From positions 1,915,355 to 1,979,354 of the forward strand of contig NZ_CP082326.1 in NCBI RefSeq assembly GCF_019884785.1: a DNA stretch of 64,000 nt, written 5' to 3'. This document shows positions 1-64,000 of the stretch, one piece after another (positions within the stretch are counted from its first letter, which is position 1; each line of letters begins with the position of its first letter). The translations under genes and the position numbers were made by a program. Source of the DNA: Crassaminicella profunda. GTDB lineage: Bacteria; Bacillota; Clostridia; Peptostreptococcales; Thermotaleaceae. The notes below the pieces were generated by a model, which saw only the letters and a list, made by a program, of their open reading frames with translations, was not told where the DNA came from and did no database searches.

Positions 1-327
1 TCCTATGATCATTGCATACATTTCCAAATGCTCTACAACGCCTATTTTTTTTAATAGAAAACTACCTCCACCAACTCCTATAATGAGAGCAATTAGTGGA
101 ATGACATAAGCAATAAATGCAGCTTTTAAAACATTTTGTGTTTCTAAATTCACTTCAACCTTATCTCCAACTTGCGCCGCTACCTTATTGAACACAACAA
201 TTTTAAATTCCATATTTTCTTGTCCAAACTGACAAGCTCCACACTCACCTCATGCTGCATTTCTTTGCATTAAAACTCTTGCTCTACGATTATCTAGTAC
301 TTCAAGAACCTCTCCTACTTCAATCAT
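1..327 (-). CDS. rseC: RseC-family membrane protein, predicted selenoprotein (3' partial, runs off the left edge)
   Basis: Translation begins at the ATG at 327 (MIEVGEVLEVLDNRRARVL) and is open to the window edge except for one in-frame TGA at 250-252, codon 26. The surrounding motif reads A-A-U-G-E-C-G-A-C, which matches the Cys-rich cluster near the N-terminus of the SoxR-reducing RseC family, with U in place of the first Cys. The reading frame continues in good family sequence (N-F-K-I/V-V type segment, then K-V-E-V-N-L) into two hydrophobic segments (AAFIAYVIPLIALIIG and the next), as expected for RseC. RseC proteins act with Rnf/Rsx electron-transfer complexes or SoxR reduction in the membrane; the partner here is unknown. 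The gene lies 34 bp after aspS, probably in the same operon. tRNA-Sec, selA, selB and selD in this window make Sec insertion possible. A nonsense mutation is the alternative. Confidence 0.82.
219..236 (-). promoter_or_regulatory. Candidate bacterial SECIS hairpin in the rseC-like gene
   Basis: Thirteen bases after the TGA at 250-252 the mRNA can form a 6-bp perfect stem, CTTGTC / GACAAG, with the loop AGTTTG. Bacterial SECIS elements recognised by SelB lie directly downstream of the UGA and have a small apical loop containing G and U roughly 16-37 nt from it. Size and distance fit. No structure calculation was run. Confidence 0.55.
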
Positions 328-360
328 TTTACTCACCTCTTTATTCAACATACTCCATTT

Positions 361-2142
361 TTACTTCTCTACTACTGATTGAATATGCAACTCTTCTAAT
401 TGTTTTTCATCAACTACAGATGGTGCTTCTGTCATAGGCGATGAAGCATTTTGAGTTTTAGGAAAAGCAATGACTTCACGAATACTATTATTTCCTGTAA
501 GTAGCATCACTAATCGATCTAATCCATAAGCAATACCACCATGTGGAGGTGTACCATATTTAAATGCTTCCAGTAAAAATCCAAATTGTGCCCAAGCTTC
601 TTCTTCTGTAAATCCTAAAGCTTTAAACATTCTTTTTTGAATATCACTATTATGAATTCTAATACTTCCTCCACCTATTTCAACACCATTTAATACAATA
701 TCATAAGCTTTCGCACGTGCTTTATGAGGTGCTGTTTCTAAAAGCTCAAGGTCTTCTTCCTTTGGTGAAGTAAATGGATGGTGTTTTGCAACATATCGAT
801 CATCTTCTTCGTCATATTCAAACAATGGAAAATCTGTTACCCATAAAAGCTTATAGTCGTTTTTATCTAAAATATCTAATTTTTTAGCTATTTCTACCCT
901 TAAATGACCTAATGCATCATATACTACACTTGATTTATCCGCTACGATTAAAATTAAATCTCCTGTCTTTCCATCCAATCTTTCAATGATACTATTCATT
1001 TCTTCCTCACTGAAGAATTTGGCAATTGGAGAATTTATACCCTCATCTGTAATTCTAATCCAAGCTAATCCCTTTGCACCATAAGTTTTTGCAAAGTCCT
1101 CTAATTTCTTAACACCTTTTTTGCTAAAAGAACCTTCATATCCATTGATATTGATTCCTCGTACATCTCCTCCATTTTTTACTGTATCACTAAATACTTT
1201 AAATCCACTGTTCTTTACAATATCATTTAAAGCTTTTAATTCAAATCCAAATCTAATATCTGGCTTGTCTGAACCGAATCTATCCATTGCTTCACTATAA
1301 GGCATTCTCTTTAGTGGAAGAGTCACATCTACATTTAACATTTCTTTAAACATTTTTTGTATAAGTCTTTCATTGATAGACAATACATCTTCAACATCCA
1401 CAAAAGACATTTCAATATCAATCTGCGTAAATTCAGGCTGCCTATCTGCTCTTAAATCTTCATCTCTGAAGCATTTTACAATTTGGAAATATCTATCCAT
1501 ACCAGAAACCATCAATAATTGCTTAAATAATTGTGGTGATTGAGGAAGTGCATAGAATTTTCCTGGGTTTACACGGCTTGGTACCAAATAATCTCTAGCA
1601 CCTTCTGGAGTAGGTTTTTCAAGCATAGGTGTCTCTATTTCAGCAAATCCATTTTCATCAAGAAAATCTCTTGTAAGCTTTGCTAATTTATGTCTGAACA
1701 TAAGATTTTTTTGCATCTTAGGTTTTCTTAAATCAAGATATCTATATTTTAATCTTAAATTTTCTGAAACTTCATCTTCATCTTCTATGTAAATAGGTGG
1801 GGTTTGCGCTTCAGAGAATACTTTTAATTCACTAGCAAATACTTCAATATCTCCAGTTGGCATATTTTTATTGATAGATTCTCTCATTTTTACAATTCCC
1901 TTAATACCGATTACATATTCTCCTCTAATCTTTTCAGCTTTTGCAAAAGCTTCTTCTGACACATCATTGTCAAATACAATTTGTACAAGCCCTGATCGAT
2001 CTCTCAAATCCGTAAATACTAATCCACCTAGATTACGTCTTTTTTGTACCCATCCCATAAGTATAACTTCTTGATCTATATGATCTGTTCTTAATGTCCC
2101 ACACATATGGGTTCTTTTCATATTTCCTAATGTTTCTGCCAT
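361..2142 (-). CDS. aspS: Aspartate--tRNA ligase
   Basis: Cytoplasmic class II synthetase that charges tRNA-Asp. The 593-residue length is typical of the bacterial type. Visible parts in order: N-terminal OB-fold anticodon-binding domain (about 1-110, with GWVQKRRNLGGLVF), class II catalytic core with the motif 2 region FRDEDLRADRQPEFTQID, the bacterial GAD insertion (about 280-420), and the C-terminal motif 3 segment AYGLDRLVMLLTG. The start at 2142 is supported by GGAGG eight bases upstream. It follows hisS by 11 bp, so the two are one transcript governed by the T-box upstream of hisS, whose specifier codon is GAC (Asp). The rseC-like gene follows. Function is secure. Confidence 0.98.
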   Translation of the reverse strand: MAETLGNMKRTHMCGTLRTDHIDQEVILMGWVQKRRNLGGLVFTDLRDRSGLVQIVFDNDVSEEAFAKAEKIRGEYVIGIKGIVKMRESINKNMPTGDIEVFASELKVFSEAQTPPIYIEDEDEVSENLRLKYRYLDLRKPKMQKNLMFRHKLAKLTRDFLDENGFAEIETPMLEKPTPEGARDYLVPSRVNPGKFYALPQSPQLFKQLLMVSGMDRYFQIVKCFRDEDLRADRQPEFTQIDIEMSFVDVEDVLSINERLIQKMFKEMLNVDVTLPLKRMPYSEAMDRFGSDKPDIRFGFELKALNDIVKNSGFKVFSDTVKNGGDVRGININGYEGSFSKKGVKKLEDFAKTYGAKGLAWIRITDEGINSPIAKFFSEEEMNSIIERLDGKTGDLILIVADKSSVVYDALGHLRVEIAKKLDILDKNDYKLLWVTDFPLFEYDEEDDRYVAKHHPFTSPKEEDLELLETAPHKARAKAYDIVLNGVEIGGGSIRIHNSDIQKRMFKALGFTEEEAWAQFGFLLEAFKYGTPPHGGIAYGLDRLVMLLTGNNSIREVIAFPKTQNASSPMTEAPSVVDEKQLEELHIQSVVEK

Positions 2143-2153
2143 TTTTGTTCCTC

Positions 2154-3413
2154 CTATAGTCTTTCTTTTAATTCATTTATAATATTGCTAAGATTGATCT
2201 CTGTTTGTTCACTATTTTGCATATTTTTTAGTGTGACTACATCTTTATCTAATTCATCATCACCTATTACAATTGTATAGGCTGCATTCATTTTATTTGC
2301 ATATTTAAATTGAGCCTTTAAACTTCTATTTAAGTGATCCTTATCCCCTGATATTCCTTCTAATCTAAGTTTATGTAATAATCCTACTGCTTCTTTGTTG
2401 GCTCTTTCACCTATTGTCGCAATAAAAATATCTAATCCTTTTGGTTTTGGAATTTCAATATTATTATTTTGAAGAGTCAATAATAATCTTTCTATTCCCA
2501 TACCAAAACCAATACCAGGCGTTTTAGGTCCATCTAATTCTTCAACTAAACGATCATATCGTCCGCCTCCACAAACAGTTCCTTGGGCACCTATTTCATT
2601 AGAAATAATCTCAAATGCTGTCTTTGTGTAATAATCAAGACCCCTAACAATATTAGGATCTACTATATAATTTATATCCATAAGGGATAGATTTTCTTTT
2701 AATTTTTCAAAATCTTCCTTACATGCATCGCATATATGATCGATCATCATTGGAACATCTGTAAGCTGTTCTTTGCAAGATTCTACTTTACAATCAATAA
2801 TACGCATTGGATTTCTTTCATATCGATCTTGGCAAGTTTTACAAAGATTTGGAAGTTTTTCTTTTAAATAGTTCTTTAGTATTTGATTATATTTTCCTCT
2901 ACATTCAGGACAACCAATACTATTAATTCTAAGCTCTAGATTACTTATTCCTAATTCTTTATAAAAGGCCATTGCAATCCCTATTACTTCTGCATCAACA
3001 GAAGGATTTGTTGCACCATAGGCTTCAACTCCAAATTGGTGAAATGCTCTTAATCTTCCAGCCTGTGGTCTTTCATATCTAAAACAAGGCGTTATATAAA
3101 AAAGCTTTGTGGGTTGGGTATCTGCATATAATTTATTTTCAATGAAACTTCTTACTACTGGAGCTGTTCCTTCTGGCTTTAATGTAATATCCCTTCCACC
3201 ATTATCTTCAAAAGAATACATTTCCTTTTGTACAATATCAGTAGTTTCACCTACTCCACGTTTAAACAACTCAGTATGTTCAAAAATAGGTGTTCTTATT
3301 TCTTTATATCCAAATCTACTACAAACATCTCTAAATAAATGCTCAACAAAATTCCATTTGTAGCTTTCTGATGGCAAAACATCTTTTGTTCCTCTTGCTG
3401 CTTTTATTGACAT
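2154..3413 (-). CDS. hisS: Histidine--tRNA ligase
   Basis: Class II synthetase that charges tRNA-His in the cytoplasm; 419 residues, normal length. The N-terminal half shows motif 1 and motif 2 (TLKPEGTAPVVR, FRYERPQAGRLRAFHQFG). The His-specific signatures follow (GLDYYTKTAFEI and GGGRYDRLVEELDGPKTPGIGFG). The C-terminal HGTP anticodon-binding domain starts near residue 325. GGGAGG lies just before the start at 3413. It is the first gene of the hisS-aspS pair, under a T-box leader at 3459-3698. The leader's specifier appears to be Asp rather than His. Confidence 0.98.
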   Translation of the reverse strand: MSIKAARGTKDVLPSESYKWNFVEHLFRDVCSRFGYKEIRTPIFEHTELFKRGVGETTDIVQKEMYSFEDNGGRDITLKPEGTAPVVRSFIENKLYADTQPTKLFYITPCFRYERPQAGRLRAFHQFGVEAYGATNPSVDAEVIGIAMAFYKELGISNLELRINSIGCPECRGKYNQILKNYLKEKLPNLCKTCQDRYERNPMRIIDCKVESCKEQLTDVPMMIDHICDACKEDFEKLKENLSLMDINYIVDPNIVRGLDYYTKTAFEIISNEIGAQGTVCGGGRYDRLVEELDGPKTPGIGFGMGIERLLLTLQNNNIEIPKPKGLDIFIATIGERANKEAVGLLHKLRLEGISGDKDHLNRSLKAQFKYANKMNAAYTIVIGDDELDKDVVTLKNMQNSEQTEINLSNIINELKERL

Positions 3414-3458
3414 ACATAAACCTCCCTTATATTCTATTATTTATTGAAATGCAAAAAA

Positions 3459-3698
3459 ACTTCTCCATCCCTATTATTGACAGGGACGAGAAGTATTATA
3501 TCCCGCGGTACCACCCTACTTGGAAAACCCACTTAACTCGTTAACGCCGAAATACGTATTATCTTACTAAACTTTCAGATAATCTGCTCAAAGATGTCTT
3601 CAATATAACCTTTATTATTGAGCTTTCACCAACCCTCAACTCGCTGAAAATAGTGTTATATTTACTTTTCTTATCATCGCATATACCATATACAATTG
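3459..3698 (-). promoter_or_regulatory. T-box riboswitch leader of hisS-aspS, Asp (GAC) specifier
   Basis: On the minus strand the leader holds the conserved T-box sequence AGGGTGGTACCGCGG (3503-3517). It is followed by a terminator: arms ACTTCTCGTCCCT / AGGGATGGAGAAGT at 3459-3494, then TTTTTTT. Stem I shows an AGTA loop-E segment, an 8-bp upper stem AATATAAC / GTTATATT and then GAA-GAC-A followed by TCTT, which pairs with AAGA. The register is the same as in the leuS leader of this window, where GAA is followed by a Leu codon. This places GAC at 3596-3598 as specifier. Uncharged tRNA-Asp would favour antitermination. Confidence 0.95.
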
Positions 3699-3704
3699 TC
3701 TATT

Positions 3705-3733
3705 ATTATAATGAACAAGTTTAAATCTGTCAA
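3705..3733 (-). promoter_or_regulatory. Sigma-A promoter for the hisS-aspS T-box transcript
   Basis: Consensus -35 TTGACA (3728-3733) and -10 TATAAT (3705-3710) with a 17-bp spacer. Transcription would start near 3698, just before the T-box stem I. The promoter sits immediately after the hemZ stop codon region. Confidence 0.9.
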
Positions 3734-3739
3734 TATTCT

Positions 3740-5224
3740 TTAACAATGATCTATTTCTTTTCTTTTCCTTTCGACCATTTCTTCTACTCTAGCTATATAG
3801 TGTTCTACATTTGTAACATTAGGCACTCTTTCTAATCGGTTTTCTTCTTGATAATATATTTTAGACACGGCTCCTGCACCTAGTGCAATAATACTTTGCT
3901 TTTCTTCCATAATCTGAATATTATAGATTCCCTCATGACCAGCCTTTGCATATCCTATATTTTCTAGATTACCAAGCATATATTTCTGTCTATACATATA
4001 ATAAGGAATTAAGCCCATTCTTTCTGCATAGGTTTGTGTAATTTGTAGCATTTTTCTTGCTTCTTCTTCCTTTGCTAAAGGATAATCATTTAAATGTTGT
4101 CTTAACCGAGAAGTTTTTTTCACGGCTAAAGTATGTACCGTAAGATTTTCAGGATTTAGCTTTTCGATTTCTTTCATGGTTTTCTCAACCATTTCAGGTG
4201 TTTCTCCAGGTAATCCAATAATCATATCCATATTAATGGTATCAAAACCAATTTTTTTTGCCATTTGATAAGAATGAATAATATCTTCAGCAGTATGAGA
4301 TCGTCCTATTACTTCTAGGGTTTTTTGATTCATGGTTTGTGGATTGATACTTATTCTTTCTACCCCTTCTCTCTTTAAAACCATTAATTTCTCCATAGTA
4401 ATCGTATCAGGTCTACCTGCTTCCACAGTAATTTCTTTCACCCATTTTAAATCTATATGCTTTTTAATTGCTTTTATAAGCATTTCTAATTCTTCATGGC
4501 TTAAGGTTGTTGGTGTCCCTCCGCCAATATATAAAGTCTCAACCTTTTTATTATGTTCCTTTAAAATTTCCCCTGTTTCTTTTATCTCATAGATCAAAGC
4601 TTTTAAATATTCTTTTATCAAATTTTTACCTTTATCTAATGGATTTGATGGAAAAGAGCAATAGATACATCTCGTTGGACAAAATGGAATACTTACATAT
4701 ACACTAACAGCATCCCCATTATTTGTTTTAATAACAGGTCTTTCAATCTGAGCTATTTTTGTAACCAAGTCAATTTTTTCTTCACTCATTCGATAATTTT
4801 CCTTTAACTTTTGCCTTATATGCTGCAAATCAAGTTTTTGGTCCATTAACTCATGAACAATTTTTGTCGGTCTAATCCCTGTAAGAATTCCCCATAGAGG
4901 ATGAATTTCATAAAATTTACTCAATGTATCATAAATAGAAAGTTTAATCTTTCGCTTTAAAATTTTTCTTATCTTTCCATGATCCGTTGTATCTTTTTTA
5001 TATTTTATTGTATTTTCTATCATCACTTTATGATTTTTTATAAGTTGTGTAATAATATCATATTCATCATTTATTTCAGAAACTTTACTTACTAATAAAA
5101 AGCTTTGGTCATCTACCAAAGCTTCATTTTCAATAAATTCAATCTTTTTAGGTTCCTCAAAAACCTTTAATAATTCACTTACTTCATACTGATAATCATG
5201 TCCTTTTAAAAATACTTTTATCAT
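3740..5224 (-). CDS. hemZ: HemZ-type oxygen-independent coproporphyrinogen III oxidase-like radical SAM protein
   Basis: Radical SAM enzyme of the HemN/HemZ group. From the ATG at 5224 it has about 494 residues. The first 170 residues form the HemZ-specific N-terminal extension. The 4Fe-4S/SAM motif is FCPTRCIYC (Cys182, Cys186, Cys189), followed by YIGGGTPTTLS and a HemN-like TIM barrel. HemZ proteins are annotated as coproporphyrinogen dehydrogenases; biochemical proof is limited, and a tRNA or haem-trafficking role cannot be excluded. The start at 5224 is preferred to an upstream GTG at 5233 because AAAGGTGA lies at the right distance. A small HTH protein precedes it by 15 bp and the MBL hydrolase lies further upstream. 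Confidence 0.88.
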   Translation of the reverse strand: MIKVFLKGHDYQYEVSELLKVFEEPKKIEFIENEALVDDQSFLLVSKVSEINDEYDIITQLIKNHKVMIENTIKYKKDTTDHGKIRKILKRKIKLSIYDTLSKFYEIHPLWGILTGIRPTKIVHELMDQKLDLQHIRQKLKENYRMSEEKIDLVTKIAQIERPVIKTNNGDAVSVYVSIPFCPTRCIYCSFPSNPLDKGKNLIKEYLKALIYEIKETGEILKEHNKKVETLYIGGGTPTTLSHEELEMLIKAIKKHIDLKWVKEITVEAGRPDTITMEKLMVLKREGVERISINPQTMNQKTLEVIGRSHTAEDIIHSYQMAKKIGFDTINMDMIIGLPGETPEMVEKTMKEIEKLNPENLTVHTLAVKKTSRLRQHLNDYPLAKEEEARKMLQITQTYAERMGLIPYYMYRQKYMLGNLENIGYAKAGHEGIYNIQIMEEKQSIIALGAGAVSKIYYQEENRLERVPNVTNVEHYIARVEEMVERKRKEIDHC

Positions 5225-5239
5225 TTTCATCACCTTTAA

Positions 5240-5422
5240 TTAAAAATCCTTCTTCATTTCATTTTTTAATTTTTCAATATAGCTTTTATGCACGCCTAAT
5301 TCCTTTGCAATTTCCTGATTGTTAAGACCTGACTGAACCATATTCATAAAATCATGAAAATCAATTTCTGAAAATTTATCTTTATTTTTTTCAGCAATAT
5401 AACTTCCTAACCTTTTTTTCAT
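5240..5422 (-). CDS. Small helix-turn-helix protein (60 aa), function unknown
   Basis: A short basic protein whose C-terminal half looks like a resolvase or sigma-factor region 4 type helix-turn-helix (NNQEIAKELGVHKSYIEKLK). The N-terminal half is charged and helical, with no membrane segment. The ATG at 5422 has a good GGAGG upstream. It sits between the MBL hydrolase and hemZ on the same strand and is probably cotranscribed with hemZ. I do not recognise a named family. It may be a small DNA-binding regulator. Confidence 0.7.
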   Translation of the reverse strand: MKKRLGSYIAEKNKDKFSEIDFHDFMNMVQSGLNNQEIAKELGVHKSYIEKLKNEMKKDF

Positions 5423-5487
5423 AGCTAAGCCTCCTGAAGAATTATTTTAATGTTATTCTTCTCATAAGGCTTACTAGATATGCACAC

Positions 5488-6111
5488 CTATTGGTTAATA
5501 AATGGATTATGAATTCTTTCTGCTCCAATAGTTGAATAGGGGCCGTGTCCTGGAAGTACTTTTATTTTATCATCAAATATTAATAATTTTCTTTTAATAG
5601 AATCAATAATTTGTTCAAAAGATCCACCTTCAAAATCTGTTCTTCCTATTGAATTTGCAAAAAGTGTATCTCCCGTAAAAATCGTATCTAAAACTTTAAC
5701 ACAAACACCTCCACGAGTATGTCCCGGAGTATGAATAATATTTAACTTTAATTTTCCTAATTCTATTATATCTCCATCTGAAAGAAGCTTATCAGGAGTA
5801 ACCCCTACGTTCGGTCCACTCATCATACTAGATAAATTTTTGCTTGCATCTTTAAGCATCTCTTCATCTTCTTTATGAACAAAAATAGGGACATTTTTCT
5901 TTTCTTTTATTGCAGGGATCCCACCAATATGATCTCCATGGGCATGAGTAAGAAGAATAAATGATAAATCTAATTGTTTTTTTTCTATATAATTTAATAT
6001 CTCATCTGCATCTCCACCTGGATCAATAACGCATGCTTTCTTTGTATCTTCACAAATAACAATATAACAATTAACAGCATAAACACCTGCTGGTATTCTT
6101 TCTACAATCAT
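5488..6111 (-). CDS. MBL-fold metallo-hydrolase (glyoxalase II-like)
   Basis: 207-residue metallo-beta-lactamase-fold protein. The metal-binding signature THAHGDH (His56, His58, Asp60, His61) is followed by HTPGHTRGGVC, FTGDTLF and a C-terminal LPGHG segment, so all usual ligands are present. Members of this short class are hydroxyacylglutathione hydrolase-like thioesterases; clostridia usually lack glutathione, so the substrate is unknown. It lies 17 bp downstream of dtd in the conserved relA-dtd-MBL-hemZ-hisS-aspS order. Confidence 0.9.
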   Translation of the reverse strand: MIVERIPAGVYAVNCYIVICEDTKKACVIDPGGDADEILNYIEKKQLDLSFILLTHAHGDHIGGIPAIKEKKNVPIFVHKEDEEMLKDASKNLSSMMSGPNVGVTPDKLLSDGDIIELGKLKLNIIHTPGHTRGGVCVKVLDTIFTGDTLFANSIGRTDFEGGSFEQIIDSIKRKLLIFDDKIKVLPGHGPYSTIGAERIHNPFINQ

Positions 6112-6128
6112 GCTTGTCTCCTCTCCTA

Positions 6129-6578
6129 CTAAAAATTCTTTTTGCTATCTATCAATATGGTAACTGGTCCATCGTTACATAAATCTACTTCCATATGTGC
6201 CCCAAAAACTCCCGTTTCTGCATGAATTTCATAAGATTTAACCTTTTCAACGAATTTTCTGTAAAGTTCATTTGCTTGATCTGGTTTTGCAGCATTCATA
6301 AAATTAGGTCTTCTTCCTTTTCTACAATCTCCTAATAATGTAAACTGTGAAACTACAAGCATTTCACCTTTAATATCTAAAAGGGAAAGATTCATTTTTT
6401 CTTCCTCATCTTCAAATATTCTAAGCTTTACAATTTTTTCTACCATATATTCTAAATCTTTTTCATCATCTTCAGGTTCTACACCAAGAAGAACTAAAAA
6501 ACCTTTATCAATTTTCCCTGTAATATCGCCTTCAACAGTAACCTTTGCTCCTTTTACTCTTTGAATAACTGCCCTCAT
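6129..6578 (-). CDS. dtd: D-aminoacyl-tRNA deacylase
   Basis: 149 residues, the normal length for bacterial DTD. It hydrolyses D-amino acids mischarged on tRNA. The N-terminus [17 protein letters not shown], the catalytic SQFTLLGD motif near residue 78 and the C-terminal NDGPVTI motif carrying the cross-subunit Gly-Pro element are all visible. It follows relA by 12 bp, the classical pairing in Firmicutes. Confidence 0.97.
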
Positions 6579-6590
6579 TGTATTCCTCCT

Positions 6591-8762
6591 CTAAGAAGTC
6601 ACTCTATGAACATCTAACACGCCTTGCATGGCTTTTATTTTCTTTATAAGCTTATCTAATTGCTGAATATTGGTAATTTCTATTGTAAGATTAACAACAG
6701 CAATTCGATCTTTCGTGGTTCTAGCATTCACTGCTGTTACTGTTAGTTTTATATCTGATATAACATTTGTAACTTCTGATAATAATCCTTTTCGATCAGA
6801 TGAAATAATTTGAATTTCTGTTTCATAAGATTTTTGTCTGTCTTCATTCCACTCTACTTCTATGAACCGATCTATATAATCTGTTTCTTTTAAAATATTT
6901 ACACAATCCGCTCGATGTATTGACACACCTCTTCCTCTTGTAATAAAACCAACAATTTCATCTCCAGGAACAGGGGTACAGCATTTTGCAAATCGAACAA
7001 GTATATTGTCAATCCCTTTTACTTTTACGCCTTGAGTATTTTTCTTTTCGTATTTTGATTTATTCTGCTTGTTGACAGCAACGATTGCTTCCTCTGGTGA
7101 TTTTTCTTCCTTTTGTGATTCTTTATAGAGCTGTTTTAACTTTGGTACAATCTGATTCAACAAGATCCCACCGTAACCAACTGCTGCATATATGTCTTCT
7201 ATATTGTTAAATCTAAATTTTTTCACTAATTGATTCATCCACTGAGTCTTTACAAATTCATGGACTTCATATCCATTTCTTCTGATTTCCTTTTCAAGCA
7301 TGTCTCGTCCTTTTTCAATGTTTTCTTCTCTTCTTTCCTTTTTAAACCATTGACGTATCCTACTTTTTGCTTGAGTGCTTTTTACAAACTTCAACCAATC
7401 TCTACTAGGTCCATGACTTTGTTTGGATGTTAAAACTTCCACAATATTTCCATTTTTTAACTTATAATCAATAGGAACAATTCTACCATCTACTTTTGCT
7501 CCTATACAGCTATTTCCAATAGCAGAATGAATTTTATATGCAAAATCAATAGGTGTAGATCCTGCTGGAAGATCAAAAACATCCCCCTTTGGTGTAAAGA
7601 CAAACACTTCATTACTAAATAAATCAATTTTAAGGGTTTCCATAAACTCCTTAGGATCTTTCATATCGCCCTGCCACTCTAATAATTGTCGTAGCCATCT
7701 TAATTTATCATCTAAATTCTCTTTGTCTCCTGTTTTGCCTTCTTTGTACTTCCAATGAGCTGCAATACCATACTCTGCGATTCTATGCATATCCCATGTT
7801 CTAATTTGAATCTCTAAAGGTTCACCATTCTGTCCAATAACTGTTGTATGAAGGGATTGATACATATTAGGTTTTGGCATAGCAATATAGTCTTTAAATC
7901 TACCTGGAATAGGCTTCCACATGGTATGGGCAATTCCTAATACACCATAACAATCCTTTACATTATCAACAATCACTCTTACAGCAGTCAAGTCAAATAT
8001 TTCCTCAAAGCTTTTATTTCTATAGACCATCTTTCTATAAATACTATAAAAATGTTTAGACCTACCATTTATTTCACATTTGATATTTACTTTTTCTACA
8101 GCTTCCATCAATTCATGAATAACTTTATTGATATATTCTTCTCTTTCTCTTTTTTTCTTGGCTACTTTTTCAACTAAATCATAATATCCTTCTGGATCAA
8201 TATATCGCAGGGATAAATCTTCTAATTCCCACTTAATCTTTGATATCCCTAATCGATGGGCTATTGGCGCATATATTTCAAGGGTTTCTTTTGCTTTTTC
8301 CCGCTTTTTCTTTTCTTCCATATACTTTAAAGTTCTCATATTATGGAGTCTATCAGCAAGCTTTATAATAATTACCCTTATATCTTTTGCCATAGCCAAA
8401 AACATTTTTCTAAGGCTCTCTGCTTGTCTTTCTTCTTTTGTTTCATAAGTAAAACTTCCAAGCTTTGTAACCCCTTCGACTAAAATAGCGATTTCTTCGC
8501 TAAACTCTTTTTTTATCTCTTGATATTCGTATTTTGTATCTTCAATTACATCATGAAGTAACCCGGCTACAATGGTGGCATCATCCATCTCTAATTGTAC
8601 TAATATTTTAGCAACCTCTACAGGATGAATAAAATATTTTTCACCAGATTTTCTTACTTGTCCTTCATGAGCAGCTTCAGCAAAATTATACCCTTTAATA
8701 ATTAGGCTCATATTGCTATTTGGATTATATTGTTGTATTTGTGCTAATAGATTCTCTAACAT
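6591..8762 (-). CDS. relA: Bifunctional (p)ppGpp synthase/hydrolase (RelA/SpoT, Rel)
   Basis: Long RSH enzyme of 723 residues that makes and degrades (p)ppGpp in the stringent response. Domains in order: HD hydrolase (about 20-180, His70-Asp71 in GLLHDVIEDT), synthetase (about 230-345, with RSKHFYSIYRKM and MYQSLHTTVIG), TGS (about 390-450, EVFVFTPKGDVFDLPAGST), zinc-finger/helical region with CCTPVPGD, and a C-terminal ACT domain (about 650-723). The HD motif is intact, so it should be bifunctional like other Firmicute Rel proteins. A consensus promoter lies 90-115 bp upstream (8849-8877). Confidence 0.97.
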   Translation of the reverse strand: MLENLLAQIQQYNPNSNMSLIIKGYNFAEAAHEGQVRKSGEKYFIHPVEVAKILVQLEMDDATIVAGLLHDVIEDTKYEYQEIKKEFSEEIAILVEGVTKLGSFTYETKEERQAESLRKMFLAMAKDIRVIIIKLADRLHNMRTLKYMEEKKKREKAKETLEIYAPIAHRLGISKIKWELEDLSLRYIDPEGYYDLVEKVAKKKREREEYINKVIHELMEAVEKVNIKCEINGRSKHFYSIYRKMVYRNKSFEEIFDLTAVRVIVDNVKDCYGVLGIAHTMWKPIPGRFKDYIAMPKPNMYQSLHTTVIGQNGEPLEIQIRTWDMHRIAEYGIAAHWKYKEGKTGDKENLDDKLRWLRQLLEWQGDMKDPKEFMETLKIDLFSNEVFVFTPKGDVFDLPAGSTPIDFAYKIHSAIGNSCIGAKVDGRIVPIDYKLKNGNIVEVLTSKQSHGPSRDWLKFVKSTQAKSRIRQWFKKERREENIEKGRDMLEKEIRRNGYEVHEFVKTQWMNQLVKKFRFNNIEDIYAAVGYGGILLNQIVPKLKQLYKESQKEEKSPEEAIVAVNKQNKSKYEKKNTQGVKVKGIDNILVRFAKCCTPVPGDEIVGFITRGRGVSIHRADCVNILKETDYIDRFIEVEWNEDRQKSYETEIQIISSDRKGLLSEVTNVISDIKLTVTAVNARTTKDRIAVVNLTIEITNIQQLDKLIKKIKAMQGVLDVHRVTS

Positions 8763-8848
8763 ATCATCACCCTATTTAGTACTTTATATCAGTAAAATTA
8801 TGGACTTCATTAAAATATTAAATACATTATATAACAAATAAAATAAAA

Positions 8849-8877
8849 AACATAGTGTCTCCTAAACAATATGTCAA
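8849..8877 (-). promoter_or_regulatory. Promoter upstream of relA
   Basis: -35 TTGACA (8872-8877), 17-bp spacer, -10 TATGTT (8849-8854). It lies right after the apt terminator, so relA can be transcribed independently of apt. The leader is about 80 nt and very AT-rich. Confidence 0.65.
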
Positions 8878-8890
8878 AAAATAAAGAATG

Positions 8891-8912
8891 AGTGGTTGGA
8901 AATCCAACCACT
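8891..8912 (-). terminator. Terminator after apt
   Basis: Perfect 10-bp hairpin AGTGGTTGGA / TCCAACCACT with a 2-base loop (so about 9 bp in practice), followed on the minus strand by a T-rich tract. It overlaps the apt stop codon. Confidence 0.8.
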
Positions 8913-9426
8913 ATTCATATTTAATCAATGATCTTACATCATAGCCTTTTAAGGTATCCCTACCTTTTAAATAATCTAGTTCAATAAGACATAGCACTCC
9001 AGCTACTTCTCCACCTAATTGTTCTACTAATTTCACTGTTGAACGCAGTGTTCCACCTGTAGCAAGTAAATCATCTATAATCATTACCTTTTGCCCTGGT
9101 TTTATTGCATCTCTATGCATTTCTAATGCATCGCTACCATACTCTAGATCATATTCAAGCTTTATGGTTTCAGCAGGAAGTTTCCCTGGCTTTCTTACAG
9201 GTACAAATCCTTTCTTCATGGCATAAGCAAGAGGTGTTCCTACAATAAACCCTCTAGACTCAGGTCCTATAATTAAATCAAACTCTATGTCTTTTATTTC
9301 TTCAACGATCTTATCAATCGTATAATGAAGTGCTTCTCCATCCTTTAAAAGGGTTGTAATATCCTTAAAGCGAATCCCTTTTTCTGGAAAATCAGGAATT
9401 ACCCTTATTTTATCCTTTAAATTCAT
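8911..9426 (-). CDS. apt: Adenine phosphoribosyltransferase
   Basis: Salvages adenine to AMP using PRPP in the cytoplasm. The PRPP-binding signature is [13 protein letters not shown], and the N-terminal [18 protein letters not shown] is characteristic of Apt. The start at 9426 ([10 protein letters not shown]) is chosen because GGGGAGG precedes it and the family begins here. An upstream in-frame extension to 9492 has no ribosome site. The resulting 171 residues match the family. It has its own promoter (9498-9526) and terminator. Confidence 0.96.
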
Positions 9427-9497
9427 AAAAATTCCTCCCCTTAATTTATATCCACTCACTGCTTTATCCCATTCATGTTCTTTTACATGCACATTTT

Positions 9498-9526
9498 ATT
9501 ATATGATATATTTTACACCTATTCAA
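9498..9526 (-). promoter_or_regulatory. Promoter upstream of apt
   Basis: -35 TTGAAT (9521-9526), 17-bp spacer, -10 TATAAT (9498-9503). It predicts a start near 9491 and a 65-nt leader before the apt ATG at 9426. The remaining bases up to secF (9527-9626) show nothing I recognise. Confidence 0.75.
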
Positions 9527-9626
9527 TACTATAAAAGCAAATATACTACTACAACTACAAATTCTTTTTGATACATTTTTTATTTTCTTCTATCCTATTT
9601 ATAAATATTCTAACATTTTCCAAAAA

Positions 9627-9656
9627 ATATGGCAATGTCATAAGACATTGCCATAT
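9627..9656 (-). terminator. Terminator after secDF
   Basis: Perfect 13-bp hairpin ATATGGCAATGTC / GACATTGCCATAT with loop TTAT on the minus strand, followed by TTTTTTGG. It closes the secD-secF transcription unit. Confidence 0.88.
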
Positions 9657-9670
9657 TCTCATTAAGCTTC

Positions 9671-10552
9671 TTAACCAGCATTATATCTACCTTTTCTTAA
9701 CTCCCAATTTTTCCAAGAAGCCCAAATAGGACTTGCAATAAAGATAGATGAATATGTTCCTGTTATGGTTCCTGCTATTAACGGAAGGGCAAATGCTTTT
9801 ATAGATTCTACCCCAAACACATAAAGAGCCGTAATAGTTATTAATGTTGTTACAGATGTATTGATAGATCTTGTCAATGTTTGATTTACACTTGTATCTA
9901 CAATATCATCATAATTTTTCTTTTTCATAAACTTAATATTTTCTCTAATTCTATCAAATACAACAATGGTATCATTAATAGAATATCCAACAATTGTAAG
10001 CATGGCAGCTACAAATGAGCTATTGATCTGTATTCTAAAGATAGCAAAAACAGCCAATACTACTAATATATCATGTAGTAATGTGATAATGGCAGATGCA
10101 CCAAATTTAAATTCAAATCTAAAGGTAATATAAATCAGCATTCCAATTGCAGCAATAGCAACTGATAAAAATGCTTTCTTTTGGATTTCCTCTCCAATAG
10201 AAGGTCCAAACTGCTCTGCTTGTCTAAAATCTGTATCCTTTAGCTTATACTTTGTTTGAAGCACTTCAAATACTTTTTGTCTTTCCTTACTATTTAAATC
10301 CTTTTTTGTTTTAATCATAATTTCATGCTTAGCTTCACCTACATGAAGAATATCTGCATCTAAGTCAAATTCTTTAATAACTTCTTTTACTTCCTTTACA
10401 GCAACTTGTTTATTTAAATTAATTTGCATCATGGTTCCACCAGTAAAATCTATCCCTAAGTTAAAGCCTTGAATCATTCCCATTATTAATCCTACAACAA
10501 TAATGGCAATAGAAAGACCAAACCATATCTTCTTTTTTTCAACTACTTTCAT
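9671..10552 (-). CDS. secF: Protein translocase subunit SecF
   Basis: Inner-membrane partner of SecD that uses proton motive force to help late export steps. 293 residues. It has an N-terminal membrane segment followed by the SecF signature GFNLGIDFTGGTMMQI, a periplasmic-type domain to about residue 120, then five further membrane segments with VGYSINDTIVVFDRIREN. It is a separate gene from secD (16 bp apart), unlike the fused SecDF of Bacillus. Confidence 0.97.
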   Translation of the reverse strand: MKVVEKKKIWFGLSIAIIVVGLIMGMIQGFNLGIDFTGGTMMQINLNKQVAVKEVKEVIKEFDLDADILHVGEAKHEIMIKTKKDLNSKERQKVFEVLQTKYKLKDTDFRQAEQFGPSIGEEIQKKAFLSVAIAAIGMLIYITFRFEFKFGASAIITLLHDILVVLAVFAIFRIQINSSFVAAMLTIVGYSINDTIVVFDRIRENIKFMKKKNYDDIVDTSVNQTLTRSINTSVTTLITITALYVFGVESIKAFALPLIAGTITGTYSSIFIASPIWASWKNWELRKGRYNAG

Positions 10553-10568
10553 GTTCTACACTTCCTCT

Positions 10569-11831
10569 CTATGCCCCATATAATTTTGTGTTGTTAAAAG
10601 CATTCAACCCAACAAAAAGTTTTAATAGAGTTTTTGTAACAAACACAGCTGTAAACATACTTGCTATAACACCAACCATCAACGTTACAGCAAAACCTTT
10701 TATTGCTCCTGAGCCAAATTGATAAAGAACAACTCCTGCAATGACTGTTGTAACATTAGAGTCTAATATTGTAGTTAATGCCTTAGAGAATCCAGAATTC
10801 AATGATGCTCTTAGTGTTTTTCCATTTCTAATTTCTTCTTTGATTCTCTCAAAGATAATGACATTAGCATCTACTGCCATACCAATACTTAATATTAAAC
10901 CAGCTACCCCTGGTAATGTAAGTACCGCACCAAATCCAATCAACACATAAAGAACAATTAGTATATAAATAACTAAAGCAACACTTGCTACAAACCCTGG
11001 TACTCTATAATAAATCAACATAAATAAAAATACAATAGCAAGACCTATTCCTGCAGCATATATACTTTTATTTAATGAATCAATTCCTAGTGTTGGTCCT
11101 ATAACAGATGTTTGTACTTCTGTTAAAGTAACCGGTAATGAACCCGCTCTAATAAGTGCTGCTAGCTGAGAAGCTTCATCCATTGTAAAACTTCCTTGTA
11201 TAACAGCTTTTCCATTAGGAATCTCACTATTAACCGTTGGCGTAGAAATAGCTTTTCCATCTAATACAATTGGAATAATACTCTCTACAGAACCGCTAGG
11301 ATGAGATGCTGCTTCCTTTGTTGCCTTTTGAAAAAGATCTGATCCTTTACTATCAAATTCTAAAGATACAGAAGGAATATTTCCTTTATCCTTTTCAAAT
11401 ACCACTTCTGCATTTTTAACATGTTCACCTGTTAAAATTACTTCACCTTTATAATTTAAGAATTGAAGCTGTGCAACTTTTCCTACTGCATCAATGGCTT
11501 CTTGAGCATTTTTTACTCCTGGAAGTTCTATTCTTATTCTTTTAGTTCCTTCTCTTAATACATTAGGTTCTGTCAAACCCATTCCATTAACTCTTCGCTC
11601 AATTACTTCTTTTGTTTGATTCATAATCTTGTCTAATTCTTTTCCAGATGCATCTGTTTCTGCTTCAAATACTACAAACACACCACCCTTTAAATCTAGA
11701 CCTAGTGTCATCATTTCCTTCACTGGACTTATTTTCGTATTGCCAATTTCAAGGCCTTTAATTCCTGCAATGGCTCCTACAGCAACAATGGCAATAATCA
11801 ATAATAAGACAATTGCATTTTTTACTTTCAT
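10569..11831 (-). CDS. secD: Protein translocase subunit SecD
   Basis: 420 residues. N-terminal membrane segment, then TLGLDLKGGVFVVFEA, the typical SecD D1 motif. The extracytoplasmic P1 region follows (about 60-245), and then five membrane segments containing LPGVAGLILSIGMAVDANV, the conserved SecD TM4 motif. It is shorter than proteobacterial SecD, as is usual in Clostridia. It works with SecF and with YajC, encoded about 2.7 kb upstream in the same cluster. GGAGG precedes the ATG at 11831. Confidence 0.97.
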   Translation of the reverse strand: MKVKNAIVLLLIIAIVAVGAIAGIKGLEIGNTKISPVKEMMTLGLDLKGGVFVVFEAETDASGKELDKIMNQTKEVIERRVNGMGLTEPNVLREGTKRIRIELPGVKNAQEAIDAVGKVAQLQFLNYKGEVILTGEHVKNAEVVFEKDKGNIPSVSLEFDSKGSDLFQKATKEAASHPSGSVESIIPIVLDGKAISTPTVNSEIPNGKAVIQGSFTMDEASQLAALIRAGSLPVTLTEVQTSVIGPTLGIDSLNKSIYAAGIGLAIVFLFMLIYYRVPGFVASVALVIYILIVLYVLIGFGAVLTLPGVAGLILSIGMAVDANVIIFERIKEEIRNGKTLRASLNSGFSKALTTILDSNVTTVIAGVVLYQFGSGAIKGFAVTLMVGVIASMFTAVFVTKTLLKLFVGLNAFNNTKLYGA

Positions 11832-11925
11832 AACCGTTTATCCTCCTTTTTTACTCATAAAATCATTATACCCTTAGCATAAAAGGTGGTCAATCCTATA
11901 TAAGGATAATTTATCCATTTACGAA

Positions 11926-12429
11926 TTATTTTTTATGCTTCTTGGCTAACTCTACATAATCTAGAGCAGAATTTTTTAGTTTTTCTCGATCTGCATCTGT
12001 TAATTCTCTCACTACTTTTGCAGGAGAGCCCATCACTAATGTATTTGATGGAATCTTTTTTCCTGGTGGAACAATTGAACCAGCTGCAACGATTACATTG
12101 TCCCCCACTTGAGCACCATTTAATATAATCGCTCCCATTCCTACAAGTACATAATCCCCTATCGTACATGCATGTACAATAGCATTATGACCAACAGTTA
12201 CATTATCTCCAATAATAGTTTTATAATCCTTTGCAATGTGTATGGTACAATTATCTTGGATATTTGTATTTTCCCCAATAGTTATATGATTATCGTCCCC
12301 TCGAATAACTGTTCCATACCAAACATTTGCATTTTTTTTCATTTTTACTTTTCCAATAATCGTCGCATTCTCAGCTACAAAACAACTTTCATCAATATTT
12401 GGCTTATTTCCTTCATATTCAATAATCAT
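11926..12429 (-). CDS. Gamma-carbonic-anhydrase-like hexapeptide-repeat protein (YrdA/PaaY type)
   Basis: Left-handed beta-helix protein of 167 residues with repeated hexapeptide turns (NANVWYGTVIRGDDNHITIG, NTNIQDNCTIH, NVTVGHNAIVHACTIGDYV). The three zinc-site histidines of the gamma-CA family are present in TIH, VGH and VHAC. Many relatives lack measurable carbonic anhydrase activity, so activity is unproven. The start at 12429 follows GGAGG; an in-frame extension to 12504 would overlap the upstream maturase gene and is rejected. It lies 12 bp after scfB. Confidence 0.9.
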   Translation of the reverse strand: MIIEYEGNKPNIDESCFVAENATIIGKVKMKKNANVWYGTVIRGDDNHITIGENTNIQDNCTIHIAKDYKTIIGDNVTVGHNAIVHACTIGDYVLVGMGAIILNGAQVGDNVIVAAGSIVPPGKKIPSNTLVMGSPAKVVRELTDADREKLKNSALDYVELAKKHKK

Positions 12430-12440
12430 TCTTCGCCCTC

Positions 12441-13787
12441 CTACTTTAGTAGATTTGCTTGAATTACTAGAGAACATTCTATTCTCTTTTTCTCCATTTC
12501 GCATCCTAATTCATAAGGTTTATGAATATCCTTATTGAAATTATAAGCATTGGCATGACATCCACCACTACAATAAAACTTTGCCCAACAATCCTTACAC
12601 TTTTCCTTGTTATATACATGGGCTTGTCCAAAATCTGCAGTAACACTTGTATCTACATCTTTTTTTAATACATTACCCATATAAAAATCTTCATTTCCTA
12701 CAAATTGATGGCAAGGATAAACATCCCCTTCAGGTGAAATTGCTAAATATTCAGAGCCAGCTCCACAACCTGATAATTTTTTGATTACACAAGGCCCTTG
12801 GTTTAAATCTAACATAAAATGAAAAAAGCTAAATCCATTTCCTTCTTTTCTTCTTTTCACATACTCTTTTGCAAGGATTTCATATTGTTCAAAAATAGTA
12901 TCTAAATCTTCTTCTTTAAGAGCATAATCATATTTATCCTCTGTAACTACGGGTTCAATAGATGTACTATCAAATCCTAAATCAGCTAAATGCAATACAT
13001 CTTTAGAAAAATCTAAATTTTTTCTTGTAAAAGTACCTCTTACAAAATAATCTTTCCCATTTCTCATTTTTGCCATTTTTAAAAACTTCGGTACAATAAT
13101 ATCATAAGACCCAGTACCATTTACTGCATATCTCATATAATCATTTACTTCTTTTCTTCCATCTATACTTAATACTACATTGTCCATATTTTCATCATTT
13201 AATAACACACCATTGGTTGTAATGGTAAATCTAAAGTGTTTTCCTGCTGGTTTTTCTATACTTCTTCCGTATTCAACCAAATTTTTTACAACCTCAAAAT
13301 TCATCAGTGGTTCTCCACCAAAGAAATCCACCTCTAAATTTTTTCTATTTCCCGAATTCTCAATCAAAAAATCTAATGCTCTTTTTCCTACTTCTTCGCT
13401 CATTAAACTTCTTTGTCCTTTAAAATCTCCTTGAGATGCAAAACAATACTTACAACGAAGATTGCAATCATGTGCTACATGTAAGCACATTGCTTTTACA
13501 ACAGGTTTTCTATTTACAAAGGCTGGATGCTTTTCATAAGTATCTTCTGTAAATAATAATCCTTCGTTTTCTAAAGTCTTTATTTCATAAACACCTTCAA
13601 TAATATCTTCTCTTGAATATTTATGTCCTAAACTTTCTATAATTTCCTCTACACTTTTTTCCTTGTAGTAGTCTAAAATATCATATACAATTTCATCTAT
13701 TATATGAACAGCTCCGCTGTTAACGTCTAGAACGATTCTTGTATCATCTTGAGTAAATTTATGGATCATCAATGTTTCCTCCTTCAA
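12441..13787 (-). CDS. scfB: SCIFF peptide thioether maturase (radical SAM/SPASM)
   Basis: 448-residue radical SAM enzyme that forms Cys-to-alpha-carbon thioether links in the SCIFF peptide encoded just upstream. An N-terminal peptide-binding (RRE-like) region spans about 1-90. The radical SAM motif CNLRCKYCFA follows CLHVAH. Later motifs are FFGGEPLMNFEVV and a C-terminal SPASM region with clustered cysteines (CGAGSEYLAISPEGDVYPC, CKDCWAKFYCSGGCHANAY) that binds auxiliary clusters. Position next to scfA, TIGR04086 and yajC is the conserved clostridial context. The start at 13787 follows AGGAGG. Confidence 0.96.
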   Translation of the reverse strand: MKEETLMIHKFTQDDTRIVLDVNSGAVHIIDEIVYDILDYYKEKSVEEIIESLGHKYSREDIIEGVYEIKTLENEGLLFTEDTYEKHPAFVNRKPVVKAMCLHVAHDCNLRCKYCFASQGDFKGQRSLMSEEVGKRALDFLIENSGNRKNLEVDFFGGEPLMNFEVVKNLVEYGRSIEKPAGKHFRFTITTNGVLLNDENMDNVVLSIDGRKEVNDYMRYAVNGTGSYDIIVPKFLKMAKMRNGKDYFVRGTFTRKNLDFSKDVLHLADLGFDSTSIEPVVTEDKYDYALKEEDLDTIFEQYEILAKEYVKRRKEGNGFSFFHFMLDLNQGPCVIKKLSGCGAGSEYLAISPEGDVYPCHQFVGNEDFYMGNVLKKDVDTSVTADFGQAHVYNKEKCKDCWAKFYCSGGCHANAYNFNKDIHKPYELGCEMEKKRIECSLVIQANLLK

Positions 13788-13810
13788 TCTTCCTTAACAA
13801 TGCATTTAAA

Positions 13811-13838
13811 AAACAGTAATATTTACATATTACTGTTT
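13811..13838 (-). terminator. Attenuator-like hairpin between scfA and scfB
   Basis: Perfect 11-bp stem AAACAGTAATA / TATTACTGTTT with a 6-base loop, followed on the minus strand by TTTTTT. It lies 12 bp after the scfA stop and 23 bp before scfB, so it likely terminates most transcripts and gives peptide in excess over enzyme. Confidence 0.7.
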
Positions 13839-13849
13839 CTTAATATGTA

Positions 13850-13990
13850 TTATTTATTTTCACATACTTGATTCGCAACTGTACAAGAAGTTTTACATGC
13901 TGATTGACATGAAGTTTGGCACTCTCCACATCCACCTTTTACAGCACTTTGCTTTAATGTTGCTTTTGTTAATGTCTTCACGTGCTTCAT
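13850..13990 (-). CDS. scfA: SCIFF RiPP precursor peptide (46 aa, six Cys)
   Basis: 46-residue peptide beginning MKHVKTLTKATLKQS and containing exactly six cysteines, at 21, 24, 28, 32, 36 and 43, matching the family name (six cysteines in forty-five residues). The Thr residues between cysteines are the known crosslink acceptors in this family. The ATG at 13990 follows GGGGAGGAAG. scfB downstream is its maturase. The mature product's biological role is not known to me; it is nearly universal in Clostridia. Confidence 0.96.
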   Translation of the reverse strand: MKHVKTLTKATLKQSAVKGGCGECQTSCQSACKTSCTVANQVCENK

Positions 13991-14056
13991 CTTTCTTCCT
14001 CCCCTAAATAGATTTCTACTAAATTATAACATAAAGGCGTTTTTTGTCAAAGTTAT

Positions 14057-14449
14057 TTATTTCAAATTTACACCTATCATTCCACCTATTCCCCCTGCTA
14101 TAATCCCTATTAGACTTTTTAAAAGTGCTGGACTTCCTATGGAAAAATCCTTCACAAATACCCAATTCATAAAAATGATTAGTAAAACATAAACAACCCC
14201 TACTAATGCACCATGAAGCCATCCTTTTCTTTTTGTCTTAGCACCTACAACCATCCCACTAATTAAGGTGCTGATCACCATTACAATTGAAGCCATCATT
14301 GGTATAATGGTTTCTGAGATATTTGTATAGGTAATAAGCAGTGCCATGATGATAAAAATCAAAAGTGCAAAAATACATGCTGCAAGAATAGCCTTTACAT
14401 AAACCCATATGATACTACCACTCTTTTCTATGTTCTTATTAGATTTCAC
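14057..14449 (-). CDS. TIGR04086-family membrane protein
   Basis: Small membrane protein of about 130 residues with four hydrophobic segments (ILAACIFALLIFIIMALLI, then MASIVMVISTLISGMVVG, WLHGALVGVVYVLLIIF, and a Gly-rich terminal segment). It belongs to the uncharacterised family regularly found beside SCIFF genes. The GTG at 14449 is preferred because GGGGGTG lies just upstream; an ATG at 14470 in the same frame is the alternative. A role in SCIFF export or immunity is only a guess from position. Confidence 0.82.
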   Translation of the reverse strand: MKSNKNIEKSGSIIWVYVKAILAACIFALLIFIIMALLITYTNISETIIPMMASIVMVISTLISGMVVGAKTKRKGWLHGALVGVVYVLLIIFMNWVFVKDFSIGSPALLKSLIGIIAGGIGGMIGVNLK

Positions 14450-14526
14450 CCTCTTCACCCCCAAAAGCATTCTTATAGCATATTTATGCTCAAGGTTTAA
14501 AAATATTACTAGGAAGCTAAGAATAC

Positions 14527-14559
14527 AAAAAGAAGATGACTAAAAGTCATCTTCTTTTT
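14527..14559 (-). terminator. Terminator after yajC
   Basis: Hairpin with 15-bp arms AAAAAGAAGATGACT / AGTCATCTTCTTTTT around an AAA loop (TTT on the transcript). It overlaps the yajC stop codon. Its own A/T ends supply the U-tract. Confidence 0.85.
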
Positions 14560-14836
14560 ATTTTACATCATCTTTTTTTATTACAGTACCAACTGCCCAT
14601 CTAGCAATCTGAAGCTTTGTTTTGTCAGAACCAACCTCGATAGTTACAGTATCATCCTTAATTTTTGAGATTTTACCGAATATACCACCTATTGTTGAAA
14701 TCTGTTCACCAACTTTTAAGCTGTCTCTCATTTCTTTTATTTGTTTCTCCCTTTTCTTCTGAGGTCTTATAATCAAGAAGTAAAATATAGCAATAAATAT
14801 GACCGTCATAAAAATCGGCGAAGTTAATTGATTCAT
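14558..14836 (-). CDS. yajC: Preprotein translocase subunit YajC
   Basis: 92-residue protein with a single N-terminal membrane segment (SPIFMTVIFIAIFYFLIIRPQ) followed by KKREKQIKEM and a small cytoplasmic beta domain (GEQISTIGGIFGKI). This matches YajC, an accessory of SecDF. It lies 79 bp downstream of tgt; tgt-yajC-secDF linkage is widespread in bacteria. Confidence 0.97.
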   Translation of the reverse strand: MNQLTSPIFMTVIFIAIFYFLIIRPQKKREKQIKEMRDSLKVGEQISTIGGIFGKISKIKDDTVTIEVGSDKTKLQIARWAVGTVIKKDDVK

Positions 14837-14914
14837 AAGCTTATGCCTCCCTTTCTTTGATATATATTGGTATTCGACATAAATATTATAAACCCTTTAA
14901 TTCTTTAAAAAAGT

Positions 14915-16033
<1,119 letters not shown>

Positions 16034-16067
16034 TCAAAGTATCCTCCTATAACTTTTCCTATTTTGT

Positions 16068-17093
16068 CTAAATAATAAACATTGCATCTCCAAAGCTAAA
16101 AAATCTATAGTTATTTTTTATGGCTTCTTCATAAGCATTCAGGGTAAATGCTCTACTGCTAAAAGCACTCACTAACATAATCAATGTAGATTCAGGAAGA
16201 TGAAAATTCGTAATGAGTCCATCAATTATTTTAAATTTATATCCTGGATAAATAAAAATATCTGTCCATCCTTGTCCTTCATGAATCATTCCTTTTTCAT
16301 CAGCAATGCTTTCTAATGTTCTAGTAGAAGTAGTTCCTACAGAAATAACTCTTCCGCCCTTAGCTTTTGTACTATTGATTATTTCTGCTGTTTCTTTGCT
16401 AACCATATAAAACTCTGAATGCATTTTATGGTCTAATATATCATCACTTTTCACAGGTCTAAAAGTTCCGAGTCCCACATGTAATGTGATATACGCTATT
16501 TTAATTCCTTTTTCTTTAATTTTTTCAAGCAATTCATTTGTAAAATGAAGTCCCGCAGTAGGTGCTGCAGCAGAACCTTCATGTTTTGAATAAACGGTTT
16601 GATATCTTTCTTGATCACTTAAACTTTCCTTTATGTATGGTGGTAGAGGCATTGTTCCAAGCTCATCTAAAAGTTCTTCAAATATACCCTCATATTCAAA
16701 ATCTACAATTCTTGAACCTTCTTGTCCCATTCCAACAACTTTTGCTTTTAACACCCCATCACCAAATACAATCGTATCTCCTATTTTTGCTTTTTTTCCA
16801 GGTTTCACTAAGGTTTCCCATTGATTCTTACTAGTTCTCTTTAATAAAAGAAATTCTACCTTCCCACCTGTATTTTCTTTACACCCAAAAAGTCTAGCAG
16901 GCAATACCCTTGTATTATTAAGTACTAAACAATCTCCAGGATTTAAATATTCTATAATATTTTTGAATCGTTTATGTTCTATTTCTCCTGTATTTTTATT
17001 TAAAGTCATAAGCTTTGATTCAGCTCTATTTTCTAGAGGTGTTTGTGCAATTAGTTCTTCTGGTAAATCAAAATAAAAATCACTCTTTTTCAT
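16068..17093 (-). CDS. queA: S-adenosylmethionine:tRNA ribosyltransferase-isomerase
   Basis: 341 residues. Transfers the ribosyl moiety of SAM to preQ1-modified tRNA to form epoxyqueuosine. Family motifs: [17 protein letters not shown] at the start, [24 protein letters not shown] and [17 protein letters not shown]. It lies directly downstream of the spoIID-like gene (12 bp) and before tgt. The start is supported by a nearby AAGGAG. Confidence 0.98.
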
Positions 17094-17105
17094 TTCTAAA
17101 ACTCC

Positions 17106-18854
17106 TTACTCTATTCTAATTCCTGTATAATAGTGTGATAAAATTTGTTCATAGGTAAATCCTTGTTCTGCCATCTTTTTAGCACCCCACTGGCTCATTC
17201 CTGCACCATGTCCATAGCCTTTTCCTACAAATACATATTGGTCTTTTGAAATGTTTGGAACAGTAAATTCATCTTTTTGTGGATTACTTATAGATTGCTC
17301 TTTGAACTTTATTTTTTCAAGCCCTTCAGCTGTAAGAACATATTTATCATTAATGTTTATTCGTTTTTTCTCCTCTCCATTATCTATATATTGATTTTGA
17401 GCTGTTGTCTCTTTAAGGCCCTCAGCTGTAAGAACATATTTATTTTCAGTACTTATTTCTTTAGAGGTATTATTTAAATCAGATAAGTCTGTCCCTGTTA
17501 CTTTTCCATCAGCCATTATATCAAACCATGTACTTTTAAGGTTAGTATACCCAAAGACACTCCTAATCTGTCCTTTTTGTAAAATTTGATTTCCATTAGT
17601 TCCTTGAACCTCTAATTTTAAAACCCTTCCATTTCTTGAACGCTCTTTGGCAATAATATTTGTAACATTCCCTACAAACATTCCCTTAGCGTTTAAAAGA
17701 TCTTCAATTTGTTGTTTCGTATAAACTTTCGTCCACTGAGCATTTGGTAATCCAATGGAATATGGATCATCTACTCCTCTTATGTACCCCAGTGGATTTG
17801 ACCAAATATTTTCGCTATCCTCAGTACGTCCCCCACTATTAGAATGATAAAATGCTGTTACAACTTTTCCATTATAAGTCATAACCTTTCCTCTTGTTTC
17901 ATCAACTGCTATTTTCGTTCTTGGATTTTCACTACTATATCCTCCATACACTTGGCAATGTGTAGCTGAGCATAAATCAAACCCATAATTTTTATGTTTA
18001 TTTATATTAAGAGCAGCATAACTCCTAGCAGCAACAGCCTGCGCTTTTTGAGCTTCTATAGGCCAGTTCCCTGCCATTTCCTTTGGTACTACCCCATAAA
18101 GATATTCCTCTACTCCTAGTTGATTAATAACAGTTAAATCACTATCAGAATACCTTTTTATCATTATACTTCCTCTGAATGTTTTCCCATCTAGCTGAAG
18201 AATTCCAGAAAAGGGTCTAAACTGATAGTCGACATTCCCATTTTTATACATAAATAAGACTTTTCCATATTTATTCAATACTTGAATTCTTTGATCATCT
18301 TTAGAGATAATCCTTAAATCAGTATTTGGTAATAATACTTTTATATTTTCAAATAGGTTTTCTGCATCTGAAAAGCTAGTACATAGTCCTATCCAAACTC
18401 TCCAACCATCCTCATAGACAAGATATGGATCATCTTTCAGTTCTGGTAATGAATGCAAAAATGCCTCTGCTTCTTCTTTGCTGCTAAGTTCATTTCCAAT
18501 TTGAATATGAATTGGCCCTTGAACATTTGTATTATAGCTATCTATTTGATTGGTAAAATCATATTCCATAAAGCTTTCATTTACACGAATAAAATTCCCA
18601 TCTTTTCTTACAATCATTTCCTTATTATCAAAAAAACTTATCATACTTACAAATTGTGATGCCTCATAATATCCAAACTCTAAACCATCAGAAGAACCCA
18701 TAGACACTAAAGGGGTTGCATTTTCACCAAATCGTATACCTATTTTAATTTGATCTAACCTATCATAACCATAAGCATCTACAGAAATAGGAATAATCAT
18801 TAACATCATCATTGCAAAAGTTATTTTAATCAATAATTTTTGGAAGTTTATCAT
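17106..18854 (-). CDS. SpoIID/LytB-domain protein, secreted
   Basis: 582 residues with an N-terminal signal or anchor (LLIKITFAMMMLMIIPISVDAYG), a SPOR-like region (about 105-175) and a SpoIID domain. The domain includes GVVPKEMAGNWPIEAQKAQA (catalytic-type Glu), CSATHCQVYGG, HSNSGGRTED and the C-terminal GYGHGAGMSQWGA. SpoIID enzymes cleave denuded peptidoglycan glycan strands, in engulfment or in vegetative wall turnover. Between the last two SpoIID motifs lies an insertion of about 90 residues with two copies of KYVLTAEGL. The linkage ruvB-spoIID-queA-tgt is the common clostridial one, so this is probably not the sporulation-operon spoIID. Confidence 0.88.
   Translation of the reverse strand: MINFQKLLIKITFAMMMLMIIPISVDAYGYDRLDQIKIGIRFGENATPLVSMGSSDGLEFGYYEASQFVSMISFFDNKEMIVRKDGNFIRVNESFMEYDFTNQIDSYNTNVQGPIHIQIGNELSSKEEAEAFLHSLPELKDDPYLVYEDGWRVWIGLCTSFSDAENLFENIKVLLPNTDLRIISKDDQRIQVLNKYGKVLFMYKNGNVDYQFRPFSGILQLDGKTFRGSIMIKRYSDSDLTVINQLGVEEYLYGVVPKEMAGNWPIEAQKAQAVAARSYAALNINKHKNYGFDLCSATHCQVYGGYSSENPRTKIAVDETRGKVMTYNGKVVTAFYHSNSGGRTEDSENIWSNPLGYIRGVDDPYSIGLPNAQWTKVYTKQQIEDLLNAKGMFVGNVTNIIAKERSRNGRVLKLEVQGTNGNQILQKGQIRSVFGYTNLKSTWFDIMADGKVTGTDLSDLNNTSKEISTENKYVLTAEGLKETTAQNQYIDNGEEKKRININDKYVLTAEGLEKIKFKEQSISNPQKDEFTVPNISKDQYVFVGKGYGHGAGMSQWGAKKMAEQGFTYEQILSHYYTGIRIE
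17326..17443 (-). repeat. Two direct copies of a 22-bp repeat inside the SpoIID-like gene
   Basis: The same 22 bases occur at 17326-17347 and 17422-17443, 96 bp (32 codons) apart and therefore in frame. They encode the repeated KYVLTAEG motif in the insertion before the final SpoIID motif. The pattern suggests in-frame duplication. Confidence 0.85.
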
Positions 18855-18871
18855 ATTCTTCTCTCCCTCTT

Positions 18872-19885
18872 TTAGTCCTCTATAGGTAATCCTAAATGCT
18901 CATATCCTAATTTAGTCACAATTCTTCCCTTTGGCGTTCTTTGAATAAATCCTAATTGAAGGAGATAAGGTTCATATACATCCTCTATGGTATTCCGCTC
19001 TTCTCCTGTTGAAGCTGATAGCGTATCTAATCCCACAGGTCCTCCACCAAACTTCTCTATAATTGTAAAGAGTATATTTCTATCCACATGATCAAGACCT
19101 ATTGGATCTACCTCTAAAAGTTCTAAAGCACTTTTAGCAATTTCAACAGTAATCATACCATTTCCCTTTACTTGAGCAAAATCTCTTACTCTTTTTAAAA
19201 GTCTATTAGCAATACGAGGTGTTCCCCTAGATCTTCTTGCAATCTCTATTGCAGCTTTTTCTTGGATTTCTACCCCTAATATACTAGAAGACCTTATAAC
19301 AATATTCATTAAGTCTTCTTTATCATACAATTCAAGTTTGCAAATAACACCAAAACGATCTCTTAGAGGAGATGTCAATAGCCCTGCCCTTGTAGTAGCA
19401 CCAATCAAAGTAAATCTTGCTAAATCTATTCTTATAGATTTAGCACTAGGCCCTTTTCCAATAATAATGTCTAACGCATAATCTTCCATAGCAGGATATA
19501 ATATTTCTTCTACACTCCTGTTTAATCTATGAATCTCATCTATAAATAACACATCATTTTCATTAAGGTTCGTAAGTATGGCTGCTAAATCTCCCGGTCT
19601 TTCAATAGCAGGTCCTGATGTAATGCGAATATTAGCCCCTAATTCATTGGCAATAATACCCGATAAAGTAGTTTTCCCAAGTCCAGGTGGACCATATAAT
19701 AATACATGATCTAATGACTCGCCTCTCATTTTAGCAGCATCTATAAAAATTTTCAATTTTTCTTTTGCTTTATGCTGTCCAATATAATCTTTTAGCTGCT
19801 TTGGTCTTAAATTCGTTTCCACTTCATAATCTTCATCTCTGAGAGAAGTAGTTATAATTCTATTCTCCTCCATATCATGAACCAT
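18872..19885 (-). CDS. ruvB: Holliday junction branch migration helicase RuvB
   Basis: 337-residue AAA+ motor. Walker A is GPPGLGKTT (65-73), Walker B is [11 protein letters not shown], the sensor/arginine-finger segment is [18 protein letters not shown], and there is a C-terminal winged helix with [11 protein letters not shown]. It drives branch migration together with RuvA, encoded 19 bp upstream. Confidence 0.98.
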
Positions 19886-19904
19886 TTACATCCCTCTTCC
19901 TCAT

Positions 19905-20501
19905 TTACTTTGAAAGAAATTTTAATGCTTTTTTAATCATTTCTTCAACATTTTTGCAAGAATCTTTTACATAATCAACTGCTTTATTTGCTTCTACCTT
20001 TGTATATCCCAAAGCAACTAAAGCACTCACAGCTTCCTCTTTATCACCATCTACTGTTTCAACCTTCGGAATGAGGGTTGGTTCAAACATCGCGAGCTTA
20101 TGATCTACCTTTTCTTTCAATTCTAAAATAATTCTCTGGGCAGTCTTCTTCCCTACCCCTTGGGCTTTTGTAAGCCCCTGAATATCTTCTGAAATAATAA
20201 TACCAATTAATTGATTCATTGGAATAGAAGATAATATACCTAATCCTACTTTTGGTCCAATTCCTGTTACAGTAGTCAGTAATTGAAACATTTTTAACTC
20301 TTCCTTTGTAGCAAATCCAAAAATACTCATATCATCATCTCTAACAATCAACTGTGTATATACAATCACTTTTTCAAGTTCTGTTTTTAAATGAGCAATA
20401 GATTCGCCTGAAGTATAGATCTTATATCCAATATCCCTATTATCAATGACTACATAATCCTCACCAATAAATTCTAAACGTCCCTTTATGTATTCATACA
20501 T
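19905..20501 (-). CDS. ruvA: Holliday junction branch migration protein RuvA
   Basis: 198 residues. N-terminal OB fold (MYEYIKGRLEFIGEDYVVID), central helix-hairpin-helix pair (TTVTGIGPKVGLGILS and AQGVGKKTAQRIILELKEK), and a C-terminal three-helix domain that contacts RuvB. Binds the four-way junction as a tetramer. No ruvC lies immediately upstream; a BofC-like gene occupies that position, separated by a hairpin at 20635-20660. Confidence 0.98.
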   Translation of the reverse strand: MYEYIKGRLEFIGEDYVVIDNRDIGYKIYTSGESIAHLKTELEKVIVYTQLIVRDDDMSIFGFATKEELKMFQLLTTVTGIGPKVGLGILSSIPMNQLIGIIISEDIQGLTKAQGVGKKTAQRIILELKEKVDHKLAMFEPTLIPKVETVDGDKEEAVSALVALGYTKVEANKAVDYVKDSCKNVEEMIKKALKFLSK

Positions 20502-20634
20502 CTCTTATTTCCTCCGTTATTTTATCTCAAACACTTCCTCAAAATATAAAGTTCAATTCTTAATATAACTATAATAATTCCTTTGAGCACATACGAGCAA
20601 TATGCATTCTTTACTATTTTAACATATAAAAACA

Positions 20635-20660
20635 AAAATGTACTCAATTGAGTACATTTT
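20635..20660 (-). terminator. Terminator after the BofC-like gene
   Basis: Perfect palindrome with arms AAAATGTACTCAA / TTGAGTACATTTT, overlapping the stop codon of the upstream gene. The minus-strand side continues TTTTGTTTTTATATG, so a rho-independent terminator is likely. Confidence 0.8.
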
Positions 20661-21327
20661 AACTACTATAATCTTCTAATATCTGATTGATTTCGTCTCT
20701 ATTCTTTTTAACAATTCCATTCTTAACATATTGTAGATCCATACTACTTAATGAAGTAGTAGGAATTTGTGTTTCTTCTATTAAAATATATTCTCCTTTG
20801 TCATTTACTTGAAAAATAGCTATACACCCATTATGCTCCTTAGCGATATAGAAATTGGGTGGAATTTGATCTGTTACCTGATACAGCTCTACTTTATCTT
20901 TATTGCATTCCCTTACATCCCAGTTTCTATATTTTTCATTAAAATAAACTCTTAATTCATCCAAATTTCTACCTACTAATTCACTAGGAATCTTACTTTC
21001 CTTTTTTACCACATCGCTAGTCTTTTTATAATAAGTATTAAATACAATTTGCGTATCGTCTGTTGCAACATTTTCATTAACAACAATAGGAATCCTATCC
21101 TCTATAGTGTTTTTTTTCTCTACATTTTCATTGGATTCTTTTGGTTTTTTATTATTGGGTAACTTTACAGTAATCTCACCTATATTAGGCTTATCTTTGT
21201 TTTGATTTCCTATCTTCTCTGGTACTTTTATATCATTTGTAATATATCCATATGCGAATCCTATTAAAAGTAGCACCAAACACCCCATCAATAACTTTCC
21301 TTTTTTTCGGCGTCTTCGTCTCCACAT
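20659..21327 (-). CDS. BofC C-terminal-domain-like membrane-anchored protein
   Basis: 222 residues. A highly basic N-terminus (MWRRRRRKKGK) precedes one membrane segment (LLMGCLVLLLIGFAYGYI). A low-complexity Lys/Asn/Glu linker to about residue 75 follows, and then a C-terminal domain (DELRVYFNEKYRNWDVREC, then FYIAKEHNGCIAIF) that resembles the BofC C-terminal domain found in spore-former proteins. BofC in Bacillus restrains SpoIVB signalling, but the N-terminal BofC domain is absent here, so function is inferred only loosely. AGGAGGG precedes the ATG at 21327. Confidence 0.7.
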   Translation of the reverse strand: MWRRRRRKKGKLLMGCLVLLLIGFAYGYITNDIKVPEKIGNQNKDKPNIGEITVKLPNNKKPKESNENVEKKNTIEDRIPIVVNENVATDDTQIVFNTYYKKTSDVVKKESKIPSELVGRNLDELRVYFNEKYRNWDVRECNKDKVELYQVTDQIPPNFYIAKEHNGCIAIFQVNDKGEYILIEETQIPTTSLSSMDLQYVKNGIVKKNRDEINQILEDYSS

Positions 21328-21471
21328 AAAAATCCCTCCTAGCCTATCTAGGAAGGATTATTCCCAAATTTTATTAATTTATACCAATATTCTTAAGTTC
21401 CTCTATAAGCTCCTGTTCATTCAATATATTATACGCTGCTCTCTCAATTTGCTCTACATTATCATTATAAT

Positions 21472-21951
21472 TTATTTTTGTTCAATTAAATTAAAGTAAA
21501 ACTCATTTATAGAGTCCTTATCTTGATCCAATAACACTAATTCATATATTCTTCTTAAATCTACTTTACCAAGTATCTTATAAGTTTCTCCATTTATGCT
21601 AATATAATTTTTATCTTTTATATATAGCCATAAATATTTACCTTCCATTGAGTGAATCATAATCCAATAAGTATTCATTAGTTTAGGTGAATAACAAGTG
21701 GGATTTACTAAAACTCTTCTTACTTTAATGCTCTCCAACAATACAAATAATTCATCAATCAACTTCTCATCATTCATTTTAAAATCTTTCCTTGATAGAT
21801 ATGAAAAATGAACGGATACTTTAATTTCATCTGGTGTGAAAAAACCTGTATAAGATTCTGTAATCTCACTAATAGACATAGGGTAAAAATAATAGATAGT
21901 AAAAACTATCAATAATAATAAAACAGCATATGTTAAATATCTCTTTTTCAT
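21472..21951 (-). CDS. Hypothetical membrane-anchored protein, possibly frameshifted near its 3' end
   Basis: 159 residues with an N-terminal membrane anchor (YLTYAVLLLLIVFTIYYFYP) and an extracytoplasmic domain of about 125 residues with no motif I recognise. After its stop at 21472, the -1-type frame stays open for a further 30 or so codons to a TAA at 21374-21376. That tail encodes a plausible acidic helical end (NVEQIERAAYNILNEQELIE). The frames meet at an A5 run on the minus strand (21475-21479). Either a 1-base indel truncated the protein or the short form is real. The neighbour downstream is the BofC-like gene. Confidence 0.6.
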   Translation of the reverse strand: MKKRYLTYAVLLLLIVFTIYYFYPMSISEITESYTGFFTPDEIKVSVHFSYLSRKDFKMNDEKLIDELFVLLESIKVRRVLVNPTCYSPKLMNTYWIMIHSMEGKYLWLYIKDKNYISINGETYKILGKVDLRRIYELVLLDQDKDSINEFYFNLIEQK

Positions 21952-21978
21952 ATATATTTCCCCTTATAGCTAAAGGTT

Positions 21979-22056
21979 TTAAACATCATAGCTTTTTAAA
22001 AAAATTTTTATGAATTCAAAAGCTTCTTTCTTATTACCTGCATAACTACTATAATC
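21979..22056 (-). pseudogene. Possible C-terminal remnant of an extracellular solute-binding protein
   Basis: A 25-codon open stretch ending in TAA reads NKKEAFEFIKIFLKSYD, which resembles the conserved NKEAAWEFIKFLLS end of family 1 solute-binding proteins. It has no start codon and an in-frame stop just upstream (TAA before GAT at 22056). The piece is short, so identification is tentative. Confidence 0.35.
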
Positions 22057-22176
22057 TTAATATGTAAAAGTGATGAGCAAAAAAACAAAATATTTCTAAT
22101 ATATAAAATCCAAAAGGAATTCCTCGATAGCAACTCTAGCACCTAACTACTTTTATTACTAATCCCATAACCATTA

Positions 22177-22512
22177 TTAGCCTAATGGGTATATGGATAA
22201 TGGGCAGTTAATATTACTAAAATAGTAGTATTCAGAATCTAATATCACTTCATATACGTAAATATCTAACCCCTTATTTGCAATGATAGCTACTTGTGAA
22301 ATGCTTTTAATAAAGTCATCTATTGCATCATAATCTGAATTGTGAGAGGACAATAATTATTTTTTATTAATTCAAAACATAGAACCAGTATATAACACTT
22401 TATCATAACCATTTCCGATTTTCATTATTAGTAGATATGTGTTCTTTTTATTGCTACCAATAAGTGTTTCAGCAGGAATAACTTTAAATTGATTACTTGG
22501 TTGAAAAATCAC
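22177..22512 (-). pseudogene. Decayed open reading frame with two internal stops, unknown product
   Basis: One frame from a GTG at 22512 to a TAA at 22177-22179 has coding-like composition: FKVIPAETLIGS, then KNTYLLIMKIGNGYDKVLY, then DYDAIDDFIKSISQVAI and LDIYVYEVILDSEYYY. It is interrupted by TGA at 22372-22374 and TAA at 22357-22359, five codons apart. Because TAA follows so soon, Sec readthrough of the TGA would not rescue it. No family recognised. It lies just downstream of the DUF4062 gene and may be a lost partner. Confidence 0.5.
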
Positions 22513-22546
22513 ATATAAAAAATTAGATTAGTTTTCTAACATAGTA

Positions 22547-23557
22547 CTACTCAACCTTATTTTTAATAGACTTAATATATAGCAAATAGTCTTTCCCCTT
22601 CTGCATTAATCCAATAAATTCTATAATTCCTCCTCCCGTAGCTTTGGCTTCCGTTACATCTATCAAACCCAATGCGTTAAGCTGGACTTTTATGGTTTGA
22701 ACACAATCGTCATTCAAACTAGAGAAATTCTTATTATATGCAGAATTTATTCCTGTTTTTAAATTTTTACCAAACGTAGTATAGTTTTTAAATGAAACCA
22801 GATATGGTCCTACACATGAAAATATGTTATCCCATGTCAACTCAGCTTCATAAGAAACATATGTGCTTCTACTATAGGCGGAGGTTGATGGTTTGAATAC
22901 TTGTCCCTTAATTATATAAGTATCGTTTCCACAAGCTAGGTTTTCTACTTTATTAGAGTTTGCCTCATTTGTTGCTCTCAACTGTAAAATTTTCTTTTCT
23001 AATTTTTCATTTTTCAATCTTAACTCGTTAATTTGTGACAAAAGTTCAGTTGTATCGTAAGAACTCCCCCTTGTCCATCCTAATTGTGGGTTTTCTGATG
23101 TTTCTTCAGTTAAACTTATTATCACCGATGTTACAAGGTCATTTATGTTATTCCACATCCTACATAACCTATTGTTAGACACTTTAGCTCGGAATGTCTC
23201 CAGCACCTCTTTTTTATCATCATCTCTCTTTTCAACGGACAAATTATTTGGATCATCGTGTAAAAAAGCTAAAACAGGAATGTTTTTAGAAACTGCATAG
23301 TTATATTCTTGTTCGGTAAAACTTATACCCGTAGTTGGATTGATGGTACCATACCGTGCTCCAACTATTAAAATATAGTAATCACATGTATCAATTATTT
23401 TTTTTATATATTTAAACTGCTCATCATTAGATGCAGAAAACATCTCCATACCAGCAGGTATATATTTGGCATTTAAAAGCGATTCTATGATAGCCTTTCG
23501 TTCTTCTTTTAGATCTGTAAATGTTGAACTAATAAATACTTGATAACGCTTATCCAT
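22547..23557 (-). CDS. DUF4062-domain protein with coiled coil
   Basis: 336 residues. The N-terminal 110 residues fit the DUF4062 fold: YQVFISSTFTDLKEERKAI, then CDYYILIVGARYGT and SFTEQEYNYAV. This Rossmann/TIR-like domain is common in STAND NTPases and other conflict proteins. Residues 170-205 form a coiled coil (LLSQINELRLKNEKLEKKILQL). The C-terminal 120 residues form an unrecognised domain. No NTPase motif and no membrane segment. The gene stands alone next to tRNA-Sec, with decayed ORFs downstream, which suggests an accessory, possibly defence-related, gene. That role is inference only. AAGGAG precedes the ATG. Confidence 0.8.
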   Translation of the reverse strand: MDKRYQVFISSTFTDLKEERKAIIESLLNAKYIPAGMEMFSASNDEQFKYIKKIIDTCDYYILIVGARYGTINPTTGISFTEQEYNYAVSKNIPVLAFLHDDPNNLSVEKRDDDKKEVLETFRAKVSNNRLCRMWNNINDLVTSVIISLTEETSENPQLGWTRGSSYDTTELLSQINELRLKNEKLEKKILQLRATNEANSNKVENLACGNDTYIIKGQVFKPSTSAYSRSTYVSYEAELTWDNIFSCVGPYLVSFKNYTTFGKNLKTGINSAYNKNFSSLNDDCVQTIKVQLNALGLIDVTEAKATGGGIIEFIGLMQKGKDYLLYIKSIKNKVE

Positions 23558-23781
23558 TTTGTTTTCACTCCTTTTTCAACTACCCATTATAAACATAATA
23601 AATATTTATGATATCTAAAAAACTCCACTGGTATCAGTGAATTATAATTTATCACCTTCATATGATTAGATTTCTTAAACTTATATTACTTATTCAAATT
23701 TTATAAAATTCCTTTGACTAATCCTGTCATTTTTCCACTAATATTGTTGAATAATATTTTATAGTTCTCTCCTATGCTATA

Positions 23782-23808
23782 AAAAGATCACCTATCCCTT
23801 GATCTTTT
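23782..23808 (-). terminator. Hairpin downstream of tRNA-Sec (second, distal)
   Basis: Stem AAAAGATCA / TGATCTTTT, 9 bp, with a 9-base loop, followed on the minus strand by TTTTTATAG. It is a possible back-up terminator. The rest of 23558-23781 holds only a short coding-like relic (23701-23787) and a small CACTG/CAGTG dyad at 23630-23643. Confidence 0.5.
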
Positions 23809-23827
23809 GCTTAGAAAATATAAAAAA

Positions 23828-23864
23828 GAAGCATAAAGTTGCCGATATAGCAAACTTATGCTTC
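23828..23864 (-). terminator. Terminator after tRNA-Sec
   Basis: Stem GAAGCATAA / TTATGCTTC, extended inward by AGTTTGC / GCAACTT-type pairing, followed on the minus strand by TTTTTTATATTTT. It is 35 nt from the tRNA 3' end. Confidence 0.8.
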
Positions 23865-23898
23865 CATTTACACGTTGTAACTATTCAATATTCTAAAT

Positions 23899-23995
23899 TG
23901 GCGGGAATATGTGGGAATCGAACCCACCTGAGAAGCTCTTAACCCCTCAAACTGGTTTTGAAGACCAGAGGGCACACCAGCACCCATCTACTCCC
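23899..23995 (-). tRNA. selC: tRNA-Sec, anticodon TCA
   Basis: 97-nt tRNA with all hallmarks of bacterial selC. It has a long acceptor arm (GGGAGTAG against ATATTCCC, seven pairs plus a terminal G-A opposition), discriminator G73 and encoded CCA. The D-stem has 6 bp (GGGTGC / GTGCCC) with a 4-base TGGT loop. The anticodon arm is CTGGT-CTTCAAA-ACCAG, giving UCA. There is a long variable arm closed by TGAG / CTCA, and a T-arm GTGGG-TTCGATT-CCCAC. It has its own promoter at 24036-24064 and a terminator at 23828-23864. It serves the in-frame TGA codons of selD and the rseC-like gene. Confidence 0.97.
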
Positions 23996-24035
23996 ATATA
24001 GGTTTGTTGACGTTTTTAACCATAATACATTTAAG

Positions 24036-24064
24036 ATTATAGCATATTTTTAATACTTATTCAA
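24036..24064 (-). promoter_or_regulatory. Promoter of the tRNA-Sec gene
   Basis: -35 TTGAAT (24059-24064), 17-bp spacer, consensus -10 TATAAT (24036-24041). It predicts a start about 34 nt before the mature tRNA 5' end. Between this promoter and the gal terminator (24065-24225) I see no gene. Confidence 0.85.
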
Positions 24065-24225
24065 GAATAATCTGTCATTTTATCTTATTATTTGTCAGTG
24101 TATTGAAAAAAGCAAAATTTCATAAAATTTATTAACAATTACTTTATATCCTATAGAATAATTCTGTTAAAACTATTATCGTCTTAAATAACTTTATCTA
24201 TACTAAAATGGTCTTACAAATAACT

Positions 24226-24264
24226 AAAAAACCTTGTCGATTCCAATAGGAATCTCAAGGTTTT
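24226..24264 (-). terminator. Terminator of the gal operon
   Basis: Long hairpin with AAAACCTTG / CAAGGTTTT outer and GATTCC / GGAATC inner stems. Followed on the minus strand by TTTTTTAG. It lies 20 bp after galT. Confidence 0.88.
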
Positions 24265-24283
24265 ATTAAATACAAAAGGATAA

Positions 24284-25822
24284 TCATCCCCTTTGCAATT
24301 TATGAATTGGATTATTGATCTTTTTTAAGAATTTCATGAAAGCTTGTTGTCCTTTTATATCTCTCTTAAATACACCTGCATGTTCAAGAACGGTCATGAA
24401 TTTTTTGCCTACTTCTTCTTTTAATATGTCATGAACTTCCTTTTCGTTCATCTTAGGATACTTTTCTTTTAAATAATGAAACCATTCTAAATGTTTTTGT
24501 AAGATTTCTTCTTTCTCAATAGGCAAATTTTCATTTAATAGATATTTTGCTAACTTTTCTAATTCCTCTTTTAATCTAGGAGGTAATACAGCTAATCCCA
24601 TCACCTCTATAAGACCGATATTTTCTTTTTTAATGTGATGAACTTGATTATGGGGATGAAAAATTCCTAAAGGATGTTCTTTGCTGGTTCTATTGTTTCT
24701 AAGAACCAAATCTAATTCAAAGTAGTGTTCTCTTCTTCTTGCAATAGGTGTTATGGTATTATGGGGTATCTCATTAGTGTATGCTCTTATTTCAGCTTCT
24801 TCATCCGTATAATTTTTCCACTTTTTTAAAATAATTCCTGCTAATTTGGAAATTTCCTCTCTATTTTCTCCTCTTAATCGAATAACAGACATGGGCCATT
24901 TCACAATTCCACCTTCAATGTTGGGAGATTGATGAAAAGTAAAACTTTTTTCTATAGGTGCTTTAGCCATAGAGAATTCATAATTTCCACCTTGAAAATG
25001 ATCATGAGAAAGAATAGATCCTCCTACTATGGGTAAATCTGCATTAGAACCAATGAAATAGTGAGGAAATTTTTCTACAAACTCTAATAATCTATCAAAA
25101 GTCTCTTTTGTTATTTTCATGGGTTCATGTTTATCTTTAAAAATAATGCTATGTTCATTGTAATAAACATAAGGTGAGTATTGGAAAAACCATGGTTCAT
25201 TCTTTAATTCTATAGGTATAATTCTATGATTTTGTCTTGCTGGGTGATTAATTCTACCCGCATATCCTTCATTTTCTTTGCATAGTAAGCACTTAGGATA
25301 TGACGTTTTCTTTATATTTTTTGCTTTTTCAATGGCTTTAGGATCTTTTTCTGGTTTAGAAAGATTAATGGTTATATCAAGGTCTCCATAAATTGTTTTT
25401 GTTTTCCAAACCTTGTTTTTTGCAATTCTATCTGTTCGAATATAATTTGAGTTTTTGCTCATTTCATAGTAATAATCTGTAGCTTTTTTAGGATCTTCTT
25501 CATAATCTTCATAAAACACTCTGATAACTTCAGAAGGTCTTGGCATAAAGCAATTCATTATTTTTGTATCTAAAAGGTCTCTGTAAATAGGGGTATTATG
25601 TTCTAATCGATCATTTTCATAAGCCCAGTTTAAAATATTATCTAAAATTTCTACAGGAGATGTCAATGTTTCCTTTTCAACTTCAATTTCCTCATAATCA
25701 TCTAATCCTAGTGCCTCTAAAACTCTATTTTTAGCATATATGTAATCTTCTTTTTTAATTAAACTTTTATCCTTTGCGTACTGAACCAATCGTTCTATTT
25801 CTAAATAAATATTAATGGCCAT
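24284..25822 (-). CDS. galT: UDP-glucose--hexose-1-phosphate uridylyltransferase (Firmicute class II GalT)
   Basis: 512 residues, the length of the GalT type found in Bacilli and Clostridia. Transfers UMP between UDP-glucose and galactose-1-phosphate in the Leloir pathway. Motifs include NRIARNKVWKTK, a CLLCKENEGYAGR zinc-like segment, NHPARQNHRIIPI and GGSILSHDHFQGG near the catalytic His region. Third gene of galK-galE-galT, 11 bp after galE. The enzyme is cytoplasmic. Confidence 0.96.
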   Translation of the reverse strand: MAINIYLEIERLVQYAKDKSLIKKEDYIYAKNRVLEALGLDDYEEIEVEKETLTSPVEILDNILNWAYENDRLEHNTPIYRDLLDTKIMNCFMPRPSEVIRVFYEDYEEDPKKATDYYYEMSKNSNYIRTDRIAKNKVWKTKTIYGDLDITINLSKPEKDPKAIEKAKNIKKTSYPKCLLCKENEGYAGRINHPARQNHRIIPIELKNEPWFFQYSPYVYYNEHSIIFKDKHEPMKITKETFDRLLEFVEKFPHYFIGSNADLPIVGGSILSHDHFQGGNYEFSMAKAPIEKSFTFHQSPNIEGGIVKWPMSVIRLRGENREEISKLAGIILKKWKNYTDEEAEIRAYTNEIPHNTITPIARRREHYFELDLVLRNNRTSKEHPLGIFHPHNQVHHIKKENIGLIEVMGLAVLPPRLKEELEKLAKYLLNENLPIEKEEILQKHLEWFHYLKEKYPKMNEKEVHDILKEEVGKKFMTVLEHAGVFKRDIKGQQAFMKFLKKINNPIHKLQRG

Positions 25823-25833
25823 AAATTCACCTC

Positions 25834-26820
25834 TTAGTCTTCATATCCATTGGGTTTGTTTTGATGCCATTTCCATGCACTTGCAATGATGTCTTCAATA
25901 CTTGTATACTTTACCTTCCATCCTAATTCTTTCATCGCTTTCTCTGATGATGCCACTAGCTTTGCAGGATCTCCCACACGTCTTTTATCTACTAGTGCAG
26001 GGATTTTATGTCCTGTCACCTTTCTTGCTGCTTTGATCATTTCTTTTACTGTAAATCCTTCCCCATTTCCTAAATTGTAAATAGCGCTTTCATGATTTTT
26101 TCTCAATTTCTCTAAAGCTAGAAGATGTGCATCAGCTAAATCTGTTACATGAATATAATCTCTAATACATGTTCCATCATGGGTATCATAATCATCTCCA
26201 AATATAGAAATATGTTTTCTTTTTCCTAGAGGTACTTGTAATATTAATGGAATCAAATGGGTTTCTGGATGATGATCTTCTCCTATTTTCCCACTTGCAT
26301 GAGCTCCTGCCACATTAAAGTATCTTAATGAAATATATTTCATACCATATGCATAATCTGCCCATTTAAACATTTTTTCCATGGCTAATTTGGTCTCTCC
26401 ATAGGGATTAGTGGGTTCTGTTTTGTCTGTTTCTAAAATTGGAATATTTTCAGGTTCTCCATAAGTTGCAGCGGTTGATGAAAATACAATTTTTTTCACA
26501 TGATGTTTATGCATCATTTCTAATAATACTTGTGTTCCATATACATTGTTCCCATAATACTTAAGAGGATCACTCATACTCTCTCCAACTAAAGAGTTGG
26601 CAGCAAAATGAATCACCCCTTCTATATGATTTGTGTTAAATACTTTATCTAAAAAAACTTTATCACGAATATCACCCTCATAGAACTTAGCCTTTGGATG
26701 AATTGCGCCTCTATGTCCTGTTTGTAAATTATCAACAATAATAACCTCTTCTCCCTTGTCAATAAGTTCATATACGGTATGACTGCCTATATAGCCGGCA
26801 CCCCCACATACTAAAATCAT
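25834..26820 (-). CDS. galE: UDP-glucose 4-epimerase
   Basis: 328-residue short-chain dehydrogenase-type epimerase. NAD-binding [10 protein letters not shown] at the N-terminus, [20 protein letters not shown], the catalytic YGETK (Tyr-x-x-x-Lys) preceded by FSSTAATYG, and RYFNVAGA. Interconverts UDP-galactose and UDP-glucose. Lies 15 bp after galK. Confidence 0.97.
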
Positions 26821-26835
26821 TCCATCACCTCATTT

Positions 26836-28008
26836 TTATTTTAATTCTCTAGCCCCATCCCCTATGGAAGCTATATAAAAACTTGCTCCATAACCGATTA
26901 TTTCCTTATATTTCTTTCCTACATTTTCTATAAATTCATCTACCTTTTGATTATTTACAATATTAACGGTACAACCTCCAAATCCAGCCCCTGTCATTCT
27001 TGATCCAATTGTACCTTCTTGCTCCCAGGCTAACTTGACTAAAGTATCTAGTTCTTTTCCTGTTACTTCATAATCCTCTTTTAAGGATTTATGAGAAGCT
27101 TTCATAAGCTTACCAAACTCTTTTATATCTCCTCTTTCAAGAGCATCCACTGCTTTTAATGTGCGTCGATTTTCATATACAGCATGCTTTGCTCTTCTTC
27201 TATCAATTTCATTGGTTATTAAGTGTTTGTTTTTTTCAAATTCTTCTTCCGTTAGTTCCCCTAAAGCATTAATTTCTAATTCTTTCTGTAATTGAAAAAG
27301 GGCTCTATCACATTCCTTTCTTCGCTCATTATACTTTGAATCAGCTAATCCTCTTCTTTTGTTTGTATTAGCAATGATAATAGATGCATCTTTTAATACT
27401 AAATCAGAATATTTATATGCTAAGGTAGTACAATCTAGCAAAATAGCTTTTTCTTTTTTCCCCATGCCAATAGCAAATTGATCCATAATCCCACAATTCA
27501 CACCAATAAACTGATTTTCAGCTTTTTGGCACATTTTCACCATTGAAATCATATCTACATCTAAGTTAAATAATCCTTTTAATAGTACAGAAGTAACTAA
27601 TTCTATAGATGCAGAAGATGATAATCCAGCACCGTTTGGAATATTTCCAAAGAATAACACTTCCAAGCCATTTTCAAGGAGATATCCATGATCCTTAAAA
27701 ACTTTCATAACCCCTTTAGGATAATTGGCCCAATCATGACCTTTTTCGTATTTTAGTTCCTCTAAAGTAAACGTAAGTATTCCCAAGTCTTTAAAATTCT
27801 TCGAATAAACCTTTACTTTTTTATCTTCTCTTTTTCTAGCAACTGCATAGGTGCCAAAACTTAATGCACAGGGAAATACGTATCCACCATTATAGTCCGT
27901 ATGCTCACCAATCAAATTGATACGTCCTGGAGCAAAAAAGATTCTTGTCTCTTTCCCTTTATCAAAAATCTCAATAAAATCTTTTGTTAACTCTTCAAAT
28001 AAAGTCAT
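26836..28008 (-). CDS. galK: Galactokinase
   Basis: 390-residue GHMP kinase that phosphorylates galactose. Signature GRINLIGEHTDYNGGYVFP near the N-terminus, ATP loop NGAGLSSSASIE, and C-terminal GSRMTGAGFGGCTVN. The ATG at 28008 is preferred over one at 28017 because AAAGGA is then about nine bases upstream. The 120 bp upstream are AT-rich and may hold the operon promoter (a TTGTAA/TATATA pair is weak). First gene of galKET, so the organism can use galactose. Confidence 0.97.
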   Translation of the reverse strand: MTLFEELTKDFIEIFDKGKETRIFFAPGRINLIGEHTDYNGGYVFPCALSFGTYAVARKREDKKVKVYSKNFKDLGILTFTLEELKYEKGHDWANYPKGVMKVFKDHGYLLENGLEVLFFGNIPNGAGLSSSASIELVTSVLLKGLFNLDVDMISMVKMCQKAENQFIGVNCGIMDQFAIGMGKKEKAILLDCTTLAYKYSDLVLKDASIIIANTNKRRGLADSKYNERRKECDRALFQLQKELEINALGELTEEEFEKNKHLITNEIDRRRAKHAVYENRRTLKAVDALERGDIKEFGKLMKASHKSLKEDYEVTGKELDTLVKLAWEQEGTIGSRMTGAGFGGCTVNIVNNQKVDEFIENVGKKYKEIIGYGASFYIASIGDGARELK

Positions 28009-28138
28009 CCCCCTCATTCCTTTCTATAAAATAATATATAGAAATCCTTGACTTCATAGTATTTTTCATTTACTTTTATATACTATATTTCTCGTATATT
28101 ACAATAATTTCCTCTATTAAATTTCCATTTTATTAAAT

Positions 28139-29002
28139 TTAAATAGGCAATACGATCTTCCACGCCCCATCTTCATAAATGAGTTTCCATTTTTCAATCA
28201 TTTCGTCTTCTAAATCAGTTAAGACATCCTTTTTCTTTCTAAAATTAATCACCAAAACTACCTCTTGTTCATATTTCTGTGTTTGATACATATGAATCTC
28301 ATAGTTTTTCATCTCTTGAGCATAATTTCCTATAGTTAATTTAAATTTAACAAAATCATATTTTTCTTTACTATATTTGTCTAACATTTCGTAGCTTTTT
28401 TTATAATTATCATTAATTAAATAGCTTATAAATTGGCTAAAAGTATTCATAGGCATATTCATCTCTTTTTTTATAAACTTTTCATTTCTAAAAAGAGGAT
28501 CTTTTATTGAGTAAATGGGTTCAAAACCTTCTTTATTTCCCTCTACTAATATTTGAACACCCTGAATGTAATCTAGCTCTGTAATAGAATTTACAATAGA
28601 CCAAATCATCATCTCTTTGTTCATTTCCCCCCAAGCAACATTTAGAATTTCCCTTGAAAAATTAATATAACATATTCCCTCTACAGTTTTTACTGAAATA
28701 ATTTTAGTATATTGGGGCATAAGCATATTTAACATTTTATTTCTTGGTCCTTTTATTAATTCTTCAAGGATCAATACTTCCTCTATTTGCTCTGAAGAAA
28801 TAATAACCCGCTTTTCTACTGCTAAACCATCATTTTGAGAACTACCAAAATATAATTTTAGCACATACCGTTCTTTATCAGGTACTGGTGGTATCGGTAT
28901 TTGATTTTTATTTAAATGATTTTCATAAGAAATATTTACTAAAACATATCCTAATATAATAACTATTAGTAAAGTAACTAAAACTTTATAAAATGTTCTC
29001 AA
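28139..29002 (-). CDS. GerMN-domain membrane-anchored protein
   Basis: 287 residues. N-terminal membrane anchor (VLVTLLIVIILGYVLVNI), then a GerMN domain (about 45-165: LKLYFGSSQNDGL, then EELIKGPRNKMLNMLMP, then YINFSREIL), and a C-terminal region of about 110 residues that looks like a NTF2/lumazine-like fold (WKLIYEDGAWKIVLPI end). GerMN occurs in germination protein GerM and in lipoprotein partners of WalRK-like sensors. It lies 21 bp after the histidine kinase, so a role as an auxiliary of this two-component system is plausible, much like LpqB with MtrAB. Confidence 0.8.
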   Translation of the reverse strand: MRTFYKVLVTLLIVIILGYVLVNISYENHLNKNQIPIPPVPDKERYVLKLYFGSSQNDGLAVEKRVIISSEQIEEVLILEELIKGPRNKMLNMLMPQYTKIISVKTVEGICYINFSREILNVAWGEMNKEMMIWSIVNSITELDYIQGVQILVEGNKEGFEPIYSIKDPLFRNEKFIKKEMNMPMNTFSQFISYLINDNYKKSYEMLDKYSKEKYDFVKFKLTIGNYAQEMKNYEIHMYQTQKYEQEVVLVINFRKKKDVLTDLEDEMIEKWKLIYEDGAWKIVLPI

Positions 29003-29023
29003 AAAAATACCTCCTGTATCCTA

Positions 29024-30451
29024 TCAACTATATACATTCATGTTTTTAGGCAACCGTACATAAAATGTAGTTCCCTTTCCCACTTCACTGATTACCTCTA
29101 CTTCTCCTTGATGAAGTTCAATAATCTGTTTTGATATGGATAATCCCAGTCCCGTACCTCCTGTGCTCCTTGATCGTGCTTTATCTACCCTGTAAAAACG
29201 TTCATATATATATGGTAAACTTTCCTTGGGTATGCCAATTCCATTATCCTTAATTTCAACAACTGCCGCTCCATTTTCTGAATACAAAAAAACTTCAACG
29301 ATTCCTCCCTCAGGAGTATACTTTATGGCATTATGAATGATATTTGTTAATGCTTGCTGTATTTTAACTCGATCTAATCCTATTTGAATTTTTTCAGAAT
29401 AAACAAAGTTCATGCTAATTTTCTTTTGTACTGCTATGGGCTTTAATGAGTGAATTAATTTTTCTAACAGATAATTCACATAGGTAACTTCATAATTTAA
29501 CTCTAATTTTCCCTTATCTATATCTACTAAAGCCAGCAAGCTCTGTATAATTTTATCTAATCTATCTACTTCTGAAGCAATATCTTTTAAAAATTCTCTA
29601 TAGGTTTTAATAGGTACATTTTCTTCGTATATAAGAGACTCTGACAATAGTTTCATAGCACTCAAAGGCGTTCTAAGTTCATGGGAGACATTTCCAACAA
29701 ATTCCTTTCTTTGTTGATCTACCTGAAATAATTTTGTACTCATGGTATTGAACGCTTGAGCTAGATTTGTCAACTCGTCATTTCCTATAATCTCCACTTT
29801 CTGCTCTAGCTTTCCTTGATGCATTTTTTTTATCCCTTCTGTTAGCTTTTCTATAGGAGTTGCAATAACATGAGCAAATATAAAACTAATAAATCCAGTA
29901 ATGACGATACATAATATTGCTAATAAAAGATAATTCCTCATAATTTTATTTACATTCCCATATACTTTTTCTAATGAAGATGAAATAAAAATCGCACCAT
30001 ATACTTTATTATTTAAAACAATTGGAACCGTAACATACAAAGTTTTACCATATCCTTTTAATTGGTGTTCTCTTGCAATACTTTTTCCCTTTAAGGATTC
30101 TTGTATTTCCCAATGATTTATTTTCATACCCTTTAACACATCATAAGCATCATTTAGTACAATTCCCTTTTTATTCACAATCATAATTCTTGATTTTATT
30201 TCTTTACTATACCCTTTTAATAAGGCATCCATATCATTGCTGTTTTTATTATGGTTTGCTACTCTATCTGCAATAATATTTCCTTGTGAAAGGAGGTGTA
30301 CCTTCTTTTCATTAACATAATTTATACGAATAGATTCGCTAATAAATGTATGGATCAAAAGGAGTGTTAATATAATCAGTAATAAATAGGTGGAAACAAG
30401 TTTCCACCTAATACTAACGAATTTTATTCTTAGACCTAAAATAATAACCAA
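29024..30451 (-). CDS. Sensor histidine kinase (WalK-like architecture)
   Basis: 475 residues. Membrane segment at about 17-37, extracytoplasmic PAS/Cache-like domain to about 168, second membrane segment at about 172-195, HAMP (PIEKLTEGIKKMHQGKL), HisKA with His257 in FVGNVSHELRTPL, and HATPase with N-box, DNGIGIPKE and GTGLGLSISK. It follows the response regulator with an overlap of 38 bp if the TTG at 30451 is used; no better in-frame start is seen, so the exact start is uncertain. Phosphorylates the adjacent regulator. The signal is unknown; the GerMN neighbour suggests the envelope. Confidence 0.93.
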   Translation of the reverse strand: MVIILGLRIKFVSIRWKLVSTYLLLIILTLLLIHTFISESIRINYVNEKKVHLLSQGNIIADRVANHNKNSNDMDALLKGYSKEIKSRIMIVNKKGIVLNDAYDVLKGMKINHWEIQESLKGKSIAREHQLKGYGKTLYVTVPIVLNNKVYGAIFISSSLEKVYGNVNKIMRNYLLLAILCIVITGFISFIFAHVIATPIEKLTEGIKKMHQGKLEQKVEIIGNDELTNLAQAFNTMSTKLFQVDQQRKEFVGNVSHELRTPLSAMKLLSESLIYEENVPIKTYREFLKDIASEVDRLDKIIQSLLALVDIDKGKLELNYEVTYVNYLLEKLIHSLKPIAVQKKISMNFVYSEKIQIGLDRVKIQQALTNIIHNAIKYTPEGGIVEVFLYSENGAAVVEIKDNGIGIPKESLPYIYERFYRVDKARSRSTGGTGLGLSISKQIIELHQGEVEVISEVGKGTTFYVRLPKNMNVYS

Positions 30452-31115
30452 CTCCCCACTTGGTTCTTATATACTCTGGTTGACTGGACTTTTCCTCAAC
30501 TTTTTCTCTTAATCTTCTTATATGTACATCCACCGTTCTCAAATCCCCAAAATATTCATATCCCCAAATGGTTTCTAGTAATTCTTCTCTACTATATATT
30601 TTATTGGGATTGATTGCTAAAAATAATAATAAATCAAACTCTTTTGCTGTTAGATTAATCTCTCTACCTCTTAGAATTACTTTTCTCCTTAATGTGTTGA
30701 TTGAAAAGTCATCAATCTCTATTATATTTGTAGCAGAAACAGACTCTTTTAAATTTACTCTTCTTAAAACAGCTTTCATCCTCGCCTTAAGTTCTAAAAT
30801 ATTAAAGGGTTTCGTTAAATAATCATCTGCTCCATATTCTAATCCCAAAATTTTACTTGTATCCTCTCCTCTAGCCGTTAGCATAATAATGGGGACCATA
30901 GACGTTTCTCTAATTTTTTTACATACCTCTAAGCCATCAATCTTAGGTAGCATTAAATCTAAAACAATTAAATCATAATCATTCATAAGTCCTTTGTTTA
31001 ATGCTTCATCCCCATCTATTGCAGTATCTACTATATATGACTCTTGTTCTAAACTATATTTTAGTCCCTTTAGTAGCATAGGTTCATCATCTACGATCAA
31101 TACCTTATAAGCCAT
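30414..31115 (-). CDS. OmpR/PhoB-family response regulator
   Basis: 233 residues. Receiver domain with acidic pocket DDE (9-11), phospho-acceptor Asp53 (VLDLMLPKIDG), and conserved Thr and Lys (MLTARG, YLTKPF). C-terminal winged helix with LTAKEFDLLLFLAINP and VDVHIRRLREK followed by the YIRTKWGVGYYF wing. Start at the ATG at 31115 after GAGGTGAT; a TTG one codon earlier is not needed. Works with the overlapping kinase gene. Confidence 0.95.
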   Translation of the reverse strand: MAYKVLIVDDEPMLLKGLKYSLEQESYIVDTAIDGDEALNKGLMNDYDLIVLDLMLPKIDGLEVCKKIRETSMVPIIMLTARGEDTSKILGLEYGADDYLTKPFNILELKARMKAVLRRVNLKESVSATNIIEIDDFSINTLRRKVILRGREINLTAKEFDLLLFLAINPNKIYSREELLETIWGYEYFGDLRTVDVHIRRLREKVEEKSSQPEYIRTKWGVGYYFRSKNKIR

Positions 31116-31192
31116 CAAATCACCTCATCAAATTTCCCTATATTCATAGGATTTCCTAATTCTTATAGAAAGTATGTGCCTTACAAGAAAAA

Positions 31193-31214
31193 AGCTACCT
31201 TAGGTTTGGTAGCT
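31193..31214 (-). terminator. Terminator after selB
   Basis: Stem AGCTACC / GGTAGCT with an 8-base loop, followed on the minus strand by TTTTTTCTTG. Overlaps the selB stop codon and ends the selAB transcript. Confidence 0.85.
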
Positions 31215-33117
31215 ACAATAAAACTCTTTTTTCTCCAATTCTCTTAGTAATCTTATTTTGATCAAAAGACTCTAATAATGGTAATGCATATTTTCTTGAA
31301 GTCCCTAATAAGTCTCTAAATTCAGATAAAGTCATTTCCCCATGATCTTTAAGATAATCGCTCATTATTTTTATAGCTTTTTCATAATTCTCAATATGCA
31401 TAAACATCTCATCATTAATCTTTACAAGACAATTCATATCTAAAAGAGCATATAAAACCTGACGAGATTCTTTCTCGTTTTCTTCATTTTGTAATACTTC
31501 CTTCATGGATGGAGCATTGAACCCACTAGTTAGATAGATCTTCTCTATTTTATTTTTTATTTTTTCTTGTTCTTTCGTATACACAATATGAAAATTATAA
31601 AGTGCAATACAATTATTTAACAGTTTTAAAATATTATTTTCAACAAAATAATTAATGATTTCATCATAGATTTTTCCTTTTACCTGAGGAACTACTTTAT
31701 TTCTAAGCTCTTCTTTACTCATTCCAAAGGTCAATGGATTACCTTTGTGGTAGATACCTAAAGTATATTTAATTTTTTCTTCCATCTCTTTTAAATAAGA
31801 CTTATGAATAAGAATATCTCCTGAAAGCTTCATAATTATTTTTTCTTGTATCAAAGCTTCTACAATCTTTTTAATTGTATCTACGCCAATTCCTGTTTTC
31901 ATGGCATAAAAATGAAGATTCTCAAACTGACTGCTAAATCGTTTGATAACTTCTTCTACAATTTGTTCTGAACTTCCTTCTTCTTTAATTTTCAATTGCT
32001 TTAATACATCTTCTTTAAACCTTTTATGCTTCATGGGATGTGCATCTAGTATGATTCCTCCCCCTATGGTCTCCATAGGTGAATAAAATCTTATTACAAT
32101 ATGATCTCCTCTTTTTGCAACAATTTCCTCTTCCAATCTTAATTGGGCATAACAACTTTCTCCTGGTTTTAATTCTTCTCGATCTAATAAAACAATCCTA
32201 CAAAGGATTTCACTTGTCCCATGATATAATCTTACCCTACTTCTATTTTCAATCACTCTCTTCGTATTTTTAAGTAAATTTATTTTCACATCTAACATCA
32301 TACTAGATTGCATTGAGCCTTCTTTAGCCAGTACATTTCCTCTCATTATTTCTTCTTTTTTTACATTGGCTAAATTGATTGCAACTCTTTGTCCTGCATA
32401 AGACGTCTTTACATTTTCCCCATGAACCTGTAAATTTCTAACTTTTGTCTGAATTCCTTGAGGATAAATCATTAAAGAATCCCCTTCATTAATAGTTCCT
32501 TCAATCTGCGTACCTGTAATAACCGTTCCAAATCCAGCAATAGAAAAAGCTCTATCAATGGGTACTCTAAATGGAAGCAATAAATCCTTTGATTCTGTTT
32601 CTTCTGTCATCTGATCAATTAATTCTGTTAACTTATCAAGACCTTTCCCTTCTAAAGCTGATACAGAAACGATAGGTGCTTTTTCTAAAAAGGTTTCTTT
32701 TACGCTTTCCCTTATTTCCTCTCCAACAAGATCTAGCCATTCTTGTTCTACTAAATCCGTTTTGGTCAATACAATAATCCCTTTTTTCACTTCTAATATG
32801 GATAAAATATCTAGATGCTCTTGGGTTTGAGGCATAACTCCTTCGTCAGCAGCAATTACTAATAAAACAATATCTATTCCACCAATACCTGCCAGCATAT
32901 TTTTAATAAATTTTTCATGTCCTGGCACATCTATAATACCTGCTCTTTTTCCACTTGGAAGATCAAAATGAGCAAACCCTAACTCTATTGTAATACCTCT
33001 TTTTTTCTCTTCTTTTAATCGATCTGCATCTACTCCTGTTAAAGCTTTGATCAATGTAGTTTTTCCATGATCTATGTGCCCAGCAGTCCCAATGATGATA
33101 TGTTTCAAATCCTTCAC
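31213..33117 (-). CDS. selB: Selenocysteine-specific elongation factor SelB
   Basis: 634 residues. Delivers Sec-tRNA to UGA at SECIS sites. An EF-Tu-like N-terminal half with [14 protein letters not shown] (13-26), [15 protein letters not shown], and TKTD (116-119) is followed by beta-barrel domains and a C-terminal region of four winged helices (about 370-634) that binds SECIS RNA. The GTG start at 33117 lies 5 bp after the selA stop and uses GGGGT inside the selA end as ribosome site, so the two are translationally coupled. Confidence 0.97.
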
Positions 33118-33121
33118 TCCT

Positions 33122-34531
33122 CTACCCCATTAGTATGTGACGTAACCCCTCTACAATGATGTCAAATTCATTTGATTTTATGGTACGCACATCTATTAAT
33201 ACTTTATCTTCACTAATTCTTGTAATAATAGGTGTCTTATAACCCCTTAACATTTCTTCAAATTTGTTAATGGATAAAAACTCTGGTTTTATGCTAATTA
33301 AAACCGTTTCCATCTCCTCGAGTGGCATAGATCCCCCGCCAACTTGAGATACGCCATTTATTTTTTCAATTGTACAATTTTTTATATTATTTTTCAACAT
33401 CTCGTATAAAGTATCTGCCTTTTCTTTAATTTCATCAAAACTCATGGTCAACATACGAAGGGTTGGAATTTCATTGATAGCATCCTTTTCATTTAAATAC
33501 AATCTTAAGGTTGCCTCAAGAGCTGCTAATGTCAATTTATCAACTCTAAATGCCCTTGTATAAGGATTCTTTTTCATCTCCTTAATATACTTTTCTTTTC
33601 CAACAATGATTCCTGCTTGAGGACCCCCTAGTAATTTATCTCCACTAAAGGTAACAATATCTGCTCCTGCTAAAACGCTTTCTTGAACAGTAGGTTCTTT
33701 ATAAAGACCATATTTTGAAAAATCTATAAAAGTGCCACTTCCAATATCTTCAATTACTGGAACATCATATTCTTTTCCTAAATCTACTAAATTTTTTAAT
33801 GAAACCTCCTCTGTAAATCCTAAGATCCTGTAGTTACTTGTATGTACCTTAAGTAAAACAGCAGTCTCCTCACTAATAGCACTTTTATAATCAGAAAGAT
33901 GTGTTTTATTCGTTGTCCCTACTTCAACAAGCTTTGCACCACTTTGTTGCATAACATCAGGTACACGAAAAGCTCCTCCAATTTCTACCAATTGCCCCCT
34001 TGAAACAATTACTTCTTTATTTTTAGCTAATGTATCAAGAACCAACAGAACTGCTGCTGCATTATTATTCACTACCATTGCAGATTCTGCACCTGTGAGT
34101 TTTGTTATGATCTCTTCCACATGGGCATATCTTGATCCTCTTGTTCCAGAATTGATATCAAACTCTAATGTAGAATAGCTACTCGCCACATTCCAAATAT
34201 CTTCCTTTATGGATTCACTAAGAAGGGCACGTCCTAAATTTGTATGCAGCACCACCCCTGTAGCATTTATAACTTTTCTTAAATTCATTCTATTTTTTAA
34301 TTCTACATTTTGAATAATATGCTCTATTAATTCTTCCTCATCAATTTTAAAGTTTTCAGTCTCCTGCTCATTTAATTTGATAATTTGACTTCGTATATGC
34401 TCAATATTCTCTCTAATAGATTCCACAACTGTAATTCTTGGAACTTTTTCTAATAGATTTTCAATTTTTTCTTCCTTTAGCAAATCATCTACCTTAGGAA
34501 TTAACGCAAAAATATTCTTTTTATTCGCCAC
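33122..34531 (-). CDS. selA: L-seryl-tRNA(Sec) selenium transferase SelA
   Basis: 469 residues. PLP enzyme that converts Ser-tRNA-Sec to Sec-tRNA-Sec using selenophosphate. The PLP lysine lies in TFSGDKLLGGPQAG (Lys299), with VINATGVVLHTNLGRALLS and GSRYAHVE as further SelA signatures. The GTG at 34531 is chosen since GGAGTGA precedes it and family sequence (ANKKNIFALIPKVDDLL) begins here; the frame is open further upstream to 34570 without support. Divergent from agcS. Confidence 0.97.
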   Translation of the reverse strand: MANKKNIFALIPKVDDLLKEEKIENLLEKVPRITVVESIRENIEHIRSQIIKLNEQETENFKIDEEELIEHIIQNVELKNRMNLRKVINATGVVLHTNLGRALLSESIKEDIWNVASSYSTLEFDINSGTRGSRYAHVEEIITKLTGAESAMVVNNNAAAVLLVLDTLAKNKEVIVSRGQLVEIGGAFRVPDVMQQSGAKLVEVGTTNKTHLSDYKSAISEETAVLLKVHTSNYRILGFTEEVSLKNLVDLGKEYDVPVIEDIGSGTFIDFSKYGLYKEPTVQESVLAGADIVTFSGDKLLGGPQAGIIVGKEKYIKEMKKNPYTRAFRVDKLTLAALEATLRLYLNEKDAINEIPTLRMLTMSFDEIKEKADTLYEMLKNNIKNCTIEKINGVSQVGGGSMPLEEMETVLISIKPEFLSINKFEEMLRGYKTPIITRISEDKVLIDVRTIKSNEFDIIVEGLRHILMG

Positions 34532-34674
34532 GATTATCACTCCAATTTGTAATATTTCCACAATTACCATTATTACTTAAAATTATAACATATTATACGA
34601 AAAGATTATCCTTTAAATTTTATCACATATATCTTCTCTTTATTCTAAATTTTGGAATTTTTCTGAAAAATATA

Positions 34675-34703
34675 TTGATTAAACTATAAGAATCTTTTAT
34701 AAT
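34675..34703 (+). promoter_or_regulatory. Promoter of agcS
   Basis: -35 TTGATT (34675-34680), 17-bp spacer, -10 TATAAT (34698-34703). Predicts a leader of about 140 nt before agcS. Confidence 0.8.
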
Positions 34704-34778
34704 AATTATAAGTAGGATTCATTTTCTTTATATTGAATTTTAAGTATTGATTCTATGCATCAATAAAATTTTTGAATA

Positions 34779-34832
34779 AGGAGGTGTTCAATAGGTAATA
34801 TTTAAAATATAGCTTTCTAATCTATTACTTAT
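34779..34832 (+). other. Leader structure of agcS: extra Shine-Dalgarno sequence and a 10-bp stem
   Basis: AAGGAGGTG at 34779-34787 looks like a perfect ribosome site but has no ATG, GTG or TTG at a usable distance. It is followed by arms ATAGGTAATA (34791-34800) and TATTACTTAT (34823-34832), which pair with one G-U. The real agcS ribosome site AAGGAGG lies just after. Possibly a ribosome standby or translational control element. Confidence 0.4.
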
Positions 34833-34848
34833 AAAAAGGAGGTCTTTT

Positions 34849-36225
34849 ATGAACAGTATTTCTGATTTAATAGCAGCAATAGGTAGTTTTGCTTGGGGCC
34901 CTATCATGATTGTCTTTTTAGTAGGTACTGGTCTAATTCTTACTTTAGGTACAAGAGTCGTTCAATTTAGAAAACTTGGGTACGCTTTTAAATTGCTTTT
35001 CTCAAAAACAGATACTGCCGATGGAGATATCACTCCTTTTCAGGCATTGATGACTTCTCTTGCTGCAACCATCGGAACAGGTAATATTGCTGGTGTTGCT
35101 ACAGCAATCGCCGTTGGTGGTCCTGGTTCAGTCTTTTGGATGTGGGTTACAGCTGCTGTTGGTGGAGCAACAAAATTTGGTGAAGCACTATTAGCTATTA
35201 AGTATAGAATCACCAATGAAAAGGGCGAAAAATCTGGTGGTCCTATGTATTATGCAAGCCTTGGTATGGAAGATAAATACGGTGGAAATTGGAAATGGCT
35301 AGGAATCGCCTTTGCATTATTTGGTTTTATCGCTTCATTCGGTATTGGAAATCTAGTTCAATCTAACTCCGTTGCAGAATCATTAAAAACTTCCATAGGT
35401 CTTTCTCCTTATGTATCAGGAATCATTATCGCAATAGCTACAGGACTAGTTGTTGTTGGTGGGATTAAGAGCATCGCAAATGTTACAGATAAAATCGTGC
35501 CTGCTATGGCTATTATTTATGTAATTGGTGCTTTAATCGTTCTATTTAGTAATGCATCTAGAATTCCTGAAGCTTTTAGTATGATCTTTTCAAATGCCTT
35601 TAATGCAAATGCTGTTAGTGGAGGATTTATAGGAACTGTTATCCGTATGGGAGTTGCTCGTGGTGTATTCTCAAATGAAGCTGGTCTTGGTAGTGCACCT
35701 ATTGCTCATGCTGCTTCTAAAAATAATGATCCTGTAAAACAAGGGATTATCGGATCTCTTGGTTCTTTCTTAGATACTTTAGTAGTATGTACAATGACAG
35801 CTTTAGTTATTTTAGTATCTGGACTTGTAACAATAGGTAGTGATGGTCTTATGTCCGTTAGAGATGGTCTTACAGGTGCAGCTCTAACTACTACTGCTTT
35901 TAGTGAAGCTCTTCCAAGCTTTGGTGCATTTATTGTTTCCTTTGGATTAGTTTTCTTCGCATTTTCAACGATCCTTGGATGGTACTATTATGGTTCTAAA
36001 TGCTTAGAGTTTATCGCTGGTGTAAAAGCTGTTGAAATTTACAAATGGGTTTGGCCTATCCTATGTTTTGTTGGTGCTACAACCTCTTTAGATATTGTAT
36101 GGAACTTGTCTGACGCATTTAATGGTCTTATGGCTATTCCAAACTTAATTGCACTCCTTGCACTTAGCCCAATCATCTTTAAAATGACAAAAGAGTATGA
36201 AGAAAAGCAAAAACAACTCCATTAA
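34849..36225 (+). CDS. Sodium:alanine/glycine symporter (AgcS family)
   Basis: 458 residues with about ten or eleven hydrophobic segments. The AGCS family signature region TSLAATIGTGNIAGVATAIA near residue 68 and GVARGVFSNEAGLGSAPIAH are clear. Imports alanine or glycine with Na+. It lies inverted between selA and selD, with its own promoter and a bidirectional terminator shared with selD. The placement beside Sec genes fits amino-acid fermentation through selenoenzymes such as glycine reductase, but those are not in the window. Confidence 0.95.
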   Translation: MNSISDLIAAIGSFAWGPIMIVFLVGTGLILTLGTRVVQFRKLGYAFKLLFSKTDTADGDITPFQALMTSLAATIGTGNIAGVATAIAVGGPGSVFWMWVTAAVGGATKFGEALLAIKYRITNEKGEKSGGPMYYASLGMEDKYGGNWKWLGIAFALFGFIASFGIGNLVQSNSVAESLKTSIGLSPYVSGIIIAIATGLVVVGGIKSIANVTDKIVPAMAIIYVIGALIVLFSNASRIPEAFSMIFSNAFNANAVSGGFIGTVIRMGVARGVFSNEAGLGSAPIAHAASKNNDPVKQGIIGSLGSFLDTLVVCTMTALVILVSGLVTIGSDGLMSVRDGLTGAALTTTAFSEALPSFGAFIVSFGLVFFAFSTILGWYYYGSKCLEFIAGVKAVEIYKWVWPILCFVGATTSLDIVWNLSDAFNGLMAIPNLIALLALSPIIFKMTKEYEEKQKQLH

Positions 36226-36232
36226 AAATAAA

Positions 36233-36263
36233 AAGATAAAGCATCCTTTGGGTGCTTTATCTT
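36233..36263. terminator. Bidirectional terminator between agcS and selD
   Basis: Stem AAGATAAAGCA / TGCTTTATCTT, extended inward by CC/GG around a one-base bulge, with A-rich and T-rich flanks on both sides. Serves converging agcS (plus) and selD (minus); overlaps the selD stop. Confidence 0.8.
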
Positions 36264-37297
36264 ACTTTAATATAAAAATCCTCTTTTTCAACTACTTCTC
36301 CTACTACTGCAAAATCTGTAGGTAATTCATCTTCATAAAAGGCAAGTAAATCTTTTACTTTTTCCTTAGATAAAGATATTAATAAACCGCCTGATGTTTG
36401 TGGGTCATATAAAATATCACGCATGTAAGTTGGCACTTCTTTTTCAAAGTCTACTTGTCCATCTAAATACGCTTCATTATTATATGCTCCTGCAGGTACA
36501 AGACCCATATTGGCGTTTTCTATAGCTCCTTCAACAATAGGTACCTCTTTAGAATTTATAGTTAGAGTAACATCACTAGCTTTAGCCATCTCAAAGGCAT
36601 GTCCTAAAAAACCAAATCCTGTAATGTCTGTACAAGAATGTGCACCTATCTTTTTCATTCCTTTAGCTGCAATATTATTTAGGCTAGCCATTACACTCAT
36701 AACCTTTTCTACAAGCTCCTCTGAAAGCATTCCTGCTTTGATAGCTGTATTTAAAATACCAGTCCCTAAAGGCTTTGTTAATACTAATACATCACCTGGC
36801 TTAGCTAAATCATTACTCATTACCCTATCAGGCGATACAATTCCTGTAACGGATAATCCATATTTGGGTTCATTATCATCTACACTATGTCCTCCTACTA
36901 ATAATGCACCTGCTTCCTTTGCCTTATCTGCTCCTCCCTTTAAAATCTCTGTTAGAATATCCATAGATATACAAGTAGGAAAGCATACAATATTCATAGC
37001 AAGGATAGGTTCTCCCCCCATTGCATATACATCACTTAAGGAATTAGCTGCTGCAATTTGTCCAAACATATAAGGATCATCTACTATTGGTGTGAAAAAA
37101 TCTAAGGTTTGTATAATAGCCGTATCATCATTCAGTTTATATACTGCTGCATCATCAGAAGTTTCTAAGCCTACCAATAAATGCTCATCCTGTATTTTAG
37201 GTAAATGACACAAAACTTGTGCCAAGGTCTCAGGACCAATTTTTGCTGCTCATCCAGAAGTTCTACTCATTTCTGTTAATCTTTTATTTGTAGTCAT
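36257..37297 (-). CDS. selD: Selenide, water dikinase SelD, a selenoprotein (TGA = Sec16)
   Basis: Makes selenophosphate from selenide and ATP. The complete gene starts at the ATG at 37297 (MTTNKRLTEMSRTSG), runs through an in-frame TGA at 37250-37252 (codon 16) and ends at 36257, giving 346 residues. The motif is T-S-G-U-A-A-K-I, matching the catalytic (C/U)-x-x-K site of SelD with Lys19 intact. Later motifs include TSDDAAVYKL, VGGHSVDDNEPKYG and CTDITGFGFLGHAFEMA. Without readthrough a caller would begin at an arbitrary internal codon near 37225 and lose the active site. AGAGGTGAT precedes the ATG. It is separated from selAB by the inverted agcS. Confidence 0.97.
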
Positions 37298-37358
37298 CCT
37301 TTATCACCTCTTTTATCTCTTATCTTATAATAGATATTATCATATTTCTAATGAACTA

Positions 37359-37970
37359 TCAATTTACCCTTATTTGCTCCTTAATCATTTCATATTTTTT
37401 GTCTCCTAATCCTGATACTTTCATTATATCTTGAATAGAAGTGAATCCTCCATTTGTTTCTCTGTACTGAATGATTCTTTCTGCAAGGACTTTTCCAATA
37501 CCATTTAATGATTCTAATTCACTTTTTGATCCAGTATTTATGTTAACCCTATTGGAATGAGTAATCATGTTATTAGATGCTACATTACTATTGTTTATGG
37601 GATTTTCTCCAATCTTTGGAATAACTATTTGCTCTCCATCTATTAATACTTTTGCCATATTTATTTGTTTTCTATCTGCTGTTTCTAAAAGTCCACCTGC
37701 TATCTTTACTCCATCTATTAACCTAGCTCCTTCTTTAAGTTTTACAATGCCAGACCGTTTTACTTCTCCGCATATATCAACGATCACAAATTTTTCTTCT
37801 TCTAGATCTTTTTTTTCTTGAATTTTTTCCATTTCTTCTATTTTCTTATTGTCATGTTCTACAACAATTTCCTTTGATTCATTGATATATAATTTATCTG
37901 CTACAAATACTATAATCGTTAAAATAAATATTCCCAAAATAGCAATTTCGCGTTTCGTAAGTTTAAACAT
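37359..37970 (-). CDS. comEA: ComEA-like DNA-binding competence/helix-hairpin-helix protein
   Basis: 203 residues. N-terminal membrane anchor (REIAILGIFILTIIVFVA), charged linker, SLBB domain (about 70-125, VDICGEVKRSGIVKL), Asn/Ser linker and C-terminal tandem helix-hairpin-helix (VNINTGSKSELESLNGIG and IMKVSGLGDKKYE). This is the ComEA domain order; ComEA binds DNA at the cell surface during uptake, though many clostridia keep it without known competence. The ATG at 37970 after GGTGAT is preferred over a TTG at 37985. Confidence 0.92.
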   Translation of the reverse strand: MFKLTKREIAILGIFILTIIVFVADKLYINESKEIVVEHDNKKIEEMEKIQEKKDLEEEKFVIVDICGEVKRSGIVKLKEGARLIDGVKIAGGLLETADRKQINMAKVLIDGEQIVIPKIGENPINNSNVASNNMITHSNRVNINTGSKSELESLNGIGKVLAERIIQYRETNGGFTSIQDIMKVSGLGDKKYEMIKEQIRVN

Positions 37971-38077
37971 TTTATCACCAGCCAATCTATTTATAATTTA
38001 TCTACACTTATTGCTATATTTGTCATTCTACTTTAATGTTATTCACGATTAATAATATTTTGTCTCTTTTATTTTCC

Positions 38078-38106
38078 TTAAATTTTTTTTGTTTTTCTGT
38101 TATACT
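38078..38106 (+). promoter_or_regulatory. Possible promoter of dacF
   Basis: -10 TATACT (38101-38106) with a weak -35 TTAAAT (38078-38083) at 17 bp. A sporulation sigma factor could be used instead; I cannot decide from sequence. Confidence 0.45.
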
Positions 38107-38143
38107 AATAAAGTGCTTTTACTAAAGATTTAAGAGGTGACTT

Positions 38144-39490
38144 ATGAAAAAATTGACTTTATTTTTTATCATTGTTTTTACACTAATCAACACAACTTTC
38201 TCTACAACTTTTGCTTTTTTCTCACCTCCACCCATTACAGCGCCCAGTGGCATTTTAATGGATGCAGCTACAGGTGATGTATTATATAATAAAAATGCTT
38301 ATACAAAGATGTATCCAGCTAGTACAACCAAAATTATGACGGCCCTTTTAGTATTAGAACATGCAAATCTAGAGGATAAGGTAATCATAGATAAAGATAC
38401 TCCTTTTACAGAGGGTACTCGAATATATGTAATGGAAGATGAAGAGTTTACTGTTGAGCAGCTTCTCTATGCCCTACTAATCGAATCTGCAAATGATGCT
38501 GCTGTTGCTTTGGCAAAGCATGTATCTGGAAGTGTTGAAGAATTTGCTAAACTTATGAATAAAAGAGCAAAAGAATTGGGCGCTAAAAACACGCACTTTG
38601 TAAACCCTAATGGATTACCCGATGATAACCATTATACTACATCTTATGATTTAGCAATGATTGCAAAATACGCCATGACTATACCAAAATTTAGAGAAAT
38701 TGTTAAAACCATTCGCTATCAAATTCCTCCAACCAATAAACAAATTGAAACCCGTTACTTTAAAAATAAGAATAGATTTCTCTGGTCTACCAATAAAATA
38801 TTATATAAAGAAAAATGGATTCCTATAAAATATGATATTGTTGAAGGAATAAAAACCGGTTACACCAGTGTAGCTCGTCAATGCTTAGTTGCTTTGGCAA
38901 AAAAGGATGGTCATAGTTTCATTACTGTTGTCCTAAAGGCTGAGGGGAAAAATCTTTGGGTAGACTCAAGAACCCTTATAGATTACGGATTTGAAAATTT
39001 TAAATTCATTCAATTAACAGATGCAAAAATAAAAACAAAATCTATCCCTATCAAAAATAGTGAAGAAAAACAATTAGATTTACTTACTCAAAATAAATTT
39101 TACAAAGCAATTCCTAAAGATCAAAATTTACCTACAATCAATAAAACTATAACTTATAATAAGGATATTAAAGCGCCTATCAAAAAAGGACAAGTTTTAG
39201 GGAAAGTAACTTTCAATTTCGGTCAACGCAAATTAGGTGAAGTAAATTTAATTGCAGCAAAATCCATTCCTGCTAAGAAAGGTATTACTTCTATTTTTTA
39301 CTTTAACAATTCATGGGTAAAATCAATTTTTTGTTATATTTTCATCTTCATACTCCTTTTCCTTGTATGGAGAACGATCATAACAATGATTCGCTTAAAA
39401 AAGAAAAAAAGAAAACTTCTTAGAAAAAAAAGGTTAAAAAAATATTCTACAGACTACATGTCATTAAAAAAACATCCATACCGAAAATAA
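38144..39490 (+). CDS. dacF: D-alanyl-D-alanine carboxypeptidase (DacF/DacB type PBP)
   Basis: 448 residues. Signal sequence at 1-25, then an S11 peptidase domain with SxxK as PASTTKIM (Ser60-Lys63), SxN as ESAND (Ser115-Asn117) and KTG at 237-239 (EGIKTGYT). All catalytic motifs are intact. The C-terminal beta domain (about 285-395) is followed by a membrane segment (IFCYIFIFILLFLVWRTIITM) and a very basic tail (KKKKRKLLRKKRLKK). Trims the terminal D-Ala of peptidoglycan stem peptides outside the membrane. The C-terminal transmembrane anchor replaces the usual amphipathic helix. Confidence 0.95.
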   Translation: MKKLTLFFIIVFTLINTTFSTTFAFFSPPPITAPSGILMDAATGDVLYNKNAYTKMYPASTTKIMTALLVLEHANLEDKVIIDKDTPFTEGTRIYVMEDEEFTVEQLLYALLIESANDAAVALAKHVSGSVEEFAKLMNKRAKELGAKNTHFVNPNGLPDDNHYTTSYDLAMIAKYAMTIPKFREIVKTIRYQIPPTNKQIETRYFKNKNRFLWSTNKILYKEKWIPIKYDIVEGIKTGYTSVARQCLVALAKKDGHSFITVVLKAEGKNLWVDSRTLIDYGFENFKFIQLTDAKIKTKSIPIKNSEEKQLDLLTQNKFYKAIPKDQNLPTINKTITYNKDIKAPIKKGQVLGKVTFNFGQRKLGEVNLIAAKSIPAKKGITSIFYFNNSWVKSIFCYIFIFILLFLVWRTIITMIRLKKKKRKLLRKKRLKKYSTDYMSLKKHPYRK

Positions 39491-39511
39491 TTATAAGATG
39501 ATCCATAAAAT

Positions 39512-39540
39512 TTGATTTGTAATTGGAAAAAATATATAAT
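39512..39540 (+). promoter_or_regulatory. Promoter of the class V aminotransferase gene
   Basis: -35 TTGATT (39512-39517), 17-bp spacer, -10 TATAAT (39535-39540), 45 bp before the start codon. Confidence 0.8.
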
Positions 39541-39584
39541 AGATAAAACTAATATGGTACATATTTTTACAAGGAGGAACTATC

Positions 39585-40655
39585 ATGCAAAAAAAATTGT
39601 TTATTCCTGGCCCTGTTGATGTTTCAGAAGATGTCCTCAAAAAAATGTCAACTTCAATGATTGGTCATCGCAGTAAAGAAGCATCTGATTTACAAAGAAG
39701 TATTTCTCAAAAAATGATGCAGCTTATGTATACAAAAAATCAAATTATGCTATCTACTTCATCTGGAAGTGGATTGATGGAAGGAGCCGTACGGTCTTGT
39801 ACGCAAAAACGAGCAGCTGTATTTTCTATAGGTGCCTTTGGTGATAGATGGTATAAAATGGCCACTTCTAATGGTGTAGCTGCAGATAAATTTTCATCTG
39901 AGTGGGGTAATCCTACTACACCAGAAATGGTAGATACGGCTTTATCTACCCAGAAATATGATTTAATCACAATTACTCACAATGAAACATCTACAGGAAT
40001 AATGAATCCTATAGACGAAATTGCAGAAGTAGTAAAAAAATATCCTGATGTTATTTTTTGTTTAGATACAGTTAGTTCATTGGGCGGAACAAAAATTGAA
40101 GTAGACAAATTAGGCGTTGATATATGTATTACTTCTACTCAAAAATGTCTAGGATTACCTCCAGGAATGAGTATTTGTTCTATTTCTGAAAAAGCTATAG
40201 AAGCTGCTAAAAAAGTAGAACATAGAGGCTATTATTTTGACTTACTTGCCATGTATGAATGTATAAAGAAAAAAGATCATCAATATCCATCTACACCCTC
40301 TTTATCTCATATGTTTGCCCTTGATTACCAGTTAGACAAAATTTTAGAAGAGGGTTTAGACAATAGATTTGCACGTCACAAAGAAATGGCAAAATATGTC
40401 CGTAAATGGGCACAAGAAAAATTTTCGTTATTTGCTAATGAAAAATATGCTTCCAACACATTAACAACTGTTAAAAATTCAAAAAACATATCTGTTGCAG
40501 ATTTAAATCAAAAACTAGGGGAATATGGATATACCATCTCTAATGGATATGGAGATTTAAAAGAAAAAACATTTAGAATCGCCCATATGGCAGAAACTAC
40601 TTTAAATGAGGTAAAAGAATTATTAAGCACAATTGATAAAATTTTAAATTTATAA
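39585..40655 (+). CDS. Class V aminotransferase (alanine-glyoxylate / serine-pyruvate / PucG-like)
   Basis: 356 residues, PLP-dependent. Begins with the FIPGPVDVSEDVL and MIGHRSKEASDL motifs typical of the AGXT/Spt group. Has SSGSGLMEGAV, the cofactor Asp in CLDTVSSLGG, and the Schiff-base lysine Lys187 in TSTQKCLGLPPG. Likely interconverts alanine, serine or glycine with a keto acid; the precise substrate is unclear. AAGGAGG precedes the ATG. It converges on a YheO-type regulator and a ridA remnant, a combination that suggests amino-acid catabolism. Confidence 0.9.
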   Translation: MQKKLFIPGPVDVSEDVLKKMSTSMIGHRSKEASDLQRSISQKMMQLMYTKNQIMLSTSSGSGLMEGAVRSCTQKRAAVFSIGAFGDRWYKMATSNGVAADKFSSEWGNPTTPEMVDTALSTQKYDLITITHNETSTGIMNPIDEIAEVVKKYPDVIFCLDTVSSLGGTKIEVDKLGVDICITSTQKCLGLPPGMSICSISEKAIEAAKKVEHRGYYFDLLAMYECIKKKDHQYPSTPSLSHMFALDYQLDKILEEGLDNRFARHKEMAKYVRKWAQEKFSLFANEKYASNTLTTVKNSKNISVADLNQKLGEYGYTISNGYGDLKEKTFRIAHMAETTLNEVKELLSTIDKILNL

Positions 40656-40660
40656 AAAAA

Positions 40661-40680
40661 ATCGTGACAAAAGTCACGAT
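40661..40680. terminator. Bidirectional terminator
   Basis: Perfect 8-bp stem ATCGTGAC / GTCACGAT with an AAAA loop, flanked by AAAAAAA on the left and TTTTTTT on the right. It ends the aminotransferase transcript and the opposing regulator/ridA-remnant transcript. Confidence 0.92.
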
Positions 40681-40684
40681 TTTT

Positions 40685-40739
40685 TTATTTTATAACAATG
40701 ATAGCTTCTATTTCAACAAATACTCTTGCTGATTCATAT
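40685..40739 (-). pseudogene. C-terminal remnant of a RidA-family gene
   Basis: Immediately after the regulator's stop codon the minus strand reads KYESARVFVEIEAIIVIK and then a stop. This matches the conserved end of RidA (enamine/imine deaminase), which usually reads P-A-R-x-x-V-E-I-E-A-I-A-V. No start codon and no upstream RidA sequence remain, because the regulator gene fills the space. RidA removes reactive enamines made by PLP enzymes and is a sensible former neighbour of the aminotransferase. Confidence 0.65.
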
Positions 40740-41390
40740 TTATTTATCATACACTCTAATTTCGTCAAGGTAATTGTAAATAGTATATCTTGATACACAC
40801 AAGACTTTTGCAACATAATCTATTGCACCCTTTATTAAGAAAGCCCCTTGCTCATCTAATCTTTTAACAATATTCACTTTTTCTTCTTTATTCATATAAG
40901 CTACAGGTTTTCCTAATTGACTAATTGTATTTGTTACAATATTTGTTAAAACATCATTTACATTATTAGTTGAATAATGATTATTTTGTACTTCATTCTC
41001 ATCTTTGACTTGCATAATTTCATTAATAGCATTTTGTGCAACAATTAATGAACTCATATCAAAATTAATACATAATAATCCAATAACATTTCCATCTTGG
41101 TCTTTTACAGGCATTGTGCTAGATTTTAAGACCCTTCCATCTGTAGTTTCCCCAGTGTAATTAATCACATTATTTCTAACATTACCTTTTTGTACAGCTT
41201 TCAATCCTGCTTCTGTCATAGGGCTACCTATACTTCTTCCTGTCACGTGACCATTTTCTATGGCAATAATAGAACTTTTTCCATTACAGAAATCATGTAA
41301 CACCATCTCACAATTTTTCCCAAATGTTTTTGCGATTCCTTCAACAAGAGGTACTATGGCCTTTAATATTGGATGTATGGATTTTTCCAT
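40740..41390 (-). CDS. YheO-like PAS-domain transcriptional regulator
   Basis: 216 residues. N-terminal YheO/DauR PAS-like domain (HPILKAIVPLVEGIAKTFG, EMVLHDF, then GKSSIIAIENGHVTGRSIG and MPVKDQDGNVIGLLCINFD) and a C-terminal HTH_22 domain (DYVAKVLCVSRYTIYNYLDEI). Members such as DauR control D-amino-acid catabolism. It faces the class V aminotransferase tail to tail and follows leuS in reverse order; target unknown. GGGAGG precedes the ATG. Confidence 0.9.
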   Translation of the reverse strand: MEKSIHPILKAIVPLVEGIAKTFGKNCEMVLHDFCNGKSSIIAIENGHVTGRSIGSPMTEAGLKAVQKGNVRNNVINYTGETTDGRVLKSSTMPVKDQDGNVIGLLCINFDMSSLIVAQNAINEIMQVKDENEVQNNHYSTNNVNDVLTNIVTNTISQLGKPVAYMNKEEKVNIVKRLDEQGAFLIKGAIDYVAKVLCVSRYTIYNYLDEIRVYDK

Positions 41391-41410
41391 GGAGCCCTTC
41401 CTCCCTTACA

Positions 41411-43876
41411 TTATTTAGCAACGATGTTTACTAATTTTTTAGGTACTACGATTACCTTAATGATTTGTTTTCCGTCTATAAAGGATGCGATTTTTTCATT
41501 AGATAAAGCTTCTTTTTCTAGCTCTTCTTTTGTTAATGTAGCTAAAACTTCTATTTTTTCTTTTACTTTTCCGTTGATTTGGATTACAATTTGAACTTCA
41601 TCTTTTACAATTGCATCTTTTTCATACCTTGGCCACTCATGAGCATGAACACTTGTATCATATCCTATACTATGCCATAATTCTTCTGTTACATGAGGTG
41701 CAAAAGGTGCTAAAAGAATAATTAATGTTTCTAATGCTTCTTTTAATAGCCCTCTATTACATTTTTCTCCTAGTTCTTTATATTTATAAATTTCATTTAC
41801 AAGTTCCATAATGGCACTAATAGCTGTATTGAAATTAAATCTGCCTTCAACGTCTTCTGTGACTCTTTTAATCGTTGTATGAATCATATATCTAAGCTGT
41901 TTATCTTCTTTAGTATATACATTATTCTCTTTTACATCACTGATAGAATCTTTTAGTTCATCTACTACTCTCCATACTCTATTTAAGAATCTAAAGCATC
42001 CTTCCACACCTGTATCGCTCCATTCAAGATCTCTCTCAGGAGGTGCTGCAAAAAGAATAAATAGTCTTGCTGTATCTGCTCCATATTTTTCTATGATTTC
42101 TTTAGGACTTACAACATTTCCTTTTGATTTAGACATTTTCGCTCCGTCTTTTAGAACCATTCCTTGAGTAAGAAGGTTTTTAAAAGGTTCTGAAACAGGA
42201 GAATATCCTAAATCATGTAATACCTTTGTAAAGAATCTAGCATAAAGAAGATGTAGAATTGCATGTTCTACCCCACCAATATATTGGTCTACATCCATCC
42301 AATATTTCGCCCTTTCATATCCAAATACCTCTTCACTATTTAAAGGATCTGCATATCTTAAAAAGTACCATGAAGAGTCTACAAATGTGTCCATTGTATC
42401 TGTTTCTCTTTTAGCAAGCTTACCGCATTTTGGACATTTTGTATGCATAAATTCCTTACTTGTAGTTAAAGGAGATTCACCTTTTCCAGAAAAAACTACA
42501 TCCGTTGGTAACATAACTGGTAAGTCTTTCTCATCAACTGGAACAGATCCACAATCTTCACAATGAACAATTGGTATTGGTGTTCCCCAATATCTTTGTC
42601 TTGAGATTAACCAATCTCTTAGTCTAAAGTTTATTGTTTTTTTACCAAGACCTTCTTTTTCAAGATAATCAGACATTTGTACTAAAGCCTCTTTGCTATC
42701 TATGCCATCAAATGATCCTGAATTAAGCATAATCCCTTCATTGGTATAAGCTTTCTCTAAATGATTAACATCTATACTATCATCTTTTGGTTTAATTACA
42801 GGAACAATTTCAATATCATATTTTTTAGCAAACTCAAAGTCTCTTTCATCATGAGCAGGAACAGCCATAATCGCTCCTGTACCATAATCCATTAGAACAT
42901 AGTTTGCAATATAGATAGGAATTTTCTTTCCTGTTAAAGGATTGATAGCATATTTGCCTACAAACATACCTTCTTTTTCTACATTTGTTGCTGTTCTTTC
43001 TACTTCAGAAAGGTATTGAAGCTTTTCTACAAAAGTCTTTACACTCTCTTCCTGCTTCGTTCCCTTTGTAAGCTCTTTTACATATGGATGTTCTGGAGCA
43101 AGTACCATATATGTAACACCATAAATAGTATCTGGTCTAGTTGTAAATACATTTAATGTTTTATCAGAATCATCTATTTTAAATTCAACTTCTGCCCCTA
43201 CACTTTTTCCTATCCAGTTTTTTTGCATAATTTTTACTTTTTCTGGCCAACCTTTAAGATCTTCTATATCTTTTAATAAGGTGTCCGCATAATCTGTAAT
43301 TTTAAAATACCATTGCTCTAAATCCTTTTTTCCTACAACACTATCACATCGTTCACACTTTCCACCAACAACCTGTTCATTAGCAAGTACTGTTTCACAA
43401 GAAGGACACCAGTTAACAGGGTATTTTTTCTTATAAACGAGTCCTTTTTTATAACATTGTACAAAAATCCATTGTGTCCATTTATAATAATTTGGATGAC
43501 AAGTAGCAACTTCTCGATCCCAATCGTAACTAATCCCTAACTCCTTTAATTGATCTCTCATTTCTTCGATGTTTTCCCAAGTCCATTTGTTAGGATGAAT
43601 ACCATGCTTAATAGCTGCATTCTCAGCAGGTAGTCCAAAAGAATCCCATCCCATTGGATGAAGTACATTAAATCCTTTCATCTTCTTAAATCTTGCCACA
43701 ACATCTCCAATAGAATAATTTCTTACATGTCCCATATGAAGTTTTCCTGATGGATATGGAAACATCTCTAATACATAATATTTTTCTTTCTCATTTTCAA
43801 CAGTTTCAAACATTTTATTTTTTTCCCAGTAATCTTGCCACTTCTTTTCAATTACACTAAAATCATATTTTGGCAT
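41411..43876 (-). CDS. leuS: Leucine--tRNA ligase
   Basis: 821 residues, class I synthetase for tRNA-Leu. HIGH-type motif [16 protein letters not shown] (about 37-52), zinc-like cysteines CPSCETVL and [11 protein letters not shown]1 editing domain with [19 protein letters not shown] motif as KMSKSKGNV, and a C-terminal anticodon-binding region. All parts intact. Preceded by a T-box leader with a CTT (Leu) specifier. Confidence 0.98.
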
Positions 43877-43942
43877 ATATTTATCCTCCTATATATTTAA
43901 TTTTTAAAAATGATTCTTTACAATAAAAAAAGCACCTTGAAA

Positions 43943-44167
43943 AATTCTCATCCCCTTGTAGGGACGAGGAATTCCCCGCGGTACCACCCTAATTGACATT
44001 AATTGTCCACTTATTGGTTCTTAAAGGTAACCAACCTATTGTTTCCTGAGGCAAGTTCAACAGTTTGCTTTATCGATTCACACCCTCCATCGACTCTCTA
44101 AAAAAGGTCAACTATTTACTACTCCTCTATAATTGTATTCATTTTTTATAATACTTCTTAGAATTTT
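43943..44167 (-). promoter_or_regulatory. T-box riboswitch leader of leuS, Leu (CTT) specifier
   Basis: The T-box sequence AGGGTGGTACCGCGG lies at 43976-43990, followed by the terminator hairpin AATTCCTCGTCCC / GGGGATGAGAATT (43943-43973) and TTTTTC. In stem I an AGTA loop-E segment is opposite GAA-CTT-G, flanked by the pairs GAGG / CCTC below and AATAGTT / AACTGTT above. The specifier CTT is at 44053-44055. Uncharged tRNA-Leu would stabilise the antiterminator. Confidence 0.96.
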
Positions 44168-44173
44168 ATAATC

Positions 44174-44202
44174 ATTATAATTGCTTTTTTATAGATTGTC
44201 AA
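44174..44202 (-). promoter_or_regulatory. Promoter of the leuS T-box transcript, overlapping the 3' end of rsfS
   Basis: Consensus -35 TTGACA (44197-44202) and -10 TATAAT (44174-44179), 17-bp spacer. The -35 box lies inside the last codons of rsfS (stop at 44189). Confidence 0.9.
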
Positions 44203-44542
44203 CATTTACATGTACTGCATCTTTCCATACTCTTTCTATATGATAAAAATTTCGTTCTTCTTCAATAAAAAGATGCACCACTACGTTAATAAAATCTAAT
44301 AAAATCCATCTACCATTAGCATAACCTTCTTTGTGATCTAATATTATCCCGCGTTCTTTCATTTGATCTTCAACTTCATCAGCAATGGCTTTTACCTGTC
44401 GAGTTGATGTTCCATGGGCTATTACAAAATAATCTGCAAAACTAGAAATTTCCTTAATGTCTAAAATTTCAATATCTTGTCCTTTTTTATCATCTATGCT
44501 TTTTACAATGTCAAAAGCAATTTTTCTTGATGTTTCAACCAT
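44189..44542 (-). CDS. rsfS: Ribosomal silencing factor RsfS
   Basis: 117 residues. Binds ribosomal protein L14 and blocks 50S-30S joining in slow growth. Family signature: DIEILDIKEISSFADYFVIAHG, then STRQVKAIADEVEDQMKE and the WILLDFINVVVHLF core. nadD, yqeK, an LCP gene and rsfS are commonly linked; here a Ca/Na antiporter intervenes. Confidence 0.96.
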   Translation of the reverse strand: MVETSRKIAFDIVKSIDDKKGQDIEILDIKEISSFADYFVIAHGTSTRQVKAIADEVEDQMKERGIILDHKEGYANGRWILLDFINVVVHLFIEEERNFYHIERVWKDAVHVNVDNL

Positions 44543-44560
44543 ATATAACCTCCTACTATA

Positions 44561-45562
44561 TTAAAAAGAAATTGCTGCTAATACGCCAATATACGCTGCA
44601 TACAGTACAAAAATTAAAAAACCATGTTTCCTATCGATTTTCCTTCGAAAAGTACCACACAAAACTAATAAACTCATCAAAAGGAAAGACATAGGCATAT
44701 CTAAAACTAAAGTTTGTGGTACGTCTGTTAATATTTTATGGAATAGTTCAATATTTCTAGTAGAGATCGTTAATCCATTCTTTGGAATTATAGAGGATAC
44801 CCCTAAAACCATTGTTATATTTAATATATTTGCCCCAATAATATTCCCTACAGAGATTCCTTCATGTCCTTTTATTGTAGCAGTCACCGCAGTAACTAAT
44901 TCAGGTAGTGAAGTACCCAGTGCAATTAACGTCAAACTTACAATTTGCTCTGGTATATGAAGAATTTCTGCAATTTGCACACCATTATCCACTAACAATC
45001 TTGCTCCTATAACAATACCACAGGCACCTATAACAAATTTTAAAATATTCACAAATATATGCAGTCTTTTCGTCTTATACGAACTTCTAAAACCATTTGA
45101 CGATCCAGCTTGATTAAATTCAACAACATTTATAATTATATAGATTATCAAGAATAATATCAATACAAATCCTTCGACTTTCATCACTGTTTGATCATAA
45201 GCAAAAACATAAAAGCATATTAATGACAACATCATCATAAAACCTTTAATGCTAAAAAATTTTCTTCTCACACGAATAGGTGAAATGCAAGCACAAATTC
45301 CTAATACAAGACCTATATTGCATATAGTGGAGCCTATAGCATTTCCTATAGCCATTTCAGGATGTCCCTTTATAATTGCAATAGTTGATACAAAAAGCTC
45401 GGGTAGCGTAGTTGCTAAGCTTACAAGGGTTGCACCTACTAGAATCTTAGGAATTCCTGTAGCTATAGCAATCCAAACAGCAGCATCTACAAATAAATCT
45501 CCTCCTTTAATTATTATAAGCAATCCTACAAAAAACATGAAAAAAACTAGTACATTTTCCAT
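44561..45562 (-). CDS. Calcium/sodium antiporter (CaCA family, YrbG-like)
   Basis: 333 residues with about ten membrane segments in two halves. The alpha repeats are ATTLPELFVSTIA with GNAIGSTICNIG in the first half and TSLPELVTAVTA with GNIIGANILNIT in the second, including the ion-binding Glu in each. Exchanges Ca2+ for Na+ or H+. It lies 18 bp upstream of rsfS, in a position more often lacking such a gene. AGGAGG precedes the ATG. Confidence 0.94.
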   Translation of the reverse strand: MENVLVFFMFFVGLLIIIKGGDLFVDAAVWIAIATGIPKILVGATLVSLATTLPELFVSTIAIIKGHPEMAIGNAIGSTICNIGLVLGICACISPIRVRRKFFSIKGFMMMLSLICFYVFAYDQTVMKVEGFVLILFLIIYIIINVVEFNQAGSSNGFRSSYKTKRLHIFVNILKFVIGACGIVIGARLLVDNGVQIAEILHIPEQIVSLTLIALGTSLPELVTAVTATIKGHEGISVGNIIGANILNITMVLGVSSIIPKNGLTISTRNIELFHKILTDVPQTLVLDMPMSFLLMSLLVLCGTFRRKIDRKHGFLIFVLYAAYIGVLAAISF

Positions 45563-45630
45563 AATATCCTCCTCATTTTATACTGTATCATTACTATATA
45601 TACAATTTTTTTTAAGGATATTACAAAAAA

Positions 45631-45659
45631 AAATAGCTACAGAATCTCTGCAGCTATTT
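45631..45659 (-). terminator. Terminator after the LCP gene
   Basis: 12-bp hairpin AAATAGCTGCAG / CTGTAGCTATTT (one G-U) with loop AGATT, followed by TTTTTTTTTGT on the minus strand. Overlaps the stop codon. Confidence 0.9.
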
Positions 45660-46886
45660 TTTCATATTGTTGCCAATAATAATGGTTATATCAGCCTTTG
45701 TACTAGTATCTATATCCTTTTCTATTTCTTTAACATCTAGTAATTTTGCAATATTTTTTGCATCCGTATCTTTGTTATTTCTATTATATATATGAGTTTG
45801 TCCATATTTTATTCCGGCTACATTGCTTATATTTACAATTTCATATCCCTTTTCTTTAAGGGTATTGGCTGTTTTTGTAGCAATGCCATTAATATTTGAT
45901 CCATTTAAAACTTCTACAGTAATTTTTTCCTGTGGATCCTTTGCATACTCATTTGTATTTTTTACTTGAGTAGCATTCCCACTAAAAATCTGATCTATCA
46001 TTGGTTTTGTCTTATTCATATCAGGAATATAATACCATAGTCCATTGATTTTTTTAGGTTCTCCTGGAATAGTAACCATATGAATATCTTCTATTTTTGT
46101 ACCTTTAGCCTGTAATGCATAAGAACTCATTTCACCAATAGACATATTTGTATCTACATAAGTATTAAAAGTTCTTATTAGCTTAGGGAGTTTTGTAATT
46201 ATTTTGGGCGATAATAGTTTATCCGCTAATGCCTTTAAAAAAGCATGTTGGGCATTAATTCTACCCAAATCTTGGTTTATATATCCCTTTCTGAATCTTA
46301 AAAACTGCATGGCTTTATTGCTATCTAATACTTGTTTTCCTTTTTTTAGATTAATTTTTAGAGGCGGATCAGCTTTTGGATCATAATACTTCATATTCAT
46401 TGGTACATCAATCTCTACCCCACCTACATCATCTACAACTTTTCCTACAGCTGCATAGTTGATTTCTACATAATAATGTACAGGAATACCTAATAAATCC
46501 TTTACGGCCTTCATAGAAAGATCCATCCCGCCATATGCATGAGCATGATTAATTTTTTCTTTATTTCTACGGCCTCTTATAACCACTCTTGTATCTCTAG
46601 GAATAGAGATAATATCAACATTTTTTGTATTTGGATCAAAAGTTGCGAGCATCATGGTATCTGTCCTAGCACGTTTAGCACTTTCAACATCTTTTGCGTC
46701 TACACCAACGACTAAAACATTTACTCTCTCTTCTTTTTTAGGTGGTCCATCTTCACTAACTACTCCTTGTCCATTATAACCTTGTCCTTTAACATTCACA
46801 CTACTTGTAAAAATATAAGTACCTGTGCACATAACTACAGCAAAACAAATAAATGCAATAACTAGTACTTTAAAGAATTTTTTCAT
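45654..46886 (-). CDS. LytR-CpsA-Psr (LCP) family protein with LytR_C domain
   Basis: 410 residues from the ATG at 46886 (AGGAGTGA upstream); an in-frame TTG/ATG extension to 46910 would reach into yqeK and is rejected. N-terminal membrane anchor (VLVIAFICFAVVMCTGTYIF). LCP catalytic domain with VGVDAKD, ARTDTMMLATFDP, SIPRDTRV, INHAHAYGG and FLRFRKGYINQDLGR, carrying the Arg and Asp residues that bind polyprenyl pyrophosphate. C-terminal LytR_C domain (about 310-400). Attaches glycopolymers to peptidoglycan at the outer face of the membrane. Confidence 0.95.
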   Translation of the reverse strand: MKKFFKVLVIAFICFAVVMCTGTYIFTSSVNVKGQGYNGQGVVSEDGPPKKEERVNVLVVGVDAKDVESAKRARTDTMMLATFDPNTKNVDIISIPRDTRVVIRGRRNKEKINHAHAYGGMDLSMKAVKDLLGIPVHYYVEINYAAVGKVVDDVGGVEIDVPMNMKYYDPKADPPLKINLKKGKQVLDSNKAMQFLRFRKGYINQDLGRINAQHAFLKALADKLLSPKIITKLPKLIRTFNTYVDTNMSIGEMSSYALQAKGTKIEDIHMVTIPGEPKKINGLWYYIPDMNKTKPMIDQIFSGNATQVKNTNEYAKDPQEKITVEVLNGSNINGIATKTANTLKEKGYEIVNISNVAGIKYGQTHIYNRNNKDTDAKNIAKLLDVKEIEKDIDTSTKADITIIIGNNMKK

Positions 46887-46890
46887 GTTC

Positions 46891-47475
46891 TCACTCCTGA
46901 CGCAATCCATCTCTTTGTAATAGGAGATAATTTCTGGCTAAAATAGTGGTTGGGTGCAACAATTCTCCTTTTATAACTACATATTTTATAGTGTTATTAA
47001 AAGCCATTAAAATAGCTTTATCTAAATCTGATAAAGCTACTTCCCTTAGAATTTCTACCCCATTAAAATTTCTATTCGGCTCAATATAATCTGCTAAATA
47101 TATAATTTTTTCAAGGAGTGTCATGTTTTCTTTTCCTGTTGTATGAAAATGAATAGCATTAAGAATTTCATCATCTTCAATAAAAAATTCTCTTTTAGCA
47201 ACTTCAGCACCAACAGCTCCATGCAATAACCCAGGTTGAAATTTAGTAACACCATCAATTAGTATACCAAACTGCTTGGCATAATTCAACAATTCTTCAT
47301 TACTTAAATTTTTTGCACAATCATGCACTAGCCCAGCTATACTTGCTTCAGTAACGGGTCCATTATGTATTTTAGCTAAATTTTCAGCTGTCTTTTGTAC
47401 CCCTAAAGAATGTAAATATCTTTTCTCTTTTAATTTACTCTTTAAAATTTTTTTTATTTCATTTATTTGTAACAA
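46891..47475 (-). CDS. yqeK: YqeK HD-domain diadenosine tetraphosphate hydrolase
   Basis: 194 residues with HD-domain ligands His22 (RYLHSLGV), His51-Asp52 (GLVHDCAKN), HGAVGAEVA and the late Asp in IIYLADYIEP. YqeK hydrolyses Ap4A symmetrically to ADP. It sits 3 bp after nadD, the standard pairing. Confidence 0.95.
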   Translation of the reverse strand: MLQINEIKKILKSKLKEKRYLHSLGVQKTAENLAKIHNGPVTEASIAGLVHDCAKNLSNEELLNYAKQFGILIDGVTKFQPGLLHGAVGAEVAKREFFIEDDEILNAIHFHTTGKENMTLLEKIIYLADYIEPNRNFNGVEILREVALSDLDKAILMAFNNTIKYVVIKGELLHPTTILARNYLLLQRDGLRQE

Positions 47476-47478
47476 TTT

Positions 47479-48138
47479 TTACACCTCTTTGTACAGGTTG
47501 TTTTTATATATATAATATTCTACAGGCTCAGGCAACAAATATTTTATAGATTGTTCTTCTCTAATTCTATTTCTTATATCTGTTGAAGATATAGCTAAAG
47601 CTGGTAAATCAATTTTTCCAATAGCTGCATCATATTTTTCTTCTAATTCCTCAATTTTTTCATCCACCTGGCAACTTTCAAGTCCAGGTCTAGTAGCAGC
47701 AATAAATTGACACAACTGTGTAAGTTTTTTTACACTTTTCCATGTATCTAATTCACAGATTGCATCTGCACCTGTAATAAAGTAAAGATCTGTATCTTCA
47801 CTATATAATTTTTTTAGCTTTTCTATTGTTCGGATCGTATATGAAATTTCTTCACTCTCTAACTCAATTTTGGATACTTCAAAATAAGGATTCGTAATTG
47901 TTGCTAAAAGGGTCATAAAATATCTATGTTTGCTATCTGTTACACGTAAATTTGATTTATGAGGGGGGGTTCCTGCAGGTATAAAAACTACTTTTTCAAG
48001 GTTGTACTCACATCGTATTTGCTCTGCAATAACAAGGTGTCCATAATGTATTGGGTCAAAAGTACCTCCCATAATCCCTATCCTTGTATGCTCTTTATTT
48101 GGTTTATTCATTATATCTAAAAAACTACTATTTGACAT
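47479..48138 (-). CDS. nadD: Nicotinate-nucleotide adenylyltransferase
   Basis: 219 residues. NAD synthesis enzyme with the nucleotidyltransferase motif [12 protein letters not shown] and C-terminal [10 protein letters not shown]. The ATG at 48138 has GGAGGAG at the right spacing; a TTG at 48153 overlaps that site. This leaves an N-terminal extension of about 18 residues before the usual family start (RIGIMGGTF), which is unusual but modest. A promoter lies at 48196-48223. Confidence 0.95.
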
Positions 48139-48195
48139 AGCATACTCCTCCAAAATATCTTATCTTATGTTTTTGGGTAAAACTTTCGTAACTCT

Positions 48196-48223
48196 ATTAT
48201 ATATGATTATCAAATTTTGACAA
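48196..48223 (-). promoter_or_regulatory. Promoter of the nadD-yqeK-LCP unit
   Basis: -35 TTGTCA (48218-48223), 16-bp spacer, -10 TATAAT (48196-48201), right after the terminator of yhbY. Confidence 0.75.
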
Positions 48224-48258
48224 TAACAAACAAAGAATTTTTTCCGCCCTTATGACAC

Positions 48259-48298
48259 TAGATAAAAAAATCGAGTATACACTCGATTTTTTTATCTA
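48259..48298 (-). terminator. Terminator after yhbY
   Basis: Very long perfect hairpin: 18-bp arms that start TAGATAAAAAAATCGAGT, loop of four bases, then the complement. The A and T tracts inside the arms make it work in either direction. Overlaps the yhbY stop. Confidence 0.88.
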
Positions 48299-48600
48299 GG
48301 TATTTGGATTTCAGGATTTTTATTAGATGGTCTGTAAATCACAAACTTATTTCCTATAGCTTGAATAAAATATGCTCTTGTTTGTTTAGCTACTTCATTT
48401 GCTGTCTCTTTTGTATCAAGAAGACTATTTTCAAGAACATTCACCTTTATTAATTCCCTTGCTTCAAGAGCATCATCTATCTGTTTGATAAAATTTTCTG
48501 TAATCCCACTTTTCCCAATTTGAGCTATTGGTTTTACGCCATTGGCTAAACCCTTTAGATAGCTTCTTTGTTTTCCTGTTAATGTCTCTATTGTTTTCAT
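48292..48600 (-). CDS. yhbY: YhbY-family RNA-binding protein (CRM domain)
   Basis: 102 residues. CRM domain associated with 50S assembly intermediates: LTGKQRSYLKGLANGVKPIA, IGKSGIT with the GxxG-like loop, and ALEARELIKVNVLEN. The ATG at 48600 after AGAAGGTGGG is preferred; an upstream in-frame extension would overlap obg. Follows obg by 19 bp, a conserved order. Confidence 0.94.
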   Translation of the reverse strand: MKTIETLTGKQRSYLKGLANGVKPIAQIGKSGITENFIKQIDDALEARELIKVNVLENSLLDTKETANEVAKQTRAYFIQAIGNKFVIYRPSNKNPEIQIPR

Positions 48601-48619
48601 CAAAAACCCACCTTCTATT

Positions 48620-49915
<1,296 letters not shown>

Positions 49916-49972
49916 TTATTCATTCTTAATTATTTTATTGTTTCCAAATTTATATTTATTTATGTAATATAA

Positions 49973-49996
49973 AACCCATGCTTTAGAGCATGGGTT
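49973..49996 (-). terminator. Terminator between rpmA and obg
   Basis: 10-bp stem AACCCATGCT / AGCATGGGTT with a 4-base loop, followed on the minus strand by TTTATATTAC. Probably reduces readthrough from the ribosomal-protein genes into obg. Confidence 0.75.
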
Positions 49997-50001
49997 CTTA
50001 A

Positions 50002-50301
50002 TTATTCTGCTGCAACTGCTTCTCTTGGATATACACTAACTTGTTTTTTGTCTTTTCCTTTTCTTTCAAACTTCACAACTCCATCAACTTTAGCAAAAAG
50101 AGTATCATCTCCGCCTCTTCCTACATTGTTACCAGCATGGATTTTTGTTCCTCTTTGACGTACAAGAATACTTCCACAGCTAACAAGTTGTCCGTCTGCA
50201 CGTTTTACCCCTAATCTTTTCGCTTCACTATCTCTACCGTTCTTGGAGCTACCTACTCCTTTTTTACTAGCGAATAACTGAAGGTTTATATTGAATAACA
50301 T
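50002..50301 (-). CDS. rpmA: 50S ribosomal protein L27 with Prp-cleaved N-terminal extension
   Basis: 99 residues. The body ([40 protein letters not shown]) is L27. The N-terminus [10 protein letters not shown] precedes A-S-K-K-G, the typical Firmicute extension that the Prp protease removes so that the L27 tail can reach the peptidyl-transferase centre. Predicted cut between Phe10 and Ala11. prp lies 3 bp upstream. Confidence 0.97.
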
Positions 50302-50304
50302 TAG

Positions 50305-50637
50305 TTACACCTCCTCATCATGAAACTCTATAAACTCATTATACATTCCTTGGCTTCCTTTGATTCCTATAATCATCGTATCCAGGATTAAATTTGCTTT
50401 TTCTCTTATGGACAATGAAAGATCTTTGGGTAATTCACAATAAAGCCATCCATCTTCCATTTCATATATAACATCAATATGCAGTAGTTCATTCAAAGCA
50501 AGTAGTGTTGTCTGTGCAAGTACACTCATACTGGCGCAAACAATATCTTCACCATATTCAGCTGCATTTGCATGTCCTTTTACTGAGTATGATATTATAT
50601 TCTTAAACTCATCTCGATAAATATGAATTTTTATCAT
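50305..50637 (-). CDS. prp: Ribosomal-processing cysteine protease Prp
   Basis: 110 residues. Catalytic pair His22 (KGHANAAEYG) and Cys34 (DIVCASMSVLAQTT) at the positions known for staphylococcal Prp. Cleaves the extension of L27. Located between rplU and rpmA as in other Firmicutes, which fits the L27 extension seen here. Confidence 0.96.
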   Translation of the reverse strand: MIKIHIYRDEFKNIISYSVKGHANAAEYGEDIVCASMSVLAQTTLLALNELLHIDVIYEMEDGWLYCELPKDLSLSIREKANLILDTMIIGIKGSQGMYNEFIEFHDEEV

Positions 50638-50650
50638 TTATCTAACGACC

Positions 50651-50962
50651 TTACGCATTGATTTTTTCAACTTTAATCTTTGTATAAGGTTGACGATGTC
50701 CTTGTTTCTTTCTGTAGTCTTTTTTAGCTTTGTATTTAAATACAATCACTTTTTTAGCTTTACCATTTTCTACTACAGTGGCAGAAACTTTTGCGCCATC
50801 TACTACTGGTGTTCCTACAGAAAGGCTACCTTCTTTTGATACAGCTAATACTTTATCAAATTCAACAGCTTCTCCTTCATTCGCTTCTAATTTTTCAACG
50901 AATAAAGTATCTCCTTCTTGAACTCTATATTGCTTTCCACCTGTTTCAATAATTGCGTACAT
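50651..50962 (-). CDS. rplU: 50S ribosomal protein L21
   Basis: 103 residues: [25 protein letters not shown], then [19 protein letters not shown]. Start at 50962 after GAGGAGGTG; an in-frame extension to 50992 is part of the leader. First gene of rplU-prp-rpmA. Confidence 0.97.
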
Positions 50963-50969
50963 AATTACA

Positions 50970-51040
50970 CCTCCTCTAACCAAACTCGCCAAATCCTAGG
51001 TAACCTAAGTTTTCAACCCGATTTGTGCGGCTACTTACAG
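50970..51040 (-). promoter_or_regulatory. L21-type leader RNA of rplU
   Basis: The leader carries GTAGCCGCAC, AACTTAGGTTACCTAGGATT and TGGCGAG, resembling the conserved structured leader found before rplU in Firmicutes, likely an autoregulatory site for L21. The match is by eye, not a covariance search. Confidence 0.65.
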
Positions 51041-51046
51041 ATACAT

Positions 51047-51075
51047 ATATTATCATACTAAACTTTAAAAGTCAA
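51047..51075 (-). promoter_or_regulatory. Promoter of the rplU leader
   Basis: -35 TTGACT (51070-51075), 17-bp spacer, -10 TAATAT (51047-51052), directly after the trmD stop codon. Confidence 0.8.
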
Positions 51076-51079
51076 CCTT

Positions 51080-51814
51080 TTATTCTTCTAATAATTTTTT
51101 AATGATCTTTTTTTCTTCTTTACTTAAGTCTTTTCCATTGATATATTTTTTAAACATATCGGGTCTGTTTTTCTTTGTAATCTTTAGAGCTTGTAATTTT
51201 CTCCACTCTTCAATTTTTTTATGATTTCCTGATAATAAAATATCTGGTACTTTCATATCTTTATACTCACTTGGACGAGTATACTGTGGATACTCTAGTA
51301 GTCCATTATAAAAAGATTCGTCCATAAATGATTCTTCTTGACCTAATACCCCTGGAATAAGCCTTGAAACTGCATCTACTACTACCATAGCAGGTAATTC
51401 TCCTCCAGTAAGTACATAATCTCCAATAGAAATTTCATCTGTAACCCAATAGTCTATCACTCTTTGATCAATACCTTCATAATGCCCACATAGAAAAATC
51501 AATCGTTCCTCTTTTGCAAGCTCTTTTGCCATTTCTTGATTAAATGTCTTTCCTTTAGGAGACATATAAATAACTCTACAATCCTTAGCATCTATTCCTT
51601 CTAATGCACTATGTATAGGCTGAGACTGCATCACCATTCCAGCTCCCCCACCATATGGATAGTCATCAACTTTTTTATGCTTGCTTTCACTATAATCTCG
51701 AATATTTGTTACATTGATATGAAGAATTCCCTTATCCCTAGCTCTACCTATAATACTTTCACCTAAAGGAATTTCAAACATATTAGGAAAAAGAGTTAGA
51801 ATATCTATTTTCAT
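51080..51814 (-). CDS. trmD: tRNA (guanine37-N1)-methyltransferase
   Basis: 244 residues. SPOUT-fold enzyme with the trefoil-knot motifs [31 protein letters not shown], and [19 protein letters not shown]. Its start overlaps the rimM stop by 4 bp (ATGA), showing translational coupling. Confidence 0.98.
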
Positions 51815-52323
51815 TCTATCAGTCCTTCAATGGGCATTACAATAATATGCCCTTTTTCTATACTAACTTCCTTTATAAACGCTCCCACTGCTGGAATCAA
51901 TATAGTCTTTTTAGGGTTTGTAGCATCCTCTATTTCATACAGGTCTTGTCCTGCATTTTGAATAACGTTTTTAACCGTTCCAATAAATTTTTCTTCATCT
52001 GTAAAAACTTTTAATCCAATTAAATCAACGATTAAGTACGTATCTTCTGGAAGAGTACGAGCATTTTCCCTATCTATCGTAAGATATTTATTTTTTAGCC
52101 TTTCAGCCACATTTCTATCATCAATTCCCTTTAATTTTAATAATACTAAATTATTTTTATATCTAACTTTTTCTATATAAATTTTTTCTTCTCTATTATA
52201 ATCCATATAGACCCATTCTAATTCTTCAAATCTTTCTTTATAATCCGTTAAAGGATACACTCTTACTTCCCCACGAATTCCTTGTACATTTACAATTTGT
52301 CCTACCTTTAGTAATGTTGGCAT
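51811..52323 (-). CDS. rimM: 16S rRNA processing protein RimM
   Basis: 170 residues. N-terminal RimM domain ([21 protein letters not shown]) and C-terminal PRC barrel ([12 protein letters not shown], then [16 protein letters not shown]). Assists 30S head assembly. Upstream of trmD in the rpsP-khpA-rimM-trmD cluster. Confidence 0.97.
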
Positions 52324-52366
52324 ATTAACACCTCCCCTTATGAAAGGTTCTTATATTATTATGTAT

Positions 52367-52400
52367 TATAAAAGGATTAGGTATCCCTAATCCTTTTATA
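52367..52400 (-). terminator. Hairpin after khpA
   Basis: Perfect 15-bp arms TATAAAAGGATTAGG / CCTAATCCTTTTATA with a 4-base loop, 2 bp after the khpA stop. The U-tract is short, so termination before rimM may be partial. Confidence 0.7.
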
Positions 52401-52402
52401 AA

Positions 52403-52633
52403 CTATTGAATAATCTCTACAACTACTCTTTTATTTTCTTTTGTTGCAGCAGCCTTCGCAACGGTTCTTATAGCTTTTGCTATTCTACCTTGCTTGCCAA
52501 TGACTTTACCCATATCGTCTGGGGCAACTTTTAGTTCTACAATCAGTGATTGTCTTCCCTCAATTTCAGTAACAAAAACTTCATCTGGGTTATCCACTAA
52601 AGCTTTAGCTATTGTTTTTACTAATTCACCCAT
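52403..52633 (-). CDS. khpA: KhpA KH-domain RNA-binding protein
   Basis: 76 residues with a single KH domain whose GxxG loop is GKQGRI. Small RNA chaperone that works with KhpB; conserved between rpsP and rimM in Firmicutes. Confidence 0.95.
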   Translation of the reverse strand: MGELVKTIAKALVDNPDEVFVTEIEGRQSLIVELKVAPDDMGKVIGKQGRIAKAIRTVAKAAATKENKRVVVEIIQ

Positions 52634-52658
52634 TTTTTACACCCCCCGAAAGCATAAA

Positions 52659-52928
52659 CTAAGCTTTCTTTGACTGCTCAAACTTTTCTATAACACCATA
52701 TTTCTTAAATAAATCTCTTACAGTATCAGTTGGCTGAGCACCATTGTTTAGCCATTTTACAGCTTTCTCATCATCAATCTTCACCTCAACTGGCTCAACA
52801 ACAGGATTGTAATATCCTAATTCTTCGATAAATCTACCATCTCTAGGTGAACGAGAATCTGCAACTACAAGTCTATAGAAAGGCTTCTTTTTAGCTCCCA
52901 TTCTTTTTAATCTAATTTTTACTGACAT
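52659..52928 (-). CDS. rpsP: 30S ribosomal protein S16
   Basis: 89 residues: [34 protein letters not shown]. Start at the ATG at 52928 after AAAGGAGGTG; three upstream in-frame codons contain the ribosome site. Confidence 0.98.
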
Positions 52929-52960
52929 TTTATTCACCTCCTTTAAAATTGAATTTCTAT

Positions 52961-54307
52961 TTATCTTCCAAAGAATGGAAGTTTCATTTTTCCACCCTTT
53001 TTCATTCCTTTTTCCATATCAGAAAATTGCTTCATCATCTTCTTTGTTTGCGCAAATTGCTTCAATAAACTATTCACCTTACTAACAGGCATTCCACTAC
53101 CTTTAGCAATTCTTTTTCTTCTACTACCATTAATAATAGAAGGATTTCTTCTTTCCTCTTTTGTCATAGATTGAATCATTGCTTCTATATGAACCAATTC
53201 TTTATCATCTATTTCCATGTTTTTCAATTGTTTGTTATTCATACCTGGAATCATCTCAAGAAGTTGACTCATAGGACCCATACTTTTCATTTGCTGTAAT
53301 TGGTCTAAAAAGTCTTCAAAAGAAAATTCCTGACTTCTTATTCTTTTTTCTAATTCTTTTGCTTTTTTCGCATCAAAATTAACTTGAGCCTTTTCTATTA
53401 AACTTAAAACGTCGCCCATTCCAAGTATTCTAGAAGCCATTCTATCTGGATAAAAAGGTTCTAAATCTGTCAACTTTTCACCCATACCAACGAATTTGAT
53501 AGGTTTTTGGGTTACAGCACGTACAGAAAGGGCTGCTCCACCTCTTGTATCTCCATCTAACTTCGTTAGTACAACACCATCAATCCCTAATTTTTCATTA
53601 AAATTTTGTGCAACATTAACAGCATCTTGTCCTGTCATTGCATCTACTACTAATAATATTTCTTGAGGATTTACTTCTTTTTTAATATTTTGCAACTCTT
53701 CCATTAAGTTTTCATCAATGTGGAGTCTACCAGCTGTATCAATAATAACTACATCATTGCCATGCTCTTTTGCATGTTCTATACCTGCTTTTGCAATATT
53801 CACAGGACTTACTTTATCCCCCATGGAAAAGACTGGAATATCCAATTGGCTTCCTACAACTTGCAACTGCTTAATGGCTGCAGGTCGGTAAATATCTCCA
53901 GCAACGAGCAAAGGTCTTTTACCCATCTTCTTTAAATTCCCACCTAATTTACCACTTGTAGTAGTCTTACCAGCCCCCTGCAATCCTGCTAACATATAAA
54001 CAGTAGGAGGTTTAGAAGAAAAAGTTAATTTGGTCTGAGTTGTTCCCATTAAAGCTGTTAATTCTTCATTAACAATTTTAATAACTTGCTGACCAGGCGT
54101 TAAACTTTCCATAACTTCTACGCCAACAGATCTCTCTTTTACTTTGTTGATAAAATCTTTTACTACTTTAAAGTTAACATCTGCTTCAAGCAATGCAAGC
54201 TTTACTTCTCTCATAGCTTCTTTTACATCTTTTTCAGTAAGTTTTCCCTTACTTTTTAATTTCTTCAAAGCACCTTGAAGCTTATCAGCTAATCCTTCGA
54301 AAACCAC
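52961..54307 (-). CDS. ffh: Signal recognition particle protein Ffh
   Basis: 448 residues. N domain, GTPase with GLQGAGKTT (108-116), [22 protein letters not shown], and a Met-rich C-terminal M domain (about 300-448, [20 protein letters not shown], ending [13 protein letters not shown]). Binds SRP RNA and signal sequences and docks with FtsY. Downstream of ylxM by 19 bp. Confidence 0.98.
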
Positions 54308-54326
54308 TTTGCCACCTCCTAAGGGG

Positions 54327-54695
54327 CTATTTTTCTAATAAATCATAAGAAATTCTTTTTATCTTTTCTAACTCTTCTAGCAAATGATCCATATCTTTAA
54401 TTAAATCCTTATTACTTTCTATATCTTCAACAATATTTAATATCTTTTCTATTTGTTTTTTAGTTGTTATAAATTTATGAACTAACCTTAACTTTTCTTC
54501 ATATTCAAACAACAACTTTTCTGATCGTTTTATAGTATCATATACAGCTTGTCTACTAACCCCTAGCTGTTCTGATATTTCCCCTAAAGACAAATCATCA
54601 TTGTAATATAATTCTAATACTTGTTGTTGCTTTTTTGTAAGTAATTGTCCATAAAAATCATATAAAAGACTCATTTGGACTATCTTCTCAAACAT
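54327..54695 (-). CDS. ylxM: YlxM/p13-family HTH protein
   Basis: 122 residues. N-terminal sigma-70 region 4-like HTH (LTKKQQQVLELYYNDDLSLG, EISEQLGVSRQAVYDTIKR) and a C-terminal helical region. Conserved before ffh and thought to influence SRP function or expression. The ATG at 54695 follows AGGAAG; a TTG at 54713 is less likely. Confidence 0.94.
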   Translation of the reverse strand: MFEKIVQMSLLYDFYGQLLTKKQQQVLELYYNDDLSLGEISEQLGVSRQAVYDTIKRSEKLLFEYEEKLRLVHKFITTKKQIEKILNIVEDIESNKDLIKDMDHLLEELEKIKRISYDLLEK

Positions 54696-54743
54696 TATAA
54701 CACTTCCTAACAAAAGTGTAAAGGTTTTTTGCTTTACAGATGT

Positions 54744-54772
54744 ATTTTAACGTACATTTGATACCCTGTCAA
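54744..54772 (-). promoter_or_regulatory. Promoter of the ylxM-ffh-rpsP operon
   Basis: -35 TTGACA (54767-54772), 17-bp spacer, -10 TAAAAT (54744-54749), directly after the ftsY stop codon. Confidence 0.85.
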
Positions 54773-54780
54773 CATTTTTT

Positions 54781-55950
54781 TTAATTTTCTTCTCCAAATA
54801 ATGCATCAACAAAATCCTGAGGCACAAATTTTTGTAAATCATCCATTCCTTCTCCAACACCAATCAACTTTACAGGAATATCAAGTTCTGAACTAATACC
54901 AAGAACAACGCCACCTTTAGCGGTTCCATCTAATTTTGTCAATACCACACCTGTTATATCTGTCACTTCTTTAAAAATCTTAGCTTGTTGAATGGCATTT
55001 TGTCCAGTTGTAGCATCTAACACTAATAGAACTTCTTTAGAAGCTTCTGGATATTCTCGATCTACAATTTTTGCAACTTTTCCTAATTCATTCATCAAAT
55101 TCTTTTTATTATGAAGTCTTCCTGCTGTATCACAAATAAGCACATCTATTTTCCTAGCTTTTGCAGATTGAATAGCATCATATATGACTGCTGCAGGATC
55201 AGCTCCTTCTTGATGCTTAATCACATCTACACCTACTCTATTTGCCCAAATTTCTAATTGATCAATGGCTGCAGCTCTAAATGTATCTCCTGCTGCTAAT
55301 AATACTTTTTTTCCCTCTGATTTAAACTGATGGGCAATCTTTCCTATAGAAGTAGTCTTCCCTACTCCATTTACCCCTACCATTAAGACAATTGCTGGAG
55401 ATGGTTCTACCTTCAAAGCATGAGACTTATCCATCTCTAATAGCTCTCCTAATATTTCTTTTAATAATTCTTTTAAATCTTGTGCCTCTATAATTTTTCT
55501 TTCTTTTGCCAAACTTCTTAATTTATCAATAATCTCCATGGTCGTATGGACCCCTGCATCAGATGTAATAAGTATTTCCTCAAGTTCTTCAAATAATTCC
55601 TCATCTACTTTTTTATATGATTTTAATACCTCATCTACTTTTCCAGCTATGCCTTCTCTTGTTTTTGTAAGCCCTTTCTTCAATTTTGCAAAAAAGCTTA
55701 GTTTAGTTTCTACCTTCTCTTCTTCTATTTTTTCTAATCCCTCTTCTTGTTGATCCTCTTTTACTTGCTCTTGTGCTACTTTTTCTGATATATCATGTTT
55801 TTCTTCTTCTATTTTCATTTCATTTTCAATAGAATTTGTCTCTTGAGCAGGTTCTTCTATTACATTTTCATTTGTTTGAATATTTTCCTCTTGTTTTTTT
55901 ACACTTTCATCATTGCCTTTTTTAAATTTAGATATAAATTTTTTAAACAT
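54781..55950 (-). CDS. ftsY: Signal recognition particle receptor FtsY
   Basis: 389 residues from the ATG at 55950 (GGAGGG upstream). A highly acidic Glu/Gln-rich A region (about 10-85) precedes the NG domain: GVNGVGKTTS (about 192-201), AGDTFRAAAIDQL, CDTAGRLHNK, TKLDGTAKGG. Docks SRP-ribosome complexes at the membrane. It follows smc; smc-ftsY-ylxM-ffh is the normal Firmicute order. Confidence 0.97.
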   Translation of the reverse strand: MFKKFISKFKKGNDESVKKQEENIQTNENVIEEPAQETNSIENEMKIEEEKHDISEKVAQEQVKEDQQEEGLEKIEEEKVETKLSFFAKLKKGLTKTREGIAGKVDEVLKSYKKVDEELFEELEEILITSDAGVHTTMEIIDKLRSLAKERKIIEAQDLKELLKEILGELLEMDKSHALKVEPSPAIVLMVGVNGVGKTTSIGKIAHQFKSEGKKVLLAAGDTFRAAAIDQLEIWANRVGVDVIKHQEGADPAAVIYDAIQSAKARKIDVLICDTAGRLHNKKNLMNELGKVAKIVDREYPEASKEVLLVLDATTGQNAIQQAKIFKEVTDITGVVLTKLDGTAKGGVVLGISSELDIPVKLIGVGEGMDDLQKFVPQDFVDALFGEEN

Positions 55951-55966
55951 ATTCATTCCCTCCAAT

Positions 55967-58900
55967 TTAGCTAACCTTTTCAGTAAGTTTTACAGATACT
56001 AATTTCGAAACACCGTGTTCTTGCATGGTTACACCATACAAAGCATCTACAGATTCCATCGTTCCCTTTCTATGGGTTACTACGATAAACTGTGTTTCTT
56101 TTGAAAATTCTTTCAAGAAATCTGCATATCTATAGACATTGGCATCATCTAAAGCCGCCTCTATTTCATCTAAAATACAAAATGGTGTAGGCTTTACTTT
56201 TAAAATAGCAAACAAGAGTGCTATGGCTGTTAATGCCCTTTCCCCTCCAGAAAGTAAGGATAAGTTCTGTAATTTTTTCCCTGGAGGCTGTGCAATAATT
56301 TCTATTTTAGACGAAAGTATATCGCCTTCATCATCCAACTTCAGTTGTGCTTTTCCACCACCAAATAATTTTTTAAATACTTCATCAAAGTTTTCTCTAA
56401 TCTTTTCAAAGCTTTCTGCAAATTGGGTTCTCATTGTATTTTCCATCTCTTTAATTACTTTTTTAAGAGAATCAATAGCAGCTGTCAAGTCTTCCTTTTG
56501 TACAGTTAAAAATTCATATCTTTCCATTACTTCTTCATACTCGTCAATAGCGTTTAAATTTACACTTCCTAAATCTCTTATTTTCTTTTTTAAAACCTTA
56601 ATGCGTTTGGATGATTCAGGTAAATTTATATTTTCCTTTTTATAAGTCAACGCTTCCACATACGTAATTTCATAGGTTTCCCATAACTTATTAAAATAAG
56701 ATTCTTGCTGCATTTCAAGTCTTGTAAGTTTCACTTCAATTTTATGGAAACTATCTTGTAATTCAGCTACCATTTCATTAATTTTTTTTAAGTTTTCTTC
56801 TACTTCTTCAAAATTTTTATAAACTTCTTTCCTTTTTGATTTTTCTTGCCCTAAATTAAATTCACACTGCTTTTTTAAGACATCTGCATCTTTCATTTCA
56901 ATTTTTAATCCATTTAATTGTTCAAGTAAGCTTTCCTTATTTTTTATAAGTTGATTAATTTCTGTTTGTTTATTGTTTTTCAAACCATCTAATTCTTTTA
57001 TTTTTGATGTTGCTATTTTTATGTCTTGATCAACATGCTGCTTTTTTTGTTCTAAAGAAGCAATTTTTATCTTTACATTTGTTACTTCACTACTTAATTT
57101 TTCTTTTTGTGTTCTTTCCTCTTCATAAGAACTTTTACTATTTAATACTTTATCTTGAATCTCTTTCTCTTTGCTTTCAAGCTTTTCAATTTCAACTTGC
57201 TTTATTTTAATATCTTTATCTGTCTCTAATTGATCCATATCTAATTGTTCTATTTCTGAAACAATGCGACATATACTTTCTTGATAATTTTTAATTTCCT
57301 TTTCTAACTGATTTTTTTTATTTTCAGTATTAATAAAAGCAATTTCTTTTTCTTTTAATAAATGATCTTGTTCATTTAGCTTTTGTTTAAGATCTACTAA
57401 TTTATTTTCACTTTCATGAGTAAACTTTACTTTTTCTTCATATTCTACAGTCAAATCTTTAATACTACTACCTAATTCTTCTATTTCTCTTTTTCTACTT
57501 AAAATATTTAATGTTTTTGAACGATAACTTCCACCAGTTATAGCTCCACTAGGGTTTATTATATCGCCATCTAACGATACAATTTTATATTTATTTCCTA
57601 TCCTTTTAGAAAGGACAATTCCATTTTCTATCTTATCAACAAATAGAACTTTCCCTAATAAATAGTTTACTACATTTTCATAATCATCAGAAAAGCCAAT
57701 CATATCTATAGCAAATCCTAGAAAACCTTTTACCTGTTCAATGTTCTCTCTATGAAGAATCTTTTTCTTAAATCGATCCATCGGTAGAAAAGTTACTCTT
57801 CCTAGTTTGTTTTTCTTTAAGTAATGAATCACCCTATTAGCATCGTCCGTCCTTTCACAAACAATATTTTGCATAGCACTCCCTAATGCAACTTCAACAG
57901 CAACCTCAAAGCCTTTTGGAACGTCAATAAGCTCTGCTACTACACCATAGATGCCTTTACCTAAATGAGGATTTTTTTTCGCATGAATAAGGGTATTTTT
58001 CACACTCTTGTGAAACCCTTCATATTCCTTTTCCATTTCCTCTAGTAATTTCTTTCTCGTTTGTTTTTCTTGAATTCTTTGTCTGAATTGTTCCTCTTGC
58101 ACTTTATTTTCTTTCATCAGCTTATTTGATTTTTCAATCTCTAGATCTACGAAGTTTCTTTCTTCATTAAGATTTTCAAATTCATTCTTAATTTTTTTCA
58201 ATTGCTCCTGCACAGTCTCTTCTTCTTTTTTGAGTGATTCTGTATGGGTTTCTAGATTTTTTTTCTCTTCTTCAATTTGTCTTTGGCGTTTTATAATATT
58301 ATTTTGAAATGTAATCAAACTGTGCATCTCACTTTTTATTGTAGCAGCTGAATTTAATATCTCAATCACAGTTTCTTTAGACTTTTCCATATCTTCTTCT
58401 TTTTTTTCTAATATATTTCTTACCTGATTGAAATCATTTAATTTATTTTGTAAGTGATTTTTTGTATCCTCTAAAAACTCACTTTCATTTTTAAGATGAT
58501 CTTTCATTTCATCTAATTGAATAAGGAGATTATTTTTATTTTCATCTATTTCTTTAATTTCATTGTTCAACCTTTTAGTATTTTCTGTAATATTTAATAC
58601 TTTCTCATTGCAAAGTCCTAATTCTCCTTCTTTTTTCTCCATTAAATGCATGGTTTCAAATATATTATTTTGTAATTGCTGAATGGATGCATCTATTTCT
58701 TCCATATTTTTTTTTGTTTCTTCATATTCTCCCTCAATTTCCTTTTTATCTTCAGAGTAATGATTTAATTGATTTCGTATAATATTTTGTTGTTCTTTCA
58801 ATGCTTCTATATCATACTTTAAGGTTTCTAACTCATGAATAAAAAGATTGATTTCTAAGTCCTTCAACTCTCCCTGTACTTCTAAAAAAGCTTTTGCTTT

Positions 58901-59530
58901 TTCACTTTGTGCCTTTAATGGCTCTATTCTTAACTTAAGTTCCCTGATAATATCATCTACTCTTGTTAAGTTTTGATTTGTATTTTCTAGCTTTTTTTCA
59001 GACTCTTCTTTTCTACTTCTATATTTAACAATTCCAGCAGCTTCTTCAAATAAAAGTCGTCTATTTCCTGACTTATTATTCAAAATCTCATCTATTCTGC
59101 CTTGTCCAATAATAGAATATCCATCAACCCCTACACCTGTATCCATAAATATTTCTCTTATATCTTTTAATCTACATAATGATTTGTTAAGATAATATTC
59201 ACTTTCTCCTGAACGATAAACTCTTCTTGTTACGGTAACCTCTGAATAATCCACAGGTAACTTATTGGATTCATTGTCAAGGGTCAATGATACTTCTGCC
59301 ATACCAACTGGTTTCCTCTCTGTAGTTCCAGCAAATATGACATCATCCATTCTGCTTCCTCTTAAAGTTTTAGCACTTTGTTCTCCTAAAACCCATCTTA
59401 TTGCATCTGAAATATTACTTTTGCCACTTCCATTAGGACCTACAATTCCTGTAACCCCTTTTTCAAACTCTATTCCAATCTTATCTGCAAAAGATTTAAA
59501 TCCATGTATATCAACTTTTTTCAGGTACAA
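55967..59530 (-). CDS. smc: Chromosome partition protein SMC
   Basis: 1187 residues. N-terminal Walker A GPNGSGKSN (31-39), long coiled coils (about 165-500 and 670-1020), a hinge (about 515-635, GKGIYGVVAELIDVPKGF, CERTDDANRVIHYLKK), and a C-terminal head with LSGGERALTAIALLFA and Walker B FCILDEIEAALDD. Works with ScpA/ScpB (not in the window) to load and align chromosome arms. The start is a TTG at 59530 preceded by AGAGGTG. Confidence 0.97.
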   Translation of the reverse strand: MYLKKVDIHGFKSFADKIGIEFEKGVTGIVGPNGSGKSNISDAIRWVLGEQSAKTLRGSRMDDVIFAGTTERKPVGMAEVSLTLDNESNKLPVDYSEVTVTRRVYRSGESEYYLNKSLCRLKDIREIFMDTGVGVDGYSIIGQGRIDEILNNKSGNRRLLFEEAAGIVKYRSRKEESEKKLENTNQNLTRVDDIIRELKLRIEPLKAQSEKAKAFLEVQGELKDLEINLFIHELETLKYDIEALKEQQNIIRNQLNHYSEDKKEIEGEYEETKKNMEEIDASIQQLQNNIFETMHLMEKKEGELGLCNEKVLNITENTKRLNNEIKEIDENKNNLLIQLDEMKDHLKNESEFLEDTKNHLQNKLNDFNQVRNILEKKEEDMEKSKETVIEILNSAATIKSEMHSLITFQNNIIKRQRQIEEEKKNLETHTESLKKEEETVQEQLKKIKNEFENLNEERNFVDLEIEKSNKLMKENKVQEEQFRQRIQEKQTRKKLLEEMEKEYEGFHKSVKNTLIHAKKNPHLGKGIYGVVAELIDVPKGFEVAVEVALGSAMQNIVCERTDDANRVIHYLKKNKLGRVTFLPMDRFKKKILHRENIEQVKGFLGFAIDMIGFSDDYENVVNYLLGKVLFVDKIENGIVLSKRIGNKYKIVSLDGDIINPSGAITGGSYRSKTLNILSRKREIEELGSSIKDLTVEYEEKVKFTHESENKLVDLKQKLNEQDHLLKEKEIAFINTENKKNQLEKEIKNYQESICRIVSEIEQLDMDQLETDKDIKIKQVEIEKLESKEKEIQDKVLNSKSSYEEERTQKEKLSSEVTNVKIKIASLEQKKQHVDQDIKIATSKIKELDGLKNNKQTEINQLIKNKESLLEQLNGLKIEMKDADVLKKQCEFNLGQEKSKRKEVYKNFEEVEENLKKINEMVAELQDSFHKIEVKLTRLEMQQESYFNKLWETYEITYVEALTYKKENINLPESSKRIKVLKKKIRDLGSVNLNAIDEYEEVMERYEFLTVQKEDLTAAIDSLKKVIKEMENTMRTQFAESFEKIRENFDEVFKKLFGGGKAQLKLDDEGDILSSKIEIIAQPPGKKLQNLSLLSGGERALTAIALLFAILKVKPTPFCILDEIEAALDDANVYRYADFLKEFSKETQFIVVTHRKGTMESVDALYGVTMQEHGVSKLVSVKLTEKVS

Positions 59531-59659
59531 ACTATCACACCTCTTCTTTATTCGTCACTTCTAAATATTTTACCATATATACTATCCCTTTTACATATAG
59601 ATTTCTCAATCAAAACATTCATTTATGATACATTCTTCGAGCGCCCCCCAGATACTGTT

Positions 59660-59758
59660 TTATCCTTTATATTTCATAATAAAAACAGTGTCTTCACAAA
59701 GTCGAGACGGATCATCATGAATTGAATCTATAATTGAGAAATCTATAGCTCCATTCAC
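59660..59758 (-). CDS. Small ORF of unknown function (32 aa), doubtful
   Basis: From a GTG at 59758 the frame reads NGAIDFSIIDSIHDDPSRL then CEDTVFIMKYKG and stops at TAA. Composition is coding-like and the neighbourhood (59565-59795) has no other gene. There is no clear ribosome site, and the start lies at the foot of a long hairpin (59759-59807). It may be a relic or a small peptide. I recognise no family. Confidence 0.3.
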   Translation of the reverse strand: MNGAIDFSIIDSIHDDPSRLCEDTVFIMKYKG

Positions 59759-59807
59759 AATGCAATTTAAAACCTATCTCTTATTTAGATAAATTTTAAA
59801 TTGCATT
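59759..59807 (-). other. Long stem-loop overlapping the 3' end of the Elp3-like gene
   Basis: 14-bp perfect arms AATGCAATTTAAAA / TTTTAAATTGCATT, with an inner TATCT / AGATA stem. It overlaps the stop codon at 59796. It lacks a U-tract afterwards on the minus strand, so mRNA protection or partial termination is more likely than a clean terminator. Confidence 0.6.
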
Positions 59808-60875
59808 ATTCGCATATTTTTTCATATCAAACTCAAAACTTTTTCCACATGATTTAATAATCTTTATACAAGTATCATTTAAGTCATTATTTCTAATAAC
59901 TTTTATTTTTTTGATTCCATATTTATTTTTAATAAAATTTGTATTTTCCTTTTTGTGTCCAACTAAACTAGAAACATATCGATCATTTACTTGTATTTCA
60001 ATCAATAAACTATTTTCTATATCTTGTTTCAAAAATAAATAATCAAGCATTTCCTTAAATATTTCTGATTCAACTAGTTGTCGAAAGGATGGATGAAATG
60101 GACCTGCAATTACTTCTCTTCCTAATAAAATATTTTCAGTAGGCTGCAGTCCTACTCTTATTACAAGTATTTCTGCTTTTAAAAATTTTAATAGTAAATT
60201 TTTAGAAATAGCGATGGCTTCTTCTACGGATAAAGATTCGTATTTCCCTTGTAAGTACATTTTCTCTAAATATGTATCTTTTACTACTAATGTAGGATAA
60301 ATTCTTACAAAGTTCGGTAATAAATCAATAATTTTTTCAGCTGTACGATTTGATTTTTGCATTGTATCCCCTGGTAAACCGATCATCATTTGAAGACCAA
60401 TCTTAACAGGAAACTGCTTTATTATTTTCACTGCACTTACTACATCTTTAGACGTATGCCCTCTTCCACTTTTTTCAAGAACTTCATCATCCATTGATTG
60501 AACCCCTAGTTCTATAATAGATACACCATACCCTAATAAAAATTTCATAATAGATTCATCTATATAATCAGGTCTTGTAGATAATCGAATATCTTGAATC
60601 ATTCCTGCTTTCTTCCACTTAAAAGCAATTTTCAAAAGTTCTTCTTGTTTTTCTTTTTCAATTCCTGTAAAACTGCCCCCAAAAAAAGCAATTTCTACAT
60701 GTTTTTCATCAATATTTTCTATGGTTTCTAGATATTCTTCAATCTGAAGATCCACCTCTTGAGCTGTAATATCCTTTGTAAGACCCGTAATTTTTTTCTG
60801 ATTACAAAAAACGCAATCGAAAGGACATCCTTTATGCGGAACAAAAACAGGAATAATATAATGTGTTTTTGCCAA
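59796..60875 (-). CDS. Elp3-like radical SAM protein
   Basis: 359 residues. Radical SAM motif CPFDCVFCNQKK near residue 18, then FFGGSFTGIEKEKQEELL, STRPDYID, ELGVQSMDDEVLEKSGRGH and LQMMIGLPGD, which is the Elp3/YhcC-type pattern. The acetyltransferase domain of true Elp3 is missing; the C-terminal 90 residues are divergent. Conserved between rnc and smc in Clostridia. Substrate unknown, possibly RNA modification. It starts 1 bp after rnc ends. Confidence 0.88.
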   Translation of the reverse strand: MAKTHYIIPVFVPHKGCPFDCVFCNQKKITGLTKDITAQEVDLQIEEYLETIENIDEKHVEIAFFGGSFTGIEKEKQEELLKIAFKWKKAGMIQDIRLSTRPDYIDESIMKFLLGYGVSIIELGVQSMDDEVLEKSGRGHTSKDVVSAVKIIKQFPVKIGLQMMIGLPGDTMQKSNRTAEKIIDLLPNFVRIYPTLVVKDTYLEKMYLQGKYESLSVEEAIAISKNLLLKFLKAEILVIRVGLQPTENILLGREVIAGPFHPSFRQLVESEIFKEMLDYLFLKQDIENSLLIEIQVNDRYVSSLVGHKKENTNFIKNKYGIKKIKVIRNNDLNDTCIKIIKSCGKSFEFDMKKYANNAI

Positions 60876-61586
60876 TTAATTCACCCTCTTTAATGCTTCT
60901 TTTGCTGCATTTTGCTCTGCTTCTTTTTTGCTTTTTCCTGATCCTTCTCCTACAACTTTATCACCTATTTTTACATGAACATAAAAAACTTTGTTATGAT
61001 CAGGTCCAGTTTCATTTACTACTTCATAATTAATTTTATCAGAATTCACACTTTGAACAATTTCTTGTAAATAAGTTTTATAATCTTTAAAAATTTTACC
61101 TTCTATAGCATCTTCAATGGTTTCTTTTAAGCTATTTAATATAAATATTTTTACTTTAGAAAGTCCTCCATCTAGGTAAATTGCACCAATAATTGCTTCA
61201 AAGGTATCTGCTAATATGGATACTCTCTCTCTTCCTCCCGTTACTTCTTCTCCTTTTCCCAAAAGAAGGTATTTACCTGTATTCATAATGCTAGAACAAT
61301 TTGCAAGAGAACCTTCACAAACAATACTTGCTCTTATCTTTGTAAGTTCTCCCTCCTGTAAGGTTTCTAGATGATTATACAAATAATCACTGATGACAAT
61401 ACTAAGTACTGAGTCTCCCAAAAATTCTAATCGCTCATTATACTTTATATTCCTCTTTTTATTCTCATTTGCATAGGAACTGTGTGTTAATGCTTCATTT
61501 AATAAATCAACATTTTTAAAGGTATAGCCTAATTTTTCTGTAAGTTCTTTTAATACTTTTTTCCTGTCCATATTTTTGCTAAGCAT
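60876..61586 (-). CDS. rnc: Ribonuclease III
   Basis: 236 residues. Catalytic signature ERLEFLGDSVL (51-61), second acidic site in ADTFEAIIGAIYLDGG, and a C-terminal dsRBD (about 160-234, with KKEAEQNAAKEALKRV). Processes rRNA and double-stranded RNA. GGAGGAGGA precedes the ATG. Confidence 0.98.
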   Translation of the reverse strand: MLSKNMDRKKVLKELTEKLGYTFKNVDLLNEALTHSSYANENKKRNIKYNERLEFLGDSVLSIVISDYLYNHLETLQEGELTKIRASIVCEGSLANCSSIMNTGKYLLLGKGEEVTGGRERVSILADTFEAIIGAIYLDGGLSKVKIFILNSLKETIEDAIEGKIFKDYKTYLQEIVQSVNSDKINYEVVNETGPDHNKVFYVHVKIGDKVVGEGSGKSKKEAEQNAAKEALKRVN

Positions 61587-61673
61587 ATATGTCCTCCTCC
61601 ATATTTAAAAACAGTATTATATCATTATTTATTGTACACTTTTTTTCCCTATTTTAAAAGCTATAGAATGATA

Positions 61674-61699
61674 ATGGGAAGTCTATATAGACTTCCCAT
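61674..61699 (-). terminator. Hairpin after fabF
   Basis: Perfect 26-bp palindrome with arms ATGGGAAGTCTAT / ATAGACTTCCCAT, 4 bp after the fabF stop. The following minus-strand sequence is only moderately T-rich (TTATCATTC). Confidence 0.7.
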
Positions 61700-61703
61700 G
61701 TGT

Positions 61704-62942
61704 TTATTCATATTTTTTCAATATGATTGTTGCATTATGTCCACCAAAACCTAATGAGTTAGATAAAGCATATCTTACTTCTCTTTTTCTTCCCTCATTT
61801 GGCGTATAATCTAAGTCACATTCTGGATCAGGTGTAGTGTAATTAATGGTTGGGGGGATAAAATCCTCTGTTAAAGCTAACAGACAAGCTATAGCTTCTA
61901 CACCGCCTGCACCTCCAAGAAGGTGTCCTGTCATTGATTTTGTTGAACTTACTGATAATTTATATGCATGTTCACCAAATACTGTTTTAATTGCCATAGT
62001 TTCGTTTTTATCATTTAATGGTGTTGATGTACCATGAGCATTAATATAATCAATATCTTCAGATTGAATCCCCGCATCATCAATAGCATTTTGCATAGCG
62101 CGAGCTCCACCTTCACCTTCTGGAGCAGGAGCTGTAATATGATATGCATCTGCACTCATTCCATAGCCTACCATTTCTCCGTAGATATGTGCACCACGAG
62201 CTAATGCATGTTCTAATTCTTCTAAAATAATCATACCAGATCCTTCACCCATAACAAATCCATCTCTATCTTTATCAAAAGGTCTACTAGCTGTTTTAGG
62301 ATCATCATTTCTTGTAGATAATGCCTTCATTGTACAAAATCCTGCTACTGCTAAAGGAGTAATGGACGCTTCTGTTCCACCTGTGATCATAATATCAGCA
62401 TCATTTCTTTGGATGATTTTAAAAGCATCACCAATAGCATTTGTTGAAGATGCACAAGCAGTTACAGTAGTTGTATTTGGTCCTTTTGCACCAAATCTTA
62501 TTGATATTTGACCTGCAGCAATATTCGTGATCATCATAGGAATAAAGAATGGACTAACTCTTCTAGGTCCTTTATCTAAAAGCTTTTTATATTGTTCTTC
62601 TAAAGTCTGAATTCCACCAATTCCTGATCCAAGTACAACACCAAATCTATTTTGATTGATGTTTTCTAGATCTAATTTAGAATCTTCTACTGCCATTTTA
62701 GAAGCAGCAACAGCAAACTGTGTATATGGATCCATTCTTTTCGCTTCTTTTTTATCTATATAGTTTGTTGGTTCAAAATCTTTTACTTCCCCAGCTATCT
62801 GAGCAGTAAAATCTGTTGTATCAAATTTAGTAATTTTATCAATTCCGCATTTTCCTGTTCTTAATGCATTCAAGAAATTTTCTTTTCCAATTCCTATGGG
62901 AGTAACCGCTCCTATTCCTGTAACAACAACTCTTCTTTTCAA
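61704..62942 (-). CDS. fabF: 3-oxoacyl-[acyl-carrier-protein] synthase II
   Basis: 412 residues from a TTG at 62942, with GGGGGAGG eight bases upstream. Earlier in-frame codons include the ribosome site. Catalytic Cys163 in [14 protein letters not shown], His residues in [11 protein letters not shown] and [13 protein letters not shown]. Elongates acyl-ACP in type II fatty acid synthesis. It ends the fabG-acpP-fabF part of a fab operon that continues beyond the right edge. Confidence 0.97.
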
Positions 62943-62960
62943 GTAAATAACCTCCCCCAA

Positions 62961-63188
62961 TTACTTATTCTCTTCAATATATTTTACAATATCGCCTATA
63001 TTTTTAAATTTTTCAGCATCCTCATCAGGAATTTCTATATCAAACTCATCCTCTAGAGCCATCATAATTTCAACTGCATCTAAAGAATCTGCCTCTAAAT
63101 CACCCATCAAAGAAGTTTCTGCCTTAATATGATCAGTATCATCCAAGCCTAATTGATCCGCGATAATCTCAACAATTTTTTCAAACAT
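62961..63188 (-). CDS. acpP: Acyl carrier protein
   Basis: 75 residues. The phosphopantetheine attachment serine is Ser35 in [17 protein letters not shown]. Very acidic, as expected. Start at the ATG at 63188 ([13 protein letters not shown]) after GGAGGTGA; earlier in-frame codons are rejected. Confidence 0.98.
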
Positions 63189-63215
63189 CTTACGCTCACC
63201 TCCTCTCAACCTTTA

Positions 63216-63959
63216 TTACATAGCCATTCCGCCATCAATATTCATTACCTGTCCTGTAACATAACTTGCTTCATTTGAACATAAGAATGCTACAACATTT
63301 GCAACATCTTCAGCTTTTCCTAATTTTTTCATTGGAATTTGCTTCATAATCTCTTCTTTTACTTTATCAGATAAAACATCTGTCATATCTGTTTCAATAA
63401 ATCCTGGCGCCACAGCATTTACATTAATTCCTCTTGCGCCTAATTCTTTTGCAATAGACTTTGTAAAACCAATAACACCTGCTTTTGATGCTGCATAATT
63501 AGCTTGACCTGCATTACCCGTTACCCCTACAACAGATGCTAAATTTACGATTTTTCCACTTCTTTGTTTCATCATTTTTCTTGTAACTGCCTTTGTGCAA
63601 TTATATGTACCTTTAAGATTAATAGCAATTACCTGATCCCAATCTTCTTCTTTCATTTTCATAAGTAATGTATCTCTTGTAATACCAGCATTGTTTATTA
63701 ATATATCAATAGTTTCAAATTTTTCCTCAACTTGTTTTATAAAATTTTGAACTTCTTCACTATTAGAGACATCTGCTTTTAAAGCAATAGCATCTTTTCC
63801 CATCTCTTTAATTTGTTTTACAACTTCTTCAGCTTTTGCTACATTGCTTGTGTAATTTACAACAATATTTGCTCCTAAATTTGCTAATTTTAAAGCAATG
63901 GCTTTACCAATTCCTCTTGACCCACCTGTTACAATAGCCGTTTTTCCTGTTAAATTCAT
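63216..63959 (-). CDS. fabG: 3-oxoacyl-[acyl-carrier-protein] reductase
   Basis: 247 residues, SDR family. NADPH-binding TGGSRGIGKA (11-20), NNAG, catalytic Ser142, Tyr155 and Lys159 (NYAASKAG), and the C-terminal TGQVMNIDGGMAM. GGGAGG precedes the ATG at 63959. The remaining bases to the window end belong to the region upstream of fabG. Confidence 0.98.
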   Translation of the reverse strand: MNLTGKTAIVTGGSRGIGKAIALKLANLGANIVVNYTSNVAKAEEVVKQIKEMGKDAIALKADVSNSEEVQNFIKQVEEKFETIDILINNAGITRDTLLMKMKEEDWDQVIAINLKGTYNCTKAVTRKMMKQRSGKIVNLASVVGVTGNAGQANYAASKAGVIGFTKSIAKELGARGINVNAVAPGFIETDMTDVLSDKVKEEIMKQIPMKKLGKAEDVANVVAFLCSNEASYVTGQVMNIDGGMAM

Positions 63960-64000
63960 TCTCTTAAACCTCCCACTTTTCTTAAAAATTAGATAATAGT

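Follow-up and report, generated by a model that had tools for sequence, protein, structure and literature searches.

Results

An rseC gene with an in-frame TGA in Crassaminicella profunda

The analysed stretch of the Crassaminicella profunda genome (64,000 nucleotides, hereafter the window) comes from an assembly of one contig of 4.59 Mb and carries an incomplete rseC gene at its left edge (Table 1). Read with TGA as selenocysteine (Sec, U), this part of the gene contains a single TGA in its 109 codons, in the context AAUGECGAC, and matches the Pfam family RseC_MucC (PF04246) with an E-value of 4.8e-23. Positions 1-327 are identical inside a longer stretch of the same genome that holds the complete gene, and the frame continues undamaged beyond the left window edge to a total of 143 codons, followed by TAA. 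The full-length product scored 107 bits against PF04246 (curated cut-off 24.4) and covered positions 5-129 of the 130 in the profile. Its score against the NCBIfam equivalog NF008115 (SoxR-reducing system protein RseC) was 35.8 bits, below the cut-off of 184 bits, indicating a member of the family and not that equivalog. With NCBIfam 20.0, the window protein and six relatives gave the ordinary RseC model (G055 gave none) and a weak match to SA1362.

The initial annotation had described this frame as RseC-family sequence that is continuous save for one TGA, had pointed to the left of the window for an intact C-terminus, and had expected standard gene calling to miss or truncate the gene. All three points were confirmed: the only TGA is that of codon 26, the C-terminus is present with no decay of the frame, and the standard reading gives only an internal ORF of 105 aa, starting from the ATG at window position 213. 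The tRNA-Sec, SelA, SelB and Sec-type SelD that it had placed in the same window were likewise all found, the last being an ORF that we take to be SelD, with a UxxK motif. TGA is the stop codon of 5 of 51 other window ORFs (51 picked from 58), and the genetic code is therefore not reassigned.

Table 1. Features of the window discussed in the text; (-) is the reverse strand.
Feature	Position	Strand	Basis or remark
rseC, predicted Sec form, codons 1-109 of 143	1..327	(-)	Pfam match, translation with TGA as U; the genome continues the gene past the left window edge
In-frame TGA (codon 26); selenocysteine predicted where the C-x2-C-x2-C cluster has its first Cys	250..252	(-)	Translation, alignments
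SECIS-like hairpin CUUGUC-AGUUUG-GACAAG, loop starts 19 nt past the UGA	219..236	(-)	Hairpin scoring
aspS, directly upstream of rseC	361..2142	(-)	Pfam scan of the same ORF (L032:6719-8497)
ORF, putative hisS	2154..3413		By reading alone
T-box leader	3479..3686	(-)
tRNA-Sec (anticodon TCA)	23899..23995	(-)
selB	31213..33117	(-)
selA	33122..34570	(-)
selD, itself with a TGA in frame at codon 16	36257..37297	(-)	AIRS and AIRS_C domains
T-box leader	43957..44138	(-)

In G018 and G096, as in the window's genome, aspS immediately precedes rseC, and G001, G002 and G040 have ORFs of aspS length there, as judged by size only. In G055, one RseC-like gene separates aspS from a second, and in G433 the end of aspS is about 1.5 kb upstream. 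The neighbours of the gene in G021 encode a PAS histidine kinase on one side and a macro-domain protein on the other; like-sized ORFs flank rseC in G032 and G060 (by size only). One of the two T-box leaders in the window is located upstream of the putative hisS, aspS and rseC, and expression of rseC may thus follow tRNA charging.

The TGA falls on a conserved cysteine and recurs in several lineages

In an alignment of 39 homologues, A25, C26, C29, C32, N47, Y74 and P77 were invariant when U was counted as Cys. The window protein retains C29 and C32 of this three-Cys cluster, and its position 26 is the TGA. Across 166 distinct RseC proteins, position 26 was Cys in 156 and TGA in 8, and the two divergent proteins of G055 have T or G there; the TGA genes had been fetched deliberately, so these counts are no frequency. 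Position 29 was Cys in 164 of the 166 and TGA in both G055 proteins, and position 32 was Cys in 164. Titled GTDB contigs yielded 77 RseC loci, 73 with Cys and 4 with TGA at position 26 as judged by eye, a ratio biased towards Cys because one of the two search patterns demanded it. These comparisons bear out the proposal that the TGA replaces the first Cys of a conserved cluster.

Non-terminal TGA codons were present in at least 14 RseC genes from 13 genomes, always on a cluster Cys or no more than two residues away from one. Among the 166 RseC, with frames ended at TAA or TAG, the TGA of the 14 genes was located at the first Cys in 8, two residues after the first Cys in 4 and in line with the second Cys in 2, and nowhere else. 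The carriers are the window's genome and G001 in the window's genus (g1), P. canis (G018) and G040 in the genus of Peptostreptococcus canis, Peptacetobacter hominis (G149) and G206 in Peptacetobacter, four genomes of genus g16 (G021, G032, G043 and G060), one genome each of family f2 (G096) and family f62 (G433, listed only as same phylum), and G055, which has two adjacent divergent paralogues, each with a TGA. The window's genus includes two genomes with TGA and two with Cys, out of four; in the P. canis genus, two of nine genomes have the TGA and the other seven have no inner stop. On a tree of the 166 rows, exchange between Cys and Sec amounted to 9 state changes, of which at least four are forced by starred branches; the tree was a quick one from few columns, with long branches including that of G055, and gains and losses were not told apart.

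Other stop codons did not recur in this way. A search that read through all stops found an inner TGA in 8 of 72 matches from 59 genomes, the window's gene included, and an inner TAA or TAG in none of the 72 matches from these 59 genomes, the window's own among them. The wider searches likewise gave no TAA or TAG at the Cys cluster of relatives among the matches listed. Ten rows with TAA or TAG from two wider searches (four and six) were inspected as possible counter-evidence, and all were natural C-terminal stops. Of the two observations on relatives that the initial annotation had proposed as checks, the same TGA was thus found in several lineages among Cys homologues, and TAA or TAG at its place was absent among the matches listed.

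The four TGA genes of genus g16 (L036, L037, L038 and L218) share the motif C-G-U-x4-C-x2-C, in which the predicted Sec is two residues past the first Cys. The fourth Cys of the Cys paralogue in G021 (ACGESCASCKGGC) is absent from these genes, and the Sec position in g16 may be a moved ligand. Other RseC rows of these genomes had no inner TGA among the matches listed, and one in G021 had a terminal TGA. The two very divergent, adjoining RseC-like genes of G055 (L039, G055:C17, about 4.8-5.6 kb) have the TGA in the context U-G-x-G-S-T. They lack the usual Cys cluster and have aspS on one side and a serine hydroxymethyltransferase gene on the other.

Selenocysteine machinery and hairpins downstream of the UGA

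SelA was found in 12 of the 13 genomes with the TGA. Of 12 searched for tRNA-Sec, 11 had a match above the cut-off, and a SelB domain was present in 5 of the 6 searched; the miss was in each case G060, which is 79% complete. However, SelA was over the cut-off in 73 of 80 RseC carriers (taken from the 187 genomes with an RseC match), and the machinery is so common in the order that its co-occurrence with the TGA is uninformative. The seven RseC carriers that lack SelA (G023, G028, G045, G061, G133, G191 and G215) had no TGA among the RseC matches listed, and are too few to prove anything.

A bacterial SECIS element is a hairpin downstream of the UGA whose apical loop carries a G close to its beginning. 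The window's hairpin (Table 1) is of this form, though some Cys homologues and synonymous recodings score as high (see below), and recurs unchanged in G001 at the same 19 nt past the UGA, with a perfect stem. In the Cys genes of the same genus, G003 keeps the stem and has the loop AACAUG, and G002 has a stem mismatch. The hairpin of G096 (CUUGCC-AGUUG-GGCGAG) has its 5' arm placed as in the window and pairs one base out of register; this comparison was dropped as a case of covariation, because the differing registers do not make it a strict one. The other carriers have hairpins of different sequence: UGACG-GUUU-CGUCA in G149 and G206, CUUCG-GUU-CGAAG in G018, CUUC-AGUUC-GAAG in G040, GGUAUG-GGA-CAUACC in G433, and CACGGGC-GGU-GUCCGUG and CCCUC-GGC-GAGGG in G055.

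Under one common rule, which was fixed after the hairpins had been seen, 11 of the 14 TGA genes scored 10 or more. The other three, from G021, G032 and G060, scored 8, 8 and 7, and would form a better hairpin if a 13-nt loop were allowed. The median score was 13 for TGA genes versus 0 for Cys genes (Mann-Whitney p=1e-4, ignoring relatedness) in a sample that took 11 TGA genes out of 14 and, from the 73 Cys loci, the nearer 27. Some Cys genes scored high (L087 15, L091 14, L085 and L089 13), and the window's selD, used as a positive control, scored only 10. Among synonymous recodings, 7.5% scored as high as the window's hairpin, and this share ranged from 0.3 to 64% over 11 TGA genes. The hairpins of single genes are thus mostly not extreme relative to synonymous recoding, and the hairpin evidence is supporting and not proof.

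Predicted structure and comparison with known RseC proteins

The AlphaFold2 model of a congener protein (L086) comprised strands, two helices (residues 66-95 and 101-129) and a C-terminal strand, with a mean pLDDT of 84 and a low-confidence Cys loop of about 61. The model agrees with the layout of the RseC family, in which two predicted transmembrane helices follow the Cys domain. A sequence search of the PDB gave only one weak match (E=0.11). Foldseek gave no match at an E-value of 0.001 or better (best 0.022); the best 50 of its 289 rows were mainly ribosome-entry chains and IF1, which for this model would suggest a small beta barrel only.

Lee et al. (2024, PMC11729352) report that the E. 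coli protein crosses the membrane with two helices, keeps both termini in the cytoplasm and has conserved cysteines 26, 29 and 35, and that its reconstituted N-terminal domain binds an O2-sensitive [4Fe-4S] cluster. Two of these three Cys are reported to be required for function, in wording that is ambiguous on the changes made, and at least one of them may be dispensable in E. coli; the same source describes the Nqr and Rnf complexes as akin. Klask et al. (2022, PMC9124969) report that deletion of rseC in C. ljungdahlii abolished autotrophy and repressed the rnf genes. The window protein shares with the E. coli and C. ljungdahlii proteins the domain, the length, the N-terminal Cys cluster and two long helices. 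Unlike in those proteins, the codon for its first cluster Cys is TGA. Furthermore, its cluster spacing is C-x2-C-x2-C, as opposed to C-x2-C-x5-C in E. coli RseC, and the gene lies beside aspS instead of in an rpoE operon.

RnfC was over the cut-off in 16 of the 17 genomes searched, and was absent at this cut-off only from G433 (L170). G433 carries the TGA form of rseC, which speaks against an obligate role in Rnf. RnfC-like matches below the cut-off and with inner stops were seen at G000:C1:2965141-2966457 and at similar places in G001 and G003 (one TAG, two TAA and one TGA).

Discussion

We consider it highly probable that this locus encodes a full-length inner-membrane protein of the RseC family in which UGA codon 26 is read as Sec by the SelA, SelB, SelD and tRNA-Sec of the window under the direction of the hairpin, with the selenolate as a putative Fe-S ligand. 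From the sequence comparisons we strongly infer that Sec is actually inserted at codon 26. Most likely this is a new family of selenoproteins, with Sec hypothesized to stand in for one ligand of the O2-sensitive Fe-S site reported for E. coli RseC. In the proposed mechanism, Sec insertion at the UGA would be directed by the SECIS-like hairpin that lies some 19 nt further along the coding mRNA. The product would have a cytoplasmic beta-rich domain with a U-x2-C-x2-C loop, followed by a pair of transmembrane helices and, at the C-terminus, one more strand. The loop would be the counterpart of the Cys cluster that is reported to bind the O2-sensitive [4Fe-4S] cluster in E. coli RseC. A selenolate in place of one ligand could alter the redox potential of the cluster, the exchange of its ligands or its repair once oxidized, and RseC would support the Rnf complex in its expression or its operation.

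The initial annotation had expected the selenol to form a more reactive redox or metal-binding centre. This expectation can be narrowed: in view of the cluster reported for E. coli RseC (PMC11729352), Sec is more plausibly a candidate ligand of an Fe-S cluster than part of a thioredoxin-like pair. By analogy with E. coli RseC, we thus hypothesize that Sec is an Fe-S ligand in this protein, and a link of RseC to Rnf in the source organism is likewise suggested by analogy. The complete proposal, namely that Sec ligates a [4Fe-4S] cluster controlling Rnf-linked electron flow, with repeated Cys/Sec exchange and a shift of Sec to a neighbouring position in one genus, is tentative, and we give it somewhat less than an even chance.

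The main rival to Sec as an Fe-S ligand is that Sec is inserted into a site for thiol/selenol redox chemistry or for another metal. The spacing of the cluster, which differs from that of E. coli, would fit such a site, as would the G433 genome with no RnfC over the cut-off and the two Peptacetobacter genomes G149 and G206 (L067 and L068), in which the gene immediately before rseC encodes a PF02583 metal-sensitive repressor. However, several other scanned loci have aspS upstream instead, and an Fe-S cluster is reported for the E. coli protein (PMC11729352). We therefore regard a site of this kind as unlikely, while counting it a serious contender.

It is far less plausible that the gene makes two products, a peptide of 25 N-terminal residues ending at the UGA and, after a restart at the ATG, a 105-aa membrane protein that lacks the Cys cluster. 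The internal ATG does open such an ORF. However, the codons between the TGA and this ATG are conserved, and the two further Cys are kept in 12 of the 14 TGA genes, the exceptions being both G055 genes. Codons upstream of the TGA are also constrained, with pN/pS of 0.12-0.48 in seven pairs, a noisy estimate from only 25-26 codons.

A nonsense mutation in a pseudogene, or a sequencing error that misread TGC or TGT as TGA, would account for the 105-aa ORF left by the standard reading, and some of the TGA carriers are indeed metagenome-assembled genomes. However, the same codon is found in two genomes of the window's genus and in the isolates P. canis and P. hominis, the 14 TGA genes are free of any other inner stop, and no TAA or TAG was seen at the cluster among the matches listed. 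The argument of the initial annotation that a random nonsense mutation would rarely hit a redox Cys has gained weight, as at least 14 TGA genes have the codon on a cluster Cys or no more than two residues from one. In addition, purifying selection acts past the TGA: pN/pS in this region was 0.25 for the window and G001, 0.41 for G018 and G040, 0.34 for G149 and G206, and 0.21, 0.21, 0.20 and 0.23 for four g16 pairs, and values of 0.20-0.41 in all seven pairs indicate that the distal frame is kept as protein. Mutation or error is thus hardly credible. Near-cognate readthrough of the UGA as Trp or Cys instead of Sec is just as improbable, given that the aligned residue is Cys, U, or T or G in all 166 proteins (156, 8 and 2) and never Trp, that Sec machinery and hairpins are present, and that TGA elsewhere in the window is an ordinary stop.

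The statement of the initial annotation that RseC stands outside the classical selenoprotein families agrees with published surveys: RseC/PF04246 is absent from the table of 87 families of 2022 (PMC9312934) and from that of 119 families of 2026 (PMC13188914), and RseC is absent from the nine new deep-Sep families (PMC12013277). Neither 'RseC' nor 'SoxR' occurs in the main text of PMC5029168. Literature searches over mostly non-subscription papers, without supplementary files, gave nothing on topic that joins RseC or the SoxR-reducing system to selenocysteine, and nothing on topic for selenocysteine as an iron-sulfur cluster ligand.

Related cases are present in the two family tables (PMC9312934, PMC13188914). 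The Fe-S cluster domain protein (UxxC), the CopZ-type protein (2Fe-2S) and HdrA (CxxU) are predicted to have Sec at a Cys of a metal-related motif, as in RseC, but their domains, compared by name, differ from that of RseC. Both tables also list NqrE (NADH:ubiquinone oxidoreductase subunit E, PF02508), a membrane protein of the Nqr/Rnf group with a predicted Sec; NqrE is a subunit of the complex, whereas RseC is not.

Since the standard reading truncates rseC, to 105 aa in this case, genomes with the TGA form may be annotated as lacking RseC or as having a shortened one. The TGA and Cys forms occur within one genus (TGA in two of four genomes and in two of nine), which would allow a direct comparison of what Sec does at this likely Fe-S ligand. 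If the proposal is true, such genera would provide a natural series for what selenium does in an iron-sulfur site. The selenoproteome would gain a family that is connected with Rnf, a complex by which many anaerobes conserve energy, and selenium supply would be linked to this complex.
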